Made by a program: the position numbers and the translations under genes | NCBI GenBank assembly: GCA_021372895.1 | Contig: JAJFTP010000066.1 | Location: 1 to 64,000, forward strand | Length of the DNA stretch: 64,000 nucleotides | Reading direction: 5' to 3' | Origin: Synergistaceae bacterium | Lineage (GTDB): Bacteria; Synergistota; Synergistia; Synergistales; Synergistaceae | Part shown: one piece after another, positions 1 to 64,000 of the stretch | How positions within the stretch are numbered: the stretch's first letter is position 1 | How the letters are laid out: every line of letters starts with the position of its first letter | Notes under the pieces: generated by a model | Told to the model about the DNA's origin: nothing | Database searches by the model: none | Seen by the model: the letters and a program-made list of their open reading frames with translations, nothing else

Positions 1-310
1 TTTTATGCTAAAAATAAAGTAGCTGCAAGCAGGGGAATTGCGGGCTAGGCGCTGTAAATTCACCGGAGGATGCTGTATCCGCCTGCTTTTACCAACCGCT
101 TGCCGATCACACGCCCGCCTTGAACATATCAGTACTCCGACTGCGGAATAGTGGGGTAGGGTCAAATTCCTAACGGCGTTTGGGTCATTTTTATCCCGGT
201 CCCAGATAGAGTTCTCCATCTTGCACCGTTAAAACCCAAATCCGACAGAAGGAACAGATCCACAATCTCCTTCAGCTCAGCCACGCTGTACCGATGGCTC
301 GAATATTTTT
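1..310. mobile_element. Mobile-element scar (no intact gene)
   Basis: No intact reading frame is seen. The minus strand has short stretches of plausible protein broken by stops, and the segment ends exactly at a short repeat (311-332) found again at two other scarred loci. An inner block (159-202) resembles 3036-3079. It looks like the end of a decayed transposon or the left part of an element cut by the window edge. The family is not recognised. Confidence 0.35.
159..202 (+). repeat. Diverged ~44-bp repeat, copy 1
   Basis: This block begins GGGTCA and ends GGTCATTTTTATCCCGG. It aligns with 3036-3079, which ends GGTCATTTTTTATCCCGG, with scattered mismatches in the middle. Both copies lie in gene-free scar DNA, so it is probably the terminal part of a dead element. 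Confidence 0.5.
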
Positions 311-332
311 GTCAATTGTGTAGGTCTGGCCC
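311..332 (+). repeat. 22-bp dispersed repeat, copy 1
   Basis: Core TCAATTGTGTAGGTCTGGCC. The identical repeat occurs at 2662-2683, and a variant in reverse orientation at 5313-5335. This copy overlaps the 3' end of the MscS gene and supplies its last codons. Sequences of this look (complement GGTCAGACCTACACAATTGA) are common at edges of REP-like or Y1-transposase-associated elements; that assignment is from memory. Confidence 0.6.
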
Positions 333-2513
333 TGGTGTTCTTTTTTTGATGTTAATGTCCCTTTGCGGGAATGGTATTTCAATTTTTGCGCTGTTGAATT
401 CCGTAAGTATCTTATGCCGGATAGAGCTCTTGACGTCCCTTTCGAAATTTTCCTTGATATCGACAAAGAATTGGGCTGTCAGGTTTAGCGCACTCTCGCC
501 GAAATCTTCAAAAAGTATTTTGTAGGGGGGCGATTTCAGGACGTTCTTGTCTTTGCTCAGTATCTCCCTCATGATCGACATGGCCTGTTCAATGTCTGTG
601 TCGTATGCCACAGATATATTTACCTCTGCCCTTGTGAATGAATTGTTGAGCGTCAGGTTGACTATTGCTCCATCAAGCACCTTGCTGTTGGGGATTATCA
701 GGTGGTTGCTCTGTTCGCACCTTACAACGGTGTTCTGGAGCGTTATTTCCTCAACTATTCCTCTTCTGTCCGCTATTATCACTTCATCTCCGATACGGAC
801 TTTTTTCTGGAAAAGGAGTATCATGCCGCTGAACATGTCGCCGGTATATTTCTGTGCTCCGAATCCGACTGCGATAGCGACAGCGCCGCCTAAAAAGGCG
901 AATGCGGTAATCGGTATATGTAGGCTCCAGAGGCCGAAGAAGGATGAAATGACCACGCCTGTGTAATAGATAAATTTTTGTATGATAAGGCTGCTGTGTC
1001 TGCTCATGCTTAGCCCTTCAGCGGTCCTTTTCCTGAAGACATATGCAAAATACCTGGTGATGGCTATGCCGAGAAGGAATATCATCAGTCCAAAAGAAAA
1101 CTTGCCAACTGTTACCGGGTATTCACCCACATGCCAGAGCTCGGTCTCCTTGATCCTTGAAAAATTGTTTCCCCAGAAGAAGTTCAGCTTATCTTTGTTG
1201 CCTTGTGTTCCTGTGATGCGCATAGATTCTTTCCGGAGATCATAATACTGGCTCCTTATCATTCCCAGGTCCACAAGGTATGAAAGATATCTTTTTTGTC
1301 TGATGGCAAGGTTTTCAAGGAATTTGTCCCTTTTCAGCGCGTCCCCTTCCGTTATAAGGTGGCTCTCGCCGCCGAACCTTCTCTGGACAGCCTGTTCTGT
1401 CTCCCTGATCGTCTGTATTGCATCTACGCACAGGGTGATGTTCGCATTTATGTCATCAATGTAGTCATTTGTTTTAGAGATGATAATTTTTTGTCTCGAC
1501 AGATCAAGGTTTCCTTCGAGTAGATCCTGCATACCCCTCCAGACTGACCTGAGCGATGTCAATTTTTCGATTACTTCCAGGATCATCAGTATTTCGTCCC
1601 TGACCAGCTGTTTCTCATTTGAGATCCAAAATCTTGTAAAAGTGGTTATCTCCGTTGACTCATCACTGAATTCACCTGCAGGATCTATCTTTTTTTCAAG
1701 CACGGAGATAGTATCGTAAAGAGATTCGGTTTTTTTTAATACTATGGAGTTAAGGAAGGCAAAATCTTCGCTGCTGAACTTGATATTCTTCCTTATGTTC
1801 TCAAGCATTGGCCCGATGACGGCTATCTTTTCCTCTGTGTCTTTCAGCTCTTTTTCGGCGAGCGACAAAGTAGCAGTATTAAGTGTATTTACTGCGGTAC
1901 ATTCTTCTAACTTTGCCAGTATCTCCATCATGCGCCAGCTGTTGCTCAGGTTGTTTCCGCTGATTCTTGAGAGCTGGTCGTTTATCAGGCGGAACTTTTT
2001 TTCTGCCTCATCCCTCTCTCTATCGTTCCTCAGGATCGCGGCTTTGGCATTGTCTATCAGGAGTTTATACCTGTCTGCTTCGTTAAGGTAGTTTTCCACG
2101 TCCTCGAGGAAGTCGAGGTAGAGGAGGAATGAGTATGGAGGTTTTTTTTCGGACAGTTCTTCGAGTCTGCCCTCTTCAAGGATAAACTGTGAAGGCGAGG
2201 TGCCCTGTTTCTGAAGGAAATAGATCCTGTGGTATAAATATATGTTGTTTTCAAGCATCATCTCGTAGTTTATGACCTGCGAGACCGGGATGCTGTACTG
2301 TCTGGCAAGCCCCTCTTCCAGATCCTGTATTTTAAGGATTTCGGCCCTGAGGGTTTTTATCCTCTCCAGAGGCTGTGACTGGTAATCGACGATATCCCTT
2401 TTAACATCGGCGAGGGTCTCGGCGTTTGATAAAGGCGAAAAGATGAGAAGCAGTAAAAATGCAAGAAAAAAAGATGAAAGGAAAATTATTGATCTTATGG
2501 CCCTCTTTCTCAC
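312..2513 (-). CDS. MscS-family mechanosensitive ion channel, large form
   Basis: Predicted cytoplasmic-membrane channel that opens under membrane tension to release solutes. The start chosen is a GTG preceded by a GGGGGGA ribosome-binding site; it yields a basic N terminus and a hydrophobic signal segment ending SNA. About 400 residues of charged, coiled-coil-like extracytoplasmic sequence follow, then transmembrane segments and the MscS pore helix near residue 540 (Gly/Ala-rich, AVAIAVGFGAQ), then the beta domain (GDEVIIADRRGIVEEITLQNT) and the C-terminal alpha/beta domain. This is the architecture of MscK/YbdG-like long MscS proteins. The last residues (TPGPDLHN) are encoded by the dispersed repeat at 311-332, so the native C terminus was probably replaced by an element insertion. 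Family call is firm; ion selectivity is unknown. Confidence 0.85.
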   Translation of the reverse strand: MRKRAIRSIIFLSSFFLAFLLLLIFSPLSNAETLADVKRDIVDYQSQPLERIKTLRAEILKIQDLEEGLARQYSIPVSQVINYEMMLENNIYLYHRIYFLQKQGTSPSQFILEEGRLEELSEKKPPYSFLLYLDFLEDVENYLNEADRYKLLIDNAKAAILRNDRERDEAEKKFRLINDQLSRISGNNLSNSWRMMEILAKLEECTAVNTLNTATLSLAEKELKDTEEKIAVIGPMLENIRKNIKFSSEDFAFLNSIVLKKTESLYDTISVLEKKIDPAGEFSDESTEITTFTRFWISNEKQLVRDEILMILEVIEKLTSLRSVWRGMQDLLEGNLDLSRQKIIISKTNDYIDDINANITLCVDAIQTIRETEQAVQRRFGGESHLITEGDALKRDKFLENLAIRQKRYLSYLVDLGMIRSQYYDLRKESMRITGTQGNKDKLNFFWGNNFSRIKETELWHVGEYPVTVGKFSFGLMIFLLGIAITRYFAYVFRKRTAEGLSMSRHSSLIIQKFIYYTGVVISSFFGLWSLHIPITAFAFLGGAVAIAVGFGAQKYTGDMFSGMILLFQKKVRIGDEVIIADRRGIVEEITLQNTVVRCEQSNHLIIPNSKVLDGAIVNLTLNNSFTRAEVNISVAYDTDIEQAMSIMREILSKDKNVLKSPPYKILFEDFGESALNLTAQFFVDIKENFERDVKSSIRHKILTEFNSAKIEIPFPQRDINIKKRTPGPDLHN

Positions 2514-2616
2514 GAAAGTTCCCCCCACGGTTACAGCTTTTGGGTACCATATACAGTGCTATTCTACATTAATTATCCAAACTTTCCCATCGTCTTTCCC
2601 GGTTGACCTTTGCTTC

Positions 2617-2664
2617 AGATCTTCTGATCGATGCACCAATGATACAAATATATCACTTTATGTC
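2617..2664. repeat. 48-bp inverted repeat, left arm
   Basis: Its reverse complement matches 3326-3373 over 48 bp with two mismatches. The outer ends read AGATCTTCTGATC and the inner ends GACATAAAGTGATATA. The two arms bound a 757-bp segment holding a decayed toxin-antitoxin pair. Each arm also sits upstream of one of two divergent genes (MscS to the left, the QueG-like gene to the right), so a duplicated regulatory region is an alternative to transposon ends. Confidence 0.8.
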
Positions 2665-2683
2665 AATTGTGTAGGTCTGGCCC
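2662..2683 (+). repeat. 22-bp dispersed repeat, copy 2
   Basis: Identical to 311-332. It abuts the inner end of the left 48-bp arm and lies directly before the truncated antitoxin frame, marking the junction where the antitoxin N terminus was lost. Confidence 0.6.
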
Positions 2684-2687
2684 CAAC

Positions 2688-2882
2688 ATGAACATGACGA
2701 CAGCTTTCACTGTCTTTGCTAAAAAAATGAGCAGGGGAAAAAGGATCCCTTTCGAAGTATCCGTTGATCCCTTTTACTCTGAGAGCAACATGGCGCGCAT
2801 AAAAGAATCCATAGCGCAGTTGAACGAAGGGCAGACAGTAACCAAAACAATGGAGGAACTAGAGGCCCTGGCCGGTGCGTAA
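2688..2882 (+). pseudogene. RelB/DinJ-type antitoxin, N-terminally truncated
   Basis: The 64 residues (NMTTAFTVFAKKMSRGKRIP then FEVSVDPFYSE) match the C-terminal half of RelB/DinJ antitoxins. The N-terminal ribbon-helix-helix part that binds DNA and dimerises is absent; in its place is the dispersed repeat at 2662-2683. The frame remains open to its stop and overlaps the start of the toxin remnant by eight bases, the usual arrangement of an intact pair. It is probably non-functional as an autorepressor, although the toxin-binding C terminus remains. Confidence 0.7.
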
Positions 2883-3000
2883 ACTTACCTTCACACTCTA
2901 CGCATGGGAAGACTACCTCTACTGGCAGATCCAGGATAAAAAGACCTTAAAACGGATCAATACGCTGCTTAAACCCAAACTTTTACACCGGTTGAGATAA
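2875..3000 (+). pseudogene. YoeB/Txe-type toxin, C-terminally truncated
   Basis: A GTG start overlaps the antitoxin stop. The frame gives KLTFTLYAWEDYLYWQIQDK then KTLKRINTLL, the N-terminal signature of YoeB-family ribosome-dependent mRNA endonucleases. It then leaves the family and stops after 41 residues, where full-length YoeB is about 85. The catalytic C-terminal half (conserved Glu, Arg and His) is missing, so this is a dead toxin. A diverged element end (3036-3079) follows within 40 bp and probably caused the loss. Confidence 0.7.
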
Positions 3001-3035
3001 AAACATTCAGATCAGTATTTATTATACCGACCCCT

Positions 3036-3079
3036 GGGTCAGATCCAAACCGGCGGTTTCGGTCATTTTTTATCCCGGC
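3036..3079 (+). repeat. Diverged ~44-bp repeat, copy 2
   Basis: Partner of 159-202. It follows the point at which the YoeB-like frame breaks off, consistent with being the edge of an inserted or excised element. Confidence 0.5.
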
Positions 3080-3325
3080 ATTGAAAGCCTGTTCAGTTGA
3101 CGCTGCGTTAGATATTGTTTGAAGCTTCTTTAAAAATCCAAGATCAAAACAATAAAATCAGTCTTTGCAGACCCAATTTAGATTCTTACACAAAAGCTGA
3201 CTTTATCTCCCCCGTGTTTTGGCCCCCCAACTACCGAGTAATCCCAGGCAGTTGAAGTTAAAAATGTTTTCCCAACCTATTCCCCCCCAGCGGAGGCTGT
3301 CTCCGCCCGGAATATATAGCTTTTC
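3080..3325. other. Gene-free scar DNA
   Basis: No coding frame with family resemblance is visible here. The stretch includes C-rich runs (CCCCCC near 3223 and CCCCCCC near 3283) and an imperfect hairpin GCGGAGGCTGTCTCCGCC near 3293-3310. It is likely residue of the element bounded by the 48-bp arms. Confidence 0.4.
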
Positions 3326-3373
3326 GACATAAAGTGATATATTTGTATCATTGGTGCAGTGATCAGAAGATCT
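3326..3373. repeat. 48-bp inverted repeat, right arm
   Basis: Reverse complement of 2617-2664 apart from two adjacent bases. It ends 40 bp before the start of the QueG-like gene, so it may also contain that gene's promoter (AT-rich core GTGATATATTTGTATCATTGG). Confidence 0.8.
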
Positions 3374-3413
3374 GTAGTACAGAAAAAGAACACTGACAGA
3401 GGAGGCTCGAATA

Positions 3414-4265
3414 ATGCAAGATAAAAAAGCATGGCTGAGATCCCTGATCGTTGATTTCTTAGAAACAGATGTAAATCGCATGGGCGGTAATTTTGGCGAC
3501 GAAAAAATGTGGGATACCCCTCTTATAGGTTTTGCCTCCGGCGCAGATGATATTTTCAACAAATACAAATCACCTGAAATCTGTGGAATAGAACATTGGA
3601 CGCCGGCAGAAGCTTTCGCAAAGGCTTATCCGGAAAGTAAATTCACGTCTGATGAGTTAACCATTGTTAGCTGGGTGCTGCCGCAAACGGAGAAAACCAA
3701 GGCATCTCTCAGGGCTGAGACGCATTGGCCTTCCGAACGCTGGTCACGATCAAGGATTTTTGGAGAACTGATCAATAAAGCGTTACGGGAGCACATGGCA
3801 GCAACCCTCCGAGAAGCGAACTATGAAGTGATGTCGCCTGTGCTTCACCCTGAATGGACAACGCTGGAAAATCCCAGGCAAATAATCACTTCCAAATGGT
3901 CAGAACGGCATATTGCCCATGCTGCCGGACTCGGCACTTTTGGATTTTGCGATGCCTTGATCACTCCTGTCGGCAAAGCGCACAGACTTGGCTCGATAAT
4001 AATCAAACTCAGGGTGGAGCCGGATAAACGTCCATATACGGATATTCACGAATATTGTCTTTATTATACTAAGGGAACCTGCCTGGCGTGTGTGGGGCGG
4101 TGCACACCGGGGGCTTTGACCAAAGACGGGCACGATAAAATGAAATGCCGCGCCTTTTTGCAAGGTCCTTCGGCTGATTACAATAAAGAGAAGTTTGGAC
4201 TGGATGGCTATGGTTGCGGAATGTGCCAGACGGCTGTGCCTTGTGAGAACGGTATCCCAAAGTAA
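3414..4265 (+). CDS. QueG-like iron-sulfur protein (epoxyqueuosine reductase family)
   Basis: A 283-residue protein with two cysteine clusters near the C terminus: CLACVGRC followed by PGAL, and CGMCQTAVPC. This is the ferredoxin-like 4Fe-4S pattern of QueG and related corrinoid/Fe-S reductases. The upstream part has the QueG-like region ITSKWSERHIAHAAGLGTFG. QueG reduces epoxyqueuosine in tRNA, but this protein is a diverged relative: QueG proper is longer and carries HEAT repeats. Relatives also include reductive-dehalogenase-like proteins, so the substrate is open. A strong AGGAGG lies 8 bp before the ATG. It stands alone in an accessory region, suggesting a specialised redox role rather than housekeeping tRNA modification. 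Confidence 0.7.
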   Translation: MQDKKAWLRSLIVDFLETDVNRMGGNFGDEKMWDTPLIGFASGADDIFNKYKSPEICGIEHWTPAEAFAKAYPESKFTSDELTIVSWVLPQTEKTKASLRAETHWPSERWSRSRIFGELINKALREHMAATLREANYEVMSPVLHPEWTTLENPRQIITSKWSERHIAHAAGLGTFGFCDALITPVGKAHRLGSIIIKLRVEPDKRPYTDIHEYCLYYTKGTCLACVGRCTPGALTKDGHDKMKCRAFLQGPSADYNKEKFGLDGYGCGMCQTAVPCENGIPK

Positions 4266-4463
4266 TATACAACATGAAGCGGGAAAGAGAGCCGAGCGAG
4301 AATGAACAGGATGCTGATAGGTCGTTGAAAAAAGGAGCATAAGCAAACGGAAGCCGCTAAAATATTTCAACTAAAAACTCGTTGGTTCCAAACAATGGGG
4401 GATACAATAAAACAGGCGTAATATATACCATTAAAGACTTATGTAACAAGGAGGATGATAGAT

Positions 4464-5186
4464 ATGGACAAGATAGCGCTTGTGACAGGCTCTACAAACA
4501 ACATAGGGAAGGCCATAGCAGAAGTATTGGCAGGAAAAGGATATCATGTGATCATAACTTCCAGGAATGAGGATGAAGCACGGGCTGTTTCAGAGAATCT
4601 GCCCAAGAAAGGTTCTTATTTCAGGGTGGATTATTCTGATGCGAGTTCCATTGAAAGCTTGTTCTCCTTTATAAGGGACCGATTCAACAGGCTCGATGTC
4701 CTTGTCAACAATGTTGCCTACACAAAAAACGAATCGATTTTTGATTGTGACTTAACTACCTGGGAGTATACCATCAATACAAACCTCAGAAGCTACTACC
4801 TCTGTACAAAATTGGCCTCTGAGATCATGAAACCTCAGGGAGGCGGTTCAATAGTTAACATCACTGTCTCCAGTTCAAGGGGGGCAAAGGATAAATTTTC
4901 CTACATGGTGTCCAAGGGAGGGGTAAATTACCTTACCATGTGCGCAGCAATAGATCTTGCCCCTTTCAATATCAGGGTAAATGCAGTGGGCTCAGGGCTT
5001 ATAGGTACGCCTGTCGGTTATAGGGAGTATGTAAATAGGCCTTATGAGAGCGAGAAGATACCCAAAGGCCATATCGGTGAACCTGTAGATGTGGCAGAGG
5101 CCGTGGCGTTTCTTGTATCAGACAAGGCTAAATATATCGTTGGGGCACTTTTGCCGGTAGATGGCGGGCTTAACATATCAATGTGA
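4464..5186 (+). CDS. SDR family oxidoreductase
   Basis: NAD(P)-dependent short-chain dehydrogenase/reductase. The nucleotide-binding motif is TGSTNNIGKAIA near residue 8, followed by NNVAY (NNAG equivalent), the catalytic Ser in NITVSSSRG, the YMVSKGG (YxxxK) motif and the C-terminal PVDGG. The length of 240 residues is typical. The start at 4464 has AAGGAGG nine bases upstream; the in-frame ATG at 4455 overlaps that site and is unlikely. The substrate cannot be read from sequence; FabG-like reductases and sugar or secondary-alcohol dehydrogenases share this fold. It lies between a QueG-like gene and an NAD synthase with no shared operon spacing. Confidence 0.85.
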   Translation: MDKIALVTGSTNNIGKAIAEVLAGKGYHVIITSRNEDEARAVSENLPKKGSYFRVDYSDASSIESLFSFIRDRFNRLDVLVNNVAYTKNESIFDCDLTTWEYTINTNLRSYYLCTKLASEIMKPQGGGSIVNITVSSSRGAKDKFSYMVSKGGVNYLTMCAAIDLAPFNIRVNAVGSGLIGTPVGYREYVNRPYESEKIPKGHIGEPVDVAEAVAFLVSDKAKYIVGALLPVDGGLNISM

Positions 5187-5212
5187 AGGACAGTTAATGT
5201 GGTCGTGAATAT

Positions 5213-5241
5213 CCAACGGTTAGACTGGAGATAACTGTTGG
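5213..5241. other. Hairpin after SDR gene
   Basis: CCAACGGTTA pairs with TAACTGTTGG across a 9-base loop, with one G-U pair. No T-run follows, so it is not a canonical terminator. It may mark the 3' end of the SDR transcript. Confidence 0.35.
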
Positions 5242-5312
5242 GAACTATGGATCATGGCTGCAAAGATGGTTTTAGGGACAATTAGGAAGATATAGGCATA
5301 GGGAAATACGGA

Positions 5313-5335
5313 GGGGTCGGACATACACAATTGAC
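5313..5335 (-). repeat. 22-bp dispersed repeat, diverged copy 3
   Basis: On the minus strand this reads GTCAATTGTGTATGTCCGAC followed by CCC, differing from copies 1 and 2 at a few bases. It lies just upstream of the compositionally odd NAD synthase gene and may mark an insertion edge. Confidence 0.5.
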
Positions 5336-5407
5336 TGCCTGTCGCGTACCGAAAGCAGAATATACGCCACATTATGGGGTTGACTTCATCATAAGGAAGG
5401 TAAGAGG

Positions 5408-6334
5408 ATGAGTATCCGGGAACATCTGTTGCTTGCCGATCCAGCTGCGGTCGTCGAACGTATCACAACGTTCCTGATAGATCAGGTGCGCGGGCAGAAC
5501 CGTGATGGAGCGATCCTCGGCCTAAGTGGCGGTGTCGACTCGGCGCTGGACGCATTCCTTGCAGTCAAAGCGCTGGGTCCCTCCCGGGTCTCCCTGCTCT
5601 TCCTGCCCGAACGGGACAGCAGTCCGCAAAGCAGAGCAGACGCGGTCCGCGTGGCGACCATCCTCGGCGTTCCGTTGCAGATCGTCAGCATCACACCGCT
5701 TCTGCGGGCAGTGGGCGCGTACCGCCTGGAGCCGCCTGCCCGTTTTATTCCACGCACCTTTCAGGAACGGTATGTCGTACAGCGCTATCGCGCGCTGCAG
5801 GAAGGCCAGCCTTCCACGTTCCTGCGGACGCTCCGTGGCGGCGACGGGGTCGAGGAACTGCGCCGAAGCAATGCCTACCTGCATATCAAGCACCGCCTGC
5901 GCATGGTCATGTGGTACTACTGGGGGGAACTGCGTAATCAGATGATCGTTGGCAACTGCAACCTGACGGAGAAGATGACCGGCTATTTTATCCGCTACGG
6001 AGACAGCGGCTCCGATGTCGATCTTATCGCCGGCCTCTACAAGACGCAGGTCTGGCAGCTGGCCAGTTTCGTCGGGGTCCCCGAGGAGATCGTCCGGAAA
6101 GCTCCTTCGCCCGACATAGCTCCGGGCATGACCGATGAATTCGCGCTGCAGATGCGCTACGAGGTGCTGGACCAGATCCTGTGGGGGCTTGCGCATGCCG
6201 TGGATCCAGTGGTCATCGAGGACGAGACGGGAGCAACAGCACAGCAACTTGCCTACGTGCAGGAACTTGTGCGCCTGTCGGCTCCGATGCGGACACTGCC
6301 GCCCTCACCGGATCTGACCGACCTGGTGTCCTGA
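5408..6334 (+). CDS. nadE: NAD(+) synthase (NadE family), foreign composition
   Basis: Predicted to amidate deamido-NAD to NAD using ATP. The PP-loop LGLSGGVDSALDAF lies near residue 40. The family core GNCNLTEKMTGYFIRYGDSG, then LYKTQVWQLA, then PSPDIAPGMTDE matches NadE. There is no glutaminase domain, so ammonia would be the direct donor. Relative to short NadE proteins it has extra residues around 115-165. The gene is visibly richer in G/C, with third positions dominated by C and G, than both flanking SDR genes, and the diverged dispersed repeat lies 70 bp upstream. Horizontal acquisition is likely. It may be a second, non-essential NadE; the main one could be elsewhere in the genome. Confidence 0.85.
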   Translation: MSIREHLLLADPAAVVERITTFLIDQVRGQNRDGAILGLSGGVDSALDAFLAVKALGPSRVSLLFLPERDSSPQSRADAVRVATILGVPLQIVSITPLLRAVGAYRLEPPARFIPRTFQERYVVQRYRALQEGQPSTFLRTLRGGDGVEELRRSNAYLHIKHRLRMVMWYYWGELRNQMIVGNCNLTEKMTGYFIRYGDSGSDVDLIAGLYKTQVWQLASFVGVPEEIVRKAPSPDIAPGMTDEFALQMRYEVLDQILWGLAHAVDPVVIEDETGATAQQLAYVQELVRLSAPMRTLPPSPDLTDLVS

Positions 6335-6499
6335 AACGGGAGCTATCTGTCGGAATGTGATCACCACCCGCTTAGGGCGCCACACCCCACATCTTGTGGT
6401 AAAATATTTCCGACACACAAGTGAATGTTTCTTAATACTGACGACAACTAAAAACAAGCCCTTAATGTGGGAATATGGTTAAGAAGGAGGGGATTCACA

Positions 6500-7279
6500 A
6501 TGAGCTGTGAAAGATTAAAAGGTCATGTAGCCCTTATTACAGGGGGCGGTCGCGGGATCGGCAAGGCTATCGCGAAGCGCCTTTATCAGGAAAAGGCCAA
6601 CGTTGTGATCTGCGGTACTACGGAGGATGTATTAAAGCAAGCGGCCGAAGAGATCGCAACTGAAGATCGGGTGGTATTGCCGATCGTGTGCGATGTTTCG
6701 GACGCCAATCAGATAAAAGCGATGGTGGGTAAAGCGCGCGAGCGCTTCGGCAAGGTTGACATCCTAGTCAACAATGCGGCCATCATGCTGCGCCATATAG
6801 GGGTAGAGCGGGCTGCGAGGCCATTTTATGAATTGGACGAAACCGATTGGGATAGAGTCATGTCTGTAAACGTCAAAGGGATGTGGATGTGCGCACGCGA
6901 GGTCTTCCCGGACATGCGTTCGCAAAATTGGGGCCGCATCATAAATATATCCTCTGACACAGTTTATATGGGGCGCGGCAACGGCCTTCAATACGTCACT
7001 TCCAAAGCAGCAGTCGTTGGACTCACAAGGGCGCTTGCTTTTGAAGTTGGAAAATTTGGCATTACAGTGAATGCGATCTCTCCTGGATTGACGCAAAGCG
7101 AAACGGTTCAGGAGCATGACTTTAAGCAGATGAGCGAGGATCTGGCAAAAAACTCTGCCATTCCAAGGCTTGAATGCCCTGAGGATTTAGCGGGAACGGC
7201 GGCTTGGCTTGCCTCTGATGACGCCGGCTTTGTAACGGGGCAGGCGGTAAGCGTATCCGGGGGCTTGAGCCTGCATTAA
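6500..7279 (+). CDS. SDR family oxidoreductase (FabG-like)
   Basis: Short-chain dehydrogenase/reductase of 259 residues from the ATG at 6500 (AAGGAGGGG nine bases upstream). Motifs in order: TGGGRGIGKAIA for the dinucleotide, NNAA, NISSDT with the catalytic Ser, YVTSKAA (YxxxK), the SPG motif after strand 6, and C-terminal SVSGG. These match 3-oxoacyl-ACP-reductase-like or polyol dehydrogenases; the true substrate is unknown. No operon partner is seen: NadE is 165 bp upstream in different-looking DNA, and decayed IS3 DNA follows. Confidence 0.85.
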   Translation: MSCERLKGHVALITGGGRGIGKAIAKRLYQEKANVVICGTTEDVLKQAAEEIATEDRVVLPIVCDVSDANQIKAMVGKARERFGKVDILVNNAAIMLRHIGVERAARPFYELDETDWDRVMSVNVKGMWMCAREVFPDMRSQNWGRIINISSDTVYMGRGNGLQYVTSKAAVVGLTRALAFEVGKFGITVNAISPGLTQSETVQEHDFKQMSEDLAKNSAIPRLECPEDLAGTAAWLASDDAGFVTGQAVSVSGGLSLH

Positions 7280-7368
7280 ACGAGTAAACGATCTGTTCGG
7301 TATAGCGCCCTGGGCAAACCTGCATATTTGAACAGCAGTGCGACCCGGTATCGATGGTATGGACCAGA

Positions 7369-7404
7369 GGGGTGAGTTGGGCCGAGGTTGGGCTCGCTCA
7401 CCCC
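7369..7404 (+). terminator. GC-rich hairpin after SDR gene
   Basis: GGGGTGAG pairs with CTCACCCC around a 20-base loop, about 90 bp after the SDR stop. No immediate T-run follows. It is a candidate transcript end or a remnant of a mobile-element end. Confidence 0.35.
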
Positions 7405-7504
7405 ACTGGCGGCGTCGGCGGGGAGGCAGCGTCGCGCCAATTGCTCGCAATGTGAATGTTCTTACTGACTGCCCCCCAGCTAGTATAGGGTCGGGCTTTT
7501 TATG

Positions 7505-7905
7505 TTTTGGATCTGAATCGTTTCCGGAGGCCGGTAATCCAGAACGCTGCGCGGTCGGATGTGATCATGCCTGCCATAACATCTCGATCAAGGCTTTTGT
7601 CTCTATTGATTGTCGCAAACATCTCTCAATTTAGAAGCCCACTCCACAGTTTTTCATTGAAAGATTCGATGTGGCCGTTTTCCCATGGGCTGCCTGGTTC
7701 AATAAAAAGTGTTGTGACTACGACTCTGTGCAACCACTCCCGAATCGCCTTTGCCATAAATTCCGAACCATTATCAGAACGAATATGTTAAGAAATTCCA
7801 CGCACGATATGAATAGGATGTAAAGCTGACTCAAAACATCCTGGGCTGTAAGATGCCGGGTTACGGCGATACTTAAACACTCTCTTGGGAGGATCCCTCT
7901 GAAGT
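7505..7905 (-). pseudogene. IS3-family transposase OrfB remnant
   Basis: On the minus strand, broken frames give SIAVTRHLTAQDVLSQLYIL, then HIRSDNGSEFMAKAIREWLH, then PGSPWENGHIESFNEKLW, then NREMFA-like sequence. These are the DDE integrase-core blocks of IS3-family OrfB proteins (D of SDNGSEF, E of GHIESFNEKL). At least two frameshifts and in-frame stops separate them, and OrfA and the N terminus are missing. It is a dead fragment, located directly downstream of the tRNA-Asn terminator. Confidence 0.8.
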
Positions 7906-7963
7906 AGGATATGCAATGTAAATGGACATCAATGGAAAAAGCGGATCAGGATCATAACAGAGT

Positions 7964-8003
7964 AAAAAAAGAAGCAACCTGCATCAAGCTGATGCAAGTT
8001 GCT
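7964..8003 (-). terminator. Rho-independent terminator of tRNA-Asn
   Basis: On the minus strand AGCAACTTGCATCA pairs with TGATGCAGGTTGCT (one G-U pair) and is followed by TTCTTTTTTT. It begins 10 bases past the tRNA 3' end. Confidence 0.85.
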
Positions 8004-8013
8004 CCGGAGCGTC

Positions 8014-8089
8014 TGGCTCCTCGACGAGGACTCGAACCTCGAACCGAGTGGTTAACAGCCACCCGCGCTGCCGATTGCGCCATCGAGGA
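8014..8089 (-). tRNA. tRNA-Asn (GTT)
   Basis: A 76-base cloverleaf on the minus strand. The acceptor stem TCCTCGA pairs with TCGAGGA, the discriminator is G and CCA is encoded. The D-arm region is GGCGCAATCGGCAGCGC, the anticodon loop CTGTTAA with anticodon GTT, and the T-loop GGTTCGAGTCC. Its own terminator follows. It sits at the boundary between the scar-rich segment and conserved metabolic genes, as tRNA genes used for island integration often do. Confidence 0.95.
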
Positions 8090-8283
8090 ATAGCTGGCCG
8101 GGAATCAAAAAACTCGACGCAGAGTATTATAGCACCGATATCTATTTTGACAACCACCTTTGCCGGATTTGGGATATACTTTGCAAGTGAGTTTTTGTGC
8201 AAAGATGGACATCGTATGTGAACATGCGGCGATAGACCGCCATTTTGAAGTTTTGAAGATGATGTCGCAGGAGGCATAAATAT

Positions 8284-9642
8284 ATGGCACTGCTTATAAA
8301 AAATGGGATCATAGGAAATGCGGAGAAATCTTTTCGCGGGGATGTGCTTGTTGATGGCGGCAAGATAATAGAGACGGGAGAGTCGATAATCTGCTTTGAC
8401 GCTGATGAGATCGATGCCGAGGGGAAATATGTCCTGCCCGGCGGGGTGGATCCGCATACGCATGTGATATTAAGGTCGGGGGACAACAGCGTCTCTGACG
8501 GATTCGAGGCTGCGACGAAGGCTGCTCTTTGGGGCGGCACAACCACGATCGTAGAACATCCGGGATTTGCTCCCGCAGGCCTTCCCCTGTCGTTTGCCGT
8601 GGATGAGACGGTTAAGGCAGGAGAGAATGCTTCATATACCGACTTTGGCGTACATCTGGTCTTCCAGAGGTACGACGATGCTGTTGCAGATGAGATAAGT
8701 GGCCTTATCGGGGCAGGTTTTGCGACGGGCAAGGTCTACACGACCTATGACGGCAGGCTGACGGATGAGGATGTCTTTCCGCTGATGAAGAAAATGGTCC
8801 TGTCAGGAGGACTTCTCTTATATCATGCCGAAAACAACGCTATTGCAGGCGGGCTTGCAGCTGAATTTCAGAACAGTGGACCGGTCGGGCCCATGGCCTG
8901 GCCTATGAGCCGCCCTGATTACTGCGAGGCAGAGGCGATCGGCAGGATATTGGCCCTTGCAAAGAGTACAGAGTCGCGTACCTATATCGTCCATCTTTCG
9001 ACATGTCTTGGGCTTAAAAAAATTATCGAAGCACGCCGCGGAGGACAGATAGTTTATGCGGAGACTTGTCCTCAGTATCTCTGTCTTACGGAAAATTGCT
9101 ATGAGAAAGAGAACGGACTTGATTATGTCATGGCGCCTCCGCTGAGAAAACAGGGTGACTGCGATGCGCTGTGGAAGGCGATAGGAAACGGCGGTATCGA
9201 CACTGTCGGCACAGACCACTGCTCCTTCAGCAGGGCTGATAAAGTCCGTCTGGGCGGTGAAAATATTTTCAAAAGCCCCGGCGGTATCCCCGGCATCGAG
9301 ACGCGCATGCCTATAATTTTCAGTGAGGGGTTCTTGAAAGGCAGGATAAGTCTTGAGCAGTTTGTCGGCGTTACATCGACGAACCCTGCCCGCATACTCG
9401 GGCTGAGGGAAAAGGGGCGCATTGAAGCCGGCGCCGATGCGGACATTGTAATAATCGACCCGCACACTGAGAAGGTGCTATCAGTGGAAACCCTGCACCA
9501 GAAGGTCGATTACACGCCTTACGAAGGCATGAAGATCCGTGGGCTGCCGACTCATGTTTGGCTGAGGGGCAGCCCCATGCTTGTTAACGGCGAGTTTATT
9601 GCGACTAAGCCGTCAGGCTGTTTTGTGAAAAGGTATTTGTAA
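8284..9642 (+). CDS. hydA: Dihydropyrimidinase / D-hydantoinase
   Basis: Cyclic amidohydrolase opening dihydropyrimidine or hydantoin rings to N-carbamoyl amino acids. The metal-site residues of the family are visible: DPHTH near residue 58, the carbamylated Lys in GFATGKVYTTY, the His of LLYHAEN, the His of YIVHLST, and the Asp of TVGTDHCSF. The length of 452 matches the family. The start has AGGAGG nine bases upstream. It sits with ssnA, ridA and a molybdenum hydroxylase, the same company seen around the E. coli hyuA/ssnA/xdh genes, so a role in purine or hydantoin breakdown is likely. Allantoinase is a less likely alternative. Confidence 0.88.
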   Translation: MALLIKNGIIGNAEKSFRGDVLVDGGKIIETGESIICFDADEIDAEGKYVLPGGVDPHTHVILRSGDNSVSDGFEAATKAALWGGTTTIVEHPGFAPAGLPLSFAVDETVKAGENASYTDFGVHLVFQRYDDAVADEISGLIGAGFATGKVYTTYDGRLTDEDVFPLMKKMVLSGGLLLYHAENNAIAGGLAAEFQNSGPVGPMAWPMSRPDYCEAEAIGRILALAKSTESRTYIVHLSTCLGLKKIIEARRGGQIVYAETCPQYLCLTENCYEKENGLDYVMAPPLRKQGDCDALWKAIGNGGIDTVGTDHCSFSRADKVRLGGENIFKSPGGIPGIETRMPIIFSEGFLKGRISLEQFVGVTSTNPARILGLREKGRIEAGADADIVIIDPHTEKVLSVETLHQKVDYTPYEGMKIRGLPTHVWLRGSPMLVNGEFIATKPSGCFVKRYL

Positions 9643-9760
9643 AAGACAAAATTGTGCCTCGTCATTTTTGATTTTCTTAAATTCACAAAGAATTATGGTA
9701 AAACCATAACGAGCCTGATTTATGTCCTGTGTGTATCCGGGAGTTTCTTGAGTTTATCCG

Positions 9761-11089
9761 CTACAGTCTCTTCCAGACCTCTTTGGCGCACTCTCTTGCC
9801 TTTGCGGATATGAGTTCCCTGTCCAGTTCCATGAGTTTGCGGTCCTTCATAAGCACCTTGCCGTTTGCGATCGTTGTAACCACGCTGCGGCCTGATGAGC
9901 CGAATAGAAGGTGTCCGTTGATGTTTTTTTCGCTGATAGGGGTCGGCGGCATATAATCCATGATGATCATGTCGGCGGCATATCCCTCTTTTATCCGCCC
10001 GATATTGACGGGGAAGCAGCGTTGAGAGATCTCGATGTTGTTTTCAAAAAGCATCGTCGGAAGTTCGCTCCAGCCGACATTGGGGTGTGCCGCGGAGTGC
10101 TTGCAGAGTGCGTTGCCCAGTCTGTACGACTGGATCATGTCGGAGACATAGCCGTCTGTTCCTAGCCCCAGAAGAATTCCGTCTTTCATCATCCCTATGA
10201 CATCTGCCGCGCCTACCGCGTTGCCCATGTTTGATTCCGGGTTGTGCACTACGGCTGTGTCCGTCTCCTTGATTATCCTCCTCTCATTTTCGTCTATATG
10301 TATGCAGTGCACGAAGATGGAATTTTTACATGTGATGCCGAAGTCACGAAAACGTTCCACGATGCGTTTCCCGTATTTACTGACGGAGTCTGCGGCATCA
10401 GTCATTCCTTCTGCTACATGGACGTGATATCCGGCGTGCCTGTCGCCCATTGCCTCACGGCATTTTTCAAGGGTCCTGTCGCTGAGTGTGAACGAGGCAT
10501 GAAGCCCGAATTTGCCGGATATCATAGGGTCATTCAGGCTGTTTGACCAGTCAATGAAGTTTATGTTCTCTTTAATGCCCTCGTATGCTATTTTCTCCCC
10601 GTCGCGGTCTGATACTTCGTAGCAGAGCGAGCTGCGTATGCCGGCTTCCTTTGTTGCCTTTGCTATTTCAAAAAGGCTCCCTGTCACGGCGTTGGGGCTG
10701 GCGTGATGATCTATGACCGTTGTACAGCCGCATTTGATGCAGTCGACAAGCGCAGTCATCGTGCTGAAGTATGTGTCCTTGAGAGTGAGCGCCTTGTCAA
10801 GCCTCCACCAGAGTCGGTCGAGGACTTCGCCGAAGTTTTGTGCCGGTTCGCCGGGAGGAGTCATGCCGCGCGAGAATGTGCTGTAGAAGTGCATGTGCGC
10901 ATTGATAAAGCCGGGCATTATGAGGCCTCCCTTGGCATCGATGAATTCTGCCTCAGGGTATTTTGCGCGCAGTTCGGAGGTAGTGCCGACCGACGCAATG
11001 GCTGTCCCTTGAACTGCAGCGCAGCCATCGGGCATGAAAGGATTTGCTTTGTCCCTTGTTATTAATTTTCCGTTACCGACCAGTAACAT
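9761..11089 (-). CDS. ssnA: SsnA-type amidohydrolase
   Basis: Metal-dependent aminohydrolase of the TRZ/ATZ/guanine-deaminase superfamily. Motifs: HMHFYS (HxH) near residue 64, a central VHVAEG with metal-binding His, VHCIHID, and the catalytic Asp region GLGTDGYVSD. The closest remembered family is SsnA, found in clusters with selenium-dependent molybdenum hydroxylases and dihydropyrimidinases; its substrate is not firmly known. The start chosen is the ATG with AGGGGGTG eight bases upstream, giving MLLVGNGK. It converges with hydA and lies downstream of ridA, which has its own terminator. Confidence 0.85.
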   Translation of the reverse strand: MLLVGNGKLITRDKANPFMPDGCAAVQGTAIASVGTTSELRAKYPEAEFIDAKGGLIMPGFINAHMHFYSTFSRGMTPPGEPAQNFGEVLDRLWWRLDKALTLKDTYFSTMTALVDCIKCGCTTVIDHHASPNAVTGSLFEIAKATKEAGIRSSLCYEVSDRDGEKIAYEGIKENINFIDWSNSLNDPMISGKFGLHASFTLSDRTLEKCREAMGDRHAGYHVHVAEGMTDAADSVSKYGKRIVERFRDFGITCKNSIFVHCIHIDENERRIIKETDTAVVHNPESNMGNAVGAADVIGMMKDGILLGLGTDGYVSDMIQSYRLGNALCKHSAAHPNVGWSELPTMLFENNIEISQRCFPVNIGRIKEGYAADMIIMDYMPPTPISEKNINGHLLFGSSGRSVVTTIANGKVLMKDRKLMELDRELISAKARECAKEVWKRL

Positions 11090-11176
11090 AAAAACACCCC
11101 CTGTTTTGTGGTTGAGAAGTTGTAAGAAGTGGAATAGCTGCAACTGAAAGCCATGATGCTACGCCATAATTATACG

Positions 11177-11210
11177 GAAAAGCTCCCCATATCTTTATGA
11201 CAGGGGAGCC
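11177..11210 (-). terminator. Terminator after ridA
   Basis: On the minus strand GCTCCCC pairs with GGGGAGC and is followed by TTTT. It separates ridA from ssnA, suggesting that ssnA has its own promoter between 11089 and 11180. Confidence 0.7.
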
Positions 11211-11229
11211 GGAGTTCAGGAAGAGGATA

Positions 11230-11610
11230 TTATTTAAGCAGAGCTATGGCCTCGATCTCCACGAGAACGTCTTTAGGAAGACGGGAAACCTCTACGCATG
11301 AACGCGCAGGGGCTTCTTTTGTGAAGTACTTTGCGTAGACTTCGTTCACCGTGCCGAAGTCGTTCATGTCCTTGATAAAGACAGTAGTCTTCACGACATC
11401 AGACAGGCTCAGCCCCTGGCTTTCAAGAGCTCCCTTGATATTTTTCAGAACCTGTTCGGTCTGGCATGATACGCACCCCGGGACTACCGCCATTGTTGCC
11501 GGGTCCAGCGGGATCTGTCCCGAAAGGAAAAGGAACCCGCCTGCCCTGACACCCTGTGAATATGGTCCGATCGCCGCAGGCGCCTTGTCAGTGCTTATTA
11601 TTTCTTTCAT
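11230..11610 (-). CDS. ridA: RidA family enamine/imine deaminase
   Basis: Small cytosolic trimeric protein of 126 residues that hydrolyses reactive enamines and imines such as 2-aminoacrylate, made by PLP-dependent serine and threonine dehydratases. Family signatures: AIGPYSQGV at the N terminus, SGQIPLDP, and near the C terminus the conserved Arg in [12 protein letters not shown] followed by VLVEIEAIA. The length is exact for the family. It is transcribed alone, divergently from the molybdenum hydroxylase. Neighbours suggest involvement in nitrogen-heterocycle catabolism; general detoxification is equally possible. Confidence 0.92.
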
Positions 11611-11868
11611 ATGAATAACCCCTCTCTCTTCAATTTTAGCCTCAAGCTATTCTACCGCATTTGTAAGCCGCCGGGGATGAAAATCTTACAAAAACACGCT
11701 GATGATTTTTTTGCGGACGTGGTATAAAATACTGACATTGTATAGACAATCATAAGCGATAAAGAAATACCCGCGGATTTTAGTATGGTAGGGCAAATGT
11801 TGGATCCGCCTTTCCTGTTCAGTGCGTTTTGGCGGCGCAAGTGTATATTTCCCCGAGGGGGTTATTGA

Positions 11869-14103
11869 ATGACGGATTTTAAAATCATAGGGAGATCCTT
11901 ACCTCGTTTTGACGGGCCTGCAAAGGTTTCAGGAGAGACAAGATACCTTGCGGATCTGGATATCCCGGGCTGCTGGATCGGTGGTGTGGTTCGGTCTCAG
12001 GTCCCACGCGGCAGGCTTAAAGGCATAAAACTTCTTCCTTCATTTGACTGGTCAAATGTCTCGGTTGTAACCGCAAGCGATATCCAGGGAGAAAACTTTA
12101 TTGCTATGGTGCGCAGTGACTATCCTGCGCTTGCAGATAAAGAGATCAATTATGCGTCGCAGGCAATTGCGCTTGTTGCCGCGCCGGATGAAGCAATGCT
12201 CAAGGCCGCGATGCGGGCGGTCGAAGTGGAAATTGAACCTCTGCCGCCGATACTCACCATCGAAGAATCACTTGCAAAAAAAGAGATAATCTGGGGTGAA
12301 GATAACGTTATAGACGAGTACCTCACAGAGCGTGGCGATATCGAAAAAGGTTTTGCAGATGCCGATATCATCGTTGAGGGAGACTGGGCAACAGGTCTGC
12401 ATGAGCAGATTTATCTTGAGACGCAGGGAATGGCGGCTGAAATAAGGGCAGACGGCGTGGTAGAGGTTATTGGATCCCTGCAGTGTCCCTTTTATGTTCA
12501 CAATGCGGTCCAGAAAGTATTGGGACTGACGGCCGAGAAGGTTGTTGTAAAACAGAGCGCCACCGGCGGGGCCTTCGGCGGCAAGGAGGACTATCCTTCT
12601 GTGCTTGGCTCCTATGCCGCGCTTCTTGCCATGAAATCAAAACATCCCGTCAGGATAATTTATGGCCGATCTGAGGATATCCTTGTATCACCGAAGCGCC
12701 ACCCATCAAAGAGCCATTATAAAATGGGGCTGAAAAAGGACGGCATGATAACCGCGCTCGATGTGGAGCTTATGCTGGACAGCGGGGCCTATACCACATT
12801 GAGCCGCGTTGTGCTGCAGCGCTCGCATCTTCACGCTGCAGGAGCATACTACGTTCCCAACGTCCGCGTGCACAGCCTTGCTTTGGCGACGAATACCCCG
12901 CCAAACGGAGCGTTCAGAGGGTTTGGAGCCCCGCAGGCGATATTCGGAATAGAACGACAGATGGATCTTGCAGCACGTGAGCTTGGAATGGATCCCCTGG
13001 ACTTAAGACTTAAAAATACGCTGAAGACAGGCGATACGTTCCCTTACGGGCAGAAATTCACCGAAAACAACAATGCCTCGGCTGTGCTTGAAAAGGCAGC
13101 GGAGCTTTCCGATTATCGCAGAAAGCGTGCACTTTATGCAAATCAGCGGCAAGGACGTATACGCAAGGGTATCGGGATTGCCGTCGCACTGCATGGGGGC
13201 GGTTTTACAGGTTCCGGAGAGGATAAGATGGGCTCGACTGCAAAAGTCAGCTTTGACGGCGATCGGTTCCGCATCTATACGAGCAGCACGGAGATGGGAC
13301 AGGGAGCCTCAATGGTGCTGCCAATGGTCGCGGCCGAGTCGCTCGGCGTTACCTTGGACGATGTGCTCTACATTGTACCTGACACGTCCATGACCCCTAA
13401 TACCGGGCCTACTGTCGCATCGCGCACCACAATGTATGCAGGCAAGGCCGTGCAGAACGCATGCGAAAATATTAAGAAGAAACTGGAGGAGTGGGCGTCT
13501 TCGAAGGGGCTTTCAGGCGATGCGCCCATCATTGATACCGCAAAGGCATATCTTGAAGAACATAAAGTGCTTGACGCCATAGGAATGAATATTTTTTCAG
13601 ACGGCGGCAAATGGGACGACGAGAAGTTCGAGGGCGACGCATACCGCGGTTATGCCTGGATAGCCAACGCCATTGAGACAGAGATCGACATGGACACTTA
13701 CGAAGTCAATGCGACAGAAGCTGCCGTTGCCGCAGAAGTCGGACGTACGATCAACCCTATGCAGGCTGCCGGTCAGCTGGTTGGCGGAGTGCTTCAGGCG
13801 ATAGGCTGGGCTCACATAGAGGATATCCGTGTCGACGGAAGCGGCAGATACACGGCTGCTCATATGAATGCCTATCTTGTGCCTACTACGCTTGATACTC
13901 CGGCGTGGAAAGTGGAACTGCTTGAGGATCCTTGTGCAGAGGGCTGCTACGGGGCGAAGGGAATAGGTGAGCTCCCGGCAAATGCCGGTGCTCCCGCGTT
14001 CATCTCTGCCATAGAAAACGCCACCGGCGTCTTTGCGCGGTCCATACCGCTGACAGGAGAGAAACTCTTTGAGCTGCTTGAAAAACAAGCAGGAAAGAAC
14101 TGA
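11869..14103 (+). CDS. Molybdenum hydroxylase large subunit (xanthine dehydrogenase-like)
   Basis: Molybdopterin-binding catalytic subunit, 744 residues. Family markers: GGAFGGKED near residue 232, FRGFGAPQ near 347, EMGQGASM near 474, and GAKGIGELPANAGAP near 695 with the active-site Glu. It forms a complex with the Fe-S/FAD protein encoded 13 bp downstream and would hydroxylate purines or related N-heterocycles. The neighbouring ssnA and hydA resemble the selenium-dependent molybdenum hydroxylase neighbourhood, so a selenium-dependent purine hydroxylase is possible, but no selenium maturation gene is in the window. The start has GAGGGGG upstream. Substrate is inferred only from context. Confidence 0.88.
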   Translation: MTDFKIIGRSLPRFDGPAKVSGETRYLADLDIPGCWIGGVVRSQVPRGRLKGIKLLPSFDWSNVSVVTASDIQGENFIAMVRSDYPALADKEINYASQAIALVAAPDEAMLKAAMRAVEVEIEPLPPILTIEESLAKKEIIWGEDNVIDEYLTERGDIEKGFADADIIVEGDWATGLHEQIYLETQGMAAEIRADGVVEVIGSLQCPFYVHNAVQKVLGLTAEKVVVKQSATGGAFGGKEDYPSVLGSYAALLAMKSKHPVRIIYGRSEDILVSPKRHPSKSHYKMGLKKDGMITALDVELMLDSGAYTTLSRVVLQRSHLHAAGAYYVPNVRVHSLALATNTPPNGAFRGFGAPQAIFGIERQMDLAARELGMDPLDLRLKNTLKTGDTFPYGQKFTENNNASAVLEKAAELSDYRRKRALYANQRQGRIRKGIGIAVALHGGGFTGSGEDKMGSTAKVSFDGDRFRIYTSSTEMGQGASMVLPMVAAESLGVTLDDVLYIVPDTSMTPNTGPTVASRTTMYAGKAVQNACENIKKKLEEWASSKGLSGDAPIIDTAKAYLEEHKVLDAIGMNIFSDGGKWDDEKFEGDAYRGYAWIANAIETEIDMDTYEVNATEAAVAAEVGRTINPMQAAGQLVGGVLQAIGWAHIEDIRVDGSGRYTAAHMNAYLVPTTLDTPAWKVELLEDPCAEGCYGAKGIGELPANAGAPAFISAIENATGVFARSIPLTGEKLFELLEKQAGKN

Positions 14104-14116
14104 GGGAGGTACAAAG

Positions 14117-15475
14117 ATGAGGATAGAGCTTACCGTCAACGGTAAACTTTACTGCGCTGATGTTCCTGCCATGAAGCTGCTGCTTGCAGTCCTGCGCGAT
14201 GATCTTGGGTTTAAAGGCGCAAAAGAGGGCTGCGGAGAGGGAGAGTGCGGAGCATGCTCGGTCATTATGAACGGGCGGCTTGTCAACGCATGCCTCATCC
14301 CGGCGGTGCAGGCGTCAGGCAGCGAGATATTGACTATAGAGGGGCTTGGCACGTCGGATGATATGGACATGCTCCAGAGGGCATTTGTCACAGAAGGCGC
14401 AGTCCAATGCGGCTTCTGCACTCCGGGTATGATACTGGCGGCGCGTGCGCTGCTTGAAGAAAACCCCATGCCGACAGAGGAGGAGATAAAAATAGCGCTG
14501 TCAGGCAACATCTGTCGCTGTACCGGGTATGAAAAAATTTACAGCGCTATAAACAGGGCGGTAGAAGAAGGTTACTGCGAGACGTTCCGCGTTCGTAAAA
14601 ACCTCTGTTCAGGTCAGGCTCCTATCCTGACATCGACGGATGCGATCAGCTGTTTCATGCCCGAGAACCTCGCCGAGGCACTCTGTATGCTTGATAAAAA
14701 CATCGATGTATCTCTGTTTGCAGGTACTACGGATATTGTTCCGGATATCAAAAACGACAAGTTCCATCCGGCAAAGGTACTCGACCTGAGCCGGGTGCCG
14801 GAGCTTAAGGGCATAAATAAAACAGGCGATGTGATTAGGATCGGAAGCTGCGTTACGAACGGAGACATAATCAGAAGCGCGACAGTGAAAAAATACCTGC
14901 CGGCACTTTGGGAAGCATCGATGAGAAGCGGTGCTCCTGCGATCCAGAACAGGGCTACAATAGGAGGTAATCTTGCCACGGCGTCAGGAGCCGCGGACCT
15001 CCCGTCTATACTTCTGCCGCTTGAGGCAAGTGTTGTCCTTGAAAGTATAGATGGAGCCCGTGAGATGAAGCTGGAAAAATTTATCCGCGGCTACAGAGAC
15101 CCTGACCGCAAACCTAATGAGATCATGCGCGAAATAATCATACCTGTACCGAAGGAAAATTCCATACAGAAGTTCTATAAGAGAGGGTCGCGCAAGGCTC
15201 TCACTCTTTCCAGAATTTCACTTGGCTTTTACGCTGAGGTCGAGGGCGGAGTAATACGGGAGTTCCGCGCCGCGGCCGGCAGCATGTCGCCGATACCTGT
15301 CCGTCTTCCCAAGCTGGAGGCTGTATTAAAGGAAAAGAGGCTGGATCCGGAACTTATAGCAGAGGCATCCTCTGTTGCCGGGGATGAGGTAAATCCGCGC
15401 AAAAGCCCGGCATGGCGCAAAGCCATGGCTTCCAACCTTGTGCGAAGATTTCTTGAGGAGATAAAAACAGGATAA
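14117..15475 (+). CDS. Molybdenum hydroxylase small subunit: 2Fe-2S + FAD domains fused
   Basis: Electron-transfer subunit of 452 residues for the preceding gene. Residues about 1-80 form a plant-type 2Fe-2S domain (CGEGECGAC near 39-47). Residues 80-155 form the second 2Fe-2S domain (CGFC near 98, CRC near 134). Residues about 165-450 form the FAD-binding domain (LFAGTTD, then NRATIGGNLATASGAADLPS). This matches XdhA-type fused small subunits rather than the three-polypeptide layout. The start at 14117 has GGGAGG seven bases upstream; an in-frame start further up overlaps the large subunit and lacks support. A strong terminator follows at once, so the operon has two genes. Confidence 0.9.
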   Translation: MRIELTVNGKLYCADVPAMKLLLAVLRDDLGFKGAKEGCGEGECGACSVIMNGRLVNACLIPAVQASGSEILTIEGLGTSDDMDMLQRAFVTEGAVQCGFCTPGMILAARALLEENPMPTEEEIKIALSGNICRCTGYEKIYSAINRAVEEGYCETFRVRKNLCSGQAPILTSTDAISCFMPENLAEALCMLDKNIDVSLFAGTTDIVPDIKNDKFHPAKVLDLSRVPELKGINKTGDVIRIGSCVTNGDIIRSATVKKYLPALWEASMRSGAPAIQNRATIGGNLATASGAADLPSILLPLEASVVLESIDGAREMKLEKFIRGYRDPDRKPNEIMREIIIPVPKENSIQKFYKRGSRKALTLSRISLGFYAEVEGGVIREFRAAAGSMSPIPVRLPKLEAVLKEKRLDPELIAEASSVAGDEVNPRKSPAWRKAMASNLVRRFLEEIKTG

Positions 15476-15480
15476 CAAAT

Positions 15481-15522
15481 AAAAAGTGCTGTGTGGGGAT
15501 AAAAAACACACAGCACTTTTTT
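15481..15522. terminator. Bidirectional terminator
   Basis: AAAAGTGCTGTGTG pairs with CACACAGCACTTTT, 14 bp, with A/T runs on both sides. It serves the molybdenum hydroxylase operon on plus and the alpha/beta hydrolase gene on minus, whose stop codon directly abuts it. Confidence 0.92.
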
Positions 15523-16416
15523 CTAGAAGCAGCTATAGAAATTCATCAATGTGTTGTAGAAAATATCAGGATTTTCCAGAAATGACATCTGCGAGGCTTC
15601 CGGTATAATAGCCATCCTCGAGCCCGGTATCAGTGATCTGTAGTATTCACAGGTCTCATTCCTTACCTGGTCATACTGGCCGCATATGATCAGGACAGCT
15701 ACTTTGATTTTCGACAGCTTCCCTGTAATGTCCAGGTCCTTCAGGATCCCGTTGCATGTGAATTCGCTTGGTCCCCACATATGTTTATATACATTTTTGC
15801 CTGATATCGTCATAAAGTCTTTTGTCAGATGGCGATATTGTCTCTGGTGGCTCAACAGGCTGCGGCATTGAAAGTTTTTGTTGTACTCCTGGATTATGTC
15901 CTGGTACATCTGTCCGTCGAAATGTATGCTGCTCTCACATTCCTCTACGATCTTAAGATAATCCTTGTTAAGCTCCGCAAGCCTGATTTTTGCGTCTCGT
16001 ATCCATATTTCCGTGCTTAAATACGGGCTGACCATAGTTATGGATATAACCGGCGATTTGGGTGTGCTGAGGATGTGCTCCGCAGCAAGAAAAGAACCCC
16101 ATGAGTGGCCTATCAGATGCAGTTTTGGAACTCCAATGTTTGCGATTATACTGTTAAGTGCTTCTACATAGCGTTCGGGAACCCACAGTGACTCTTCGCC
16201 GGTGTTGTTGGAATCATCACTGCCTAACTGATTATACATATAAACAATGCGATTTTCCGCGATCCTCTGAGCCATTGGGCTAAATGAGTTAAAATTCCCT
16301 CCGGGACCTCCGTGCAGATACAGGACAGGTATCTCGGCCTCATTTTCTCCGAGTATGCACATATATACATAACCGCCGGGTACGTTGATATACTTCGTTC
16401 TCAAACTCGGTGTCAT
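15523..16416 (-). CDS. Proline iminopeptidase-like alpha/beta hydrolase lacking catalytic His
   Basis: Resembles prolyl aminopeptidases (S33): the oxyanion-hole motif LYLHGGPGG near residue 33, the nucleophile elbow GHSWGS near 103, and the acid-residue region CGQYDQV near 248. In family members a catalytic His follows in a GCSHM-like block. Here the aligned block reads EASQMSFLENPD, with Gln (CAG) where His is expected, and no other His lies nearby. The protein may be inactive, may use altered chemistry, or my alignment of that block may be off by a few residues. The length of 297 is normal. A GGGGGG ribosome site precedes the ATG. It is transcribed alone and shares the terminator at 15481-15522. 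Confidence 0.75.
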   Translation of the reverse strand: MTPSLRTKYINVPGGYVYMCILGENEAEIPVLYLHGGPGGNFNSFSPMAQRIAENRIVYMYNQLGSDDSNNTGEESLWVPERYVEALNSIIANIGVPKLHLIGHSWGSFLAAEHILSTPKSPVISITMVSPYLSTEIWIRDAKIRLAELNKDYLKIVEECESSIHFDGQMYQDIIQEYNKNFQCRSLLSHQRQYRHLTKDFMTISGKNVYKHMWGPSEFTCNGILKDLDITGKLSKIKVAVLIICGQYDQVRNETCEYYRSLIPGSRMAIIPEASQMSFLENPDIFYNTLMNFYSCF

Positions 16417-16805
16417 CTGCTATCCCCCCTTATTCCTTGCCGTGAGTTTTGCATGTCCGTTGTTATAGGTCGCAGTTAGATGATAGCATCATTTTATGAC
16501 TATTATAAGGGGTAATATGGCGTAAAGTTATAGCTTTTGCTTGTTTGTACCAGACAGGACAATTATGTTCGATATTTAATGAAAAGTTTTTTAGATCTGA
16601 TTAACGGATTCCTGCCAGGATCTGTAATTTGTCCAATTATCAATTTTTATAAATATGGCCTCCGCCTAAACATCCGGATGAAAGCATTATCATTGTACAG
16701 AAAAAAGAATAATTGACTCAATAATTTTCATATACCCGATGCAGATATTCCAATTTACGGAGGCCGCGGCCCTGTTTTTTTAAGATCGTGAGAGTGTCCG
16801 GCAGG
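16417..16805. other. AT-rich intergenic region, no gene
   Basis: Upstream of the alpha/beta hydrolase and downstream of the proline racemase gene, both on minus. No coding frame is convincing. Near 16758-16782 a small palindrome GGCCGCGGCC is followed by CTGTTTTTTT, which could terminate a plus-strand transcript. An 8-bp GGCCTCCG/CGGAGGCC pair lies at about 16655 and 16758. Nothing else is seen. Confidence 0.4.
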
Positions 16806-17810
16806 TCAGTGCAGCAGAAAACCCGGCAGCAGCGGATCGCTGTCCTGCTGGATCAGCCAGTTGAATCCTACTATATTTGCAGTGCCCTTTATATATGGCT
16901 GGATCGAGTCGAACTCTCCTACCTTAGGCCCAGATTCATAGTGCCCTTCAAATACGGTGCCCAGAATGCTCTCATGAAGGAATGTCTCACCTGGTTTCAG
17001 TTCCCCCCTTGCTGCAAGCAATGCCATTTTTGCGCAGGTGCCTGTGCCGCAGGGAGAACGGTCAACGTTGCATGTGCCGAATATAACGCAGTTGCGTGCC
17101 GGTCTTCCGTGTTTGTGGATCCCAAACTCCGCAAGAAGTATCCTGTTATTTTCAGGAATTAAGGGATGTTGCACCATGTGCTGCCTGTTGGCCTCTTTTA
17201 TGACTTCCAGCCCCATCTTTGTTATCGCTGCAGTCTCTGACGGCACAATTTCAAAGCCGAAGTCCTCCGCATTTAATATGGCGAAAAAACTGCCGCCGAA
17301 GCAGATGTCGAATTTGACTGTCCTGTCAATTGACGGAAGGTACAGGTCGAGATTTTGTGCGAAAACAAAAGCCGGTACGTTTTTCAGTGTTGCGCTGACT
17401 GCTTCTCCGTTCTCTACATCTACCGACATTGTCACGAGTCCGGCAGGGGTGTCGAGCCTGACCTCGGTAACAGGTTCGGTGACAGGGACCATCCCTAGGT
17501 TTACCATAGCGGAGGAGAGCCCGATCGAACCATGCCCGCACATAGATACGCTTCCGCCCGAATCGCAGAAGATAACGCCTGTGTGTGCCTCCGGATTTAT
17601 CGGCGGGACCATTATTGCCCCGAACATGTCGGCGTGTCCTCGCGGTTCCGTCATGATAAATCTGCGAAAATCGTTGTGATTTTCGCAGAAATCCTTCCAG
17701 CGTTCAGACATGGTTTTCCCCTTGAATGACGGCGCCCCGCCAAGGATGATCCTTGTCGGCTCCCCGCAGGTGTGAGAGTCGATTGTCGCGACAAGCTTGC
17801 TGATCTTCAT
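16806..17810 (-). CDS. Proline racemase / 4-hydroxyproline epimerase family
   Basis: Cofactor-independent two-cysteine racemase of 334 residues. Both catalytic cysteines are present: SMCGHGSIG near residue 90 and DRSPCGTGT near 250. This favours a true proline racemase or 4-hydroxyproline 2-epimerase over the dehydratase subgroup, which lacks the second Cys. The gene is divergent from an ornithine-cyclodeaminase-family gene, a pairing common in proline and hydroxyproline catabolism. A GGGGG site precedes the ATG. Choice between proline and hydroxyproline cannot be made by reading alone. Confidence 0.88.
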   Translation of the reverse strand: MKISKLVATIDSHTCGEPTRIILGGAPSFKGKTMSERWKDFCENHNDFRRFIMTEPRGHADMFGAIMVPPINPEAHTGVIFCDSGGSVSMCGHGSIGLSSAMVNLGMVPVTEPVTEVRLDTPAGLVTMSVDVENGEAVSATLKNVPAFVFAQNLDLYLPSIDRTVKFDICFGGSFFAILNAEDFGFEIVPSETAAITKMGLEVIKEANRQHMVQHPLIPENNRILLAEFGIHKHGRPARNCVIFGTCNVDRSPCGTGTCAKMALLAARGELKPGETFLHESILGTVFEGHYESGPKVGEFDSIQPYIKGTANIVGFNWLIQQDSDPLLPGFLLH

Positions 17811-17919
17811 AATTCCAGGCCCCCGTTTCCTCTTGTTGCATCTGAAAAAATAATTTCATTCGCATATGCTATCACAAGTGTATAATACAGGCAACATTAG
17901 TGTAAAAAATAAATAATAA

Positions 17920-17948
17920 TTGACAAATCAATAATGCCAAACTAATAT
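17920..17948 (+). promoter_or_regulatory. Sigma-70-type promoter for the ocd gene
   Basis: TTGACA, a 17-base spacer, then TAATAT. It is about 200 bases upstream of the ornithine-cyclodeaminase start, leaving a long leader. Confidence 0.7.
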
Positions 17949-17961
17949 TTTGCTGAAATAA

Positions 17962-18099
17962 ATGATCCATTATTTGATATATCTGAAAGACAGAGGGGAA
18001 AACAGGGACAGAATAGAAAGGTGTGACAGGATTCTGAAGGAAGAAAAACTCTTTTTAAGAGATGATGTCCGTGTTCCCGACATACCGCAGGAGTCATAG
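17962..18099 (+). CDS. Possible 45-residue leader ORF
   Basis: An open frame starting ATG ATC CAT TAT TTG encodes MIHYLIYLKDRGENRDRIER and then CDRILKEEKLFLRDD, rich in Arg, Asp and Glu. Its ATG lies only 13 bases after the predicted -10 box, so translation would be nearly leaderless; no Shine-Dalgarno is seen. It may be a leader peptide, a gene fragment or chance. No family is recognised. Confidence 0.25.
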   Translation: MIHYLIYLKDRGENRDRIERCDRILKEEKLFLRDDVRVPDIPQES

Positions 18100-18150
18100 T
18101 TCATTACCCGGGGATCCCGGGGAAAACAACATACAGGAGGTGTTGAGGTA

Positions 18151-19144
18151 ATGGCATACGATGTCCGTTTCATTTCCCAGTCAGATGTAGAATCTCTTGG
18201 CATCACAATGGGGGAAGTTATTGATCACGTTGAAGCCGGATGGAAGATGAAGGGTGAGGGAAAGGTTGAGCTTCCCGCAAAAATAGGAATACACCCGAGA
18301 CCGGACTGTTATATACACGCCATGCCCTGCTGGATCTCCGGCGATATCGATATGGCCGGGATCAAGTGGGTTGCAGGTTTCCCAATGAACCTCGGAAAAA
18401 AACTCCCTTACAATAACGGCATATTTGTCCTCAATGACAGCGAGACAGGCGTCGTAAAGGCGATAATGGACTGTAACTGGATGACAACTTGGCGGACCGG
18501 AGCTGCAGCAGGTCTTGGAGCAAAGTACTTTGCTGCACAGGATGCGTCGGTTGTTGCCGTTGTCGGCCTCGGTACTATAGGAAAAATTACTCTTCGCGCG
18601 TTCAATGAGGTGTTGCCCGCGATGAAGACGGTTAAGATCTATGACCCGATCGCAGCACAGGCAGAGAGATATACGGATAGAGGCGATGAAGGTCGTTTGT
18701 CCGAAGGTCGAGTTTGTAATATGCAAAGATGTAAAAGGTGTATGCGAGGATGCGGATGTCATCACGTCATGCGCACCGATACTGGAAGTGCCGCACAGGA
18801 CCATCACGGAAGCAATGCTCAAGAAGGATGTATGCTGCATCGCAAGCGACTATGACTCGACGTTTGACGGAGAAGCCGTTGCCGGAAGCAATGTGTTTGT
18901 CTGTGATGACCGTAATCAGTATTTGTGGACTCAAAAGCAGGGAGTATACTTCTTGCACGGTTATCCGTCGGAGGACGGGATATATGCCGACATGGGAGAA
19001 GTTGTTGCAGGCAAGGCCGCATCGGTGCGGGAGGGGCGCAGGGTCTGCCTGTTTATGGGCATAGCAAGTCATGACGTGATGACGGCCAAACTTATTCTTG
19101 AAAAAGCCGCAGAGAGAAATATTGGCACTATGCTCAAACTTTAG
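18151..19144 (+). pseudogene. Ornithine cyclodeaminase / mu-crystallin family, frameshifted
   Basis: NAD(P)-dependent enzymes of this family convert ornithine to proline or reduce cyclic imino acids. The first frame (from 18151) covers the substrate domain (GIHPRPDCYIHAMPCW, IKWVAG, WRTGAAAGLGAKYFA) and the Rossmann glycine motif VVGLGTIGK. At about 18665-18680 (GAGAGATATACGG) the homology jumps to the +1 frame, continuing AMKVVCPKVEFVICKDVKGV, then DADVITSCAPILEVP, then ADMGEVVAGKAASVREGR to 19144. One base change would restore about 330 residues, the family length. It could be a recent mutation or a sequencing error; conservation on both sides is high. AGGAGG precedes the start. It is divergent from the proline racemase gene, so a proline or hydroxyproline role is likely. 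Confidence 0.82.
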
Positions 19145-19187
19145 AATAAATCGTACCTTGAATATTATGTATAAATAAGAAATAAAG

Positions 19188-19248
19188 GGTAGGATCCCTG
19201 TTATGCCATGTAATTTTAATTCTGGCAGAAGCAGGGATCCTGCCTTTT
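19188..19248 (+). terminator. Terminator after the ocd gene
   Basis: GGTAGGATCCCTG pairs with CAGGGATCCTGCC (one mismatch), extended by TGCCA/TGGCA inside, followed by TTTT. Confidence 0.8.
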
Positions 19249-19329
19249 ATAACTGTAAGCTTGTTATGAGAACAATTGTATCAAAATTACAGACTATTCT
19301 TAATATGGCTCTAATTATGAAAATTTTAT

Positions 19330-19358
19330 TGACGTCTTTCAAAAAATAATATATATTG
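19330..19358 (+). promoter_or_regulatory. Candidate promoter upstream of the aconitase-type gene
   Basis: TTGACG, 17 bases, TATATT. If used, the transcript has an untranslated leader of about 340 bases containing a terminator-like hairpin at 19571-19604. A second TTGACA at 19398 lacks a good -10. Confidence 0.55.
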
Positions 19359-19570
19359 CACACCACAAAATTGGACTTTTAAAAAAAGCGAGATTCGTTG
19401 ACAAATATAGGCCTTCTTTTGTAATTGTTATGAAATGCTGAGGTTGCAGGTATATTAAGATAGAAGTAAAGTGGCCTTAGACATGGAGTTTTGTTTGACC
19501 TTAGAAACGTATTCGCATCGGAGGATTCTGTTATAACCTGGTTTTATTGAAGGAGTCTGATATGTTTTGA

Positions 19571-19604
19571 GCTGTCCGAGCAGTGCGCGGATGGCAGTTT
19601 TTTT
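19571..19604 (+). terminator. Intrinsic terminator/attenuator in the leader of the aconitase-type gene
   Basis: GCTGTCCG pairs with CGGATGGC (two G-U pairs) and runs into TTTTTTT. It sits about 100 bases before the start codon and downstream of a candidate promoter, suggesting transcription attenuation. The leader 19359-19570 holds no recognised riboswitch. Confidence 0.55.
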
Positions 19605-19706
19605 AACAGCTTCAGATGTGATGGACTTTTATATGCTTACAATACCAGTTATCCTGGTTCAATATGAGAGATGCGGGACCGAACAATGATCTGAATGAAG
19701 GGGTGT

Positions 19707-22055
19707 ATGACATTGCTGAAGCTGATGAGAGACGGCGCATATTTACTTCGTGGAAATCTATTGTTAGAAGATACAGGTAAAATAATGCTTCATGAGGTTA
19801 ATAACAGCTTGATAAAAGCTGGCTTGAGACCTCTGGAAGGAGATTTTCCGGACAAGAAAACCGCATCAGAAGGTACTATAGCCGCCGGCATCATAGCAGC
19901 TCACAATGATGGCGGAACGGATGATAATTACAGGATCCGTTTCGATTCCCTTGCATCACATGACATTACTTATGTGGGGATAATTCAGACAGCCATTGCC
20001 AGCGGGATGAAGCAATTCCCTGTCCCTTATGCCATGACAAATTGCCACAACAGCCTCTGTTCTGTGGGAGGCACTATAAATGAAGATGACCATCTCTTTG
20101 GTCTGTCCGCCGCTAAAAAGTTTGGAGGAGAATTTGTTCCTGCACACATGGCGGTGATCCATTCCTATGTCAGGGAGATGATGTCCGGCTGCGGAAGGAT
20201 GATCCTTGGCTCCGACAGCCACACACGCTACGGCGCCCTCGGAACCATGGGAGTGGGCGAGGGTGGTCCGGAGCTTGTCAAACAGCTGGTAGGCCGAACT
20301 TATGATTTTCCACGCGCAGAGGTCATAGGAGTGTATCTCAAAGGGACTCCGAGAAAGGGAGTAGGGCCGCATGATGTGGCGCTCGCACTTATAGGAGCTG
20401 TCTTCAAGGATGGATTCGTTAAGAATAAGGTGCTTGAGTTTGTCGGTCCCGGCGTCGCAAACCTTCCGGTGGAATTTCGTAACGGTATAGATGTGATGAC
20501 GACGGAGACGGCATGCTGGTCTTCTATATGGCAGACAGATGACAGGGTAAAAAAGTATTTTGATATACACGGCAGACCATATGCCTATAAAAAGCTTGAG
20601 CCGGCTCCGGTTGTTTGGTACGACGGGGTTGTAATCATCGACCTTGACGAGGTAAGACCGATGATCGCCCTTCCGTTCCATCCCAGCAATGTTTATACAA
20701 TTGATGAGCTGAACGAAAATACTCTGGATATTCTTAAAAAGATCGAAAAAGATGCGCTCCTGCAGATGGGAAATCCAGAACTGTCCATCAATCTTGCCGA
20801 TAAGTTTCGGAGCGGACATCTTATTGTTGACCAGGGGATCATAGCAGGATGTGCCGGCGGCACATTTGATAATATCGTGGCAGCCGCACAGATTTTACGT
20901 GGGCGGGGTACCGGTGACAGCGGATTTGCCTTTAGTGTCTATCCCGGAAGTCAGCCGACCATGATGGAGCTTATGGCAAACGGTTCTCTCGCAGACCTGA
21001 TATCATCCGGTGCAACTATAAGGACGGCTTTCTGCGGGCCATGTTTTGGTGCCGGTGATACCCCCGCAAATAACGGGTTCAGCATCAGGCACACGACACG
21101 AAATTTCCCGAACAGGGAGGGTTCCAGGCCGGGAGAGGGGCAGATCTCCTATGTTGCCCTTATGGATGCGCGTTCAATAGCCGCAACGGCGGCCAATGGA
21201 GGGGTCCTTACCTCTGCGGAGGATTTTGCAGATAGTCTGCATGATGTTGAATATACATTCCGAGGAGACATATATGATAAAAAGGTCTATCGCGGTTTTG
21301 GCAAAGCAAAGCCCGAGACCGAGCTTATATACGGCCCCAATATCTGCCCTTGGCCCAAGATATACCCGATGGAAGATAATTTAATGCTGCGCGTCACATC
21401 AGTGATAACAGATCCTGTGACGACGACAGACGAGCTGATACCCTCGGGAGAGACATCGTCCCTCCGTTCCAATCCATTGAAACTGGCGGAATATGCCCTT
21501 TCGCGCAAGGACCCCGGATATGTCGGAAGGGCAAAGGCAGTCCTGGCGTTGGAAGAGGCGCGCAGGCATGCGCTTGATGCCGGAGGCAGTGAAGTTCCCG
21601 CTGAGGTAATGTCTGTCATGGCGCTTGTAAATGCAGAAAATTCCCCAGAGAACACCGGGATAGGAAGCGTTGTGGTCGCAGTCAAGCCTGGAGATGGCTC
21701 TGCCAGGGAGCAGGCGGCGTCGTCACAGAAGGTGCTTGGCGGGCAGGCCAATATCGCAGAAGAATATGCGACAAAACGATACAGGAGCAATCTCATCAAC
21801 TGGGGGATGATTCCTTTTATCATTGACCCTGAAGAGAGGGAAAAGCTCAGTGTCGGGGACTGGATATTCATTCCCGGAATACGCCATGCACTTGAGGATG
21901 GCAGGGATTCAGTCCATGTGAAGGTTATAAGCGGTGCTGCCACTATGGACATCACGCTTAAGATGCCGGCTCTTGCAAAAGAGGACAGGGAGATAATCCT
22001 TGCAGGATGCCTGATGAACTATTACTCACGGCAGAACGGCACATCGGTGAAATAA
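19707..22055 (+). CDS. Aconitase-superfamily hydratase (probable aconitate hydratase)
   Basis: 4Fe-4S hydratase that would isomerise citrate to isocitrate, supplying the isocitrate dehydrogenase 27 bp downstream. Visible motifs: GSDSHTRYGALGTMGVGEGG in the first domain and the cluster ligands in GIIAGCAGGTFDN and FCGPCFG. The swivel domain (residues about 560-770) includes GMIPFIID. At about 780 residues it belongs to the YbhJ-like branch rather than AcnA/AcnB. The start is uncertain: ATG 19695, ATG 19707, TTG 19713 and ATG 19728 are all in frame, and AAGGGGTG at 19698-19705 best suits 19713. Pairing with IDH supports a citrate-to-glutamate route. Confidence 0.85.
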   Translation: MTLLKLMRDGAYLLRGNLLLEDTGKIMLHEVNNSLIKAGLRPLEGDFPDKKTASEGTIAAGIIAAHNDGGTDDNYRIRFDSLASHDITYVGIIQTAIASGMKQFPVPYAMTNCHNSLCSVGGTINEDDHLFGLSAAKKFGGEFVPAHMAVIHSYVREMMSGCGRMILGSDSHTRYGALGTMGVGEGGPELVKQLVGRTYDFPRAEVIGVYLKGTPRKGVGPHDVALALIGAVFKDGFVKNKVLEFVGPGVANLPVEFRNGIDVMTTETACWSSIWQTDDRVKKYFDIHGRPYAYKKLEPAPVVWYDGVVIIDLDEVRPMIALPFHPSNVYTIDELNENTLDILKKIEKDALLQMGNPELSINLADKFRSGHLIVDQGIIAGCAGGTFDNIVAAAQILRGRGTGDSGFAFSVYPGSQPTMMELMANGSLADLISSGATIRTAFCGPCFGAGDTPANNGFSIRHTTRNFPNREGSRPGEGQISYVALMDARSIAATAANGGVLTSAEDFADSLHDVEYTFRGDIYDKKVYRGFGKAKPETELIYGPNICPWPKIYPMEDNLMLRVTSVITDPVTTTDELIPSGETSSLRSNPLKLAEYALSRKDPGYVGRAKAVLALEEARRHALDAGGSEVPAEVMSVMALVNAENSPENTGIGSVVVAVKPGDGSAREQAASSQKVLGGQANIAEEYATKRYRSNLINWGMIPFIIDPEEREKLSVGDWIFIPGIRHALEDGRDSVHVKVISGAATMDITLKMPALAKEDREIILAGCLMNYYSRQNGTSVK

Positions 22056-22082
22056 TATAAATATAGGAGGGTGAGAACTGAT

Positions 22083-23285
22083 ATGAAAATCACGATGAAA
22101 ACCCCGTTGGTTGAGATGGATGGAGATGAGATGACCAGGGTCATCTGGCAGGACATCAAAAATATTCTCCTTGAGCCGCACATCGATCTGAAAACAGAAT
22201 ACTACGACCTGGGCCTCAGAAAGCGCGATGAGACTGATGACAGGATAACAGTTGAAGCGGCAGAAGCGGCAAAAATATATGGTGTGGCTGTAAAGTGTGC
22301 AACGATCACTCCTAATGCGCAAAGGATGGAAGAATACGGTCTGAAACAGATGTGGAAGAGCCCCAACGGGACCATCAGGGCGATCCTCGACGGGACTGTC
22401 TTTCGTGCGCCCATCTTCATCGACTGTATCAAGCCGGTGGTCCGCACATGGAATAAGCCGATAACAATAGCCCGTCATGCATACGGCGACATATATAAGG
22501 ATGTAGAGATGGCCATCGAAACTCCGGGTAAGGTCTACATGACTTTTGAGCCTGCGGACGGCGATGCAACGAAGGTCCGTAAGGAACTGGTGCACGAATT
22601 CAAGGGCAACGGCGTCGTTATGGGTATGCACAACCTCGATAAATCAATACGAAGCTTTGCCCGCTCATGTTTCAAATACGCGCTCGATACAAAACAGCCG
22701 CTCTGGTTTTCAACCAAAGACACTATTTCAAAAAAATACGACCATAGGTTTAAAGATATTTTCCGGGAAATATTCGATGCGGAATACATGGCTGATTTTG
22801 AAAACGCCGGGATCGAGTATTTCTACACGCTCATTGATGACGCAGTAGCCAGGGTTATCCGTTCTGACGGGGGGTTTATCTGGGCATGCAAGAACTACGA
22901 CGGGGATGTAATGTCAGACATGGTTGCCACTGCTTTCGGCAGCCTTGCAATGATGACATCTGTCCTTGTCTCGCCTGACGGTATCTTTGAGTATGAGGCC
23001 GCCCACGGAACGGTTACACGTCACTATTGTAATTACCTCAAAGGAGAGCCTACTTCGACTAATCCTATGGCGACGATTTTTGCCTGGTCGGGAGCACTCA
23101 GGAAGCGCGGAGAGCTCGACGGTATAAAAGAGCTTCAGGATTTCGCGGACAGTCTCGAAAGTGCATCTATAGAAACGATCAAATCGGGGATAATGACGAA
23201 AGATCTTGTCTCTATTGCTGACCTGCCGCATAAAAAAGCTGTTACGACGGAGGAATTTCTGAGGGCTGTATCTGCCAGGATCTAA
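22083..23285 (+). CDS. icd: NADP-dependent isocitrate dehydrogenase (eukaryote-like homodimer type)
   Basis: Oxidatively decarboxylates isocitrate to 2-oxoglutarate. The start [20 protein letters not shown] and the blocks [16 protein letters not shown], then [10 protein letters not shown], are those of the subfamily shared with eukaryotic NADP-IDH (about 400 residues), not the E. coli type. The ATG at 22083 is 12 bases after AGGAGG; the GTG at 22071 directly abuts that site and is unlikely. It is co-transcribed with the upstream hydratase and followed by a terminator. With PFOR and a carboxyltransferase nearby it completes a pyruvate-to-2-oxoglutarate segment, except that no citrate synthase is in the window. 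Confidence 0.93.
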
Positions 23286-23393
23286 TTTCAGGTACATTGC
23301 GGCTGCACCGGAGGCTTTATGCGGCCCGCATCTGCAGTGATCCATGAGGTCCGCATGAGCGGCAGTTCAATACCAGGTACCAAGTATTCTGAT

Positions 23394-23474
23394 CCCATTG
23401 CGAGGTCACTTTCCGCTATCTTACCTATGCTGTGAGCATGGTATATATGAGGGGAGATCGCAATGGGTATTTTT
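23394..23474 (+). terminator. Terminator after icd
   Basis: CCCATTGCGA pairs with TCGCAATGGG over a 54-base structured loop and is followed by TATTTTT. The loop is long for a simple terminator; the inner GTGAGCATGG segment could fold further. Confidence 0.55.
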
Positions 23475-23553
23475 GTTTATAGTGATATTTATTGGAGAAA
23501 ACAATATGCAAGCACCAGCTTAACCAATTTTACCTATATGTTTTCGCGGTGTT

Positions 23554-23583
23554 TTGTGCGATAATCTTTAAATAGTATATAAT
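23554..23583 (+). promoter_or_regulatory. Promoter of the PFOR operon
   Basis: TTGTGC, 18 bases, TATAAT, about 60 bases before the nifJ start. The rest of 23286-23643 holds the icd terminator and no gene. Confidence 0.65.
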
Positions 23584-23643
23584 ATCCCAAGGTCAATATG
23601 GATTTGACTGAAATGTCTGATAATTAATTAGGAGGTAAAGATA

Positions 23644-26600
23644 ATGGCTAAGAAAAATATGGTGACACTCGACGGCAATGAGGCGGCGGCATATGTTGCA
23701 CATGCTGTAAATGAAGTAATATCTATCTATCCTATAACGCCGTCTTCGCCGATGGGTGAATGGGCCGACCAATGGACAGCTGAGGGCCGCCCCAATATAT
23801 GGGGCACGGTCCCTGTAGTGGAGGAGATGCAGAGCGAAGCCGGAGCATCGGCGGCATACCACGGAGCGATCCAGGCTGGAGCGCTTGGCACCACGTTTAC
23901 CGCATCACAGGGGCTTCTCCTAATGATCCCCAATATGTACAAGATCGCAGGAGAGCTGACCAGTACGGTGATGCACGTAACAGCAAGGACTCTTGCTACT
24001 CATGCCCTCTCGATCTTTGGAGACCACTCAGATGTCATGGCAGTCCGTACGACAGGCTGGTCCATGCTATGCTCCGCTACAGTCCAGGAGACAATGGATA
24101 TGGCTCTTATCGCCCAAATGGCGACACTTGAAAGCCGCGTCCCGGTGGTCCACTTTTTCGACGGGTTCCGCACAAGCCACGAAGAGATGAAAATCGAAAA
24201 AATCACTTATGACGACATGAGGGCGCTTATCGACGACGAACTTGTCCGTGAACACAGATATAACAGGCTCAGCCCTGACGTGCCATTTATCCGCGGAACA
24301 GCACAGAACCCGGATGTATTCTTCCAGTCCCGCGAAGGCTGTACCCCTTACTACAAAGCTGTCCCTGACATTATGCAGAAATCTATGGACCGCTTCGCGA
24401 AGCAGGTAGGGCGCCAGTATCATCTCTTTGACTACTTTGGGGCAGATGATGCAGAAAGAGTAATAGTCATCATGGGTTCAGGCGCAGCAGTGGCACACGA
24501 GGCGGTAGCGCGTCTCACTGCCGAAGGAGAAAAAGTCGGAGTGCTGACGGTCCGTCTCTTCCGCCCATTCGACATTTCAAGATTCCTCAACGCGATTCCG
24601 GCTACGGTCAACAGCATAGCCGTACTCGACCGCTGCAAAGACCCAAGCTCTATATGTGAACCGCTCTGCATGGACGTAAGGGAAGCCCTTGCAGGCACAG
24701 ATATTATGGTGGTCGGCGGACGCTACGGCCTTTCGTCAAAGGACTTCACACCTTCAATGGTCAAGGGGGTTTTTGACGAACTCAGGAAGGCACTGCCAAA
24801 AGACAGCTTCACTATCGGCATAGATGATGACGTCAGCTTTTCCAGTCTCAGTTACGACCTGTCATTTGACACGGAGGACCCCAAGACAATACGCTGCCTC
24901 TTCTACGGCCTTGGTTCTGACGGGACCGTCGGCGCAAATAAAAACTCAATCAAAATAATAGGAGAAGAGACAGACCTCTATGCACAGGGTTACTACAGCT
25001 ACGATTCGAAGAAATCCGGAGGGATCACAGTAAGCCATCTGCGCTTCGGCCCCAACCCGATATATGCGAGTTATATGATAAACAAGGCCAACTTTGTAGC
25101 CTGCCACGTATTTACATTCCTTGAAAAACTGGACGTGCTCAAGGAAGCGGCCGAAGGCGGCACATTCCTTCTTAACAGCCCGTTCGGTCCGGAAGAAGTA
25201 TGGGACAAGCTGCCGCTTACGACACAAAAACGCATAATTGACAAAAAGCTCAAATTCTACACTATAGACGCGGTCAAAATAGCGAAGGAAACAGGCATGG
25301 GGGGGCGTACCAACACCATCATGCAGACATGCTTCTTTGCCATAAGCGGGGTGCTTGAAAAGGAACAGGCCATCAAGGCGATCAAGGACTCGATAATCAA
25401 GAGTTACTGCCGTAAAGGACAGGAGATCGTTGATAAAAATATAGCGGCTGTTGATGCGACACTCGCGAACCTCTATGAAGTCAAAGTGCCCAAAGAAGCC
25501 ACTAGTACATTTGACATACTGCCTCCCGTAGCCTGCTGCGATGCACCTGACTTCGTCAAAGACGTGCTGGGGCCCATTATGGTGCTGGAGGGGGACTGCC
25601 TGCCGGTTTCAGTACTTCCGGAAGACGGGACATACCCATCCGGTACGACAAAGTATGAAAAACGCAACATAGCAATAGATATCCCATCATGGGACCCCGA
25701 TCTCTGTATCCAGTGCGGCAAGTGTGTGCTTGTCTGTCCGCATGCAGTCATTCGTTCAAAGGTCTATGATCCTAAGCTTCTCGAAGATGCGCCGGCTACG
25801 TTCAAGAGCGCAGACGCTAAATGGAAAAACTTTGAAGGCTCCAAATTCACAGTGCAGATTTCACCGGAAGACTGTGTCGGCTGCGGGCTCTGCGCGCACA
25901 ACTGCCCGGTAAAGGCAAAAGAGGGATCCCAAAAGAGACCTTTGACTATGGTTGAGCAAATGACGGTACGTGCTGCGGAACGGGAAAACTGGGATTACTT
26001 CCTCTCTATCCCCGATGTTGACCGCAAAGAACTCAACCTCAGCACTGTAAAAGATGTGCAGCTCTTGCGTCCGCTCTTTGAGTTTTCAGGAGCGTGCGCA
26101 GGCTGCGGTGAGACCCCGTACCTGAAACTCCTCTCATCCTTATTCGGCGCAAGGGCCATCATTGCAAACGCAACAGGCTGCAGCTCCATATATGGAGGCA
26201 ATCTGCCAACTACACCCTGGACGGTAAACGATGAAGGGCGCGGGCCGGCATGGAGCAACTCCCTTTTTGAAGACGCAGCAGAGTTCGGACTCGGTTTCCG
26301 CCTCACCATAGACAAACATGCCGAATACGCGGCGGAACTGCTCCAGAAGATGGAACCTGAGCTGGGGGCGGATATTGTCAAAGGCATACTCGACGCATCA
26401 CAGACAACAGATGCGGAGATCCGTACCGTACAGGAAAAAGTCGAAGCGCTGAAGGAACAGCTTGAATATATGGGAACGGAAGAGGCTGAAGAGCTGCTCT
26501 CGGTGGCGGACAATCTCGTCAAAAAGAGTGTCTGGTGCGTAGGCGGCGACGGCTGGGCTTATGATATCGGCTATGGCGGACTTGACCATGTAATAGCATC

Positions 26601-27177
26601 TGGCAGGAATGTAAACATCCTTGTTCTGGACACAGAGGTCTATTCCAACACCGGAGGACAGATGTCCAAGGCTACGCCGCGCGGAGCTGTGGCGAAGTTT
26701 GCCGCCGCTGGGAAGCACATGGGCAAAAAGGACCTTGCCCTTATGGCGATGAGCTATGGCAATGTCTATGTCGGACGCGTTGCACTCGGAGCAAATGACG
26801 CGCATACAGTAAAAGTATTCCAGGAGGCAGAGGCATACAACGGCCCGTCTCTCATCATTGCTTACTGCCACTGCATAGCCCACGGCATAGCGATGGTTAC
26901 GGGACTTGACCAGCAGAAAAAAGCCGTTGAATCCGGGCATTGGATTTTAATGCGCTATAATCCTGATTTGGCAAAAGAGGGCAAGAACCCCCTAATTCTT
27001 GACAGCAAAGAGCCGACTCTGTCCCTTAAGGATTATATTTACAACGAGACGCGCTACAAGAGCCTCACCGTTACTGACCCGGAAGAGGCAGAAGCGCTTC
27101 TCAAAGAAGAGGAGAAGGACATCAAGGCCAGGTGGCGCTATTACAGCCATATGGCTGCAATGAAAATGGAGGACTGA
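23644..27177 (+). CDS. nifJ: Pyruvate:ferredoxin (flavodoxin) oxidoreductase
   Basis: Single-chain PFOR of 1177 residues, the usual length. It converts pyruvate and CoA to acetyl-CoA and CO2, passing electrons to ferredoxin, and may run in reverse. Domain order: N-terminal pyruvate-binding domain (YPITPSSPMGEWAD near residue 30), CoA-binding and gamma-type domains, two 4Fe-4S clusters (CIQCGKCVLVCP near 690 and CVGCGLCAHNCP near 745), then the TPP domain with the proximal cluster ligands CAGCGETPY near 818 and GGDGWAYDIGYGG near 966. AGGAGG lies eight bases before the ATG. It is followed after seven bases by a carboxyltransferase gene, so both act at the pyruvate node. Confidence 0.97.
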   Translation: MAKKNMVTLDGNEAAAYVAHAVNEVISIYPITPSSPMGEWADQWTAEGRPNIWGTVPVVEEMQSEAGASAAYHGAIQAGALGTTFTASQGLLLMIPNMYKIAGELTSTVMHVTARTLATHALSIFGDHSDVMAVRTTGWSMLCSATVQETMDMALIAQMATLESRVPVVHFFDGFRTSHEEMKIEKITYDDMRALIDDELVREHRYNRLSPDVPFIRGTAQNPDVFFQSREGCTPYYKAVPDIMQKSMDRFAKQVGRQYHLFDYFGADDAERVIVIMGSGAAVAHEAVARLTAEGEKVGVLTVRLFRPFDISRFLNAIPATVNSIAVLDRCKDPSSICEPLCMDVREALAGTDIMVVGGRYGLSSKDFTPSMVKGVFDELRKALPKDSFTIGIDDDVSFSSLSYDLSFDTEDPKTIRCLFYGLGSDGTVGANKNSIKIIGEETDLYAQGYYSYDSKKSGGITVSHLRFGPNPIYASYMINKANFVACHVFTFLEKLDVLKEAAEGGTFLLNSPFGPEEVWDKLPLTTQKRIIDKKLKFYTIDAVKIAKETGMGGRTNTIMQTCFFAISGVLEKEQAIKAIKDSIIKSYCRKGQEIVDKNIAAVDATLANLYEVKVPKEATSTFDILPPVACCDAPDFVKDVLGPIMVLEGDCLPVSVLPEDGTYPSGTTKYEKRNIAIDIPSWDPDLCIQCGKCVLVCPHAVIRSKVYDPKLLEDAPATFKSADAKWKNFEGSKFTVQISPEDCVGCGLCAHNCPVKAKEGSQKRPLTMVEQMTVRAAERENWDYFLSIPDVDRKELNLSTVKDVQLLRPLFEFSGACAGCGETPYLKLLSSLFGARAIIANATGCSSIYGGNLPTTPWTVNDEGRGPAWSNSLFEDAAEFGLGFRLTIDKHAEYAAELLQKMEPELGADIVKGILDASQTTDAEIRTVQEKVEALKEQLEYMGTEEAEELLSVADNLVKKSVWCVGGDGWAYDIGYGGLDHVIASGRNVNILVLDTEVYSNTGGQMSKATPRGAVAKFAAAGKHMGKKDLALMAMSYGNVYVGRVALGANDAHTVKVFQEAEAYNGPSLIIAYCHCIAHGIAMVTGLDQQKKAVESGHWILMRYNPDLAKEGKNPLILDSKEPTLSLKDYIYNETRYKSLTVTDPEEAEALLKEEEKDIKARWRYYSHMAAMKMED

Positions 27178-27184
27178 TCTTTAA

Positions 27185-28750
27185 ATGGGGAGTTGTGAAT
27201 TCAAGCAGGAGATAAAGGATTCAAATGGCCGCAGGGTGGCTACTAAAGTAAACTCTGCGCCTATGGGACCCGAGAACGCCGCAGTGAAAATGGCTGAGAA
27301 TACAGAGGAAGTCAAAGTCAAGGAGTTAAAGGCTCCCACAAAGGCGGGTTCTGGTATAAAGCCACGTGTCGGCATAACGGAAACCGCATTCCGTGATGCC
27401 CATCAGTCGATAATGGCGACACGCCTGCGTACTGACGACATGCTCCCAATATGTGAGGCTATGGATGAAGTCGGATATCACTCCATAGAGATGTGGGGCG
27501 GGGCTACATTCGACTCTGCAATGCGTTTCCTGGACGAGGACCCATGGGATAGGCTGCGCCAGATTAAAAAACGCCTAAAGAAGACCAGGACGCAGATGCT
27601 CCTTCGCGGGCAGAACCTGGTAGGCTACAGGCATTATTCTGATGAAGTCGTCCGCGAGTTCGTAAAGCGCGCCATCGGCAATGGAATAGATATAGTCAGG
27701 GTGTTCGATGCGCTTAATGACCTCCGCAACATGTCCATCGCTGCAGAGGCCGTCAAAAAAGAGGGCGGAGAGCTGCAGATGTCGATCTCTTACACGATCT
27801 CGCCTGTCCACACACTTGACCTTTTTGCGAAACAGGCCAAGGACATGGCGGACATGGGTGCCGATTCGATCTGCATCAAGGACATGGCAGGGCTTCTATC
27901 TCCTGTCGCGGCATCCGCACTTGTAACGGCGATAAAAAAAGAAGTAAGCCTGCCTGTGCAGCTTCACAGCCACTACACGAGCGGCATGGCTGCAATGAGC
28001 TACCTTGCCGGTCTTGAAGCCGGAGCTGATATTGTCGACTGTGCAATATCACCGTTTGCGATGGGCACCAGTCAGCCTGCGACAGAGGCAATGGTTGCGG
28101 CTCTAAGCGGCGGGCCGCTTGATACAGGGCTTTCGCTGAAGAAGCTGTTACCTGTCGCCGAGTACTATGAGGGACTGAAAAGCAAGTACAGCGACATAAT
28201 AATGGGAATCAGCGGAGTAAATATAAATATACTGCTCTATCAGATCCCGGGCGGGATGTATTCGAACCTCCAGAGCCAGCTCAAAGAGGGCAACAGCCTT
28301 GACAAGTTCAAGGAAGTAATGGAGGAGATCCCGCGTGTCCGCAAGGAGATGGGATATCCTCCTCTCGTTACGCCGACGAGTCAGTTGGTCGGAACTCAGG
28401 CTGCAATGAACGTAATATCAGGCGAGCGCTGGAAGGTCGTCTCAAAGGAAGTTTACCAGTACTTCCGCGGATACTACGGCAAGACACCGGCACCTGTGGA
28501 TCCTGACATTCAGAAGAAGGTCCTCGGCAATGAGATCCCTATCACCTGCCGCCCGGGAGAGAAAATCGAACCTGAGCTTGAAGCGGCGAGGAAAGAGATA
28601 GGTATATGGATGACACAGCCTGAAGATCTCCTTAGTTATATACTCTTTCCGCAGGTTGCGAAAGACTTCCTGCCAAGGAAGTTCGCTAAGGAGAACTGCG
28701 TTGACATAGGATTTGAGGAACAGGAAAATCCTGAGGCTTATGCGGTATAA
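27185..28750 (+). CDS. Oxaloacetate decarboxylase alpha / pyruvate carboxylase B-type carboxyltransferase without biotin domain
   Basis: Carboxyltransferase of the HMG-CoA-lyase-like TIM-barrel family. Motifs: GITETAFRDAHQS near residue 62, MWGGATFD, FDALNDLRN, the active-site Lys in CIKDMAGLLSP, and QLHSHYTSG. Full OadA or PycB proteins end in a biotinyl domain with an AMKM motif; this one stops at 521 residues without it, so a separate biotin carrier would be needed and is not in the window. It has an unusual N-terminal extension of about 57 residues rich in Lys, Glu, Ala and Pro, resembling a flexible linker. The close spacing to nifJ implies pyruvate/oxaloacetate interconversion coupled to PFOR. 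It could be half of a two-subunit pyruvate carboxylase or part of a Na+-pumping decarboxylase. Confidence 0.85.
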   Translation: MGSCEFKQEIKDSNGRRVATKVNSAPMGPENAAVKMAENTEEVKVKELKAPTKAGSGIKPRVGITETAFRDAHQSIMATRLRTDDMLPICEAMDEVGYHSIEMWGGATFDSAMRFLDEDPWDRLRQIKKRLKKTRTQMLLRGQNLVGYRHYSDEVVREFVKRAIGNGIDIVRVFDALNDLRNMSIAAEAVKKEGGELQMSISYTISPVHTLDLFAKQAKDMADMGADSICIKDMAGLLSPVAASALVTAIKKEVSLPVQLHSHYTSGMAAMSYLAGLEAGADIVDCAISPFAMGTSQPATEAMVAALSGGPLDTGLSLKKLLPVAEYYEGLKSKYSDIIMGISGVNINILLYQIPGGMYSNLQSQLKEGNSLDKFKEVMEEIPRVRKEMGYPPLVTPTSQLVGTQAAMNVISGERWKVVSKEVYQYFRGYYGKTPAPVDPDIQKKVLGNEIPITCRPGEKIEPELEAARKEIGIWMTQPEDLLSYILFPQVAKDFLPRKFAKENCVDIGFEEQENPEAYAV

Positions 28751-28790
28751 GAGAGGCCGTGCAAAGACCTGGTCTTTGCACGGCCTCTCT
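28751..28790 (+). terminator. Strong hairpin after the PFOR operon
   Basis: GAGAGGCCGTGCAAAGACC pairs perfectly with GGTCTTTGCACGGCCTCTC around a single-base loop. It starts directly after the carboxyltransferase stop; the tail TTCGGCTGTT is only weakly T-rich. Confidence 0.8.
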
Positions 28791-28803
28791 TCGGCTGTTA
28801 AAG

Positions 28804-28940
28804 TTATCTGTTGAGAAAGTTTGCCAGTTCCATACCGAAAACAGGAAAATAAACGAACAGTAACAGGCAAATCATTATCGCAAATATAAAAATGTGAAGC
28901 AAGCCAATCTTAACGTTGCATTGAAGGTTGACTTGCTTTG
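28804..28940 (-). pseudogene. C-terminal remnant of a membrane protein
   Basis: The minus frame ends GLLHIFIFAIMICLLLFVYF then PVFGMELANFLNR stop: a hydrophobic helix with a terminal tail like those closing TRAP-transporter large permeases. No upstream part of such a gene exists, because the cytX coding region follows directly. Probably a deletion scar; family assignment is tentative. Confidence 0.3.
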
Positions 28941-28954
28941 CATTACCTACCGGG

Positions 28955-30148
28955 TCAATGGTGTGAGTGTATCAGACTTGTAAATTTATCTGTGGCATAG
29001 GTAAGAAACATCGTGGCTGCCATGACAGGAAGAGTGTTGCCCAGCGGACAGTCAACAGAGATGAACCATCTGTAGAACGCGAACCCCGCGATCCATATTA
29101 TAATATTTCTTACAACAAAAATATTTTCCGAGCAGTCTTTTTTCAAAATAAAATAATCCGTTATCATGATGGATATCATAGGCCCGAATACTGAACTTAT
29201 GAGATACAGATAATCTGAGTAGCTCTCAACAGGGACTGTGACTGCGAGTATGGTGCCTATGGCGCAAATTGCAACGGCAGCAGCCTTTTCCTTTATCCCC
29301 TTAAAGATGACAGCGAAGCTTATCCCTCCCGAATACGCATCAAGGAATGTTGTTGTAACAGTAGAAACTGCGATTATAATCACTCCCGCGATACCAAGTC
29401 CTGCGGAAAGCATTATTCTTGCTATATCGGATTCACCGGTGTACAGAGCGGCGCCGAGCCCTATAATGTACATCCAGCAGCTTGCCGCAAAATAGACAGC
29501 TGAGGCTGCGGCGGCGCTGGCCCTTGGCCTCTCTGCATCCCGCATGTAGTCTGAGATAAGCGGCAGCCATGAGAGCGGCATCGCTGCGGAAAGTTCCATA
29601 GCTGTGCCGAAGCTCATGGTATCCCTTATTAAGGCATGAGTGTTCGTTCCTTTGAATATTATGGCGCTGAGCAACAGTGTCAGTAAAAACAGGCCTGCCA
29701 TGGCAAATTTATTTGCCCTTTCGAAATTCTTTATGTCCAGCAATATCCATATCGCTATCATTATCCCTATAACAGCGGCCCACAGCGAATTGCCTGTGTG
29801 ACCCAGAGCTGGGTTTAAAATAGTTCCAAGTGCGGAGGCACCCCCTATTATCATCACCGCCGTCCATCCCACAAGCTGCAGAACATTTAGAGCGGCAAAA
29901 AACTTTGCCCCTCTGTCTCCAAAAGATATTTTTACGCTTTCCATTGCCCCTTTGCCGCTGTCTGCCCCTATCATAGCCGCAAGATACATCATTATCCCTC
30001 CTACGGCATGCCCCGCAACCACAGCCGCTGCACCACGTGCCATTCCTAGCGGAGCCAACAGCGTTCCCGTGTATATCTCGGCGATGGAGATCGCCGCCCC
30101 CAGCCATATCAGCCCGCTGCCAAACACGGTCCTCTTTTCGGCGTTCAT
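28955..30148 (-). CDS. cytX: CytX-type hydroxymethylpyrimidine transporter
   Basis: Membrane transporter of the nucleobase:cation symporter-1 family, 397 residues with about 12 hydrophobic segments (for example LQLVGWTAVMIIGGASALG). A TPP riboswitch just upstream on the same strand indicates that the cargo is a thiamin precursor such as hydroxymethylpyrimidine, fitting the CytX subgroup rather than cytosine permease CodB. AAGGAG lies 11 bases before the ATG. No thiamin biosynthetic gene is adjacent, so the cell probably salvages the pyrimidine half. Confidence 0.88.
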   Translation of the reverse strand: MNAEKRTVFGSGLIWLGAAISIAEIYTGTLLAPLGMARGAAAVVAGHAVGGIMMYLAAMIGADSGKGAMESVKISFGDRGAKFFAALNVLQLVGWTAVMIIGGASALGTILNPALGHTGNSLWAAVIGIMIAIWILLDIKNFERANKFAMAGLFLLTLLLSAIIFKGTNTHALIRDTMSFGTAMELSAAMPLSWLPLISDYMRDAERPRASAAAASAVYFAASCWMYIIGLGAALYTGESDIARIMLSAGLGIAGVIIIAVSTVTTTFLDAYSGGISFAVIFKGIKEKAAAVAICAIGTILAVTVPVESYSDYLYLISSVFGPMISIMITDYFILKKDCSENIFVVRNIIIWIAGFAFYRWFISVDCPLGNTLPVMAATMFLTYATDKFTSLIHSHH

Positions 30149-30221
30149 TCACATGCACACTCCTTGACAAAAAAATGGCGGGCACCCCGTAATTGAAGGT
30201 CGCTCCGCCATATATCAGCGC

Positions 30222-30316
30222 AATCTCCCTACGTTGGCATTACCCAAATCAGGTTATAAGGGTCGAAGTTTTCTAAACTTCCTCTCAGCATGTATACACA
30301 AGCTCCCCTATATTTG
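30222..30316 (-). promoter_or_regulatory. TPP riboswitch (THI element)
   Basis: On the minus strand: GGGGAGCTTGTG, then GCTGAGAGGAAG, then CTTCGACCCTTATAACCTGA, then TTTGGGTAATGCCAACGTAG followed by GGA. These are the conserved thi-box blocks (CTGAGA, ACCTGA, GGGTAATGCCAACGTAGGGA-like). The linker between P1 and the first cytX codons is short (about 70 bases), so control may be by masking the ribosome-binding site or by a short terminator. Confidence 0.96.
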
Positions 30317-30481
30317 ATATTCGATTTTTCATCAATGCTTTACAGTGTTGTATTGTATCAGCAAGAAGGAATATGTCAAACATGCGCAGGTTGTATTTGT
30401 TGTTTATAGCCTGTGATATAAACTATAATTGTGTAGGGATCCGGACATTTATATTAAGAATTAAGGAAAGAGATGATATGA

Positions 30482-32176
30482 GTGACATACCGCTCAAAGG
30501 AACTGGGGCTGTTTTCAGGCAAGGGTTCTTCGTCGCGCAGGGCAATATACAAAGGCTGCGGTTATGACGACTGCGATCTGAGCAAACCGCTCATAGGCAT
30601 AGTCAACACGGCAAACGATGCTGGGCTTGGACATGTGCATCTGGATCGTCTTGCAGATCGTGTGCGTTCCGGGATACTGCAGGCCGGAGGCACTCCATTC
30701 GAGTTCGGCACAATAGCCACCTGCGGCGCTGTGCCTATAGGAATGCCGCAGTTTCGCTATGAACTTGTGATAAGGGATGTCATCGCCTCGTCTGTAGAAA
30801 TAATGGCAGGGGTCCAGCTTCTTGACGGACTTGTACTGCTGGCTTCATGCGACAGTATTATTCCGGGAGTCCTTATCGGGGGCATCCGTGCCGATGTGCC
30901 ATGCATCATGCTGACAGGCGGCCCGCAGGAAGTCTGCAAAAGCGACGGGCGCAGCATAGTCATGAGTGAGCTTGATCAGCTTGTCTTCGGTGCTGACTAC
31001 GCAAATGATGGATCGCGCGAGAAAATACGCTACCTGGAGGACCATGTATGTCCCGGTCCAGGCGCCTGCTCACTGATGGGCACCGCCAATACGATGCAGA
31101 TACTTGTCGAGGGACTGGGTTTGGCTATGCCCGGTTCTTCAACCGTGCCTGCCGTCTATGCCGAGAAGGATCGCTATGCCACTCAGACAGGGCGCAGGAT
31201 CGTAGATCTGGTGAAACAGGATATAAAGCCCAAAGACATACTTACCCGCGAAGCACTGCTCAACGGAGTCATACTGACCATGGCTCTTGCCGGTTCAACA
31301 AATGCGGTGCTTCACCTGCTTAGCCTGGCTCGTGAAGTAGGGGTCGAGCTTACGCTTGATGACTTTGACAAACTTTCTGAATCGATACCGGTAATCAGCC
31401 GGGTCATCCCGACTGGCAAAGCTACAATTATCGACCTCTATAACGCGGGAGGAGTGCCTGCCATAATAGGAGAGATGAAGGACTATCTGCATAAGGAATG
31501 CATGACTGTCTCAGGCCGCACTATCGGCGAGATAGCGGGGCTTTGTAAATCTTCGGATCACGATGTTCTTACAACTGCCGATGCCCCGGTCTTTCCAAAC
31601 GGCGGGATCGCTGTTATAAAAGGAAACCTCTCTCCAAACGGGGCGATATGCCGTACCACTACTATCTCGGAAAAGATCAGAAAGTTTGAAGGGCCGGCCC
31701 GCGTGTTCAATTCTGATGAAAAGGCTCATGCGGCAGTAGTTTCAGGCAGGATAAATAAAGGCGATGTTGTGGTCATACGCTATGAAGGCCCGCGCGGAGC
31801 GCCCGGAATGAGAGAGATGATGATGACGACCGATGCCCTTGTCGGTATTGGTATGGGACAGGATGTTTTTGTGCTGACAGACGGGAGGTTCTCCGGTTTT
31901 ACCGAAGGTGCGGCCATCGGCCATATCTCGCCGGAGGCCGCAGTCGGCGGTGCTATAGCAGTAGTGGAAGACGGCGATATAATAAAAATTGATATTCCTG
32001 GACGCACGGCCGACCTTGTGCTGCCTGAAGAGACAATAAGGGCAAGGCTCTCGGAATGGAAACTGCCGCCAAAGCGATCGGTCGGAATACTGGGAATATA
32101 TGCAAAGACCGCACTTCAGGCCCATTTAGGCGCCATGATTGACGACAGGGCCGAAAACGCCGGAGAGATGATGTAA
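30482..32176 (+). CDS. IlvD/Edd family dehydratase (dihydroxy-acid dehydratase-like)
   Basis: Fe-S dehydratase of 564 residues. Cluster and active-site blocks: [34 protein letters not shown] and the C-terminal [21 protein letters not shown]. Substitutions around these blocks ([10 protein letters not shown] where IlvD has CDGI, and a shortened N terminus) place it away from classical IlvD, so it may act on a sugar acid or another dihydroxy acid. No branched-chain biosynthesis gene is adjacent. The GTG start at 30482 follows AAGGAAAGAG by about 10 bases; the ATG at 30477 is in a different, short frame. It is co-directional with glutaminase 90 bp downstream. Confidence 0.8.
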
Positions 32177-32265
32177 GGGTAGAAGTATCTGCATGTTAGT
32201 ATTTCTCATAACCGCCATGTTGCCTGTTGCGCAAACTGCGTGGCGCAGGAGAAAGGACGATAAGA

Positions 32266-33210
32266 ATGACGAGACAGAGCTCATTGACCCAATCTTTGCT
32301 TGAGGAGATAAAGACATCTGCAGCGAGCATCAGTTTGTGTGGGAAAGTTGCGGATTATATTCCTGAGCTCTCATTGATGTCTCCGGACCTCTTCTGCCTG
32401 AGCTGCGTGCTGACAGACGGAACTGCCATCGAAACAGGCGATGCCGAACAATTTTTTACAATGCAGTCTATATCCAAAATTCTATCTCTATCTCTTGCAA
32501 TAGAGAAACTAGGCATGAGAAAGGTATTCAAATACGTAGACATGGAGCCTAGCGCAGACTCTTTCAATTCATTGATGCGTCTTGAAATGACATCTCCTAA
32601 ACCTTCAAATCCCTTCATGAACGCAGGGGCCATTGCGATATGTGCATTGCTGCGGAATGAATTCGGCGACGGGGTTTTTGATGAGCTTCTTGCTTTTACA
32701 AAATTGATTACTGGTGTCCGTCCGGAATATAACGAGAAGGTTTTTGAATCGGAGAGATCCACTGCGGACAGAAACAGAGCACTGGCATATTTCATGAAGA
32801 GTACCGGTTTGCTGCATGGTGACGTGGAGGTCTTTCTTGATCTGTATTTTCGTCAATGCAGCATCATATGTACAGCGCAGTCGCTTGCAAAAATAGGCGC
32901 CATGCTTGCCTCCGGAGGGATATGTGCCTCGACTGGGAAAAGGATCCTAAGAAAGAAGACAGTTTATACTCTGCTGGGTCTTATGACGACCTGCGGCCTC
33001 TATAACGGGTCGGGAGAGTTTGCCGTACGCATCGGAGTCCCTGGGAAGAGCGGCGTCAGCGGCGGAATACTGGCCGTTGTTCCCGGGAGAATGGGGGTCG
33101 GGGTCTTTTCTCCGCCGCTTGATGCCAAAGGCAACTCTGTAGCTGGTCTGAATGCACTTGAGATGCTCTCGGAAAGGCTTAATTTCAGAAATATTCCCAC
33201 TGGAGGATGA
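32266..33210 (+). CDS. glsA: Glutaminase A
   Basis: Hydrolyses glutamine to glutamate and ammonia; serine-hydrolase (beta-lactamase-like) fold. The catalytic QSISK (SxxK) lies near residue 66, with MNAGAIAIC near 117 and GVSGGILAVVPGRMG near 265 also conserved. The length of 314 is typical. The ATG at 32266 with AAGGA eight bases upstream is preferred over an in-frame start 39 bases earlier. In an amino-acid fermenter this feeds glutamate into catabolism, in step with the neighbouring serine dehydratase. Confidence 0.93.
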   Translation: MTRQSSLTQSLLEEIKTSAASISLCGKVADYIPELSLMSPDLFCLSCVLTDGTAIETGDAEQFFTMQSISKILSLSLAIEKLGMRKVFKYVDMEPSADSFNSLMRLEMTSPKPSNPFMNAGAIAICALLRNEFGDGVFDELLAFTKLITGVRPEYNEKVFESERSTADRNRALAYFMKSTGLLHGDVEVFLDLYFRQCSIICTAQSLAKIGAMLASGGICASTGKRILRKKTVYTLLGLMTTCGLYNGSGEFAVRIGVPGKSGVSGGILAVVPGRMGVGVFSPPLDAKGNSVAGLNALEMLSERLNFRNIPTGG

Positions 33211-33253
33211 TTTGGAAAGCCGATAACGTGTTTTTCATACGATCCGCTGTCTG

Positions 33254-34147
33254 TTATTCAATGCTGACGGCGGGTCCCCGCTGAATATCCTCCACAAGCT
33301 TCTTGGCCGTCGGAGTGACCGCCAGCCCGCCGCGTGAAGTTTCACGCAGGGACGGCGGTATTGAGCGTCCGATCTGAGCCATTGCGTCTATGACCTCATC
33401 TGCCGGGATAAGCGATTCAATACCTGCAAGCGCCATGTCAGCGGACAATGCGCCGATCGCGGCAAGTGTCCCGTTGCGTTTTATACATGGCGATTCAACA
33501 AGACCGCCGACCGGATCGCATACCAGGCCAAGCACAGATTTGAGTGTAATGGCAACTGCGCTTGCAACGGCACGATTGCTGCCGTTCTGAAGATATACAA
33601 GCGCACCGGCGCCCATAGCGGCGGCGGCCCCGCATTCGGCCTGACATCCGCCCTCTGCCCCTGCGAGCGTTGCCCTGTTGGCTATGACTTCTCCTATTGC
33701 ACCGGCAACCACAAGTGCCTCAGTCAGAGATGTCTCTGTCTCTTCTGCCTCTGTGCCGTAAAATTCTTTCCACGCAAACAAAAGCCCCGGCAGGATCCCG
33801 CAGCTGCCTGCCGTAGGAGCGGCAACTATGCGGCCCATCGAAGCGTTATAAGTGGCTACTTCAAGGGCGATTGCCGCAGCGCTCAGGATGAACCCGCCGC
33901 ACAGTCCGCCTTTTTTCGCATATTCCCTTAGCGCGCCTCCCGTAGGCGAAACTAGTTTGCACGGTACTTTGTTCCCTCGTGCTTCTATTACGGAGCGCCC
34001 CATGTCTGTCAGCCTCGCAGAGATCTTGCCGCGTATATCATCGGCTGAGACGCCCGTCGTCTCTGAATCCATAAGAAGGACGGCATCGTGGAGGCAAAGA
34101 CCATTATTTTCAGCAAAGCAAATTATCTCTTTTATTGAGCGCATCAT
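33254..34147 (-). CDS. sdaAA: L-serine dehydratase, alpha subunit
   Basis: Fe-S enzyme subunit that deaminates serine to pyruvate and ammonia. The cysteine blocks of the alpha domain are present: GSCGILPGLL, GGCQAECGAAAA and VCDPVGGLVESPCIKRNG. The length of 297 matches clostridial SdhA. Its ATG overlaps the beta-subunit stop, so the two are translationally coupled. Oxygen-sensitive 4Fe-4S chemistry fits an anaerobe. Pyruvate produced here can enter PFOR. The 2-aminoacrylate intermediate is handled by RidA-type proteins, one of which is at 11230-11610. Confidence 0.95.
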   Translation of the reverse strand: MMRSIKEIICFAENNGLCLHDAVLLMDSETTGVSADDIRGKISARLTDMGRSVIEARGNKVPCKLVSPTGGALREYAKKGGLCGGFILSAAAIALEVATYNASMGRIVAAPTAGSCGILPGLLFAWKEFYGTEAEETETSLTEALVVAGAIGEVIANRATLAGAEGGCQAECGAAAAMGAGALVYLQNGSNRAVASAVAITLKSVLGLVCDPVGGLVESPCIKRNGTLAAIGALSADMALAGIESLIPADEVIDAMAQIGRSIPPSLRETSRGGLAVTPTAKKLVEDIQRGPAVSIE

Positions 34148-34818
34148 ACAGCCCCCTGTCCCGGTATCGTTATTACCCTTACTATAGCCGGATGTACGGC
34201 CCGCATCTCATCTATATCTACGGTATCCCCGTCTGCATCGAGTTCCAGCACCATTGTCGCCAGGCCGCCCCGCGCATCCCTGCGGAGTTTCATCGTTGCG
34301 ATGTTTATTCCGCGCTGCGAGAGGAATGACGTCACAGCGCTCACAACTCCCTGTATGTCGCGATTTATTATTATTATCGCGGGCAGTACGCCGGAGATGT
34401 CTATTTGGAAGCCGTCAAGTTCCTGCAGGCAGACAGATCCTCCGCCAACTGAGGCTCCGACGGCATCCATGATCCGGCCTGTCCCGTCAGATAGGACAAT
34501 TCTGGCCGAGTTTGGGTGTGCACCTTCTATGTCTTCCACATAAAAATGAAAATCGATACCGGCTTTGCGGGCTAATTCAATTCCATCGCGCACTGCCGGA
34601 TCATCCTGGGTATACCCCAGCAGTCCCGCAAGGATCGCTCTGTCTGTTCCATGCCCGCTGCCGGTCGTTGCAAAACTTCCCCTCATGTAAATGTCTGCCC
34701 TCTTCACGTCGCTGCCCCAGCACATACGCACCATGCGTCCGATGCTCACTGCTCCGGCTGTGTGGCTGGAAGAGGGGCCTATCATAACAGGCCCTATGAT
34801 GTTCCAGATAGGCAACAC
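34144..34818 (-). CDS. sdaAB: L-serine dehydratase, beta subunit (with ACT domain)
   Basis: Partner of the alpha subunit. The N-terminal part has IGPVMIGPSSSHTAGA, the family hallmark. The C-terminal part from about residue 140 has an ACT-like sequence (LPAIIIINRDIQGVVSAVTS) that probably binds amino acids for control. The start is probably the GTG or the adjacent TTG (MLPIWN or MPIWN) after TTGGGGGTG; an ATG further upstream would add 13 residues without a ribosome site. First gene of a two-gene minus-strand operon. Confidence 0.92.
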   Translation of the reverse strand: MLPIWNIIGPVMIGPSSSHTAGAVSIGRMVRMCWGSDVKRADIYMRGSFATTGSGHGTDRAILAGLLGYTQDDPAVRDGIELARKAGIDFHFYVEDIEGAHPNSARIVLSDGTGRIMDAVGASVGGGSVCLQELDGFQIDISGVLPAIIIINRDIQGVVSAVTSFLSQRGINIATMKLRRDARGGLATMVLELDADGDTVDIDEMRAVHPAIVRVITIPGQGAV

Positions 34819-35029
34819 AAACACCCCCAATAAAACGTTATCCATCTGATAATACAATACCCGACAATGCCTTCGAGCACAAGAGAGATAACTCTTTATA
34901 GTGGAATCAGACGCTACTGATAATTTGCTCTATCCCGTCTGTTGTAAAAAGCATAAATATACGTTGCAAATAACGGAGACACAGTATAGGATCCTTCAGA
35001 TATCCAACCTGCGGCCGGAGGTAAATCTC

Positions 35030-35128
35030 ATGAAATATCATCTCACAAACACAAAAAGATGGGTAATCAAAAAAATCGCGGAATCATTCTGGGGTGACGA
35101 CTTTACATGCAAAGGATATGTAAGCTAA
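35030..35128 (+). CDS. Small ORF, 32 residues, with strong ribosome site
   Basis: GGAGG lies eight bases before the ATG. The product, MKYHLTNTKRWVIKKIAESF then WGDDFTCKGYVS, is basic and aromatic and ends in an inverted-repeat arm (35115-35124). No family is recognised. It lies between the serine dehydratase operon and the LacI-type regulator; a leader or regulatory peptide is possible, chance is also possible. Confidence 0.4.
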   Translation: MKYHLTNTKRWVIKKIAESFWGDDFTCKGYVS

Positions 35129-35161
35129 TGTCCCTCTATGCTCGACTAACACTTACATATC
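35115..35161. repeat. Inverted repeat before the ABC operon
   Basis: GATATGTAAG (35115-35124) is the reverse complement of CTTACATATC (35152-35161). The right arm lies in the spacer of the predicted promoter at 35142-35170. Candidate operator for the adjacent LacI-like protein, or a hairpin ending the small ORF transcript. Confidence 0.5.
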
Positions 35162-35170
35162 TCATATAAT
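35142..35170 (+). promoter_or_regulatory. Promoter of the LacI/ABC operon
   Basis: TCGACT, 17 bases, TATAAT, about 30 bases upstream of the regulator start. One arm of an inverted repeat overlaps the spacer, consistent with autoregulation. Confidence 0.6.
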
Positions 35171-35201
35171 AGTGAAAATTTGAATAAGCGGTTGCATATG
35201 G

Positions 35202-35801
35202 ATGGTGAGCGGGATGAAGGTCACGATGCAGGATGTTGCGAAAGAGGCCGGTGTAGACAAGGCGACAGTGAGCCGTGTACTGAAAGGTGACCATCGCATA
35301 TCTGAGAAGACCAGGATGAAGGTCATAGAGGCTGTGCGCAGATTAAACTACCGTCTTGACCAAAATGCGCGTAACCTTTCGACTAACAGGAGCGGGCTCG
35401 TGGGTGCTGTAATGAGTGAGTTCAACACTATATGGTTTGCCCCTTTTGTTGCCGGCCTTGACCGCGCTATCGCAAACTCTGAATATGAGCTTGTCTTAAA
35501 GTGTACTGATGGTAACCCTAAGCGTGCTGTCCGTGAACTTGGCAAACTGCTTGACCGGAGTGTCGAGGGGATTATCTGGGCCGATTCTAAAAACGGTCCT
35601 GAGTGTGTTTCTGTGCCTCTGGTGACGCTCGGTTTCAAAATGGGGGATTATTTCTCCGTACTTTTTGAATCCGGACAGACGGTGCCGACATTTGAGACGG
35701 GTGTGCTTGCCGGCAGGTTTTTGCTCAATATAATATCAGGCAAACCTGTCCCTTCACGGGATATAATAATCAGCACAGCAGGGGCGGCAGAGGTATGCTG
35801 A
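35202..35801 (+). CDS. LacI-type regulator with drastically shortened effector domain
   Basis: The N terminus is a canonical LacI helix-turn-helix and hinge: MQDVAKEAGVDKATVSRVLK, then RLNYRLDQNARNLSTNRSG. The start of the periplasmic-binding-protein-like domain follows (VGAVMSEFNTIWFAPFVAGL). After about residue 150 (PLVTLGFKMGDYF) the sequence jumps to what is normally the last 30-40 residues of a LacI protein (AGRFLLNIISGKPVPSRDII). The protein has 199 residues instead of about 330, so some 130 residues of ligand-binding core are missing while the reading frame stays open. It probably binds DNA but cannot bind a sugar in the usual way. It overlaps the substrate-binding-protein gene and is likely the operon's own regulator. 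Starts at 35198, 35202 and 35214 are all possible. Confidence 0.8.
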   Translation: MVSGMKVTMQDVAKEAGVDKATVSRVLKGDHRISEKTRMKVIEAVRRLNYRLDQNARNLSTNRSGLVGAVMSEFNTIWFAPFVAGLDRAIANSEYELVLKCTDGNPKRAVRELGKLLDRSVEGIIWADSKNGPECVSVPLVTLGFKMGDYFSVLFESGQTVPTFETGVLAGRFLLNIISGKPVPSRDIIISTAGAAEVC

Positions 35802-37495
35802 TGTACGAATGGAAGCGGAGCGTTGCAAGTTTTGTATGCGTGTTCCTCCTTCTTGTACTGTCTGCGCCGTCAGCCCGCGCTCATGCAGGGAGGCTTGATC
35901 TCAGCAAGGTCTATGGCCCGAGGATAGAGAAGCTCTGTATGGTGATCATAGCAAACGACGACGCTAAGATACTTGCGGCTGAAAAGGGCGAGCTTGACAT
36001 CATAAGCGACATAACGCGTCCGTCCGATATAGACAGACTCAGCCGTGACCCTAAACTTGAGATGTCGCTCGCGCGCGGGTCCCACGCATTTTTTCTTCTG
36101 CTCAACAACAACTCCGAACCATGGAACGATAAGCTGGTCAGGCAAGCTGCGGCCGAGGCTATAGACCGCAACAATATTGTACGTACAATATTCTCCGGCT
36201 ATTGCGAACCTATAAACAGCTGGCTGCCGCCGGTCTCTCCATGGGCGCTGCCCGACAGCACTAAAAATATCTACAACCGGAATGAGGCGCGCCGCAAGCT
36301 CAGAAATCGGGGCTACACATGGAACGTTGCCGGCAATCTGGTAGCGCCCGATGGCAAACCGCTTAAGAAAATGAAGCTGCTTACGCCTCTTGCACGCGTT
36401 GCCCCGACTACAGCCGAGCTTGCCGAGCAGATAGCGGATTCACTGCATGCTATAGGATTCCCCGTTGAGGTCGAGCCGATGGATTTTTCCTCAATGATAG
36501 CTAAGCTTGACCGGAGGGAATATTCTCTTGCGGTGCTGGCTTGGTCGATGGGGCGCAATCCTGATTCTCTTTATTCTTTTTACCACAGTTCGATGAACGT
36601 GGAGGGCGGCTATAACATGACCGGGACAAGCGACCCTGAGCTTGACGCGGCACTTGTACGTCTGCGCTTTGCCAAAGATAAAAAAAACGCCGAAGCGGCA
36701 TCGGCGGAATCACAGCAGATCCTTTCCCGTCTTGTGCCGTCAATCCCGATATACAGCCGTTTTTCTGTGTCAGCAGTGTCTAAATCATGGAAGAACGTCC
36801 TTACGACGGACAGGATGACTGCCGACAACATATGGACGCTGATAATGGCAGAACCCAAGAACGGTAAAATGCGCCAGTTGAACATGATACTAGCGGAGGA
36901 GCCGCGCAACCTCAACCCTTTTGTGGCGGGCACAGCCTATTCATGGCAGGTGCTGGGGATGATATATGAAAGCCTTATAGGCACGGATCCGTTCACACTT
37001 GAAGATATGCCCGCTCTGGCGGGTTCATGGAGCGTTAAGACTGCGGGGAGCGGTAAGTCGGCCCATACGGAGCTTTCCTTCAAGATACTGCCGGGGTTGA
37101 AATGGAGCGACGGCAGCAAGCTTACAGCGCATGACGTCAGGGCGACGATAGATTTTCTGCGAAAGAATAAAATTCCCCGTTTTTTCGACTCGGTCAAAGA
37201 CATCAGCTCCGTTGAGTCATTCGACGACGGCAGGCTGATTGTGCGTATGAAGGGCATAAGCTACTGGTACCTTGATAATATCGGAGGTCTTCCGTGTATG
37301 CCGGAACGTGTGATAAGCCAAATAAAAGACTGGCAGAACTGGGACCCTATGGATGAAAACGGCAAGTTCGGCCCTGCGGGGCTTATTGGCTCCGGTCCGT
37401 TCATGCTTGACGAATACAAGCCCGGCGAATATGTAATGATGAAAAAAAATCCGCATTACAGGTTGCTTCGCAATATGAGAGGTGATAATAAGTGA
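35801..37495 (+). CDS. Oligopeptide-type ABC substrate-binding protein, circularly permuted
   Basis: Signal peptide (SVASFVCVFLLLVLSAPSARA) then mature protein. Residues about 38-350 match the C-terminal part of SBP family 5 proteins (RIEKLCMVIIANDDAKILAA, GELDII, VRQAAAEAIDRNNIV, EARRKLRNRGY, then LAEQIADSLHAIGFPVEVEP and IPIYSRF). Residues about 360-560 match the normal N-terminal part (LNMILAEEPRNLNPFV, VLGMIYESLIGTDPFT, FKILPGLKWSDGSKLTAHDV, IGSGPFMLDEYKPGEYVMMK, then KNPHYR). In ordinary members KNPxY directly precedes the RIEKL-like block. Here that junction forms the two protein ends and the ordinary ends are joined inside. The frame is uninterrupted and of normal total length, so it looks functional. 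The ATG at 35801 has AGAGG seven bases upstream. First transport gene of the operon; permease and ATPase genes follow with overlaps. Confidence 0.88.
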   Translation: MYEWKRSVASFVCVFLLLVLSAPSARAHAGRLDLSKVYGPRIEKLCMVIIANDDAKILAAEKGELDIISDITRPSDIDRLSRDPKLEMSLARGSHAFFLLLNNNSEPWNDKLVRQAAAEAIDRNNIVRTIFSGYCEPINSWLPPVSPWALPDSTKNIYNRNEARRKLRNRGYTWNVAGNLVAPDGKPLKKMKLLTPLARVAPTTAELAEQIADSLHAIGFPVEVEPMDFSSMIAKLDRREYSLAVLAWSMGRNPDSLYSFYHSSMNVEGGYNMTGTSDPELDAALVRLRFAKDKKNAEAASAESQQILSRLVPSIPIYSRFSVSAVSKSWKNVLTTDRMTADNIWTLIMAEPKNGKMRQLNMILAEEPRNLNPFVAGTAYSWQVLGMIYESLIGTDPFTLEDMPALAGSWSVKTAGSGKSAHTELSFKILPGLKWSDGSKLTAHDVRATIDFLRKNKIPRFFDSVKDISSVESFDDGRLIVRMKGISYWYLDNIGGLPCMPERVISQIKDWQNWDPMDENGKFGPAGLIGSGPFMLDEYKPGEYVMMKKNPHYRLLRNMRGDNK

Positions 37496-38466
37496 GGAAG
37501 TCATGGCTGTTGCGAAGGGTACTTTCATCGCTGATAGTCCTGGCAGCCGTGCTGGTGCTTAACTTCTTCCTGTTCAGGATCATGCCTGGCGATGCCGTGA
37601 ACACTATCATCGACCCCGGTTTTTCACCGGAGGCAAAGGACAGGCTGCGTGAGCTTTATGGACTTGACAGACCGTTGCTTGAACAGTTTTTTATATATAT
37701 AAAGCAGATGCTGACCTTCAGCTTCGGACTATCCTTCCTCAGCAGAAAGCCTGTATGGGATGAGCTCATATCGAGGCTGCCTGGCACGCTGGTGCTGATG
37801 ACGAGCTCGATGGTGCTTTCGTCTATACTTGGCATCTGGCTTGGTATAAAGGCCGCTCTTAACAGGGGCAGACTTGCTGAGCGCATAGTGCTCCGCGCCG
37901 GAGCGATAACGACCTCGTTCCCCGGTTTCTTTGTACAGCTTGTGCTGCTTATGCTTCTTGCACGAACGTTCCATTTCTTCCCGCTGCGTGGAAGTGTCTC
38001 CGTCCCGCAGCCTCAGGGAACGCTGGCTCTGACTTTTGACTATATATGGCACATGGCGCTACCGGTGCTCTCTCTTACGCTGATCGGTTTCGGGGGGTGG
38101 GCGCTTTATGTGCGCAACCTCATGGTACGCGTACTTGGTGAGGACTTCGTGCTGATGGCGCGCGCGCGCGGACTTTCTGAAAGGCAGGTCGTATATGGCC
38201 ACGCGTTCCGTACGATACTTCCGCCTATACTTACGATACTGCTTATGTCTGTTCCCGGACTTGTATCCGGAGCGGTGATAACGGAATCTGTTTTTTCCCT
38301 CCACGGGATCGGGACTTTTCTTCTTGAAGCGGTATCCGGACATGATTATCCTTCGGCCGGTGCGGCGTTCTATCTGCTGGCGCTGATAACAGTCATCTGT
38401 AATTTCCTGGCAGACATAGTCTACGGCATTGTTGACCCGCGCGTCCGCATAGAGGGCAGGAACTGA
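37492..38466 (+). CDS. ABC transporter permease, DppB/OppB type
   Basis: Inner-membrane permease of 324 residues with six predicted helices. The N-terminal FFLFRIMPGDAVNTII and the DPGFSPEAKDRLRELYGLDRP block are typical of DppB. The cytoplasmic EAA-like loop LMARARGLSERQVVYGHAFR contacts the ATPases, followed by GAVITESVFSLHGIG. The GTG start overlaps the stop of the binding-protein gene, giving tight coupling. The usual length indicates that this subunit is not altered like its partner DppC. Confidence 0.93.
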   Translation: MRKSWLLRRVLSSLIVLAAVLVLNFFLFRIMPGDAVNTIIDPGFSPEAKDRLRELYGLDRPLLEQFFIYIKQMLTFSFGLSFLSRKPVWDELISRLPGTLVLMTSSMVLSSILGIWLGIKAALNRGRLAERIVLRAGAITTSFPGFFVQLVLLMLLARTFHFFPLRGSVSVPQPQGTLALTFDYIWHMALPVLSLTLIGFGGWALYVRNLMVRVLGEDFVLMARARGLSERQVVYGHAFRTILPPILTILLMSVPGLVSGAVITESVFSLHGIGTFLLEAVSGHDYPSAGAAFYLLALITVICNFLADIVYGIVDPRVRIEGRN

Positions 38467-39647
38467 TGGAGACTCTGTTAAGGCGCCGGAGCATAATAGC
38501 TTTTATTATAATATGCATTATCGGGATCACCGGGCCTATGCTTATCGCAGGACATCCATCGGACATAGTCGGAGCGCCTTTCGCAAGGCCTTTATGGTGG
38601 GATCTGAGCCTTCCGGTGACCGTAACTATGGATATAAATCAAGACGGGGCCGGGTTTCGATGGACAAAACTTCCTCCTGCTATATTCGCCGTTACAGGCA
38701 GGGTCAACGCAGACCCGCGGGATCAGGTGAATATAGTCTGGCAGACACCGAAGGGCAAGTATACGATTGCCTCGCTTACAGGACACACTGTTTACTGGAT
38801 CAACATAGATGGACGCGACATGATCTTCAAGCAGGCGCTTGGCCTCCCGCTCATAGGCAGGAGCGTGGATCATCTTTTCCCGTCTCCGGGAAATTACAGG
38901 ATATCAGTGGAAGGAGCCTCATCCGCGGATTTAAGGATTTCTCTTCCAGGGGGAAGGCAGGGTCTTCTTGGTACCGATCAGCGCGGACGTGACGTCTTTA
39001 CTCTGCTTATATATGGCATACGTACCTCTCTTATTGTCGGTATAAGCGCGACAATAATAGCCAGTCTGTTTGGCCTAGGGTTCGGGCTTGCGGCCGGATA
39101 CATCGGCGGGTGGGTCGATGCGCTGATAATGCGTGCGGTGGACATTCTCCTCTCTATTCCCACGCTTCCTATACTGATGGTGCTTGCGGGTATATGGGGT
39201 AAGGGGCTATGGCAGCTTGTACTGATACTCTCTATCTTCTCATGGATGGGCACGGCCCGTTCTGTTCGCGCACTGGTCCTTACAGTCAGGGAGAGCCCCT
39301 GGATAGAGGGCCTTAAGGCCCTTGGGGCAAAGCGCAGCTACATACTGTGGCGCCATCTTGTGCCTGAGACAGCTCCGATCCTGCTTGCCAATGTAGCGCT
39401 TGGTGTCCCCGGGGCTATTCTTGCTGAGGCCGGACTTGCATTTCTCGGACTTTCGGACCCGCGCCTGATATCCTGGGGCAAAATGCTTCATGAGGCCCAT
39501 TCGTTCGGCGCCTTCACTGAAGGCGCATGGTGGCTGCTGCTGCCTCCCGGTATCGGGATAGTGGCGCTGTGTCTGATATTTATGGACATAGGACGCTACC
39601 TCGAGGAACGCATAGACCCAAGGCTCGGGGGCGGTAAAAATGCTTGA
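38466..39647 (+). CDS. ABC transporter permease, DppC/OppC type, with extra extracytoplasmic domain
   Basis: Second permease. Helix 1 (IIAFIIICIIGITGPMLI) is followed by about 110 residues (about 38-150) rich in beta-strand-like sequence (TVTMDINQDGAGFRWTKL, IVWQTPKGKYTIASLTGHTV, SPGNYRISVEGASSADLRIS). The ordinary DppC continuation then resumes: LLGTDQRGRDVFTLLIYGIR, GYIGGWVDALIMRAVDILLS, the EAA loop GLKALGAKRSYILWRHLVPE, and SWGKMLHEA. At 393 residues it is about 100 longer than normal DppC. The insert would lie outside the membrane, next to the permuted binding protein, where it could dock it. ATG overlaps the dppB-type stop; its end overlaps the next ATPase gene. Confidence 0.9.
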   Translation: METLLRRRSIIAFIIICIIGITGPMLIAGHPSDIVGAPFARPLWWDLSLPVTVTMDINQDGAGFRWTKLPPAIFAVTGRVNADPRDQVNIVWQTPKGKYTIASLTGHTVYWINIDGRDMIFKQALGLPLIGRSVDHLFPSPGNYRISVEGASSADLRISLPGGRQGLLGTDQRGRDVFTLLIYGIRTSLIVGISATIIASLFGLGFGLAAGYIGGWVDALIMRAVDILLSIPTLPILMVLAGIWGKGLWQLVLILSIFSWMGTARSVRALVLTVRESPWIEGLKALGAKRSYILWRHLVPETAPILLANVALGVPGAILAEAGLAFLGLSDPRLISWGKMLHEAHSFGAFTEGAWWLLLPPGIGIVALCLIFMDIGRYLEERIDPRLGGGKNA

Positions 39648-40404
39648 TATCCGAGCCCTCACAGTAAGATACACCGGTGGCCGGACCTGCACTGATGCTG
39701 TGCGCGGCATCTCATTTATGCTTGAACGCGGTTCGTTCACCGGGCTGGTGGGCGGATCCGGCAGCGGCAAGAGCACTATGATAATGGCTGCGCTCGGCCT
39801 GCTGCCGAAAGGGACGTCTGTAAGCGGCGAGATACGTTTTAATGACAAAAATATTCTTGCCCTAAAAGAAGACGGACTTCAGAAAATAAGATGGAAGGAG
39901 ATCTCGCTGGTCCCGCAGGGTGCGCTTAACTCGTTTACACCGGTGCTTACGATAGGACACCATATAGAGGAAGTGCTGCGGGTCCACATGTCCATGGAAG
40001 GTCCGGAAGCTGCGGAAAAAATAGGTGCCCTTCTGGAAGAGGTAGGGCTGGATGTTTCGATCAGGAAAAGATACCCTCACGAGCTCTCCGGCGGACAGAA
40101 GCAGCGAGCGGCTATAGCGCTTGCTCTTTCGTGCTCCCCCTCGCTCCTTTTTGCTGATGAGCCCACTACGGCGCTTGATGTGATAACACAGGCAGAGATA
40201 CTCAAACTCCTCTTGAAGCTGAGGGAGGATAAGGGGTTGACTGTGTTTTTTGTGACGCATGACCTCCCATTGGCAGCAACTGTCTGCGACCGGCTGCTTG
40301 TTATGAAGGACGGGCTTCTGGTTGAGGATGGTACGCCCGATGATATAATCACTGATCCTAAACACTCCCATACAAGAGACCTGGTAAGGGCAATGCTGAC
40401 ATAA
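39640..40404 (+). CDS. ABC transporter ATPase, DppD/OppD type
   Basis: Nucleotide-binding protein of 254 residues. Walker A GGSGSGKST near residue 41, Q-loop LVPQGALNSFTPV (typical of OppD/NikD), signature LSGGQKQRAAIA, Walker B LLFADEPTTALD, and H-loop FFVTHDLP. It lacks the long C-terminal Fe-S/peptide tail of some OppD proteins. It works as a heterodimer with the next gene. Its first codons overlap the permease gene and its last base overlaps the next start. Confidence 0.93.
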   Translation: MLDIRALTVRYTGGRTCTDAVRGISFMLERGSFTGLVGGSGSGKSTMIMAALGLLPKGTSVSGEIRFNDKNILALKEDGLQKIRWKEISLVPQGALNSFTPVLTIGHHIEEVLRVHMSMEGPEAAEKIGALLEEVGLDVSIRKRYPHELSGGQKQRAAIALALSCSPSLLFADEPTTALDVITQAEILKLLLKLREDKGLTVFFVTHDLPLAATVCDRLLVMKDGLLVEDGTPDDIITDPKHSHTRDLVRAMLT

Positions 40405-41240
40405 TGGCGGTGGAGATAATGGAAGCAGAAAGGGATAATATACTGAAAGCTGAAAAACTCACAATCTGTTTTAAATCTAAAAACAGGACGCTGCACACTG
40501 CGGTCGATAATATATCGCTTTCTCTAAGCGGCGGAGAGACCCTTGCGATAGTCGGAGAATCAGGAAGCGGAAAGACGACGCTTCTGCGAGCCATTATGGG
40601 ACTTGCGGAAAAAACAGCAGGGAAGGTCTTCCTGTTTGGCTTGGATGTGGATATGTTAATGTTTAGTGAACTTGCAAAATTGCGACGCAGGTGCGGATAT
40701 GTCGCGCAGGATCCGTATGGGGCAATACCACCGGGGCTATCGGCACTCGAGGCGGTTATTGAACCGGAGGTCATTGCCCACTCCGGTATGCCTAAAGAAG
40801 AAGCAAGGATCAGGGCAAAGAAGCTGCTGGCGGAGCTTGGCCTGGAGGGTGAAAGGATACTGAACTCACGTGCGGTCGGACTTTCAGGCGGACAGCGACA
40901 GCGTGTTGAACTGGCCCGTTCTCTCATGCTTGCGCCAGAACTGCTGTTGTGTGACGAGCCGACATCGATGCAGGATGTATCTACTCGCGGCGATATTATC
41001 GAAGTCCTTAAACAGAGGGTGGCGTCCGGAATGGCCATGATATTTGTCACGCATGACCTCTTACTGGCGGGGCGTGCCGCTGATAGGATAATGGTGATGA
41101 AAGGCGGTAAGCTCTGTGAGGAGGGGACGACAAAATCAGTGCTCAACAGCCCTTCGCATCCTTATACTGTTGCGCTGATAAACGCTGTGCCGCGTATTAC
41201 AAGCAAGGGGATCTGCAAAGCAGCAGCCATAAAACCATAA
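40404..41240 (+). CDS. ABC transporter ATPase, DppF/OppF type
   Basis: Second ATPase, 278 residues. Walker A GESGSGKTT near residue 49, Q-loop YVAQDPYGAIPPG, signature LSGGQRQRVELA, Walker B LLLCDEPTSMQD, H-loop FVTHDLLLAG. The usual aspartate after the Walker B proline-threonine block is kept as MQDVS. The C-terminal SPSHPYTVALINAVP is the OppF-type tail. Last gene of the operon. The downstream mscL has its own ribosome site 90 bp away. Confidence 0.93.
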   Translation: MAVEIMEAERDNILKAEKLTICFKSKNRTLHTAVDNISLSLSGGETLAIVGESGSGKTTLLRAIMGLAEKTAGKVFLFGLDVDMLMFSELAKLRRRCGYVAQDPYGAIPPGLSALEAVIEPEVIAHSGMPKEEARIRAKKLLAELGLEGERILNSRAVGLSGGQRQRVELARSLMLAPELLLCDEPTSMQDVSTRGDIIEVLKQRVASGMAMIFVTHDLLLAGRAADRIMVMKGGKLCEEGTTKSVLNSPSHPYTVALINAVPRITSKGICKAAAIKP

Positions 41241-41340
41241 AAGGCGTATATATAACTTTTGAGTCAGGATGTGCCTCTGTATGTTCATCGGTCTGTAATG
41301 TTGCAGGAGGTAAAATATACATGAACGGGAGGATGTTATT

Positions 41341-41449
41341 ATGTCGGTGATGCAGGATTTCAAGAAATTTGTGATGCGCGGCAATGTTCTCGATATGGTT
41401 ATCGGTGTCATTATTGGTGCCGCTTTTGGCAAGGTGATAGCTTCGCTAG
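41341..41449 (+). pseudogene. mscL: mscL, 5' part (interrupted by IS1182-family element)
   Basis: Encodes [20 protein letters not shown] then [12 protein letters not shown], the N-terminal helix and first transmembrane segment of the large-conductance mechanosensitive channel. GGGAGG lies eight bases before the ATG. Reading stops making sense exactly where the IS terminal repeat begins. Joining 41449 to 43037 restores the frame (SLVSDILMPPIGM) and a 143-residue MscL. Confidence 0.93.
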
Positions 41450-43032
41450 CAGTCTGTCGGGGATTACCTGGGAAATGATACCATTTAATCCCTCCCTCAA
41501 CGTTTTAAACGTCTTTTTCAGGTTATTCGCCCTGCAGTCTTCTTCTTTCTTCGCGGTCTGATCTTAATTTAAGGCGGCTTCATTCATCAGAACATGTAAT
41601 CTCTTTATGTTCCATGACAGGCATACCAACTGCCATTCAGATCGGACCGCTTCCAGTCCACGGGAAAGAAACTGACGGAAGCCCAATACATTCTTGATGA
41701 TGCCGAATACTGGCTCTATCGTGCATTTTCTTCGTGAAAATATCTTACGCCCCTCTTTGCTCTTGAGCCTGTATTTCAATCGCTCCGTCGCCCTCTTCGC
41801 CACTTCAGGCTCTGATTCTGTAAATCGCTCGATAATACCCTGGTTATGCGACACCCGTCCAAGAGCTATGAAGGGCGTGATGTTTCTATCTTCACAGGCT
41901 TCCACGTTGGTCTCGCTGTAATAGCCCGCATCAGCCAGTATTTTTTGCACTTCGGGCAGATCTTCGGGCAACTGATCAATGGCTTCAAGCATCGGAATTA
42001 ATTCCTGTCTGTCATTGGGATTTTGAGTCACATTGGACACTACTACCAGAAGAGTTTCGTTATCGACCGCCGCCTGTGCGTTGAAACACTGTTCAAAACC
42101 ACCGCCCGATATTGGCATGATCCGAGAATCTCCGTCCGTGAGATTCACCTGATCCTTTGCCCGCGGCTCAGGCCCTTCGGGAGCGGCGGGAGCTCTGCCG
42201 CGGCTCTTCTTTCCTGTCTCCTGCTCGCGCTTTGCGCGAGACTTGAGTTTATCCTCATATTCTTTCTTTTCTTGCTCGTAGCGATCTGACGCACGACGTT
42301 GGATCTCTCTCTTTGCCGCCTGGATCGCAACAATTCGCTCGCTTCGACGTGAAAGTTCCTCCGGAATGTCAAGGTCTTCAGGAAGACTGGCGTTGTCCGC
42401 TTCTTCAGCCATCTTCAGCAATTCTTTCACCTCGGACTGAAGCCGCTCCTCAAGCTCGCAGGCGTGACCGTAGCTCATTGCCGAGTGCTTTGACGCGTTT
42501 GCGTGAACTTTTGTCCCGTCGATACTAACTGTGCCAAGTTTGAGACAGCCGACTTGATCCGCCGTCAACAGAATCTGCGTGAACAGCGAGCCAAGCTCAG
42601 GCAAAAACCTTTTACGGAAATTGGATATGGTGTCGTGGTCAGGATGCATGTTGACCGCTATATATCGAAAGGCGACAGAATCGTAGGTTGCACGCTCTAT
42701 TTTTCTGCTTGAAAATATTCCTGTCGCATATCCGTAAAAGATCAAGGCGAGCAACATCCTCGGGTGATACGCGGCAACTCCGCCTTTGCGATAAGCCGAT
42801 TCAATCGTACGAATATCAAGACTGTCGACGAGCTCGACAACAAATCTGGCAAGATGATCTTCAGGAAGCCATTCATCAACTGATTCAGGGAAAAGATACT
42901 TGCTATTCCTGTTAATATCTCTGAAATTCCTACTCATGTCAAATCACCCTTAAACACTGATATTACTGATATTTTAGCATGTTTCATGTGATCTGGGGGA
43001 ATGCTGTAAGAAAGGCTAAATCCGACAGACTG
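41450..43032. mobile_element. IS1182-family insertion sequence (1583 bp)
   Basis: Ends are 11-bp perfect inverted repeats CAGTCTGTCGG (41450-41460 and 43022-43032), with weaker similarity beyond. The element is flanked by a 4-bp target duplication CTAG (41446-41449 and 43033-43036). It carries one intact transposase on minus. IS1182-family elements often insert into palindromes, and CTAG is one. The intact transposase and exact duplication suggest a recent insertion. Confidence 0.95.
41564..42937 (-). CDS. IS1182-family transposase
   Basis: DDE transposase of 457 residues. The N terminus (PESVDEWLPEDHLARFVVEL, RMLLALIFYGYATGIFSSRK, then HPDHDTISNFRKRF) is the DUF772-type domain. The catalytic core includes VSIDGTKVHANASKHSAMS (first Asp), NAQAAVDNETLLVV, LADAGYYSETN (second Asp), and the C-terminal EPVFGIIKNVLGFRQFLSRG (Glu). 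A central charged stretch of about 80 residues (EQEKKEYEDKLKSRAKREQE) is an insertion typical of the family. The gene appears complete, reads opposite to mscL and has no frameshift, so it should be active. Confidence 0.95.
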   Translation of the reverse strand: MSRNFRDINRNSKYLFPESVDEWLPEDHLARFVVELVDSLDIRTIESAYRKGGVAAYHPRMLLALIFYGYATGIFSSRKIERATYDSVAFRYIAVNMHPDHDTISNFRKRFLPELGSLFTQILLTADQVGCLKLGTVSIDGTKVHANASKHSAMSYGHACELEERLQSEVKELLKMAEEADNASLPEDLDIPEELSRRSERIVAIQAAKREIQRRASDRYEQEKKEYEDKLKSRAKREQETGKKSRGRAPAAPEGPEPRAKDQVNLTDGDSRIMPISGGGFEQCFNAQAAVDNETLLVVVSNVTQNPNDRQELIPMLEAIDQLPEDLPEVQKILADAGYYSETNVEACEDRNITPFIALGRVSHNQGIIERFTESEPEVAKRATERLKYRLKSKEGRKIFSRRKCTIEPVFGIIKNVLGFRQFLSRGLEAVRSEWQLVCLSWNIKRLHVLMNEAALN

Positions 43033-43359
43033 CTAGTCTCAGATATACTCATGCCGCCCATCGGGATGCTTCTTGGCGGAGTAGATTTCTCCGGTCTGTT
43101 TATCAATCTTTCAGGTACCCACATAGCGAATCTTGCGGATGCAAAGGCTGCAAATCTGCCTGTTATCGCTTACGGTGTATTTCTCAATACTGTAATATAT
43201 TTTCTCATTCAGGCAGGGGCTGTTTTCGTCCTCATACGCTTTGTGAATAAACTTACGCCCCCTAAGCCGTCTCCTGTACCCAAACGCAAGTGTCCATTCT
43301 GCATCTCGGAGATTGACGACAATGCGACGCGCTGTCCGCATTGCACGTCGCAGCTGTGA
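43033..43359 (+). pseudogene. mscL: mscL, 3' part with C-terminal zinc ribbon
   Basis: Continues MscL from the duplicated CTAG: SDILMPPIGMLLGGVDFSGL, the periplasmic loop, then the second helix VIAYGVFLNTVIYFLIQAGA. It ends with a zinc ribbon, CPFC then CPHC. An ATG inside the IS end (42979) opens an in-frame fusion (MFHVIWGNAVRKAK before SDRLLVSD), so an N-truncated protein lacking helix 1 could be made, though it would not form a normal channel. Confidence 0.9.
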
Positions 43360-43409
43360 TCTCGTTCTGCTTGCCTGTACTATTATGCCACAGGCTCAAA
43401 CAATCAATA

Positions 43410-43439
43410 AGCCGGCGCTGTAAGTAACCTGCGCCGGCT
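43410..43439. terminator. Bidirectional hairpin between mscL and the V-ATPase operon
   Basis: AGCCGGCGC pairs with GCGCCGGCT around a 12-base loop. It ends the V-ATPase operon on minus (tail TTATTG) and mscL on plus. T-runs are weak. Confidence 0.7.
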
Positions 43440-43466
43440 GTCAGATCCATATATTTATCTCTTGAG

Positions 43467-44843
43467 CTAATCGTTTTTTTTGATATGTTCCTGTACTTCG
43501 GACAGAGAAACTCTGGTAAGTTCACTTCTTGGCAGAGTGCTGAGTATTTCCCACGCCGTATCTAAAGAATAGCCTATTTCCCGTTCTTCTCCCTTGCCCT
43601 GATTAAGGAATTTTTCTTCGAAAAGCTTCCCAAACTCGAGCGAGGACTTATCGTTTTTAGAGAGTTCATCCTCACCGACTACCCCTGCCAGTGAGCGCAC
43701 ATCCTGGACCCGGCTGTATGAAGCGAACAGCTGGCTTGAGACGCTTGGATGGTCTTCGCGCGTGAATCCCTTGCCTATGCCGTCCTTCATCAGGCGCGAA
43801 AGGCTTGTAAGTATGTCTATCGGCGGATAAATATTCTTTGCATCCAGATCACGCGAAAGAACTATCTGTCCTTCGGTGATGAACCCTGTAAGGTCAGGGA
43901 TAGGGTGCGTAATATCATCGTTAGGCATCGTAAGTATAGGTATCTGAGTGACGCTCCCATCTACCCCGTGCACGACCCCCGCCCTTTCATAAAGCGAAGC
44001 AAGGTCGCTGTAAAGATACGCGGGATATCCTTTGCGGCTCGGGACTTCCCCTGCGGCTACGCCAAGTTCGCGAAGCGCTTCGCAGTAGCTCGTCATATCC
44101 GTGATTATGACAAGGACGTGCAGGCCAAGCTCGTATGCGAGGTATTCGGCTGTTGAAAGCGCCATTCTCGGTGTTGCTATGCGTTCAATTACAGGATCAT
44201 CAGCCAGGTTCAGAAATGTTACTATGTTGTTGCTGTGTCCGCGTGAAGACAGTTCCTGTGTGAAGTATGCCGCATCGTCGTGCTTGATACCTATACCCGC
44301 AAATACGACAGCGAATTCGGCTGTGCCCATGATCTTTGCCTGCGTAGCTATCTGTACCGCAAGCTGGTTGTGGGGGAGGCCGTTGCCTGAGAATATAGGC
44401 AGCTTCTGTCCTCTGATCAGGGTCGTAAGCGTATCGATTGCCGAAATACCGGTGTGGATGAAATCCTTAGGGTACTGGCGTGCCATCGGGTTAAGCGGGA
44501 GCCCGTTTATGTTGACTCTTTTACCTCCGTATATCTCTCCGCAGCCGTCCTTTGGTTCTCCGAGTCCGTTGAAAGTACGTCCGAGCATTTGCTTTGAAAG
44601 ATGGATCTCAAGCGGTCTGCCGAGGAAACGTACCTTGGTTGTGTTTGGGACGAGGTCCCCTGTTCCGGAGAAAACCTGTACGAGCGTTGCTTTTTCGCTC
44701 AGAGACTTGACCTGCCCATGCCGAAGGTTCCCCTGACTGTCTTTGATGTTCACAAGTTCGCCATAGCCGACTCCTGATACGTTTTCTACGAGTATAAACG
44801 GTCCGTTTATGTCTTTTACGCCAATATATTCGGGTTGTGCCAT
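43467..44843 (-). CDS. atpB: V/A-type ATP synthase subunit B
   Basis: Non-catalytic nucleotide-binding subunit of the V1 headpiece, 458 residues. No Walker A motif; characteristic [20 protein letters not shown] in its place, then [15 protein letters not shown] and the [20 protein letters not shown]-like block. The C-terminal region ([14 protein letters not shown]) is family-typical. Last gene of the operon, three bases after subunit A. Alternates with A in the hexamer. Confidence 0.96.
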
Positions 44844-44846
44844 CCG

Positions 44847-46652
44847 CTACTCGCCTCCAAGCTTTCTCGTGCGCTCTGCCGCCACCCTGTCAAGGTGTGC
44901 GGATATGCGCTTGCGCACTTCATTAAAACCCTCTTTGTCCTCCGGATCAAGCTCACGGAGGTGAGTCAGCATGTCGACAGAGGAGTCTTCTCTGATCAAA
45001 GAGATAGGAATGCCTTTGCGGACAAGTTCCATAGCCTTGTGGTGAAATTCCATTATCAAATAGAGTATCTCAAAGCCCTTTAACAGAGGCGAATATGAGT
45101 CTGAGCCGAAAGAGTTCTGCTGGAGGTATCCATTTTTCACAAGGAACGCGGTAAAAGCTACAAGTCTTTGGTCATCAGGTAGGACATCTTCTCCCACAAG
45201 CTTGATAACCTGCTGAACTTTAGTATCTTCAGAGAGTATCTGACGTGCTTCATCGCGAAGTTCAGTCCATCTTGGGTCAACATTCGTGCAGAACCAGTTG
45301 TTGAGCTCCTCGGCGTATTCACTGTAGGAGTCTATCCAAGAGATAGCAGGATAGTGGCGTGCGTTAGCGAGGTTTTTATCAAGTCCCCAGAAGCATCGGA
45401 TAAAGCGCTTTGTATGCCTTGTGACCGGTTCAGTAAAGTCACCGCCAGGAGGAGAGACAGCTCCGATTACGGTGACACTTCCGTTTTCGCCGCCAAGAGT
45501 TATGACACGTCCCGCCCGCTCGTAGAACTCTGCAAGGCGGCTTGGCAGGTATGCGGGGAACCCTTCTTCCGCCGGGATCTCTTCAAGGCGTCCTGAGAGC
45601 TCACGAAGGGCCTCGGCCCAGCGTGATGTTGAATCCGCCATTATCGCCACATCGTAGCCCATATCGCGGAAGTATTCGGCAATCGTTATTCCGGTGTAAA
45701 TGGATGCCTCGCGTGCGGCAACAGGCATATTGGATGTGTTTGCGATCAGTATCGTACGCTCCATAAGCGGGCGTCCAGAACGCGGGTCTTCGAGCACAGG
45801 GAACTGTTCAAGGACATCCGTCATCTCATTGCCTCGCTCTCCGCAGCCGATGTATATGACGACCTGAGCGTCCCCCCATTTGGCGAGCTGATGCTGTGTG
45901 ACTGTCTTGCCTGTCCCAAAGCCTCCGGGGATACAGGCAGTGCCTCCCTTTGCTATCGGGAAGAGCCCGTCAATGACGCGCTGTCCGGTTACAAACGGTT
46001 CATTGGGGAGAAGACGCTCACGGTATGGTCTGGAGGTGCGGACCGGCCAACGCTGAATTATGGGTATAGCCACTTCCCTCCCGAATGCATCCTTGACCTT
46101 TGCTATATCTTCCCCCGCCTTATGTATACCTGCGGGAGCTATCCATGTTACCTCGCCTTCAGTACCAATAGGGGCCATTATCTTGTGGACGAGAAGGGGT
46201 GTCTCCTGAACCGTCGCAATAACTATGCCGCCGGTTATCAGGTCTCCTACTTTTGCGACAGGAGTGATGTCCCACTTTTTCTCTCGGTCGAGCATGTTGA
46301 CAGTAGTGCCCGGTGAAATATACATGCCTTCTTTTTCGAGGAGCAGATCCAGAGGACGCCCGATCCCGTCAAAGAAACTGCCGATGAGCCCCGGGCCGAT
46401 TTCTATTGAAAGCGGTTCCCCTGTGCCGTGGACTTTCTCTCCCAATCGAAGTCCGTCTGTGTCTTCATAGACCTGAATCGTGGCATTGTCATCGTCCATG
46501 CTGATTATTTCACCCATGAGGCGCTTGTTGCCTACGGTGACGACTTCGCGCATAGCGAAGTCTCTCATATTTGTCGCTTTTATGACAGGACCATTAACGA
46601 AGGCCACAAGGCCTTCTTTTATCATTGGAGTATTAGTTGTGTTGACCTCCAA
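44847..46652 (-). CDS. atpA: V/A-type ATP synthase subunit A (catalytic)
   Basis: Catalytic subunit of 601 residues. Walker [18 protein letters not shown] near residue 240. The non-homologous insert typical of A subunits lies at about residues 120-200 ([20 protein letters not shown]). The Walker B-like region [20 protein letters not shown] follows. Couples ATP hydrolysis or synthesis to ion movement through subunits I and K. Followed by B with three-base spacing. Confidence 0.97.
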
Positions 46653-46664
46653 AATCCATTCCTC

Positions 46665-47279
46665 CTATAGCAGCGGCAGGAGCCGTTCGGCCAATGTATC
46701 CGCCATTTCCTGTGTCAGGTTTTGCCAGTCTAAGTTTACCTGCCTGCGGTTGTCGTCTGAAGATACCCAGCACCCTCCGAGGATCGGCGCCGGTTCAGTA
46801 TCAAACGTAAATTCTACATCTGGTGCGAGTTCCCGTACTTTTGCGATGATCTTGTCGGACAGATCGGCATCCAAAGCAGACAGGCGCAGCTTAAAGCTGT
46901 TGCATCCCTTAAGTGATGCTATGGCCTCCATACACATCCCGGTAAGGATATCTATGTAGTTGTCGCGATCCCTGAGGTGCACAAGCTTGTCCTGAAGTCT
47001 TCCAAGCGCTTCGGAAAGTATACGATTCTGAAGGCGCAGAGTCTCCGTTGATTTTTCGCGTTCAGCTGCGAGGATCTGTCTGCGCCTGATATCTTCTGCC
47101 CGTTTTCGCGCATCCTGCAGAATAAGATTAGTATCGCGCTGCAGTTTTTCGGTCTCCTTAGCAAGCCATTCCTCAGCCTCGCGACGTGCGTTTGCGACGA
47201 GCGTTTTTTTCTGCACGTCGGCTTTGTCGAGGATGATGTCTCTTAACGTGTTTATCTTTTCACTTTGAACTTCTTTCAT
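46665..47279 (-). CDS. atpE: V/A-type ATP synthase subunit E (peripheral stalk)
   Basis: About 204 residues. The N-terminal half is a charged coiled coil (ANARREAEEWLAKETEKLQR), the C-terminal half a globular domain (PILGGCWVSSDDNRRQVNLD), the standard subunit E layout. It pairs with the small G/H coiled-coil subunit (51166-51510) as the stator. The ATG overlaps the stop of subunit F (TGATG). Confidence 0.92.
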   Translation of the reverse strand: MKEVQSEKINTLRDIILDKADVQKKTLVANARREAEEWLAKETEKLQRDTNLILQDARKRAEDIRRRQILAAEREKSTETLRLQNRILSEALGRLQDKLVHLRDRDNYIDILTGMCMEAIASLKGCNSFKLRLSALDADLSDKIIAKVRELAPDVEFTFDTEPAPILGGCWVSSDDNRRQVNLDWQNLTQEMADTLAERLLPLL

Positions 47280-47587
47280 CACATCTTCACCCCAATGGCT
47301 TCCTGTACGTAGCGGGTCAGAAAATCAGGGCCGCGGTTAGTACCGAATCTGTCAGGTATCTCAACTACCAGAGGCAGATCCCCGCGCTCCCGCAGCTGCT
47401 GAATAATATCCGGAGCCATTGCCGCGGCCTTCTCGGTTATTGCGAGAATGGCAAGATCATGTATCTTAAGGGCTCTGTCTATCGCAGCAAATGCCTCTTC
47501 AGAAGTGTGAACCAGACAACCCTGTATTCCGGCCAGCCTCATCCCTACCAGGGAATCGTGGTTGTCGCTCACGAGAAACGCTCTCAT
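47279..47587 (-). CDS. atpF: V/A-type ATP synthase subunit F
   Basis: Small central-stalk subunit of 102 residues with a Rossmann-like fold. MRAFLVSDNHDSLVGMRLAG at the N terminus and LAILAITEKAAAMAPDIIQQ in the middle match subunit F. Overlaps the start of subunit E. Confidence 0.92.
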   Translation of the reverse strand: MRAFLVSDNHDSLVGMRLAGIQGCLVHTSEEAFAAIDRALKIHDLAILAITEKAAAMAPDIIQQLRERGDLPLVVEIPDRFGTNRGPDFLTRYVQEAIGVKM

Positions 47588-47605
47588 TTCCGAAAAAACT
47601 GTCCT

Positions 47606-48022
47606 TTATATACGGCCAAGGATAAGCAGGGAGACGATAACGCCGTAAATTGCGATACCTTCCGAAAGTCCGAGATAGATAAGCGTCGTTCCGAGCATCT
47701 CAGGTTTTTCGCCCACTAATCCAAGTGCGGCCGAACCCACGCTTGCTACCGCAAGGCCTGCGCCAAGACATGCAAGGCCTGTTGATACGGATGCTGCAAT
47801 GAAGCCCATCCCTGCTGCAGTTCCAAGCGGCGCGGCGGCGGCGGCGGCAAAAGCGGGATGTGCCGTCAGAGACAGGGCTGCTCCAGCGAAGACAAGGAAG
47901 GAAGATACTCCGAGACTTATTGCGTATATCGCCCTGTTCCCTTTATAGCCCTTGCGCTGCATCAGATATCCGGCACCTATCATAGTTGCTACAGTGCAGC
48001 AGCAAATTGCCAGTCCAAACAT
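47606..48022 (-). CDS. atpK: V/A-type ATP synthase subunit K (membrane rotor)
   Basis: Proteolipid of 138 residues. Four hydrophobic segments are visible. The last hairpin (GAGLAVASVGSAALGLVGEK, then IYLGLSEGIAIYGVIVSLLI) carries the ion-binding Glu in LSEG. The first pair (MFGLAICCCTVATMIGAGYL and YAISLGVSSFLVFAGAALSL) has no matching carboxylate, so each protomer would offer one site. An Ala-rich stretch links them. Whether H+ or Na+ is used cannot be settled by eye. Confidence 0.9.
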   Translation of the reverse strand: MFGLAICCCTVATMIGAGYLMQRKGYKGNRAIYAISLGVSSFLVFAGAALSLTAHPAFAAAAAAPLGTAAGMGFIAASVSTGLACLGAGLAVASVGSAALGLVGEKPEMLGTTLIYLGLSEGIAIYGVIVSLLILGRI

Positions 48023-48104
48023 ACAAAACCACTCCTTCTCATTTATTGTCCCTTATAAAATTATTTGCAGTATTTAGTTGTGAAACGCCGCCTGAAGCGG
48101 TAAT

Positions 48105-50072
48105 CTACTTTCTTGCGGCTGCCGGCGCGTATTTTGTGCCGTCCTTATTCCAGCCGACAGGTTTGAATGCACTGCCTCCTCCCTTGTAAAACTTTCCGAA
48201 GAACTCATAGTATTCGAGACGCAATGTCTGTATGAAGACGATCAGACCTTCAAGACAGACTATTACGATGTTTCCAACGACAAGAATTATACCCTTCATC
48301 ACTATGCCGCCCGGCAGGTTGTGTACCATCTCCGACAGCATTATTACCGCCATTGAGAGTCCGACGTGGTTAAGCGCGAACGCCGCAAGGCGGACGAACG
48401 ACGCAGTGTTTGAGACGAAGGACATCAGGTTATGCATTATCTCGAATAAATTCAGAACGACCGACTCCTTCTCGCTCTTCTGACGAAGCAGGTAGCGTGC
48501 GAGGATATCACGGAATATCATCAGCAGTATCATGACTCCTATGCCGCCCCACATGATATCAGCAGCCATCTCAGAAATCTTGGTGCCGGTCATGTAAATA
48601 GCCGCAAGAGCTGCCATCGCCCAATAGAGGAAGAGCCCCGCAAGCCCCTGCCCGTCGAAGAGCAGGCGCCCGAAGTCCCTTGCCCTGTACTGTGTTATCA
48701 TGTTAAGTATCAGCCCGAGGCTTATCATGAAAACGCCTATGCAGATAGCAATAATGAGCAGTCTGTTTGTGTCGTGCATCGGAGAGAGCCACAGTGCCGG
48801 GATAACGCCCTCTATGCCGAAAATGCTTCCATACAGGGCACCGAAGACCATTGAACTTACTGCGGCTGCTTTCATGACCTGTCCGAAGGAGCGCTTCATC
48901 TTGCCTTGTTTGACCAGATATATCGAGCCGAGGAATATCATAAGCCCGTGTCCGATATCACCAAACATGAAGCCAAAAAAGAGCATGAATGAAATTGCCA
49001 CTATAGGCGAGGGGTCGATCTCTCCGTATGACGGGAGGCTGTACATCGCGACAATGTCCTGGAACGCACGGAAAAGTGCGTTGTTTTGCAGCAGTGTAGG
49101 GACACGTATGCCTGAGTATGAAATGTTCTTCGTATCCTCTACAAGCATAGTTGTCATCGGAGCCTCTTCTTCAATTGTCTTGTATATTCCTGCCAGCGTG
49201 TCCGCCGGGATCCATCCGGAAAGTACGAACATGCCGCTGACCGCACCGCGTCCTTTGCATACATCGTAGACGCGCTGCATTGTATAAAGCTGTGAGTATA
49301 GAAGCTCATACTCCGTGCGCTGTTCACGCAGCATATCTTTTGCAGCTTTTGCCAGACCTCTGATTGCCTTTTGATGGTTTACTATGCGTTTGTTTACAAG
49401 GGATAGAGGATCTTCTCCCGTCAACTGTGCTGCGATTTCCTTGAGCGAGAACTCTTTGAAGTAGACTGCCTCCAGCAGTTTCTTTGTCGGCTCCTCGTAT
49501 CCGGGAACTGTTATAACAAGTATCCACGTATTGCCATTCATTACGGTCAGCTCGTTTATCGCGATCGGGGACTCTTCGCTGCTTTCAACGAGACGCTGGT
49601 AATTCTCATTTGACAGGCGTCCGAAGAAAGTCGTTATAAACATGCTTTCAGAAAGATCATTTGGAGTGGATTCAGTGCCTTTCAGAGCCTGTATAAAAAG
49701 TTTTGTGGCGCTGAGGAGTTCCTCTTCCTCTATCAGCGCTATCCGTCGCTTCTCCCAGACCTCGAGCCTCCTGGATGACTGTTCTACGCGTTTGCGTGCA
49801 TAGGAGAGTGTGAAATCCCTGGTAATGTTTACAGGAGACGGATCAGGTATCATCTCCCCAGCAACCTTCCATATGGTCGATACCTTTGTGAGCAGTTCGT
49901 CGTACGGGTTTTCGGTCTCAGTTGTGACCTTGGCGCGGAGGGCCCTGTCGTTGACGAGAATGTCAAGAGGCAGAGGCTGGAAACCTCCGGTCAGCACCAT
50001 TTGGCGTGCTACATTTTCCATCTCGGAGTCAGGGCCTATCATAGTTAAAGCGACCATCTTCATTACTGCCAT
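48105..50072 (-). CDS. atpI: V/A-type ATP synthase subunit I (membrane stator)
   Basis: Subunit a equivalent, 655 residues: a cytoplasmic N-terminal half with coiled coils (residues 1-340) and about seven transmembrane helices in the C-terminal half (FMLFFGFMFGDIGHGLMIFL, then FVSNTASFVRLAAFALNHVG). The Arg in SFVRLAAFALNH is the conserved residue facing the rotor. Its start overlaps the end of subunit C by ten bases. Confidence 0.95.
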   Translation of the reverse strand: MAVMKMVALTMIGPDSEMENVARQMVLTGGFQPLPLDILVNDRALRAKVTTETENPYDELLTKVSTIWKVAGEMIPDPSPVNITRDFTLSYARKRVEQSSRRLEVWEKRRIALIEEEELLSATKLFIQALKGTESTPNDLSESMFITTFFGRLSNENYQRLVESSEESPIAINELTVMNGNTWILVITVPGYEEPTKKLLEAVYFKEFSLKEIAAQLTGEDPLSLVNKRIVNHQKAIRGLAKAAKDMLREQRTEYELLYSQLYTMQRVYDVCKGRGAVSGMFVLSGWIPADTLAGIYKTIEEEAPMTTMLVEDTKNISYSGIRVPTLLQNNALFRAFQDIVAMYSLPSYGEIDPSPIVAISFMLFFGFMFGDIGHGLMIFLGSIYLVKQGKMKRSFGQVMKAAAVSSMVFGALYGSIFGIEGVIPALWLSPMHDTNRLLIIAICIGVFMISLGLILNMITQYRARDFGRLLFDGQGLAGLFLYWAMAALAAIYMTGTKISEMAADIMWGGIGVMILLMIFRDILARYLLRQKSEKESVVLNLFEIMHNLMSFVSNTASFVRLAAFALNHVGLSMAVIMLSEMVHNLPGGIVMKGIILVVGNIVIVCLEGLIVFIQTLRLEYYEFFGKFYKGGGSAFKPVGWNKDGTKYAPAAARK

Positions 50073-51163
50073 GTGGGTTCACCCCCGCCTATAATTGGCC
50101 TTATCAGGTATGCTACAGCGTTTCTTCTGTCGTAGTCATACCGCACATCTTCTATTATGTGTATTACATCGTCAACCTCGTGTGATTTAAGCACGAAATA
50201 GCTCATTGCCGTATGGAACCCCGGTGATCCTTTCTGAAATATAGAAAGGGCTTTGAAATAGTTGTAGCGTTTTATAGACATTTCAAGTGCGAGCTCCTCG
50301 TCCGGCTTGCCAAGTGAATCCAGGAATATTTTCGCGTAAGCTGGATATGATATATCTAATTGTTTCAGTCCTTCTTCCCATGTGGCACTTTTAGCCATAT
50401 TACGCAGGTCGTGCGTCTTTATCTTGTATTTGACCGGAAGCATTCTGCTGAGAGTTTCCTCCAGCGTCATATGGTAATACAACGTACATCTGTGGAAGTG
50501 GTACAGATTCAGCAGGTCTATGCGTGAACCGAAAAGTGGCTCAAGAAGCTTCTGCTCCATATCCGGTATTTTTTTGAGATCACAGTAGAGCTGGGTTTCT
50601 ACCAGATTGTCTATTGCCAGCTCAAGAGAGAAGAGAGATTCCTCTCCGTTTATGAGGCGCCTTACCGGTTCCTGCACCGCCTTGTAATACCTTGTGTTGC
50701 GCAGGGCCTCAAGCGCTTCCGCATAATCCCGGCTGTTAAGCAGCAGATCATAGGAAAGCTTTGAGCCTGGGATGCTGTAAAGGCGCTGTCTCATAGTGTC
50801 CCTGTCGATCCTTCTTGAACGGATCCAACGGAATATACTCTTAAGCTGCTCAGACTCATACCAACCAAGCCAGTCAGTGAAGACCTGACGTCTCGGCCCG
50901 GCAAGATATGCAAGGAACGAGGTCGCCTCGGACAGTACAGCAGAGCGTACGGCATTTTCCAGATCTACGCGATGTACTTTCGTAGGAGGAAGTGTCTCCA
51001 GATATTCCTTGTATCCGGCAGTCTGCTTCAGGAAGTCCGCCAGTTCGCCTGTAGAGTTCAGGCTGAGTAAAGACCAGTACTCTTCCGCAGTCAGGAGCTG
51101 ACTGTAGAGGACATGTGCTTTAACTCCTATCGCGGTATCCTGACCGTGTGACGTAGATAACAA
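50063..51163 (-). CDS. atpC: V/A-type ATP synthase subunit C
   Basis: Funnel-shaped helical subunit (d-type) of 366 residues linking the central stalk to the rotor ring. Recognised by length, helical composition and blocks such as KAHVLYSQLLTAEEYWSLL, DLLNLYHFHRCTLYYHMTLE, and the C-terminal HEVDDVIHIIEDVRYDYDRR. Two bases separate it from the stalk subunit upstream. Confidence 0.88.
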   Translation of the reverse strand: MLSTSHGQDTAIGVKAHVLYSQLLTAEEYWSLLSLNSTGELADFLKQTAGYKEYLETLPPTKVHRVDLENAVRSAVLSEATSFLAYLAGPRRQVFTDWLGWYESEQLKSIFRWIRSRRIDRDTMRQRLYSIPGSKLSYDLLLNSRDYAEALEALRNTRYYKAVQEPVRRLINGEESLFSLELAIDNLVETQLYCDLKKIPDMEQKLLEPLFGSRIDLLNLYHFHRCTLYYHMTLEETLSRMLPVKYKIKTHDLRNMAKSATWEEGLKQLDISYPAYAKIFLDSLGKPDEELALEMSIKRYNYFKALSIFQKGSPGFHTAMSYFVLKSHEVDDVIHIIEDVRYDYDRRNAVAYLIRPIIGGGEPTWQ

Positions 51164-51165
51164 GC

Positions 51166-51510
51166 TTATGCTCTCCTTTTGGGCGACGTATATTTCTTTA
51201 CTATCTCAGAAACCACAGAATCAATAATAGGATCCGCGTTCTCTTCAAAACGTTTCTGCATCCGGATCCTCTCTTCTTTGCCCAGGTTCGCGATCTGAGC
51301 GGCTTCGGTCTTGGCGGAGTTAAGAGCCGTCTCCATAATACCCTTTGCCTGTTCTCTGGCAGAAGCCATCTGATTCGCCCGTTCTCCGGCAAACTTTTCC
51401 TGAGCGGCGCGGAGAAACCCTTCGGATTCGCTCTGTGAATCCTCCACTATGCGCCTTGCCTCAGATTCAGCTCCAAGCAAAACTGCAAGTACTTCCTGCA
51501 ACGTACTCAT
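51166..51510 (-). CDS. V/A-type ATPase stalk subunit G/H
   Basis: A 114-residue, almost entirely coiled-coil protein (ESEARRIVEDSQSESEGFLR, QAKGIMETALNSAKTEAAQI), the shape of the G/H subunit that pairs with E in the peripheral stalk. Annotation rests on its position between subunits D and C and its composition; the sequence is low in distinctive residues. Confidence 0.85.
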   Translation of the reverse strand: MSTLQEVLAVLLGAESEARRIVEDSQSESEGFLRAAQEKFAGERANQMASAREQAKGIMETALNSAKTEAAQIANLGKEERIRMQKRFEENADPIIDSVVSEIVKKYTSPKRRA

Positions 51511-51531
51511 TTTATTCCCTCCAGGATAAGG

Positions 51532-52146
51532 CTACTTTGTCTTTTTCTGAGCCAGCTTCATACGTGTAAAGTCTTCCCGCTCGCCCTCTTCGAGGACATC
51601 CGAGATAAACCTTATATCCGTCAGATTTGACGGGATGACGACCTTTTCCAGCGCGTTCACGCGTCTGTGTGTCTTGCGTATCTGAACTGCAAGACGATAG
51701 ACGCTTGTCTCTACTTCGGCAAGTCTGGCAAGCAACACCATAACCTTGCGGAACTCCACATAAGCTGCGTCCATTGCGCCTGATGAGCCGTAAAACGAAT
51801 AACTTGGTACGGTTTTGTCGTCGAGAGGGTCTACGTCAGGGATCTCAACACCCATGACAGAACGCAGGCGAACTGTTATATCTGTCGTGACCGGAACAGA
51901 CTCAGAAATATCCTCGACCGTGTCGATGCCCAGGGAAATATTTGCTTTCTGCAAAGCCTCATAGGCTCTGCTGAAAATATGTTCGACATCGTGCTGGATA
52001 GTCTTTGCCGAATCTATGTAACGCACCAGCTCCATCATGAGTACCTGACGCTTCTGGTCGAGGAGGTCATGTCCGGACTGGGCCATCTTCATAGAATGTG
52101 TAAGTTTTACAAGGTTTCCCCTTGTAGGAGCAAGTTTTGTCGCCAC
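51532..52146 (-). CDS. atpD: V/A-type ATP synthase subunit D (central rotor)
   Basis: Rotor shaft, about 204 residues, two long helices at the ends: KLAPTRGNLVKLTHSMKMAQ at the N terminus (family hallmark TKxxLxxLK-like) and QIRKTHRRVNALEKVVIPSN toward the C terminus. The GTG start giving MATKLAPTRG has GGAGG seven bases upstream; an earlier in-frame GTG would add seven residues over that site. Here D is the first gene of the operon, whereas it usually lies at the end after B. A TATAAT (52180-52185, minus) is placed to be the -10 of the whole operon. Confidence 0.93.
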   Translation of the reverse strand: MATKLAPTRGNLVKLTHSMKMAQSGHDLLDQKRQVLMMELVRYIDSAKTIQHDVEHIFSRAYEALQKANISLGIDTVEDISESVPVTTDITVRLRSVMGVEIPDVDPLDDKTVPSYSFYGSSGAMDAAYVEFRKVMVLLARLAEVETSVYRLAVQIRKTHRRVNALEKVVIPSNLTDIRFISDVLEEGEREDFTRMKLAQKKTK

Positions 52147-52346
52147 CGAAATGCCTCCGATCCTCACAACTCAAACCTGATTATATCGAAATATTTGCCA
52201 AAAACGCCTTAAACATGGTAGAACATGTAAACGTTGCCGCCTCTATAACTGATTGCACAACAACAAACTGCTCTGTCGGAAACAGAGGTCATCGTGCGAG
52301 ATTCTAACTCTAATTTAACTATAAGTACAGGGGGTAAGTGCAGAAA

Positions 52347-53336
52347 ATGTTTGTATTGTTTATCAGCGAGACAGAATTGAGTAAGGTGCCGGGGCTTTCA
52401 GCTGCCGGGGCTGATACGGCGGCACTTCCATACACTGCTCCGGCCGATGCCGACATGCTTTTCTTTGACAGGCCGAAGGTTGTGGACAGTCTGCCTCTTG
52501 ATCCGTTCGGGCATCCGTCACCGGCAATTGTCACGAGGGCAGCGCTGCTTGAGGGAAAATTTCCGGTAATGACAGTCAGAGCAGGCACGTCTATTTCCCC
52601 GGGGACACCGTTTACCAACATTAGCAGTGCGCCGGGGCGGGACCCAAGGTACGGGGCGGCAGTTCCGGGTGCAGTTGAAATCGCTGAGAAGGCAAAAATG
52701 CTCGCAGAAGAAATCAGCAGAAAGACAAAAAGAGTTGTCATTGCCGAATCCATCCCCGGCGGAACAACTACCGCGCTCATGCTGCTGCGCACTCTCGGTT
52801 ATGAAGGCACAGTGTCTTCGGCCGGACCTGTCAATCCACTCTCCCTGAAGGAAGAGATATGGAACACCGTCTCATCGCGCCTCGGCATAAGGACCGGCGG
52901 TCTCAGAGGGTGGGGCGTCGGAGCTGCGGCTGAGGTAGGGGATCCTATGCAGGTTGCGGCCTCGTCTTTTGCCGAAGCATTGCCTGCGGATACGGAAGTT
53001 ATTCTTGCAGGGGGTACGCAGATGCTTGCGGTAGCTGCTCTGATGCGGGATATGGGAGACAGCAGACCACTCCTTGTGGCGACCACAAAATATGTATCTC
53101 AGGACGCAACCAGCTGTTTTAAGCAATATGCAGAGAAGATCGGCGTCGACTATTATTCAGCCCCTATAGATTTCTCACACTCTAAGTATCAGGGCCTCGC
53201 AGACTATGAGAAGGGGTTTGTCAAAGAAGGGGTCGGTATGGGCGGTGCAATATGGTATGCGCTGCAGAACGGTGCGACGATCGGCGGCATAATTAAAAGG
53301 GCCGAGTCCTTGTACGGTGCGATGGTTGGAAAATAG
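52347..53336 (+). CDS. CobT-like nicotinate-nucleotide phosphoribosyltransferase (TIGR00303-type)
   Basis: Resembles the archaeal/cyanobacterial branch of nicotinate mononucleotide-dependent phosphoribosyltransferases, which activate the lower ligand of cobalamin. Blocks: ESIPGGTTTALMLLRTLGYE near residue 135, and VILAGGTQMLAVAALMRDMG near 225. The length of about 330 fits. The start is uncertain between GTG 52338 and ATG 52347 after AGGGGG. No other cobalamin gene or riboswitch is seen nearby, so it may serve salvage of cobamides or remodelling of lower ligands. It is divergent from the V-ATPase operon. Confidence 0.82.
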   Translation: MFVLFISETELSKVPGLSAAGADTAALPYTAPADADMLFFDRPKVVDSLPLDPFGHPSPAIVTRAALLEGKFPVMTVRAGTSISPGTPFTNISSAPGRDPRYGAAVPGAVEIAEKAKMLAEEISRKTKRVVIAESIPGGTTTALMLLRTLGYEGTVSSAGPVNPLSLKEEIWNTVSSRLGIRTGGLRGWGVGAAAEVGDPMQVAASSFAEALPADTEVILAGGTQMLAVAALMRDMGDSRPLLVATTKYVSQDATSCFKQYAEKIGVDYYSAPIDFSHSKYQGLADYEKGFVKEGVGMGGAIWYALQNGATIGGIIKRAESLYGAMVGK

Positions 53337-53453
53337 ATCCAAGGATACGCCGATTATAATTTTAATACCGGCCCTGTTTTGGGCCCGTTGCGCTTATGGA
53401 AGACCGTGAAAAACTGCGTCATTTGCGGCTTTGATCTGCACCCGCCGATTGGG

Positions 53454-54323
53454 TTATTTAGATGATTTCAAAGTTGAATAAAGAGCTGTGCCCAGTATGA
53501 TACCCCCTCCGATAAGCTCTCTTGAGGAGGGTATCTCTCCGAGCGAGACCGCTGCGGCTATGATCCCGTAGACGGACTCAAGGCTTGATATCATTGCTGC
53601 CGACTGAGCTTTTATTGTCTTCATACCGCCTATGAACATTGAGTGAGCTGCTGCAGTGAACACTACTCCAAGCAGTATCAGGAGCAGGATGTCAATCGGA
53701 GTTGCGGTGAAAGTGACGAGGAACAGGGATGGTATGAGTACGACTGTTGCAGCACCCTGCTCATAGAATGCAACAATGGCGCCATCATATTCTCTTGCAT
53801 ATTTCCTGTTTATCAGAGTCAGCACTGCGAAGGTGATGCTGCTTGCCATACCCCATAATATGCCGACAGTTATATTGTTGCTGAGGTGAAATTCAGGAAC
53901 TATGAGTATTATTCCACCGAACATAGCGAAGGCCGCAAATATGTCTGACTTTTTCAGAGGCTCGTGAAAGAGCAGAGGTTCCAGGAATGTGATGAAGAGT
54001 GGAAATGTCGAATACATCAGCACGGCTATTGCGACTGTCGAAACCTTTATCGACATGAAGAATGCGGTCCAGTGGGCAGCCAGGATAAATCCGGCAATAG
54101 CAAGTATAAAGTAATCGCACCCTTTATTCAGTCGGATGTTTTTGTGGCTCAGCATGAACAGCGCGAACATGGAAATGCTTGCGAAAAACACGCGCCCCAG
54201 TACGATGATGACAGCAGGCAGGACCACAAACCGGCCAAACAGCCCCGAAAGCCCGAACAACATAACGGCTAAGTGTATCTGGATCAGATTTTTAGTGTGG
54301 TCTGTCATCTCATCAGTCTTCAA
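53454..54323 (-). CDS. EamA/DMT superfamily transporter
   Basis: Inner-membrane permease, about 289 residues with ten hydrophobic segments in two repeats (LAVMLFGLSGLFGRFVVLPA in the first, TVGILWGMASSITFAVLTLI in the second). The class exports or imports metabolites such as amino acids; the substrate is unknown. The start may be TTG at 54323 or ATG at 54308 (MTDHTKN). It converges with the CobT-like gene and is divergent from the Kdo8N operon, with no clear functional link to either. Confidence 0.88.
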   Translation of the reverse strand: MKTDEMTDHTKNLIQIHLAVMLFGLSGLFGRFVVLPAVIIVLGRVFFASISMFALFMLSHKNIRLNKGCDYFILAIAGFILAAHWTAFFMSIKVSTVAIAVLMYSTFPLFITFLEPLLFHEPLKKSDIFAAFAMFGGIILIVPEFHLSNNITVGILWGMASSITFAVLTLINRKYAREYDGAIVAFYEQGAATVVLIPSLFLVTFTATPIDILLLILLGVVFTAAAHSMFIGGMKTIKAQSAAMISSLESVYGIIAAAVSLGEIPSSRELIGGGIILGTALYSTLKSSK

Positions 54324-54553
54324 TTCTGCCTTTTGTTGTAGTTTGAAAAAAATACTATGTGTTATAGTGCAGCTATTCCACGCAGGTAGCAGTCAAGTAT
54401 GGAAGCAGTATATGTTCGCATGTCAGCCGGAGGACCTTCGATAGTCCTGTCTGTCAGACAACCGCGGCAGAGGGCTGGTTTTGGCAGAATTTAGTTGCCA
54501 CGCTAAAACAATACCAAATATAGACCTATGCAATGAAAAGAATATCACAGTCC

Positions 54554-54591
54554 CCTGTTTTTGACTATGACTGCGACAACAGGTGTTTTTT
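54554..54591 (+). terminator. Weak terminator-like hairpin
   Basis: CCTGTT pairs with AACAGG, followed by TGTTTTTT. No plus-strand gene ends just upstream, so it may be fortuitous or part of a longer leader. Confidence 0.35.
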
Positions 54592-54644
54592 CACAGGTTC
54601 GATCTCTGGTCTGTCCTGAAGAGGGCCAATACCTATAAATCAGG

Positions 54645-54673
54645 TTGGCATAAAGCATAAATAGCTTTATAGT
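54645..54673 (+). promoter_or_regulatory. Promoter of the kdsB-kdnB-kdnA cluster
   Basis: TTGGCA, 17 bases, TATAGT, ending about 33 bases before the kdsB start. Confidence 0.65.
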
Positions 54674-54706
54674 TTTAAACGGCATAAATTGCTGATAAGG
54701 GAGATT

Positions 54707-55435
54707 ATGAAGATGAAAACACTTGCAGTTATACCGGCCCGTTATTCAAGCTCCAGGCTTCCGGGTAAACCCCTGGTCAATATAGCGGGGATCCCTCTTG
54801 TTGTGAGAGTCCTTGATAAAGTCAGGGCGTGCCGCAGCGTAGATAAGGTCATAGTTGCCACGGATGATTTACGTATAGCGGATGTTGTCCGCGCACATGG
54901 GGGGGAGGCCGTAATGACGCCGCCGGAACTTCCAAGCGGAGGCGATCGTGTGGCATGGGTGGCACGTGAAATGTGTTCCGATTATGTCATTAATGTTCAG
55001 GTCGACGATCCCCTTGTGGGACCGGATATGATAGACCCGCTTGTTCATGCGCTTGATTCGGATGATTCAATTATGCTGGCGCTGCTTGCAAAAAGAATAG
55101 AAAAAGAAGAAGAGATCGATGCTAAGGATGTAGTAAAAATGGTCTTTGACAGAAACTGGCATGGGCTATATTTTAGCCGTTCACCGATCCCGTATCCGCG
55201 CTGTTACGGAGGAGTATGGTACAAACATATCGGTCCGTATGGCTGGCGCAGGGACTTTCTTCTCAAATTCTCCACATGGGAGCAGACCCCGCTCGAAAAA
55301 ACCGAAAGCCTTGAGATGCTGCGCGTTCTTGAGAGAGGCTATTCTATCAAGTGTGTACCTGTGGAAAGAGATACCATAGAGATCGATACACAGGAGGATG
55401 TGGAGAGAATCGAAAAATATCTTTTGGATTTGTGA
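54707..55435 (+). CDS. kdsB: 3-deoxy-manno-octulosonate (Kdo/Kdo8N) cytidylyltransferase
   Basis: Activates Kdo-type sugars as CMP derivatives for lipopolysaccharide. The N terminus LAVIPARYSSSRLPGKPLV is the CMP-binding signature. INVQVDDPLVGPDMIDPLV and FSRSPIPYPR follow, and the length of 242 fits KdsB. In the common KdsB the middle block reads VNVQGDEP; here it is VQVDDP, as may suit the 8-amino-Kdo branch. AAGGGAG lies three bases before MKMKT; the upstream in-frame TTG is unlikely. Together with kdnB and kdnA downstream it would make CMP-Kdo8N. Confidence 0.9.
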   Translation: MKMKTLAVIPARYSSSRLPGKPLVNIAGIPLVVRVLDKVRACRSVDKVIVATDDLRIADVVRAHGGEAVMTPPELPSGGDRVAWVAREMCSDYVINVQVDDPLVGPDMIDPLVHALDSDDSIMLALLAKRIEKEEEIDAKDVVKMVFDRNWHGLYFSRSPIPYPRCYGGVWYKHIGPYGWRRDFLLKFSTWEQTPLEKTESLEMLRVLERGYSIKCVPVERDTIEIDTQEDVERIEKYLLDL

Positions 55436-55800
55436 TAATTACTGATGTGGAATGAATGCATTGATTTATGATACCTTGAAGGTATAGTGCCATTGCTTAA
55501 CTTTCTCACCGTCTTTCCCGCATGCTTTTGATCAGGAAGGACACTGTTCCTCGAAAGAGGGACATAACGAATCACCATAGTGACTGAACTATTTCGAGTG
55601 CGTTTCGAGATCGGGGATCCAGTGGCTTTTGCTTATAGGAATATGTTTGGACATTTAAATTTTGGGCGTCTAAATATAAAATCATAACCGGATCCAAAGC
55701 AGGAAATAACAGAACTGCCAAGCGTGTTTACAATCTTCAGAAACAGCCCGAGGGTTGGTATGCATAATAAGATTATTTACAAAAGGAGCATGAGCATAAA
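55436..55800. other. Intergenic region between kdsB and kdnB
   Basis: No gene is seen. It contains the small hairpin ATACCTTGAAGGTAT (55471-55485) and a block CTTTCTCACCGTCTTTCCCG (about 55501-55520) resembling CTTTCCCATCGTCTTTCCCG at about 2582-2601, next to the 48-bp repeat. No clear promoter is seen, so kdnB may be read from the kdsB promoter. Confidence 0.4.
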
Positions 55801-56925
55801 ATGACAGACGTTCCGGCAGGATTAAAAGATTTTATTAAGCTTAAGCCATGGTGGCGGACAGATGTCCCCACCGATATCGTACTTTCCGAAGACGGGATAA
55901 GCGACCTTTTTATGAAACTATCTTCGGAAGGCAAGAAAAACCCTTTTTTTATAATCGACAGTGTCCTGGAAAAACAGGGGCCATTTGACAGTATATTCGG
56001 CAAGGCTGAAAAATTTATATTCAACGCATCAGAGTCAGAGCCGCGTACATGCGACGTGGATGCGCTCGTTATGCATATAAAGGAACGCCCTGAAAAGCCG
56101 GATGTATTAATTGGCATAGGCGGCGGGGCTACAATGGATCTCGCAAAAGCAACCGGAATATGCCTTGCTAACCCAAAGAGCGCCCAGGATTACCAGGGAT
56201 ATGGGCTGGATATGAAAAAAGGGACAGACATATGGGTCGTGCCGACCCTGAACGGCACAGGGGCTGAAATTACACCTATAGCAGTACTGCGCGGGCCTGA
56301 AAAGAAACTTGGGATCAATAATCCGTTCACCGAACCCTCCGTTGCCATAATAGACCCGCAGCTTTCTGCCGGCGCAAAAAAGTTTAATCGTTTCTTCACA
56401 ATGATGGACTGCTATTATCACCATTATGAGATAACAAAGAGCAGGACCAGCAGTAAAGATGCGATGCTGGACGCAGAAGACGGCCTTTGGCTGTCCAAAA
56501 CAGTTTTGCAAAATGATCTTACCGAATTTTGCATAGAAAATGCCATAAAATCTGCTATGGCCTCCATCCTTGGCGGAAGCAGCACAATAGAGGGACGCGT
56601 GGGTATACCGCATGCCATTTCATACGGTCTGAGCAACTCTGCTCCATATCTCCCGCACAGCGTTGCCGTAACGATATCGATGCTGGCACTCGAGGATATA
56701 TACCCCGACGGCTACGCCGACACCATCCGCTTTCTTGAGATAAACGGGATCAAACGCCCTAAAGCAGCAGATTACGGCATAGGAGCAAAAGACATGGATA
56801 GGATGCTAAAGACAGCTCTGGGCATGGAAAAACTATGGCAGAGCGCTTTTGGCGTTGAAGAATGGAAAGACAAAGCTACACCCGAATTTATAACGGGCAT
56901 ATACAGAAAAATAATAAACGCTTAA
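55801..56925 (+). CDS. kdnB: Kdo 8-oxidase (KdnB), iron-containing alcohol dehydrogenase family
   Basis: Predicted to oxidise the C8 hydroxyl of Kdo to the aldehyde, the first step of 8-amino-Kdo formation known from Shewanella. Fe-ADH features: LIGIGGGATMDLAKA near residue 100, VPTLNGTGAEITPIA near 143 and downstream metal-site histidines (GIPHAISYGLSN, LPHSVAVTISML). The length of 374 fits. Family membership is certain; the specific role rests on the gene directly downstream being a KdnA-like transaminase and kdsB being upstream. AAGGAG lies 12 bases before the ATG. Confidence 0.88.
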   Translation: MTDVPAGLKDFIKLKPWWRTDVPTDIVLSEDGISDLFMKLSSEGKKNPFFIIDSVLEKQGPFDSIFGKAEKFIFNASESEPRTCDVDALVMHIKERPEKPDVLIGIGGGATMDLAKATGICLANPKSAQDYQGYGLDMKKGTDIWVVPTLNGTGAEITPIAVLRGPEKKLGINNPFTEPSVAIIDPQLSAGAKKFNRFFTMMDCYYHHYEITKSRTSSKDAMLDAEDGLWLSKTVLQNDLTEFCIENAIKSAMASILGGSSTIEGRVGIPHAISYGLSNSAPYLPHSVAVTISMLALEDIYPDGYADTIRFLEINGIKRPKAADYGIGAKDMDRMLKTALGMEKLWQSAFGVEEWKDKATPEFITGIYRKIINA

Positions 56926-56941
56926 GGGAGGACTGGATCAT

Positions 56942-58120
56942 ATGGCCGGAACAGAGATATTCGGCAGTGAAGAAATAAGGGCTGTCGCAGATGTCATAGA
57001 GAGAAAAATGATACACAGGTACGGATCGCACAATGTAAGGAACGGGCAATACCGTGTAGATGAATTTGAATATAAGGCGAGCCGGATTGCGGGAACGAAA
57101 TTTGCCCTTGGGGTATCGAGCGGGACAGCCGCTATTATTACGGCGCTAAAAGGTATCGGAGTACAGCCTGGCGATGAAGTGATCACATCCCCGTTCACTT
57201 TCATAGCGACCATTGAAGCCATAGTGGCCTGTGATGCCGTTCCTATACTCGGCGATATAGACGAAACGCTGAGTCTTGACCCGGAAAGCATTGAAAAGCT
57301 TATAACAAGGAAAACCAAAGCCATTATTCCGGTCCATATGTTCGGAGTCGCGGCCGACATGGACAAATTTCTGGTGATAGGCAGTAAATATAATATTCCC
57401 ATTATAGAAGATGCCTGCGAAGTTGTCGGAGGTACGTACAAGGGTCGTTGCTTAGGCAGTATGGGCCTGTGTGGAACATGGAGCTTCGATCCCAATAAAA
57501 TGCTGACTGTCGGAGAAGGCGGCATGATATTGACCAATGACGAACCCTTGTACCGCAGGATGGAGTATTATCACGACCACGGGCATGTACACAGCAGAGA
57601 GCATGACCGCGGCGCAGATGAAAAATGCGGCTTCGGCGTAAATTACAGGCTTAGTGAAATACAGGGGGCCCTTGGCCTTGTGGCCTTGGATAAGATGCCG
57701 GCCGTACTGGAAAAACTCCGTGAAAACAAGAAAAAGATCCTTGATGCAGTTGCCGATACCGGTATAAAACCGCGTCCGATGAACGACAGCGACGGCGATA
57801 CAGCCACGCATGTGATATTCCTCCTGCCGTCGGCTGAAGCGGCAAAGAGATTCCAGAAGGCAACTTTGGAAGCTGGCTGCGGATGCGAGATCATCGCCGA
57901 GAACGCCTGGCACTATGCTAAAAACTGGAAAGCGCTTGAGGAAATAGGAGAAAAAGACTTTTTTGGCACAAAAACTCCCTCCTACATGCCTGAAACTATG
58001 GCCCAAAGCGATGCAATACTTAGCCGTGCCGTAATGTTCGGATTAAACATAAATATGGACGATAAAACAATAGAAAAAATAATACACTCTGTCAGGCAGG
58101 GAGCAAAGGCCGTACTGTAA
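56942..58120 (+). CDS. kdnA: 8-amino-3,8-dideoxy-Kdo transaminase (KdnA), DegT/DnrJ family
   Basis: PLP-dependent sugar aminotransferase of 392 residues. VSSGTAAIITALKGIGVQPG contacts the cofactor phosphate, EDACEVVGGTYKGRCLGSMG is the conserved Asp/active-site region, and the PLP lysine is in SFDPNKMLTVGEGGM near residue 186. NYRLSEIQGALGL closes the active site. It would aminate the 8-aldehyde made by KdnB, using glutamate. Sixteen bases separate it from kdnB, so they share a transcript. The amino sugar would alter the inner core of LPS, adding positive charge near lipid A. Confidence 0.9.
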   Translation: MAGTEIFGSEEIRAVADVIERKMIHRYGSHNVRNGQYRVDEFEYKASRIAGTKFALGVSSGTAAIITALKGIGVQPGDEVITSPFTFIATIEAIVACDAVPILGDIDETLSLDPESIEKLITRKTKAIIPVHMFGVAADMDKFLVIGSKYNIPIIEDACEVVGGTYKGRCLGSMGLCGTWSFDPNKMLTVGEGGMILTNDEPLYRRMEYYHDHGHVHSREHDRGADEKCGFGVNYRLSEIQGALGLVALDKMPAVLEKLRENKKKILDAVADTGIKPRPMNDSDGDTATHVIFLLPSAEAAKRFQKATLEAGCGCEIIAENAWHYAKNWKALEEIGEKDFFGTKTPSYMPETMAQSDAILSRAVMFGLNINMDDKTIEKIIHSVRQGAKAVL

Positions 58121-58153
58121 CGGCAATATTTCACGGCAGCAGGCCGCAGCGGG

Positions 58154-59014
58154 TCATTCCATCAGCGAGGAAGGGTCGAAGAATTCTCCGCGCCAGGCGA
58201 GCCCGAAGTGCAGGTGTGGCCCCGTGACACGTCCTGTCTGCCCTGAAAGTCCTATTATATCCCCAGCCTTTACCTTGTGTCCTTTAGCGGCCATTATCTT
58301 TGACATGTGGCCGTAGAATGAAACAATGCCGGCACCGTGGTCTATGTATACGCACTTTCCTGCAAACCAGAAGTCTCCTGTCAGTACCACCATACCATTA
58401 GCAGCCGCTTTTACAGGGGTGCCAGGCTTTGCCCGCATGTCGAGCCCCCCGTGCCTTCCCTTGAATTCCCCGTTCAAGTAACGGCTCTTTCCGTAAACTG
58501 AGCTCAGGCCACCGGGCACGGGACGCACAAGCGGAAGCGCCGGCGCCGAACCTGGCGTATTGCTCCGCATGGCTGCCCTGCCGAGTTTGGCTTCCTCCTC
58601 GATCCGCCGCATAATTTCTTTTGGCGGGTTAAGTTTATTTGGGGCGACGGTAAGGTTTTCTGAAGGATAGGCGTGTGTCTTCAATTCAATTTGATGCTCC
58701 GAATACAGTTTTGTCGAGCCCCGCATGCAGGACACGGAGAGCGTGTATGTTCCAGCCTTGGCATTCTTCAAATCTGTGCCGAGGAGCGCCATGTATGTAA
58801 TTTTTCCGTTATCCTGTATTGGGGCTAGAGCGGCGTCTTTGCCCTGCCATGAGATATTTACGTTTCGATAATCAGCGGAAGCTGTCACAGTGACGACAAA
58901 AGGCTGCCCTATTTCGGCCGACGAAGGTGCGGCAACAGAAACGGAGTCCGCTGCAAAAGCACAAGAAAAAGCTGTAAATATGAGCATAAGTGACGCAAGC
59001 AGCTTCAGCTTCAT
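58154..59014 (-). CDS. M23 family metallopeptidase, secreted
   Basis: Signal peptide KLKLLASLMLIFTAFSCAFA, then an N-terminal immunoglobulin-like region (residues about 22-125: PSSAEIGQPFVVTVTASADY). A C-terminal LytM/M23 domain follows with zinc ligands GRHGGLDMRAKPG near 185 and GPHLHFGL near 268; the HxH and the GHMSK catalytic His are present, so it should be an active peptidoglycan endopeptidase. The start is the ATG after GAGGT. It likely trims the cell wall in the periplasm. Transcribed alone; downstream of feoB but probably separate. Confidence 0.92.
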   Translation of the reverse strand: MKLKLLASLMLIFTAFSCAFAADSVSVAAPSSAEIGQPFVVTVTASADYRNVNISWQGKDAALAPIQDNGKITYMALLGTDLKNAKAGTYTLSVSCMRGSTKLYSEHQIELKTHAYPSENLTVAPNKLNPPKEIMRRIEEEAKLGRAAMRSNTPGSAPALPLVRPVPGGLSSVYGKSRYLNGEFKGRHGGLDMRAKPGTPVKAAANGMVVLTGDFWFAGKCVYIDHGAGIVSFYGHMSKIMAAKGHKVKAGDIIGLSGQTGRVTGPHLHFGLAWRGEFFDPSSLME

Positions 59015-59106
59015 GTCTACCTCATTTCTTCTGAATAAATGCAACAAATATTAGTATAGATCCTTCTAAATGTTTGAGGGTGCTTTGCCCTTTGTTTTAA
59101 ATATGC

Positions 59107-60900
59107 TTAGATCTTAGACGCAAAAAAGAACATAAAATTAAGCATCCCTCCTGTGGCCATTGCCGCTGACAGCATGATCGCCGTGCTCATCAGCGTGCGT
59201 CTGACTCCAAGTTCCCTCCACAGGACAACAAACGTGGCGATGCAGGGGAATGTCATAGCGAGCACCACTACCGCGACCAGGGTCTGTGTCGAAGTTAGGT
59301 CGAGCGGGATCAGCAGCCCCATAGCGATATCCTTGCGGAAAAGTCCCATCACTATTGGGACGGCAGCTGCGGCGGGCAACCCAAGGAAACCTTCAAAGAC
59401 GGGTGAGAAAAGCCGGGCCGCTTTATCCATTATACCGATTCTTTCAAGCAGATTAACGAGAAGAATACCCCCTAGCACGAGCGGCGTTGCCTCAAAGAAA
59501 AAATCTTTTATGCGGAACCATAGTTTGCTGCGCCATGCTTTCATCGAGGGGAGGCGGTATGGCGGGATCTCTATGATAAGTTCGGGGCTGTAGCCCTTCA
59601 GCGTGAGGTGCATAATGCGTCCAAGTATAAGCCAGACGCAGAAGAGCACACCATAGACCGCAGCTATGTATATAAGCCCGAATTTTCCAAGAGTGGCGGA
59701 GAGCATTGCCTGTATAGAAACACATGGGACGCCGACAGAGATAAGTGTTGCTGCAATAAAGCGTTCACGTTCGGATTCGAGTATCCGCGTTCCGAGTATC
59801 CCCGGTACGTTGCAGCCAAAGCCAAGGAGTGTGGGGATTATAGCATAGCCGTGGATCCCGAATTTGTGGAGCAGCGCATCAAAGACGACGGCAAGACGCG
59901 GAAGGTAGCCGACGTCCTCAAGGAAGCTGAGTCCGGCGTAGAATGCGATGATATATGGCAGCACCATCCCAAATTCTACATAAATCCCTGTCGACAGGAC
60001 TCCCAGGCTTTGTTCAAAGTCGATCGACCCGTTGATGAGCTTGCCTATAAGTATGTCCCGCATGTACCCGTCTCCGAGTAATGCACTCAGTTTTTCAAGC
60101 AGAGGCAGCCACAATTTTTCAAAAATCGGGTCTGTAACATAGCTGATCATCCCCTCCCCAACGAAGCGTATCGCTGTAAAGCCAACGGCAAGGACAAGCA
60201 GACCGAGCAGCCCTCCTATGACCGGACGCGCCGACATGTCCTCCGCCTTGTCCATCATAGTATGATGTCGGTGTGTTACAGTCTGTACCCTATCAATGAT
60301 CTCTCCGATCACTTGCCAGCGTTTTTCTTTTGACATCGGTTTGAAATGGCTGGGGCGGGCTTCGTCCAGTTTTGCCACTAAATTGCCGAGCCCCTGCCCT
60401 GTGACTGCTACTGTCGGTACTATCGGCACTCCGAGCTCAAGCTCGAGTTGCGGGATGTTTATCAGTATTCCGCGATGCCGCGCCTCGTCGGCCATATTAA
60501 GCGCGACGATCACCGGCAGGCCATGTTCGAGCACCTGCAGTGCCAACACCAGGTTGCGTTCGAGCGCAGTTGCGTCGATGACCATGATTACCCTGTCCGC
60601 TCCCTCTTCGAGTATCCTGCGTGCAATTTCCTCCGCCTCGTTTGTAGGGTCGAGGGTATATGCGCCGGGGACGTCGATGAGACTGGCACATGTGCCTCCG
60701 TACTTCATCTTCCCCTCTGTGAAGCCCACTGTTGTTCCGGGATAGTTTGATGAAAGAGCGTGCACGCCTGTCAGATGCGAGAAAAATACGCTTTTGCCGA
60801 CGTTGGGATTGCCCATGAGCAATATGCGCTGAGATTTTGTATCTCTGCCGGGGCAGGATTTTCCCCCCTCAAAACAGAGACGGCAGTCGCGGCAGCTCAT
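59107..60900 (-). CDS. feoB: Ferrous iron transporter FeoB
   Basis: Fe(II) importer of 597 residues, shorter than E. coli FeoB (773). The N-terminal G domain has GNPNVGKSVFF near residue 31, PGTTVGFTEG, DVPGAYTL, and LNMADEA (NxxD). The membrane part includes GFGCNVPGILGTRILESERE with the conserved Cys, and LVNLLERIGIMD. A Cys-rich leader precedes the G domain (MSCRDCRLCFEGGKSCPGRD; CxxCxxC), which is not typical of E. coli FeoB and might bind metal or Fe-S. Overlaps the end of feoA by four bases. Confidence 0.95.
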   Translation of the reverse strand: MSCRDCRLCFEGGKSCPGRDTKSQRILLMGNPNVGKSVFFSHLTGVHALSSNYPGTTVGFTEGKMKYGGTCASLIDVPGAYTLDPTNEAEEIARRILEEGADRVIMVIDATALERNLVLALQVLEHGLPVIVALNMADEARHRGILINIPQLELELGVPIVPTVAVTGQGLGNLVAKLDEARPSHFKPMSKEKRWQVIGEIIDRVQTVTHRHHTMMDKAEDMSARPVIGGLLGLLVLAVGFTAIRFVGEGMISYVTDPIFEKLWLPLLEKLSALLGDGYMRDILIGKLINGSIDFEQSLGVLSTGIYVEFGMVLPYIIAFYAGLSFLEDVGYLPRLAVVFDALLHKFGIHGYAIIPTLLGFGCNVPGILGTRILESERERFIAATLISVGVPCVSIQAMLSATLGKFGLIYIAAVYGVLFCVWLILGRIMHLTLKGYSPELIIEIPPYRLPSMKAWRSKLWFRIKDFFFEATPLVLGGILLVNLLERIGIMDKAARLFSPVFEGFLGLPAAAAVPIVMGLFRKDIAMGLLIPLDLTSTQTLVAVVVLAMTFPCIATFVVLWRELGVRRTLMSTAIMLSAAMATGGMLNFMFFFASKI

Positions 60901-61172
60901 ATAAACCTCTGCCAGATGCTGCTTTTTTCGTTGATATCCGATTTTGCGGAAGTGGGAGCTTCTACTTCTATCTGTGCTGCAATGCCGTGTGCAACGGCGA
61001 AATGACGTCCGTCAAGCATTAAAGTGATAGGACCGCCGAATGGCATTCCTGAAATTTTCTTGATCTTTTTACCGGCGCGGAGTCCCAGTGCTTCAAGCCT
61101 CTGTCCGGCTTCGCCTTCCGGTATGCTTTTGATCCGCGTCCATTCCCCGTCATTTATCTGTAAAAGGTTCAT
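60897..61172 (-). CDS. feoA: FeoA, small partner of FeoB
   Basis: SH3-like cytosolic protein, 91 residues from ATG (MNLLQIND). Conserved features: GQRLEALGLRAGKKIKKISG and the C-terminal HFAVAHGIAAQIEVE. It stimulates FeoB. An upstream in-frame TTG would extend it by 13 residues; GGGGAG before the ATG favours the shorter form. First gene of the feo operon, behind a promoter bracketed by a perfect palindrome. Confidence 0.92.
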   Translation of the reverse strand: MNLLQINDGEWTRIKSIPEGEAGQRLEALGLRAGKKIKKISGMPFGGPITLMLDGRHFAVAHGIAAQIEVEAPTSAKSDINEKSSIWQRFI

Positions 61173-61217
61173 AGCTAAATCCAGCTCCCCGCCAAAATAA
61201 TCACCGGTCAATGAGTT

Positions 61218-61266
61218 ATCCTTCGCTAACTAATAGTATTATTTAACAGTTAGCGAAGGATGTCAA
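61218..61266 (-). promoter_or_regulatory. feo promoter with 14-bp inverted-repeat operator
   Basis: On minus: TTGACA (61261-61266), a 17-base spacer, AATAAT (61238-61243). The arms ATCCTTCGCTAACT and AGTTAGCGAAGGAT (14 bp, perfect) fill the spacer and the region just past the -10, so a bound repressor would cover the promoter. The position suggests an iron- or manganese-responsive regulator (Fur or DtxR class); the sequence is not the classical Fur box. Confidence 0.75.
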
Positions 61267-61373
61267 GGTATGAAAGCAGATTTATACCGGTGTGATTTTT
61301 CGATGATTCTGCAACAAAAACGGCCGGATTTGTAGTAGACTAAATCAGATTGTAATGGAGGGAGATGGTTGAA

Positions 61374-62372
61374 ATGAGAAAGTTCGTTTATTGTCTGCTT
61401 CTCCTTGCCTGTATCTCTTTTATTACAGCAAGCGCTTCATTCGCTGCGCCGAAACGGATCGCGCTCATGCTTGCGGGTTCTGCGGGTGATAATGCGTATA
61501 GTTTAAATGATGCCTGTATAAAGGGACTTAATGAAGTGCAGGACCGTTACAAAAAGAAGATCGCATCCAAAGTATACAATACATATAAGACGCGTGATAA
61601 CCTTCGCCTGATGCTTGAAAAAGCTGCCGGTGAATCTGATCTCATAATTATACCCGAACCTGCTTATTACGAATATATGCCTGTTATACTCGTAAAATAT
61701 CCGGATGTGAAATTTGTTGTGTTTGACAAAGTAAATATCCCGGGAGTTAAAGAAGTCCTGTTTCGTGATGAGGAGGGCGGGTTTCTTGCAGGCGCTTTGG
61801 CCGCCGCGATGACAAAGCGGGAGGGATCGAGCAGGATAAATCCGGATGGCAAAATAGCCATTCTCCTTGGGAGGGACACTCTCTCTGCACGGCGTTTCCT
61901 TAAGGGGTATATTGCAGGTGCCTGGTATATTGACCCGGGAGTAGAAGTTCTTCACGACTACACAAAGGACTTTGGAGATTTTGGCAGGGCTCGCGATCTG
62001 GCCATGAAATTCAGGGAGCAGGGAGCGGATGTGATATTCACCGCGGCCGGAGCAGCCGGTACCGGTGCGATAAACGAAGCCGCTACAAGCGGTTACTGGG
62101 TAATAGGTTCAGACACTGAACAGGAGGAACTATTTCCGGATGCCGTACTTACAAGCATTGTGAAGCTCAGCGATTCTGTTATGTACAGTATCGTTGAAAA
62201 ATATATAAACGGTGATCTTGAAGAGAATGAGATTTCTCTCGGGATAGCCGAAAAATGCATTGACATCTCTATCTGGACCAGAACTGCGAAAACGAATGTC
62301 CCGCCCGATGTGAGGAATAAAATTGAAGAGATAAGGGATAAGATAGCCAGGAAGCTTATTATAATCAGATAA
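61374..62372 (+). CDS. BMP-family ABC transporter substrate-binding protein
   Basis: Periplasmic protein of 332 residues: signal peptide KFVYCLLLLACISFITASAS then FAAPKRIALMLAGSAGDNAY. The fold is that of the basic membrane protein/PnrA family, which binds purine nucleosides: LIIIPEPAYYEYMPVILVKY in the first lobe, EEGGFLAGALAAAMTKREGS, and IFTAAGAAGTGAINEAATSG, the usual ligand-binding block. No lipobox Cys follows the signal, so it is soluble. No permease or ATPase gene is adjacent, so it may be an orphan binding protein. GGAGGGAG is nine bases before the chosen ATG. Confidence 0.87.
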   Translation: MRKFVYCLLLLACISFITASASFAAPKRIALMLAGSAGDNAYSLNDACIKGLNEVQDRYKKKIASKVYNTYKTRDNLRLMLEKAAGESDLIIIPEPAYYEYMPVILVKYPDVKFVVFDKVNIPGVKEVLFRDEEGGFLAGALAAAMTKREGSSRINPDGKIAILLGRDTLSARRFLKGYIAGAWYIDPGVEVLHDYTKDFGDFGRARDLAMKFREQGADVIFTAAGAAGTGAINEAATSGYWVIGSDTEQEELFPDAVLTSIVKLSDSVMYSIVEKYINGDLEENEISLGIAEKCIDISIWTRTAKTNVPPDVRNKIEEIRDKIARKLIIIR

Positions 62373-62398
62373 AATATTAAGGATGGAGTGATGAATAG

Positions 62399-63493
62399 AT
62401 GCTGCATTGCGGAATAGTAGGGCTGCCGCTGAGCGGGAAGTCTACCGTATTCAATGTCATAACGAGAGCCGGGGCAGAGGTAAAGCCCTACGCCGGCGGA
62501 AAGACTGATCCAAATAAGGCTGTTGTATCGGTTCCTGATAAGCGTTTTGACTGTCTTGTCCGGGTCCATAAACCGCGCAAGGAGACGCCTGCTCAGGTCG
62601 AGTTTGTCGACCTTGCCGGGTTGTCCCGCGGGGCAGGAAAGGGAGAGGGGCTCGGCAATGCTTTTCTGTCGTTCGTTGCTGATGCCGATGCGCTTATCCA
62701 TGTCATCAGATGTTTTGGCAACAGCTCGGTGACCCATCCCGAGGGCAGTATAGACCCGTTGAGGGACTGGGAGATAATAGAGAATGAACTTATCTACAGG
62801 GATCTGGCTGTTATTGAAAACCGCCTTGGCAAGCTTCGATCAAAGAAAAAACTTATCCCTGACGAAGAGGCTGAGAAGAAACTTCTTGAGCAGTGCTTCG
62901 ACTGTCTGATGGATGAAAAGCCGCTCCGAAGCATCAGACTGAAGCCGGAGGAATGGCGTCTGCTTCGCGGGTTCGCGTTTGTTACGTCAAAGCCTGAAAT
63001 TATCCTGCTTAACCTGGATGAAACGCAGTCAGATGAGACTAAAATACCTTGCTGGGACGGACTGAAAAAACGTGCCGAGGAACAGGGGGTCAAGCTTTGC
63101 ACTTTGTATGGAAGACTTGAGATGGATATCGCAGAGCTTACGGAAGAAGAGGCAGCTGAATTTACCGAAGGGCTCAATATCACTGAGCCGGGGCGTGAAA
63201 GACTGATTGAGGAGGCATACCGTGTGCTTGGACTCATCAGCTTCTTCACTTGCGGCCCGGATGAGGTCCGGGCCTGGACTCTGCACAACGGGGATAACGC
63301 TGTTGACGCTGCGGGGGCTATACATTCGGACTTGGCAAGGGGATTTATACGCGCGCAGGTAGTCGCTTATGATGACTACCTGCTGCACAACAACTCCTTT
63401 GACGAATGCCGCAAGGCCGGATGCCTGCGCCTGGAGGGCAAAGAGTATATAGTCAAAGACGGAGACATAATAGAGATAAGGTTTAACGTATAG
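62399..63493 (+). CDS. ychF: YchF-type Obg-like P-loop ATPase/GTPase
   Basis: Translation-associated P-loop NTPase of 364 residues. The G1 motif reads GLPLSGKST instead of the common GLPNVGKST; FVDLAGLSRGAGKGEGLGNA follows, with LINLD-like ILLNLDE in the NxxD position. The C-terminal TGS-like part (VRAWTLHNGDNAVDAAGAIH then SDLARGFIRAQVVAYDDYLL) is typical of YchF. No partner genes; often a housekeeping single gene. The next gene follows 11 bases later, so the two may be co-transcribed. Confidence 0.92.
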   Translation: MLHCGIVGLPLSGKSTVFNVITRAGAEVKPYAGGKTDPNKAVVSVPDKRFDCLVRVHKPRKETPAQVEFVDLAGLSRGAGKGEGLGNAFLSFVADADALIHVIRCFGNSSVTHPEGSIDPLRDWEIIENELIYRDLAVIENRLGKLRSKKKLIPDEEAEKKLLEQCFDCLMDEKPLRSIRLKPEEWRLLRGFAFVTSKPEIILLNLDETQSDETKIPCWDGLKKRAEEQGVKLCTLYGRLEMDIAELTEEEAAEFTEGLNITEPGRERLIEEAYRVLGLISFFTCGPDEVRAWTLHNGDNAVDAAGAIHSDLARGFIRAQVVAYDDYLLHNNSFDECRKAGCLRLEGKEYIVKDGDIIEIRFNV

Positions 63494-63504
63494 GGGGAGT
63501 GCAG

Positions 63505-64000
63505 ATGCTTTTTGAACCATTCGAACTGAAAGATAAAGTCCTTCGCAATCGGGTCGTATCCGCTCCGCTTGCTTCGTCAAGTTCTCTGCCCGACGGGACG
63601 CCGTCGGAAAAATCCATCGAGGTATACAAACGTTTTGCAGCTTCCGGTACAGGCCTTGTTGTAGTTGAGCATCATGCCGTACATTTCTGCGGGCGCACAA
63701 GGCCGACACAGTTTCTTGCCGACAATGATGAGACTGCGAAGGCGCATGCAAAAATTTCAGGGATCCTGAAAGATAGCGGCGCTGTGGCTATCGTTCAGAT
63801 AAATCATTGCGGGGCCAATGTCGCCGAAGCCGCCGTGTTTGACGATCCGGAGTACAGGGCGTTCTCACCGTCCGGCGTCCCGATCGGCAGGTGCTGGAAC
63901 TCTATAAAACAGAAGCCTTATGTGCTGCAGGTTTATGAAATAAAACAGCTTATCGAGGTTTACGTCAATGCCGCTGTGCGCATGGTAAAGCTCGGAGGTT
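63505..64000 (+). CDS. Old Yellow Enzyme family NADH:flavin oxidoreductase, N-terminal part
   Basis: Runs off the window after 165 residues. It begins MLFEPFELKDKVLRNRVVSA then PLASSS, the N terminus of FMN-dependent enoate reductases (2,4-dienoyl-CoA-reductase-like). EVYKRFAASGTGLVVVEHHA and AIVQINHCGANV (QLxHxG position) follow. The family reduces activated double bonds or trimethylamine; the deciding C-terminal domains (Fe-S cluster, FAD) are not visible. GGGGGAG precedes the ATG by seven bases. Confidence 0.85.
   Translation, partial: MLFEPFELKDKVLRNRVVSAPLASSSSLPDGTPSEKSIEVYKRFAASGTGLVVVEHHAVHFCGRTRPTQFLADNDETAKAHAKISGILKDSGAVAIVQINHCGANVAEAAVFDDPEYRAFSPSGVPIGRCWNSIKQKPYVLQVYEIKQLIEVYVNAAVRMVKLGG

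Follow-up and report, generated by a model that had tools for sequence, protein, structure and literature searches.

The gene at 35801-37495 of the window (by which we mean the whole 64,000-nucleotide stretch of Synergistaceae DNA that was analysed) encodes a substrate-binding protein of the SBP_bac_5 family in which the order of the family's two halves is swapped. We consider it very likely that the product is a working family-5 binding protein that has undergone natural circular permutation and serves a Dpp/Opp/Nik-type ABC importer; its fold, its role in transport and its origin are inferred, and there are no ligand or transport data. The gene and its parts are as follows.

35801..37495, forward strand: circularly permuted SBP_bac_5 (family 5 / cluster C) substrate-binding protein, 564 aa (open reading frame, Pfam, orthologues)
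35801..35881, forward strand: predicted Sec signal peptide, MYEWKR..VASFVCVFLLLVLSAPSARA, with an AxA-type site (read from the sequence by eye, no dedicated predictor)
35918..36589, forward strand: first-encoded half, PF00496 positions 146-363, normally the second half (Pfam)
36848..36874, forward strand: linker AEPKNGKMR, from the normal C-terminus to the normal N-terminus
37010..37462, forward strand: second-encoded half, PF00496 positions 4-141, normally the first half, with NPHYR at its end (Pfam)

The product (564 residues) is read from a single uninterrupted frame, for which an alternative ATG exists at 35795 (overlapping the 3' end of the upstream LacI-like gene), and the aligned orthologues likewise start with a hydrophobic N-terminus. 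Against PF00496 (SBP_bac_5, 368 positions) the protein scored 200 bits (E=8.3e-59, curated cut-off 32.4) in two stretches: residues 40-263 align to HMM positions 146-363, the same positions that the first half recovers when scanned alone, and the second half scanned alone (36845-37492) aligns to positions 4-141. The two stretches tile the model nearly without gap or overlap, in reversed order and within one open frame; by sequence score the protein belongs to SBP_bac_5, and by segment order it departs from the family, for which reason we file it as a permuted variant. All the PDB matches listed for it were ordinary family-5 chains, and the three alignments inspected that cover both halves (1xoc, 5u4o and 8efz) have them swapped, as in 1xoc (AppA), where query residues 367-553 fall on chain residues 31-207 and query residues 98-314 on chain residues 268-480. 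With the sequence un-rotated at the proposed junctions, its Smith-Waterman score rose from 150 to 266 against one normal-order protein and from 249 to 424 against another (shuffled-sequence control: average 38-40, maximum 73). A tandem of two unrelated domains was rejected, as both halves are PF00496 with swapped coordinates.

The permuted order was recovered from 108 of 188 sampled Synergistota genomes, spread over 46 of 63 genera and ten families (window-protein match at E<=1e-60, with a profile search also run), and nearly all of these matches consisted of one full-length piece at 41-73% identity. The genomes that carry the gene include single-contig ones (G014, G029, G049, G057, G078 and G080), and a scan of the genome collection for exact short patterns (which detects close relatives only) returned Synergistaceae, Synergistes, Pyramidobacter and Candidatus Caccocola. 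When 14 genomes were scanned with PF00496, all 12 that possess an orthologue gave positions ~146-363 ahead of 2-145; the other 40 SBP_bac_5 genes of these 14 genomes were in normal order. A rotated profile, against which the permuted genes mostly break into two matches split at the junction, retrieved permuted genes only, with no surviving normal-order orthologue in the phylum at E<=1e-75. Conservation is shown at the level of order, and also at that of sequence (82 invariant columns across 18 diverse permuted members). The gene is missing from several Synergistota genera, which indicates that it is not essential to the phylum, and its absence from some single-contig genomes (G002, G005) implies that losses occurred. 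The gene tree follows the families (11 label changes, where the minimum is 9), with the exceptions of genus g55 (family f4), placed inside f1, and g11 (f1), placed inside f3; these placements suggest a few transfers within Synergistota. As a separate observation, the permuted gene of one near-complete genome (2 contigs; L168, G161:C1:1106303-1107930) is interrupted by a frameshift near query residue 391, which may be real or a sequencing error.

Outside the phylum the window-type order was not encountered in any of ~360 sampled genomes. A profile search of ~204 genomes from other phyla gave a single half-length match (G284), of the normal-order type, and sets of 100, 17 and 43 genomes from three more phyla (a few of them overlapping) yielded no window-type permuted gene. 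Among plasmids, the best 50 matches to the window protein were all two-piece, at 25-29% identity, which corresponds to normal order; the viral contigs searched gave no match, and the phage records searched gave half-length matches only. Considering that these are sampled genomes and not an exhaustive survey, the absence of the window type outside Synergistota is likely rather than established.

The binding-protein gene is the first of an operon with the order SBP-DppB-DppC-DppD-DppF, preceded by a regulator gene.

35202..35801, forward strand: short LacI-family regulator, 199 aa, whose end overlaps the beginning of the binding-protein gene (PF00356)
37492..38466, forward strand: DppB/OppB-type permease (PF00528 and PF19300; best NCBIfam Opp4B, below cut-off)
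38466..39647, forward strand: DppC/OppC-type permease, 393 aa, with a large extra N-terminal region (PF00528 at aa 203-383; Opp4C aligns from aa 158)
38556..38936, forward strand: extra region of DppC, ~aa 31-157
39640..40404, forward strand: DppD-type ATPase (PF00005)
40404..41240, forward strand: DppF-type ATPase (PF00005 and oligo_HPY PF08352)

Linkage to Dpp/Opp/Nik-type permeases and ATPases is shown in the window and at diverse loci: in 17 of 20 loci, picked from all ten families, the five-gene set was contiguous with the orthologue, and of the remaining three two (L067, L072) are truncated by contig ends and one (L074) has every gene in the right order but with a gap of ~2.7 kb between DppB and DppC. 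No NCBIfam equivalog was matched above its cut-off, the nearest being Opp4B and Opp4C for the permeases (far below theirs), and the genes around the operon vary between genera. The operon appears loosened in three genomes of family f3: besides L074 (G143), the permuted gene stands without DppB or DppC alongside in G152 (L167), and in G147 (L166) it is accompanied by DppB with no DppC near, although the contig continues. Two observations concern the flanks. LacI-family proteins usually have ~330 aa, and the regulator of the window, at 199 aa, has a much shortened effector domain; a similarly short form (192-211 aa) lies upstream of the operon in three further genera (L057, L058, L059). Directly 3' of the operon, an ORF on the reverse strand (41564-42937, 457 aa) resembles, by inspection, an IS1182-type transposase.

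These results bear on the first-pass annotation of the gene, which was made without database searches and had described a circularly permuted oligopeptide-binding protein. The permutation itself held, since aligning each half separately to Pfam gave swapped and not normal-order HMM coordinates, and the motif order is reversed as described; so did the normal total length and open frame (564 residues, one ORF). The claim that a short linker joins the normal ends held with a correction (the linker proper, AEPKNGKMR, has only ~9 residues), and the new ends do fall at the NPxY junction, with ~ten further residues between NPHYR and the stop codon. That the protein is a stable fold variant rather than a broken gene is supported by its conservation, single predicted signal peptide, intact frame and intact transporter operon. 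The label 'oligopeptide-binding', in the absence of ligand data, is only a family-level inference.

A second class of permuted SBP_bac_5 proteins, with a different cut point, came to light in one of the Synergistota genomes (G037), where the PF00496 match runs over positions 281-366 first and then 2-287, in one 561-codon frame.

L172:7614-9293 (G037:C273), reverse strand: second-class gene, 559 aa including a signal peptide; the surrounding Dpp-type operon has a DppC of normal length (286 aa)
L175:4974-6623: second-class locus
L178:4983-6659: second-class locus

When the two parts were scanned separately, the swapped order was confirmed for G037, Halalkalicoccus jeotgali and Ketogulonicigenium vulgare (in the latter two the short part alone scores slightly under the curated cut-off), and the cut lies inside domain III. 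It is thus shown that family-5 binding proteins are permuted at two different cut points. Members of the second class occur across haloarchaea and Alphaproteobacteria, and in at least one Synergistota genome. Its plasmid matches are in one piece, mostly spanning 87-100% of the query (26-43% identity), and come from hosts that include Nitratireductor, Microvirga, Neorhizobium, Roseomonas, Ketogulonicigenium, Maritalea and several haloarchaea. The annotated examples that were fetched (e.g., Halalkalicoccus WP_238532955.1 and Ketogulonicigenium WP_013385786.1) bear no label more specific than 'ABC transporter substrate-binding protein'.

In a tree of rotated sequences each permuted class forms one starred clade, and a starred branch separates both classes, together with one normal-order Cytobacillus protein, from 15 other normal-order proteins; the data neither establish nor reject a single clade for the two classes (p-AU 0.349). 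In many proteins of either class the tail before the linker has a motif like W[TS]xL..xEP, which none of the 16 normal-order proteins searched possesses, and mean tail similarity between the classes is 22.3 (controls: 13.4-14.3). We stress that the motif was noticed after viewing the data and in a small sample. Together, motif and tail similarity hint at a single C-to-N fusion opened at two places. The bolder reading, in which one ancient fusion was re-opened at NPxYW and inside domain III and, in Synergistota, became paired with a permease bearing an extra region, is one that we entertain but would on balance not favour.

The permease in question, DppC, begins its permease domain only at ~aa 158-203, which leaves ~110-130 extra residues after the first membrane segment (a position from which we infer, without direct evidence, that they are periplasmic). 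The region has an invariant PFxxPxW and a conserved DxDxRDxxFK-type motif, and gave no Pfam match above cut-off. DppC matches from other phyla and other operons start at ~aa 134-168, beyond the extra region, so that it is missing both outside the phylum and from paralogous DppC genes, being conserved only with the permuted-gene operon. Long-type DppC matches occur in 104 Synergistota genomes (a few of them covered only in part), and the permuted gene is present in 102 of these; conversely, 102 of the 108 permuted-gene genomes have the long type, and in four of the six exceptions the gene lies near a contig end. It is conceivable, therefore, that the permuted protein needs the extra region, and that the new ends and the enlarged permease make up a co-adapted docking pair, as both this co-occurrence and the restriction of the region to the permuted-gene operon would suggest. 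Against this, the association may reflect nothing more than the shared descent of one operon, and the second class adjoins a DppC of normal length (G037), from which it follows that permutation as such does not require the extra region. Docking thus remains a possibility, no more.

Returning to the reading we prefer, that of a functional permuted binding protein, we propose the following. The mature chain would start at the normal NPxYW/IxxVVF junction, run through domain III to the normal C-terminus, pass by way of the short linker to the normal N-terminus, and end at NPHYR, and it would fold into the usual three-dimensional shape. In SBP_bac_5 proteins the N- and C-terminal strands belong to the same domain (domain I), which puts them within reach of a short linker, and the NPxYW junction could plausibly offer a surface position for new termini. 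In the periplasm the protein may bind a peptide-like or metal-chelate-like ligand (undetermined), which would be handed to the DppB-DppC permease, driven by DppD-DppF. Structure prediction lends little to this inference: AF2 reached a pLDDT of 36 with the single sequence and, at best, 51 with ten close homologues (a shallow alignment), which is too weak for placing the new ends in space. Foldseek, run on the latter model, still returned NikA/AppA/DppA as best hits (TM 0.3-0.4 over ~285 columns). The lone gene of G152, the missing DppC near that of G147 and the genera that lack the gene also count against the reading. As for origin, duplication, fusion and trimming are the usual route to circular permutations, and we infer, as the simplest origin, that a normal-order gene was duplicated in tandem and fused in frame, after which the outer parts were lost. 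This would have taken place no later than the common ancestor of the sampled Synergistota and been followed by mostly vertical inheritance with losses.

Of the explanations that compete with this proposal, the one that survives best is that the gene is a chimera, the C-half of one binding-protein gene joined to the N-half of another. A fusion of two paralogues would formally look alike, and a similar possibility was raised by the authors of TpMglB-2 for their own protein (PMC4990184). We find it unlikely, considering that the halves cover PF00496 nearly edge to edge and without overlapping (146-363 and 4-141), that the total length is normal and that both halves are kept together across the phylum. 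That two close paralogues were fused at the origin remains possible; even so, the protein would be a topological permutation today. Less credible still is a degenerate or non-transport relic (e.g., a sensor), for which one might cite the upstream LacI-like regulator, itself shortened; the intact frames, the invariant columns noted above and the complete permease/ATPase set adjoining the gene make it very unlikely. Finally, an assembly or binning artefact that swapped two segments of one gene, which the fragmented assembly of the window genome (97 contigs) might have invited and which would have refuted the permutation, is rejected and all but excluded, as the order recurs, with the same operon, among the orthologues of 108 Synergistota genomes, which come from many independent assemblies and include single-contig ones.

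Natural circular permutation is rare among ABC-importer binding proteins. In the literature searched (most subscription journals were outside its scope) we found no report of a permuted family-5 protein, and TpMglB-2 was the only natural permuted ABC-importer binding protein that we came across. What the window adds is permutation within one of the largest families of binding proteins, conserved over most of a phylum, to which the second class adds a form spread over bacteria and archaea. The two classes reveal where the family-5 fold tolerates new ends, a tolerance that bears on permease docking, fold evolution and biosensor design. Annotation pipelines blind to the order of matched stretches overlook such proteins.

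Compared with DppA, OppA/AppA and NikA, the window protein has two halves that are clear PF00496 members, the same length class and the same DppB/C/D/F operon type; it differs in that the halves are reversed, the new ends lie at the NPxYW junction and the normal ends are joined by the ~9-residue linker, and its identity to normal-order family-5 proteins is only ~24-29%. With the second class it shares permutation of SBP_bac_5 and a place in Dpp-type operons, whereas the cut points differ. TpMglB-2 (Tp0684) of Treponema pallidum is a naturally circularly permuted cluster B glucose-binding protein, for which glucose binding has been shown and whose authors proposed that being tethered to the membrane could have favoured the altered topology (PMC4990184); as most window-type members lack a clear lipobox (by inspection), this argument is not obviously transferable. 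Membership in the TpMglB-2-like group (cluster Bc) was considered and rejected, since the window protein matches PF00496 and no periplasmic sugar-binding family. Both are natural circular permutations of ABC-importer binding proteins kept across many species, but TpMglB-2 (type I / cluster B, sugar-binding) differs in fold class, cut point and transporter family, and the permutation described here represents a separate event.
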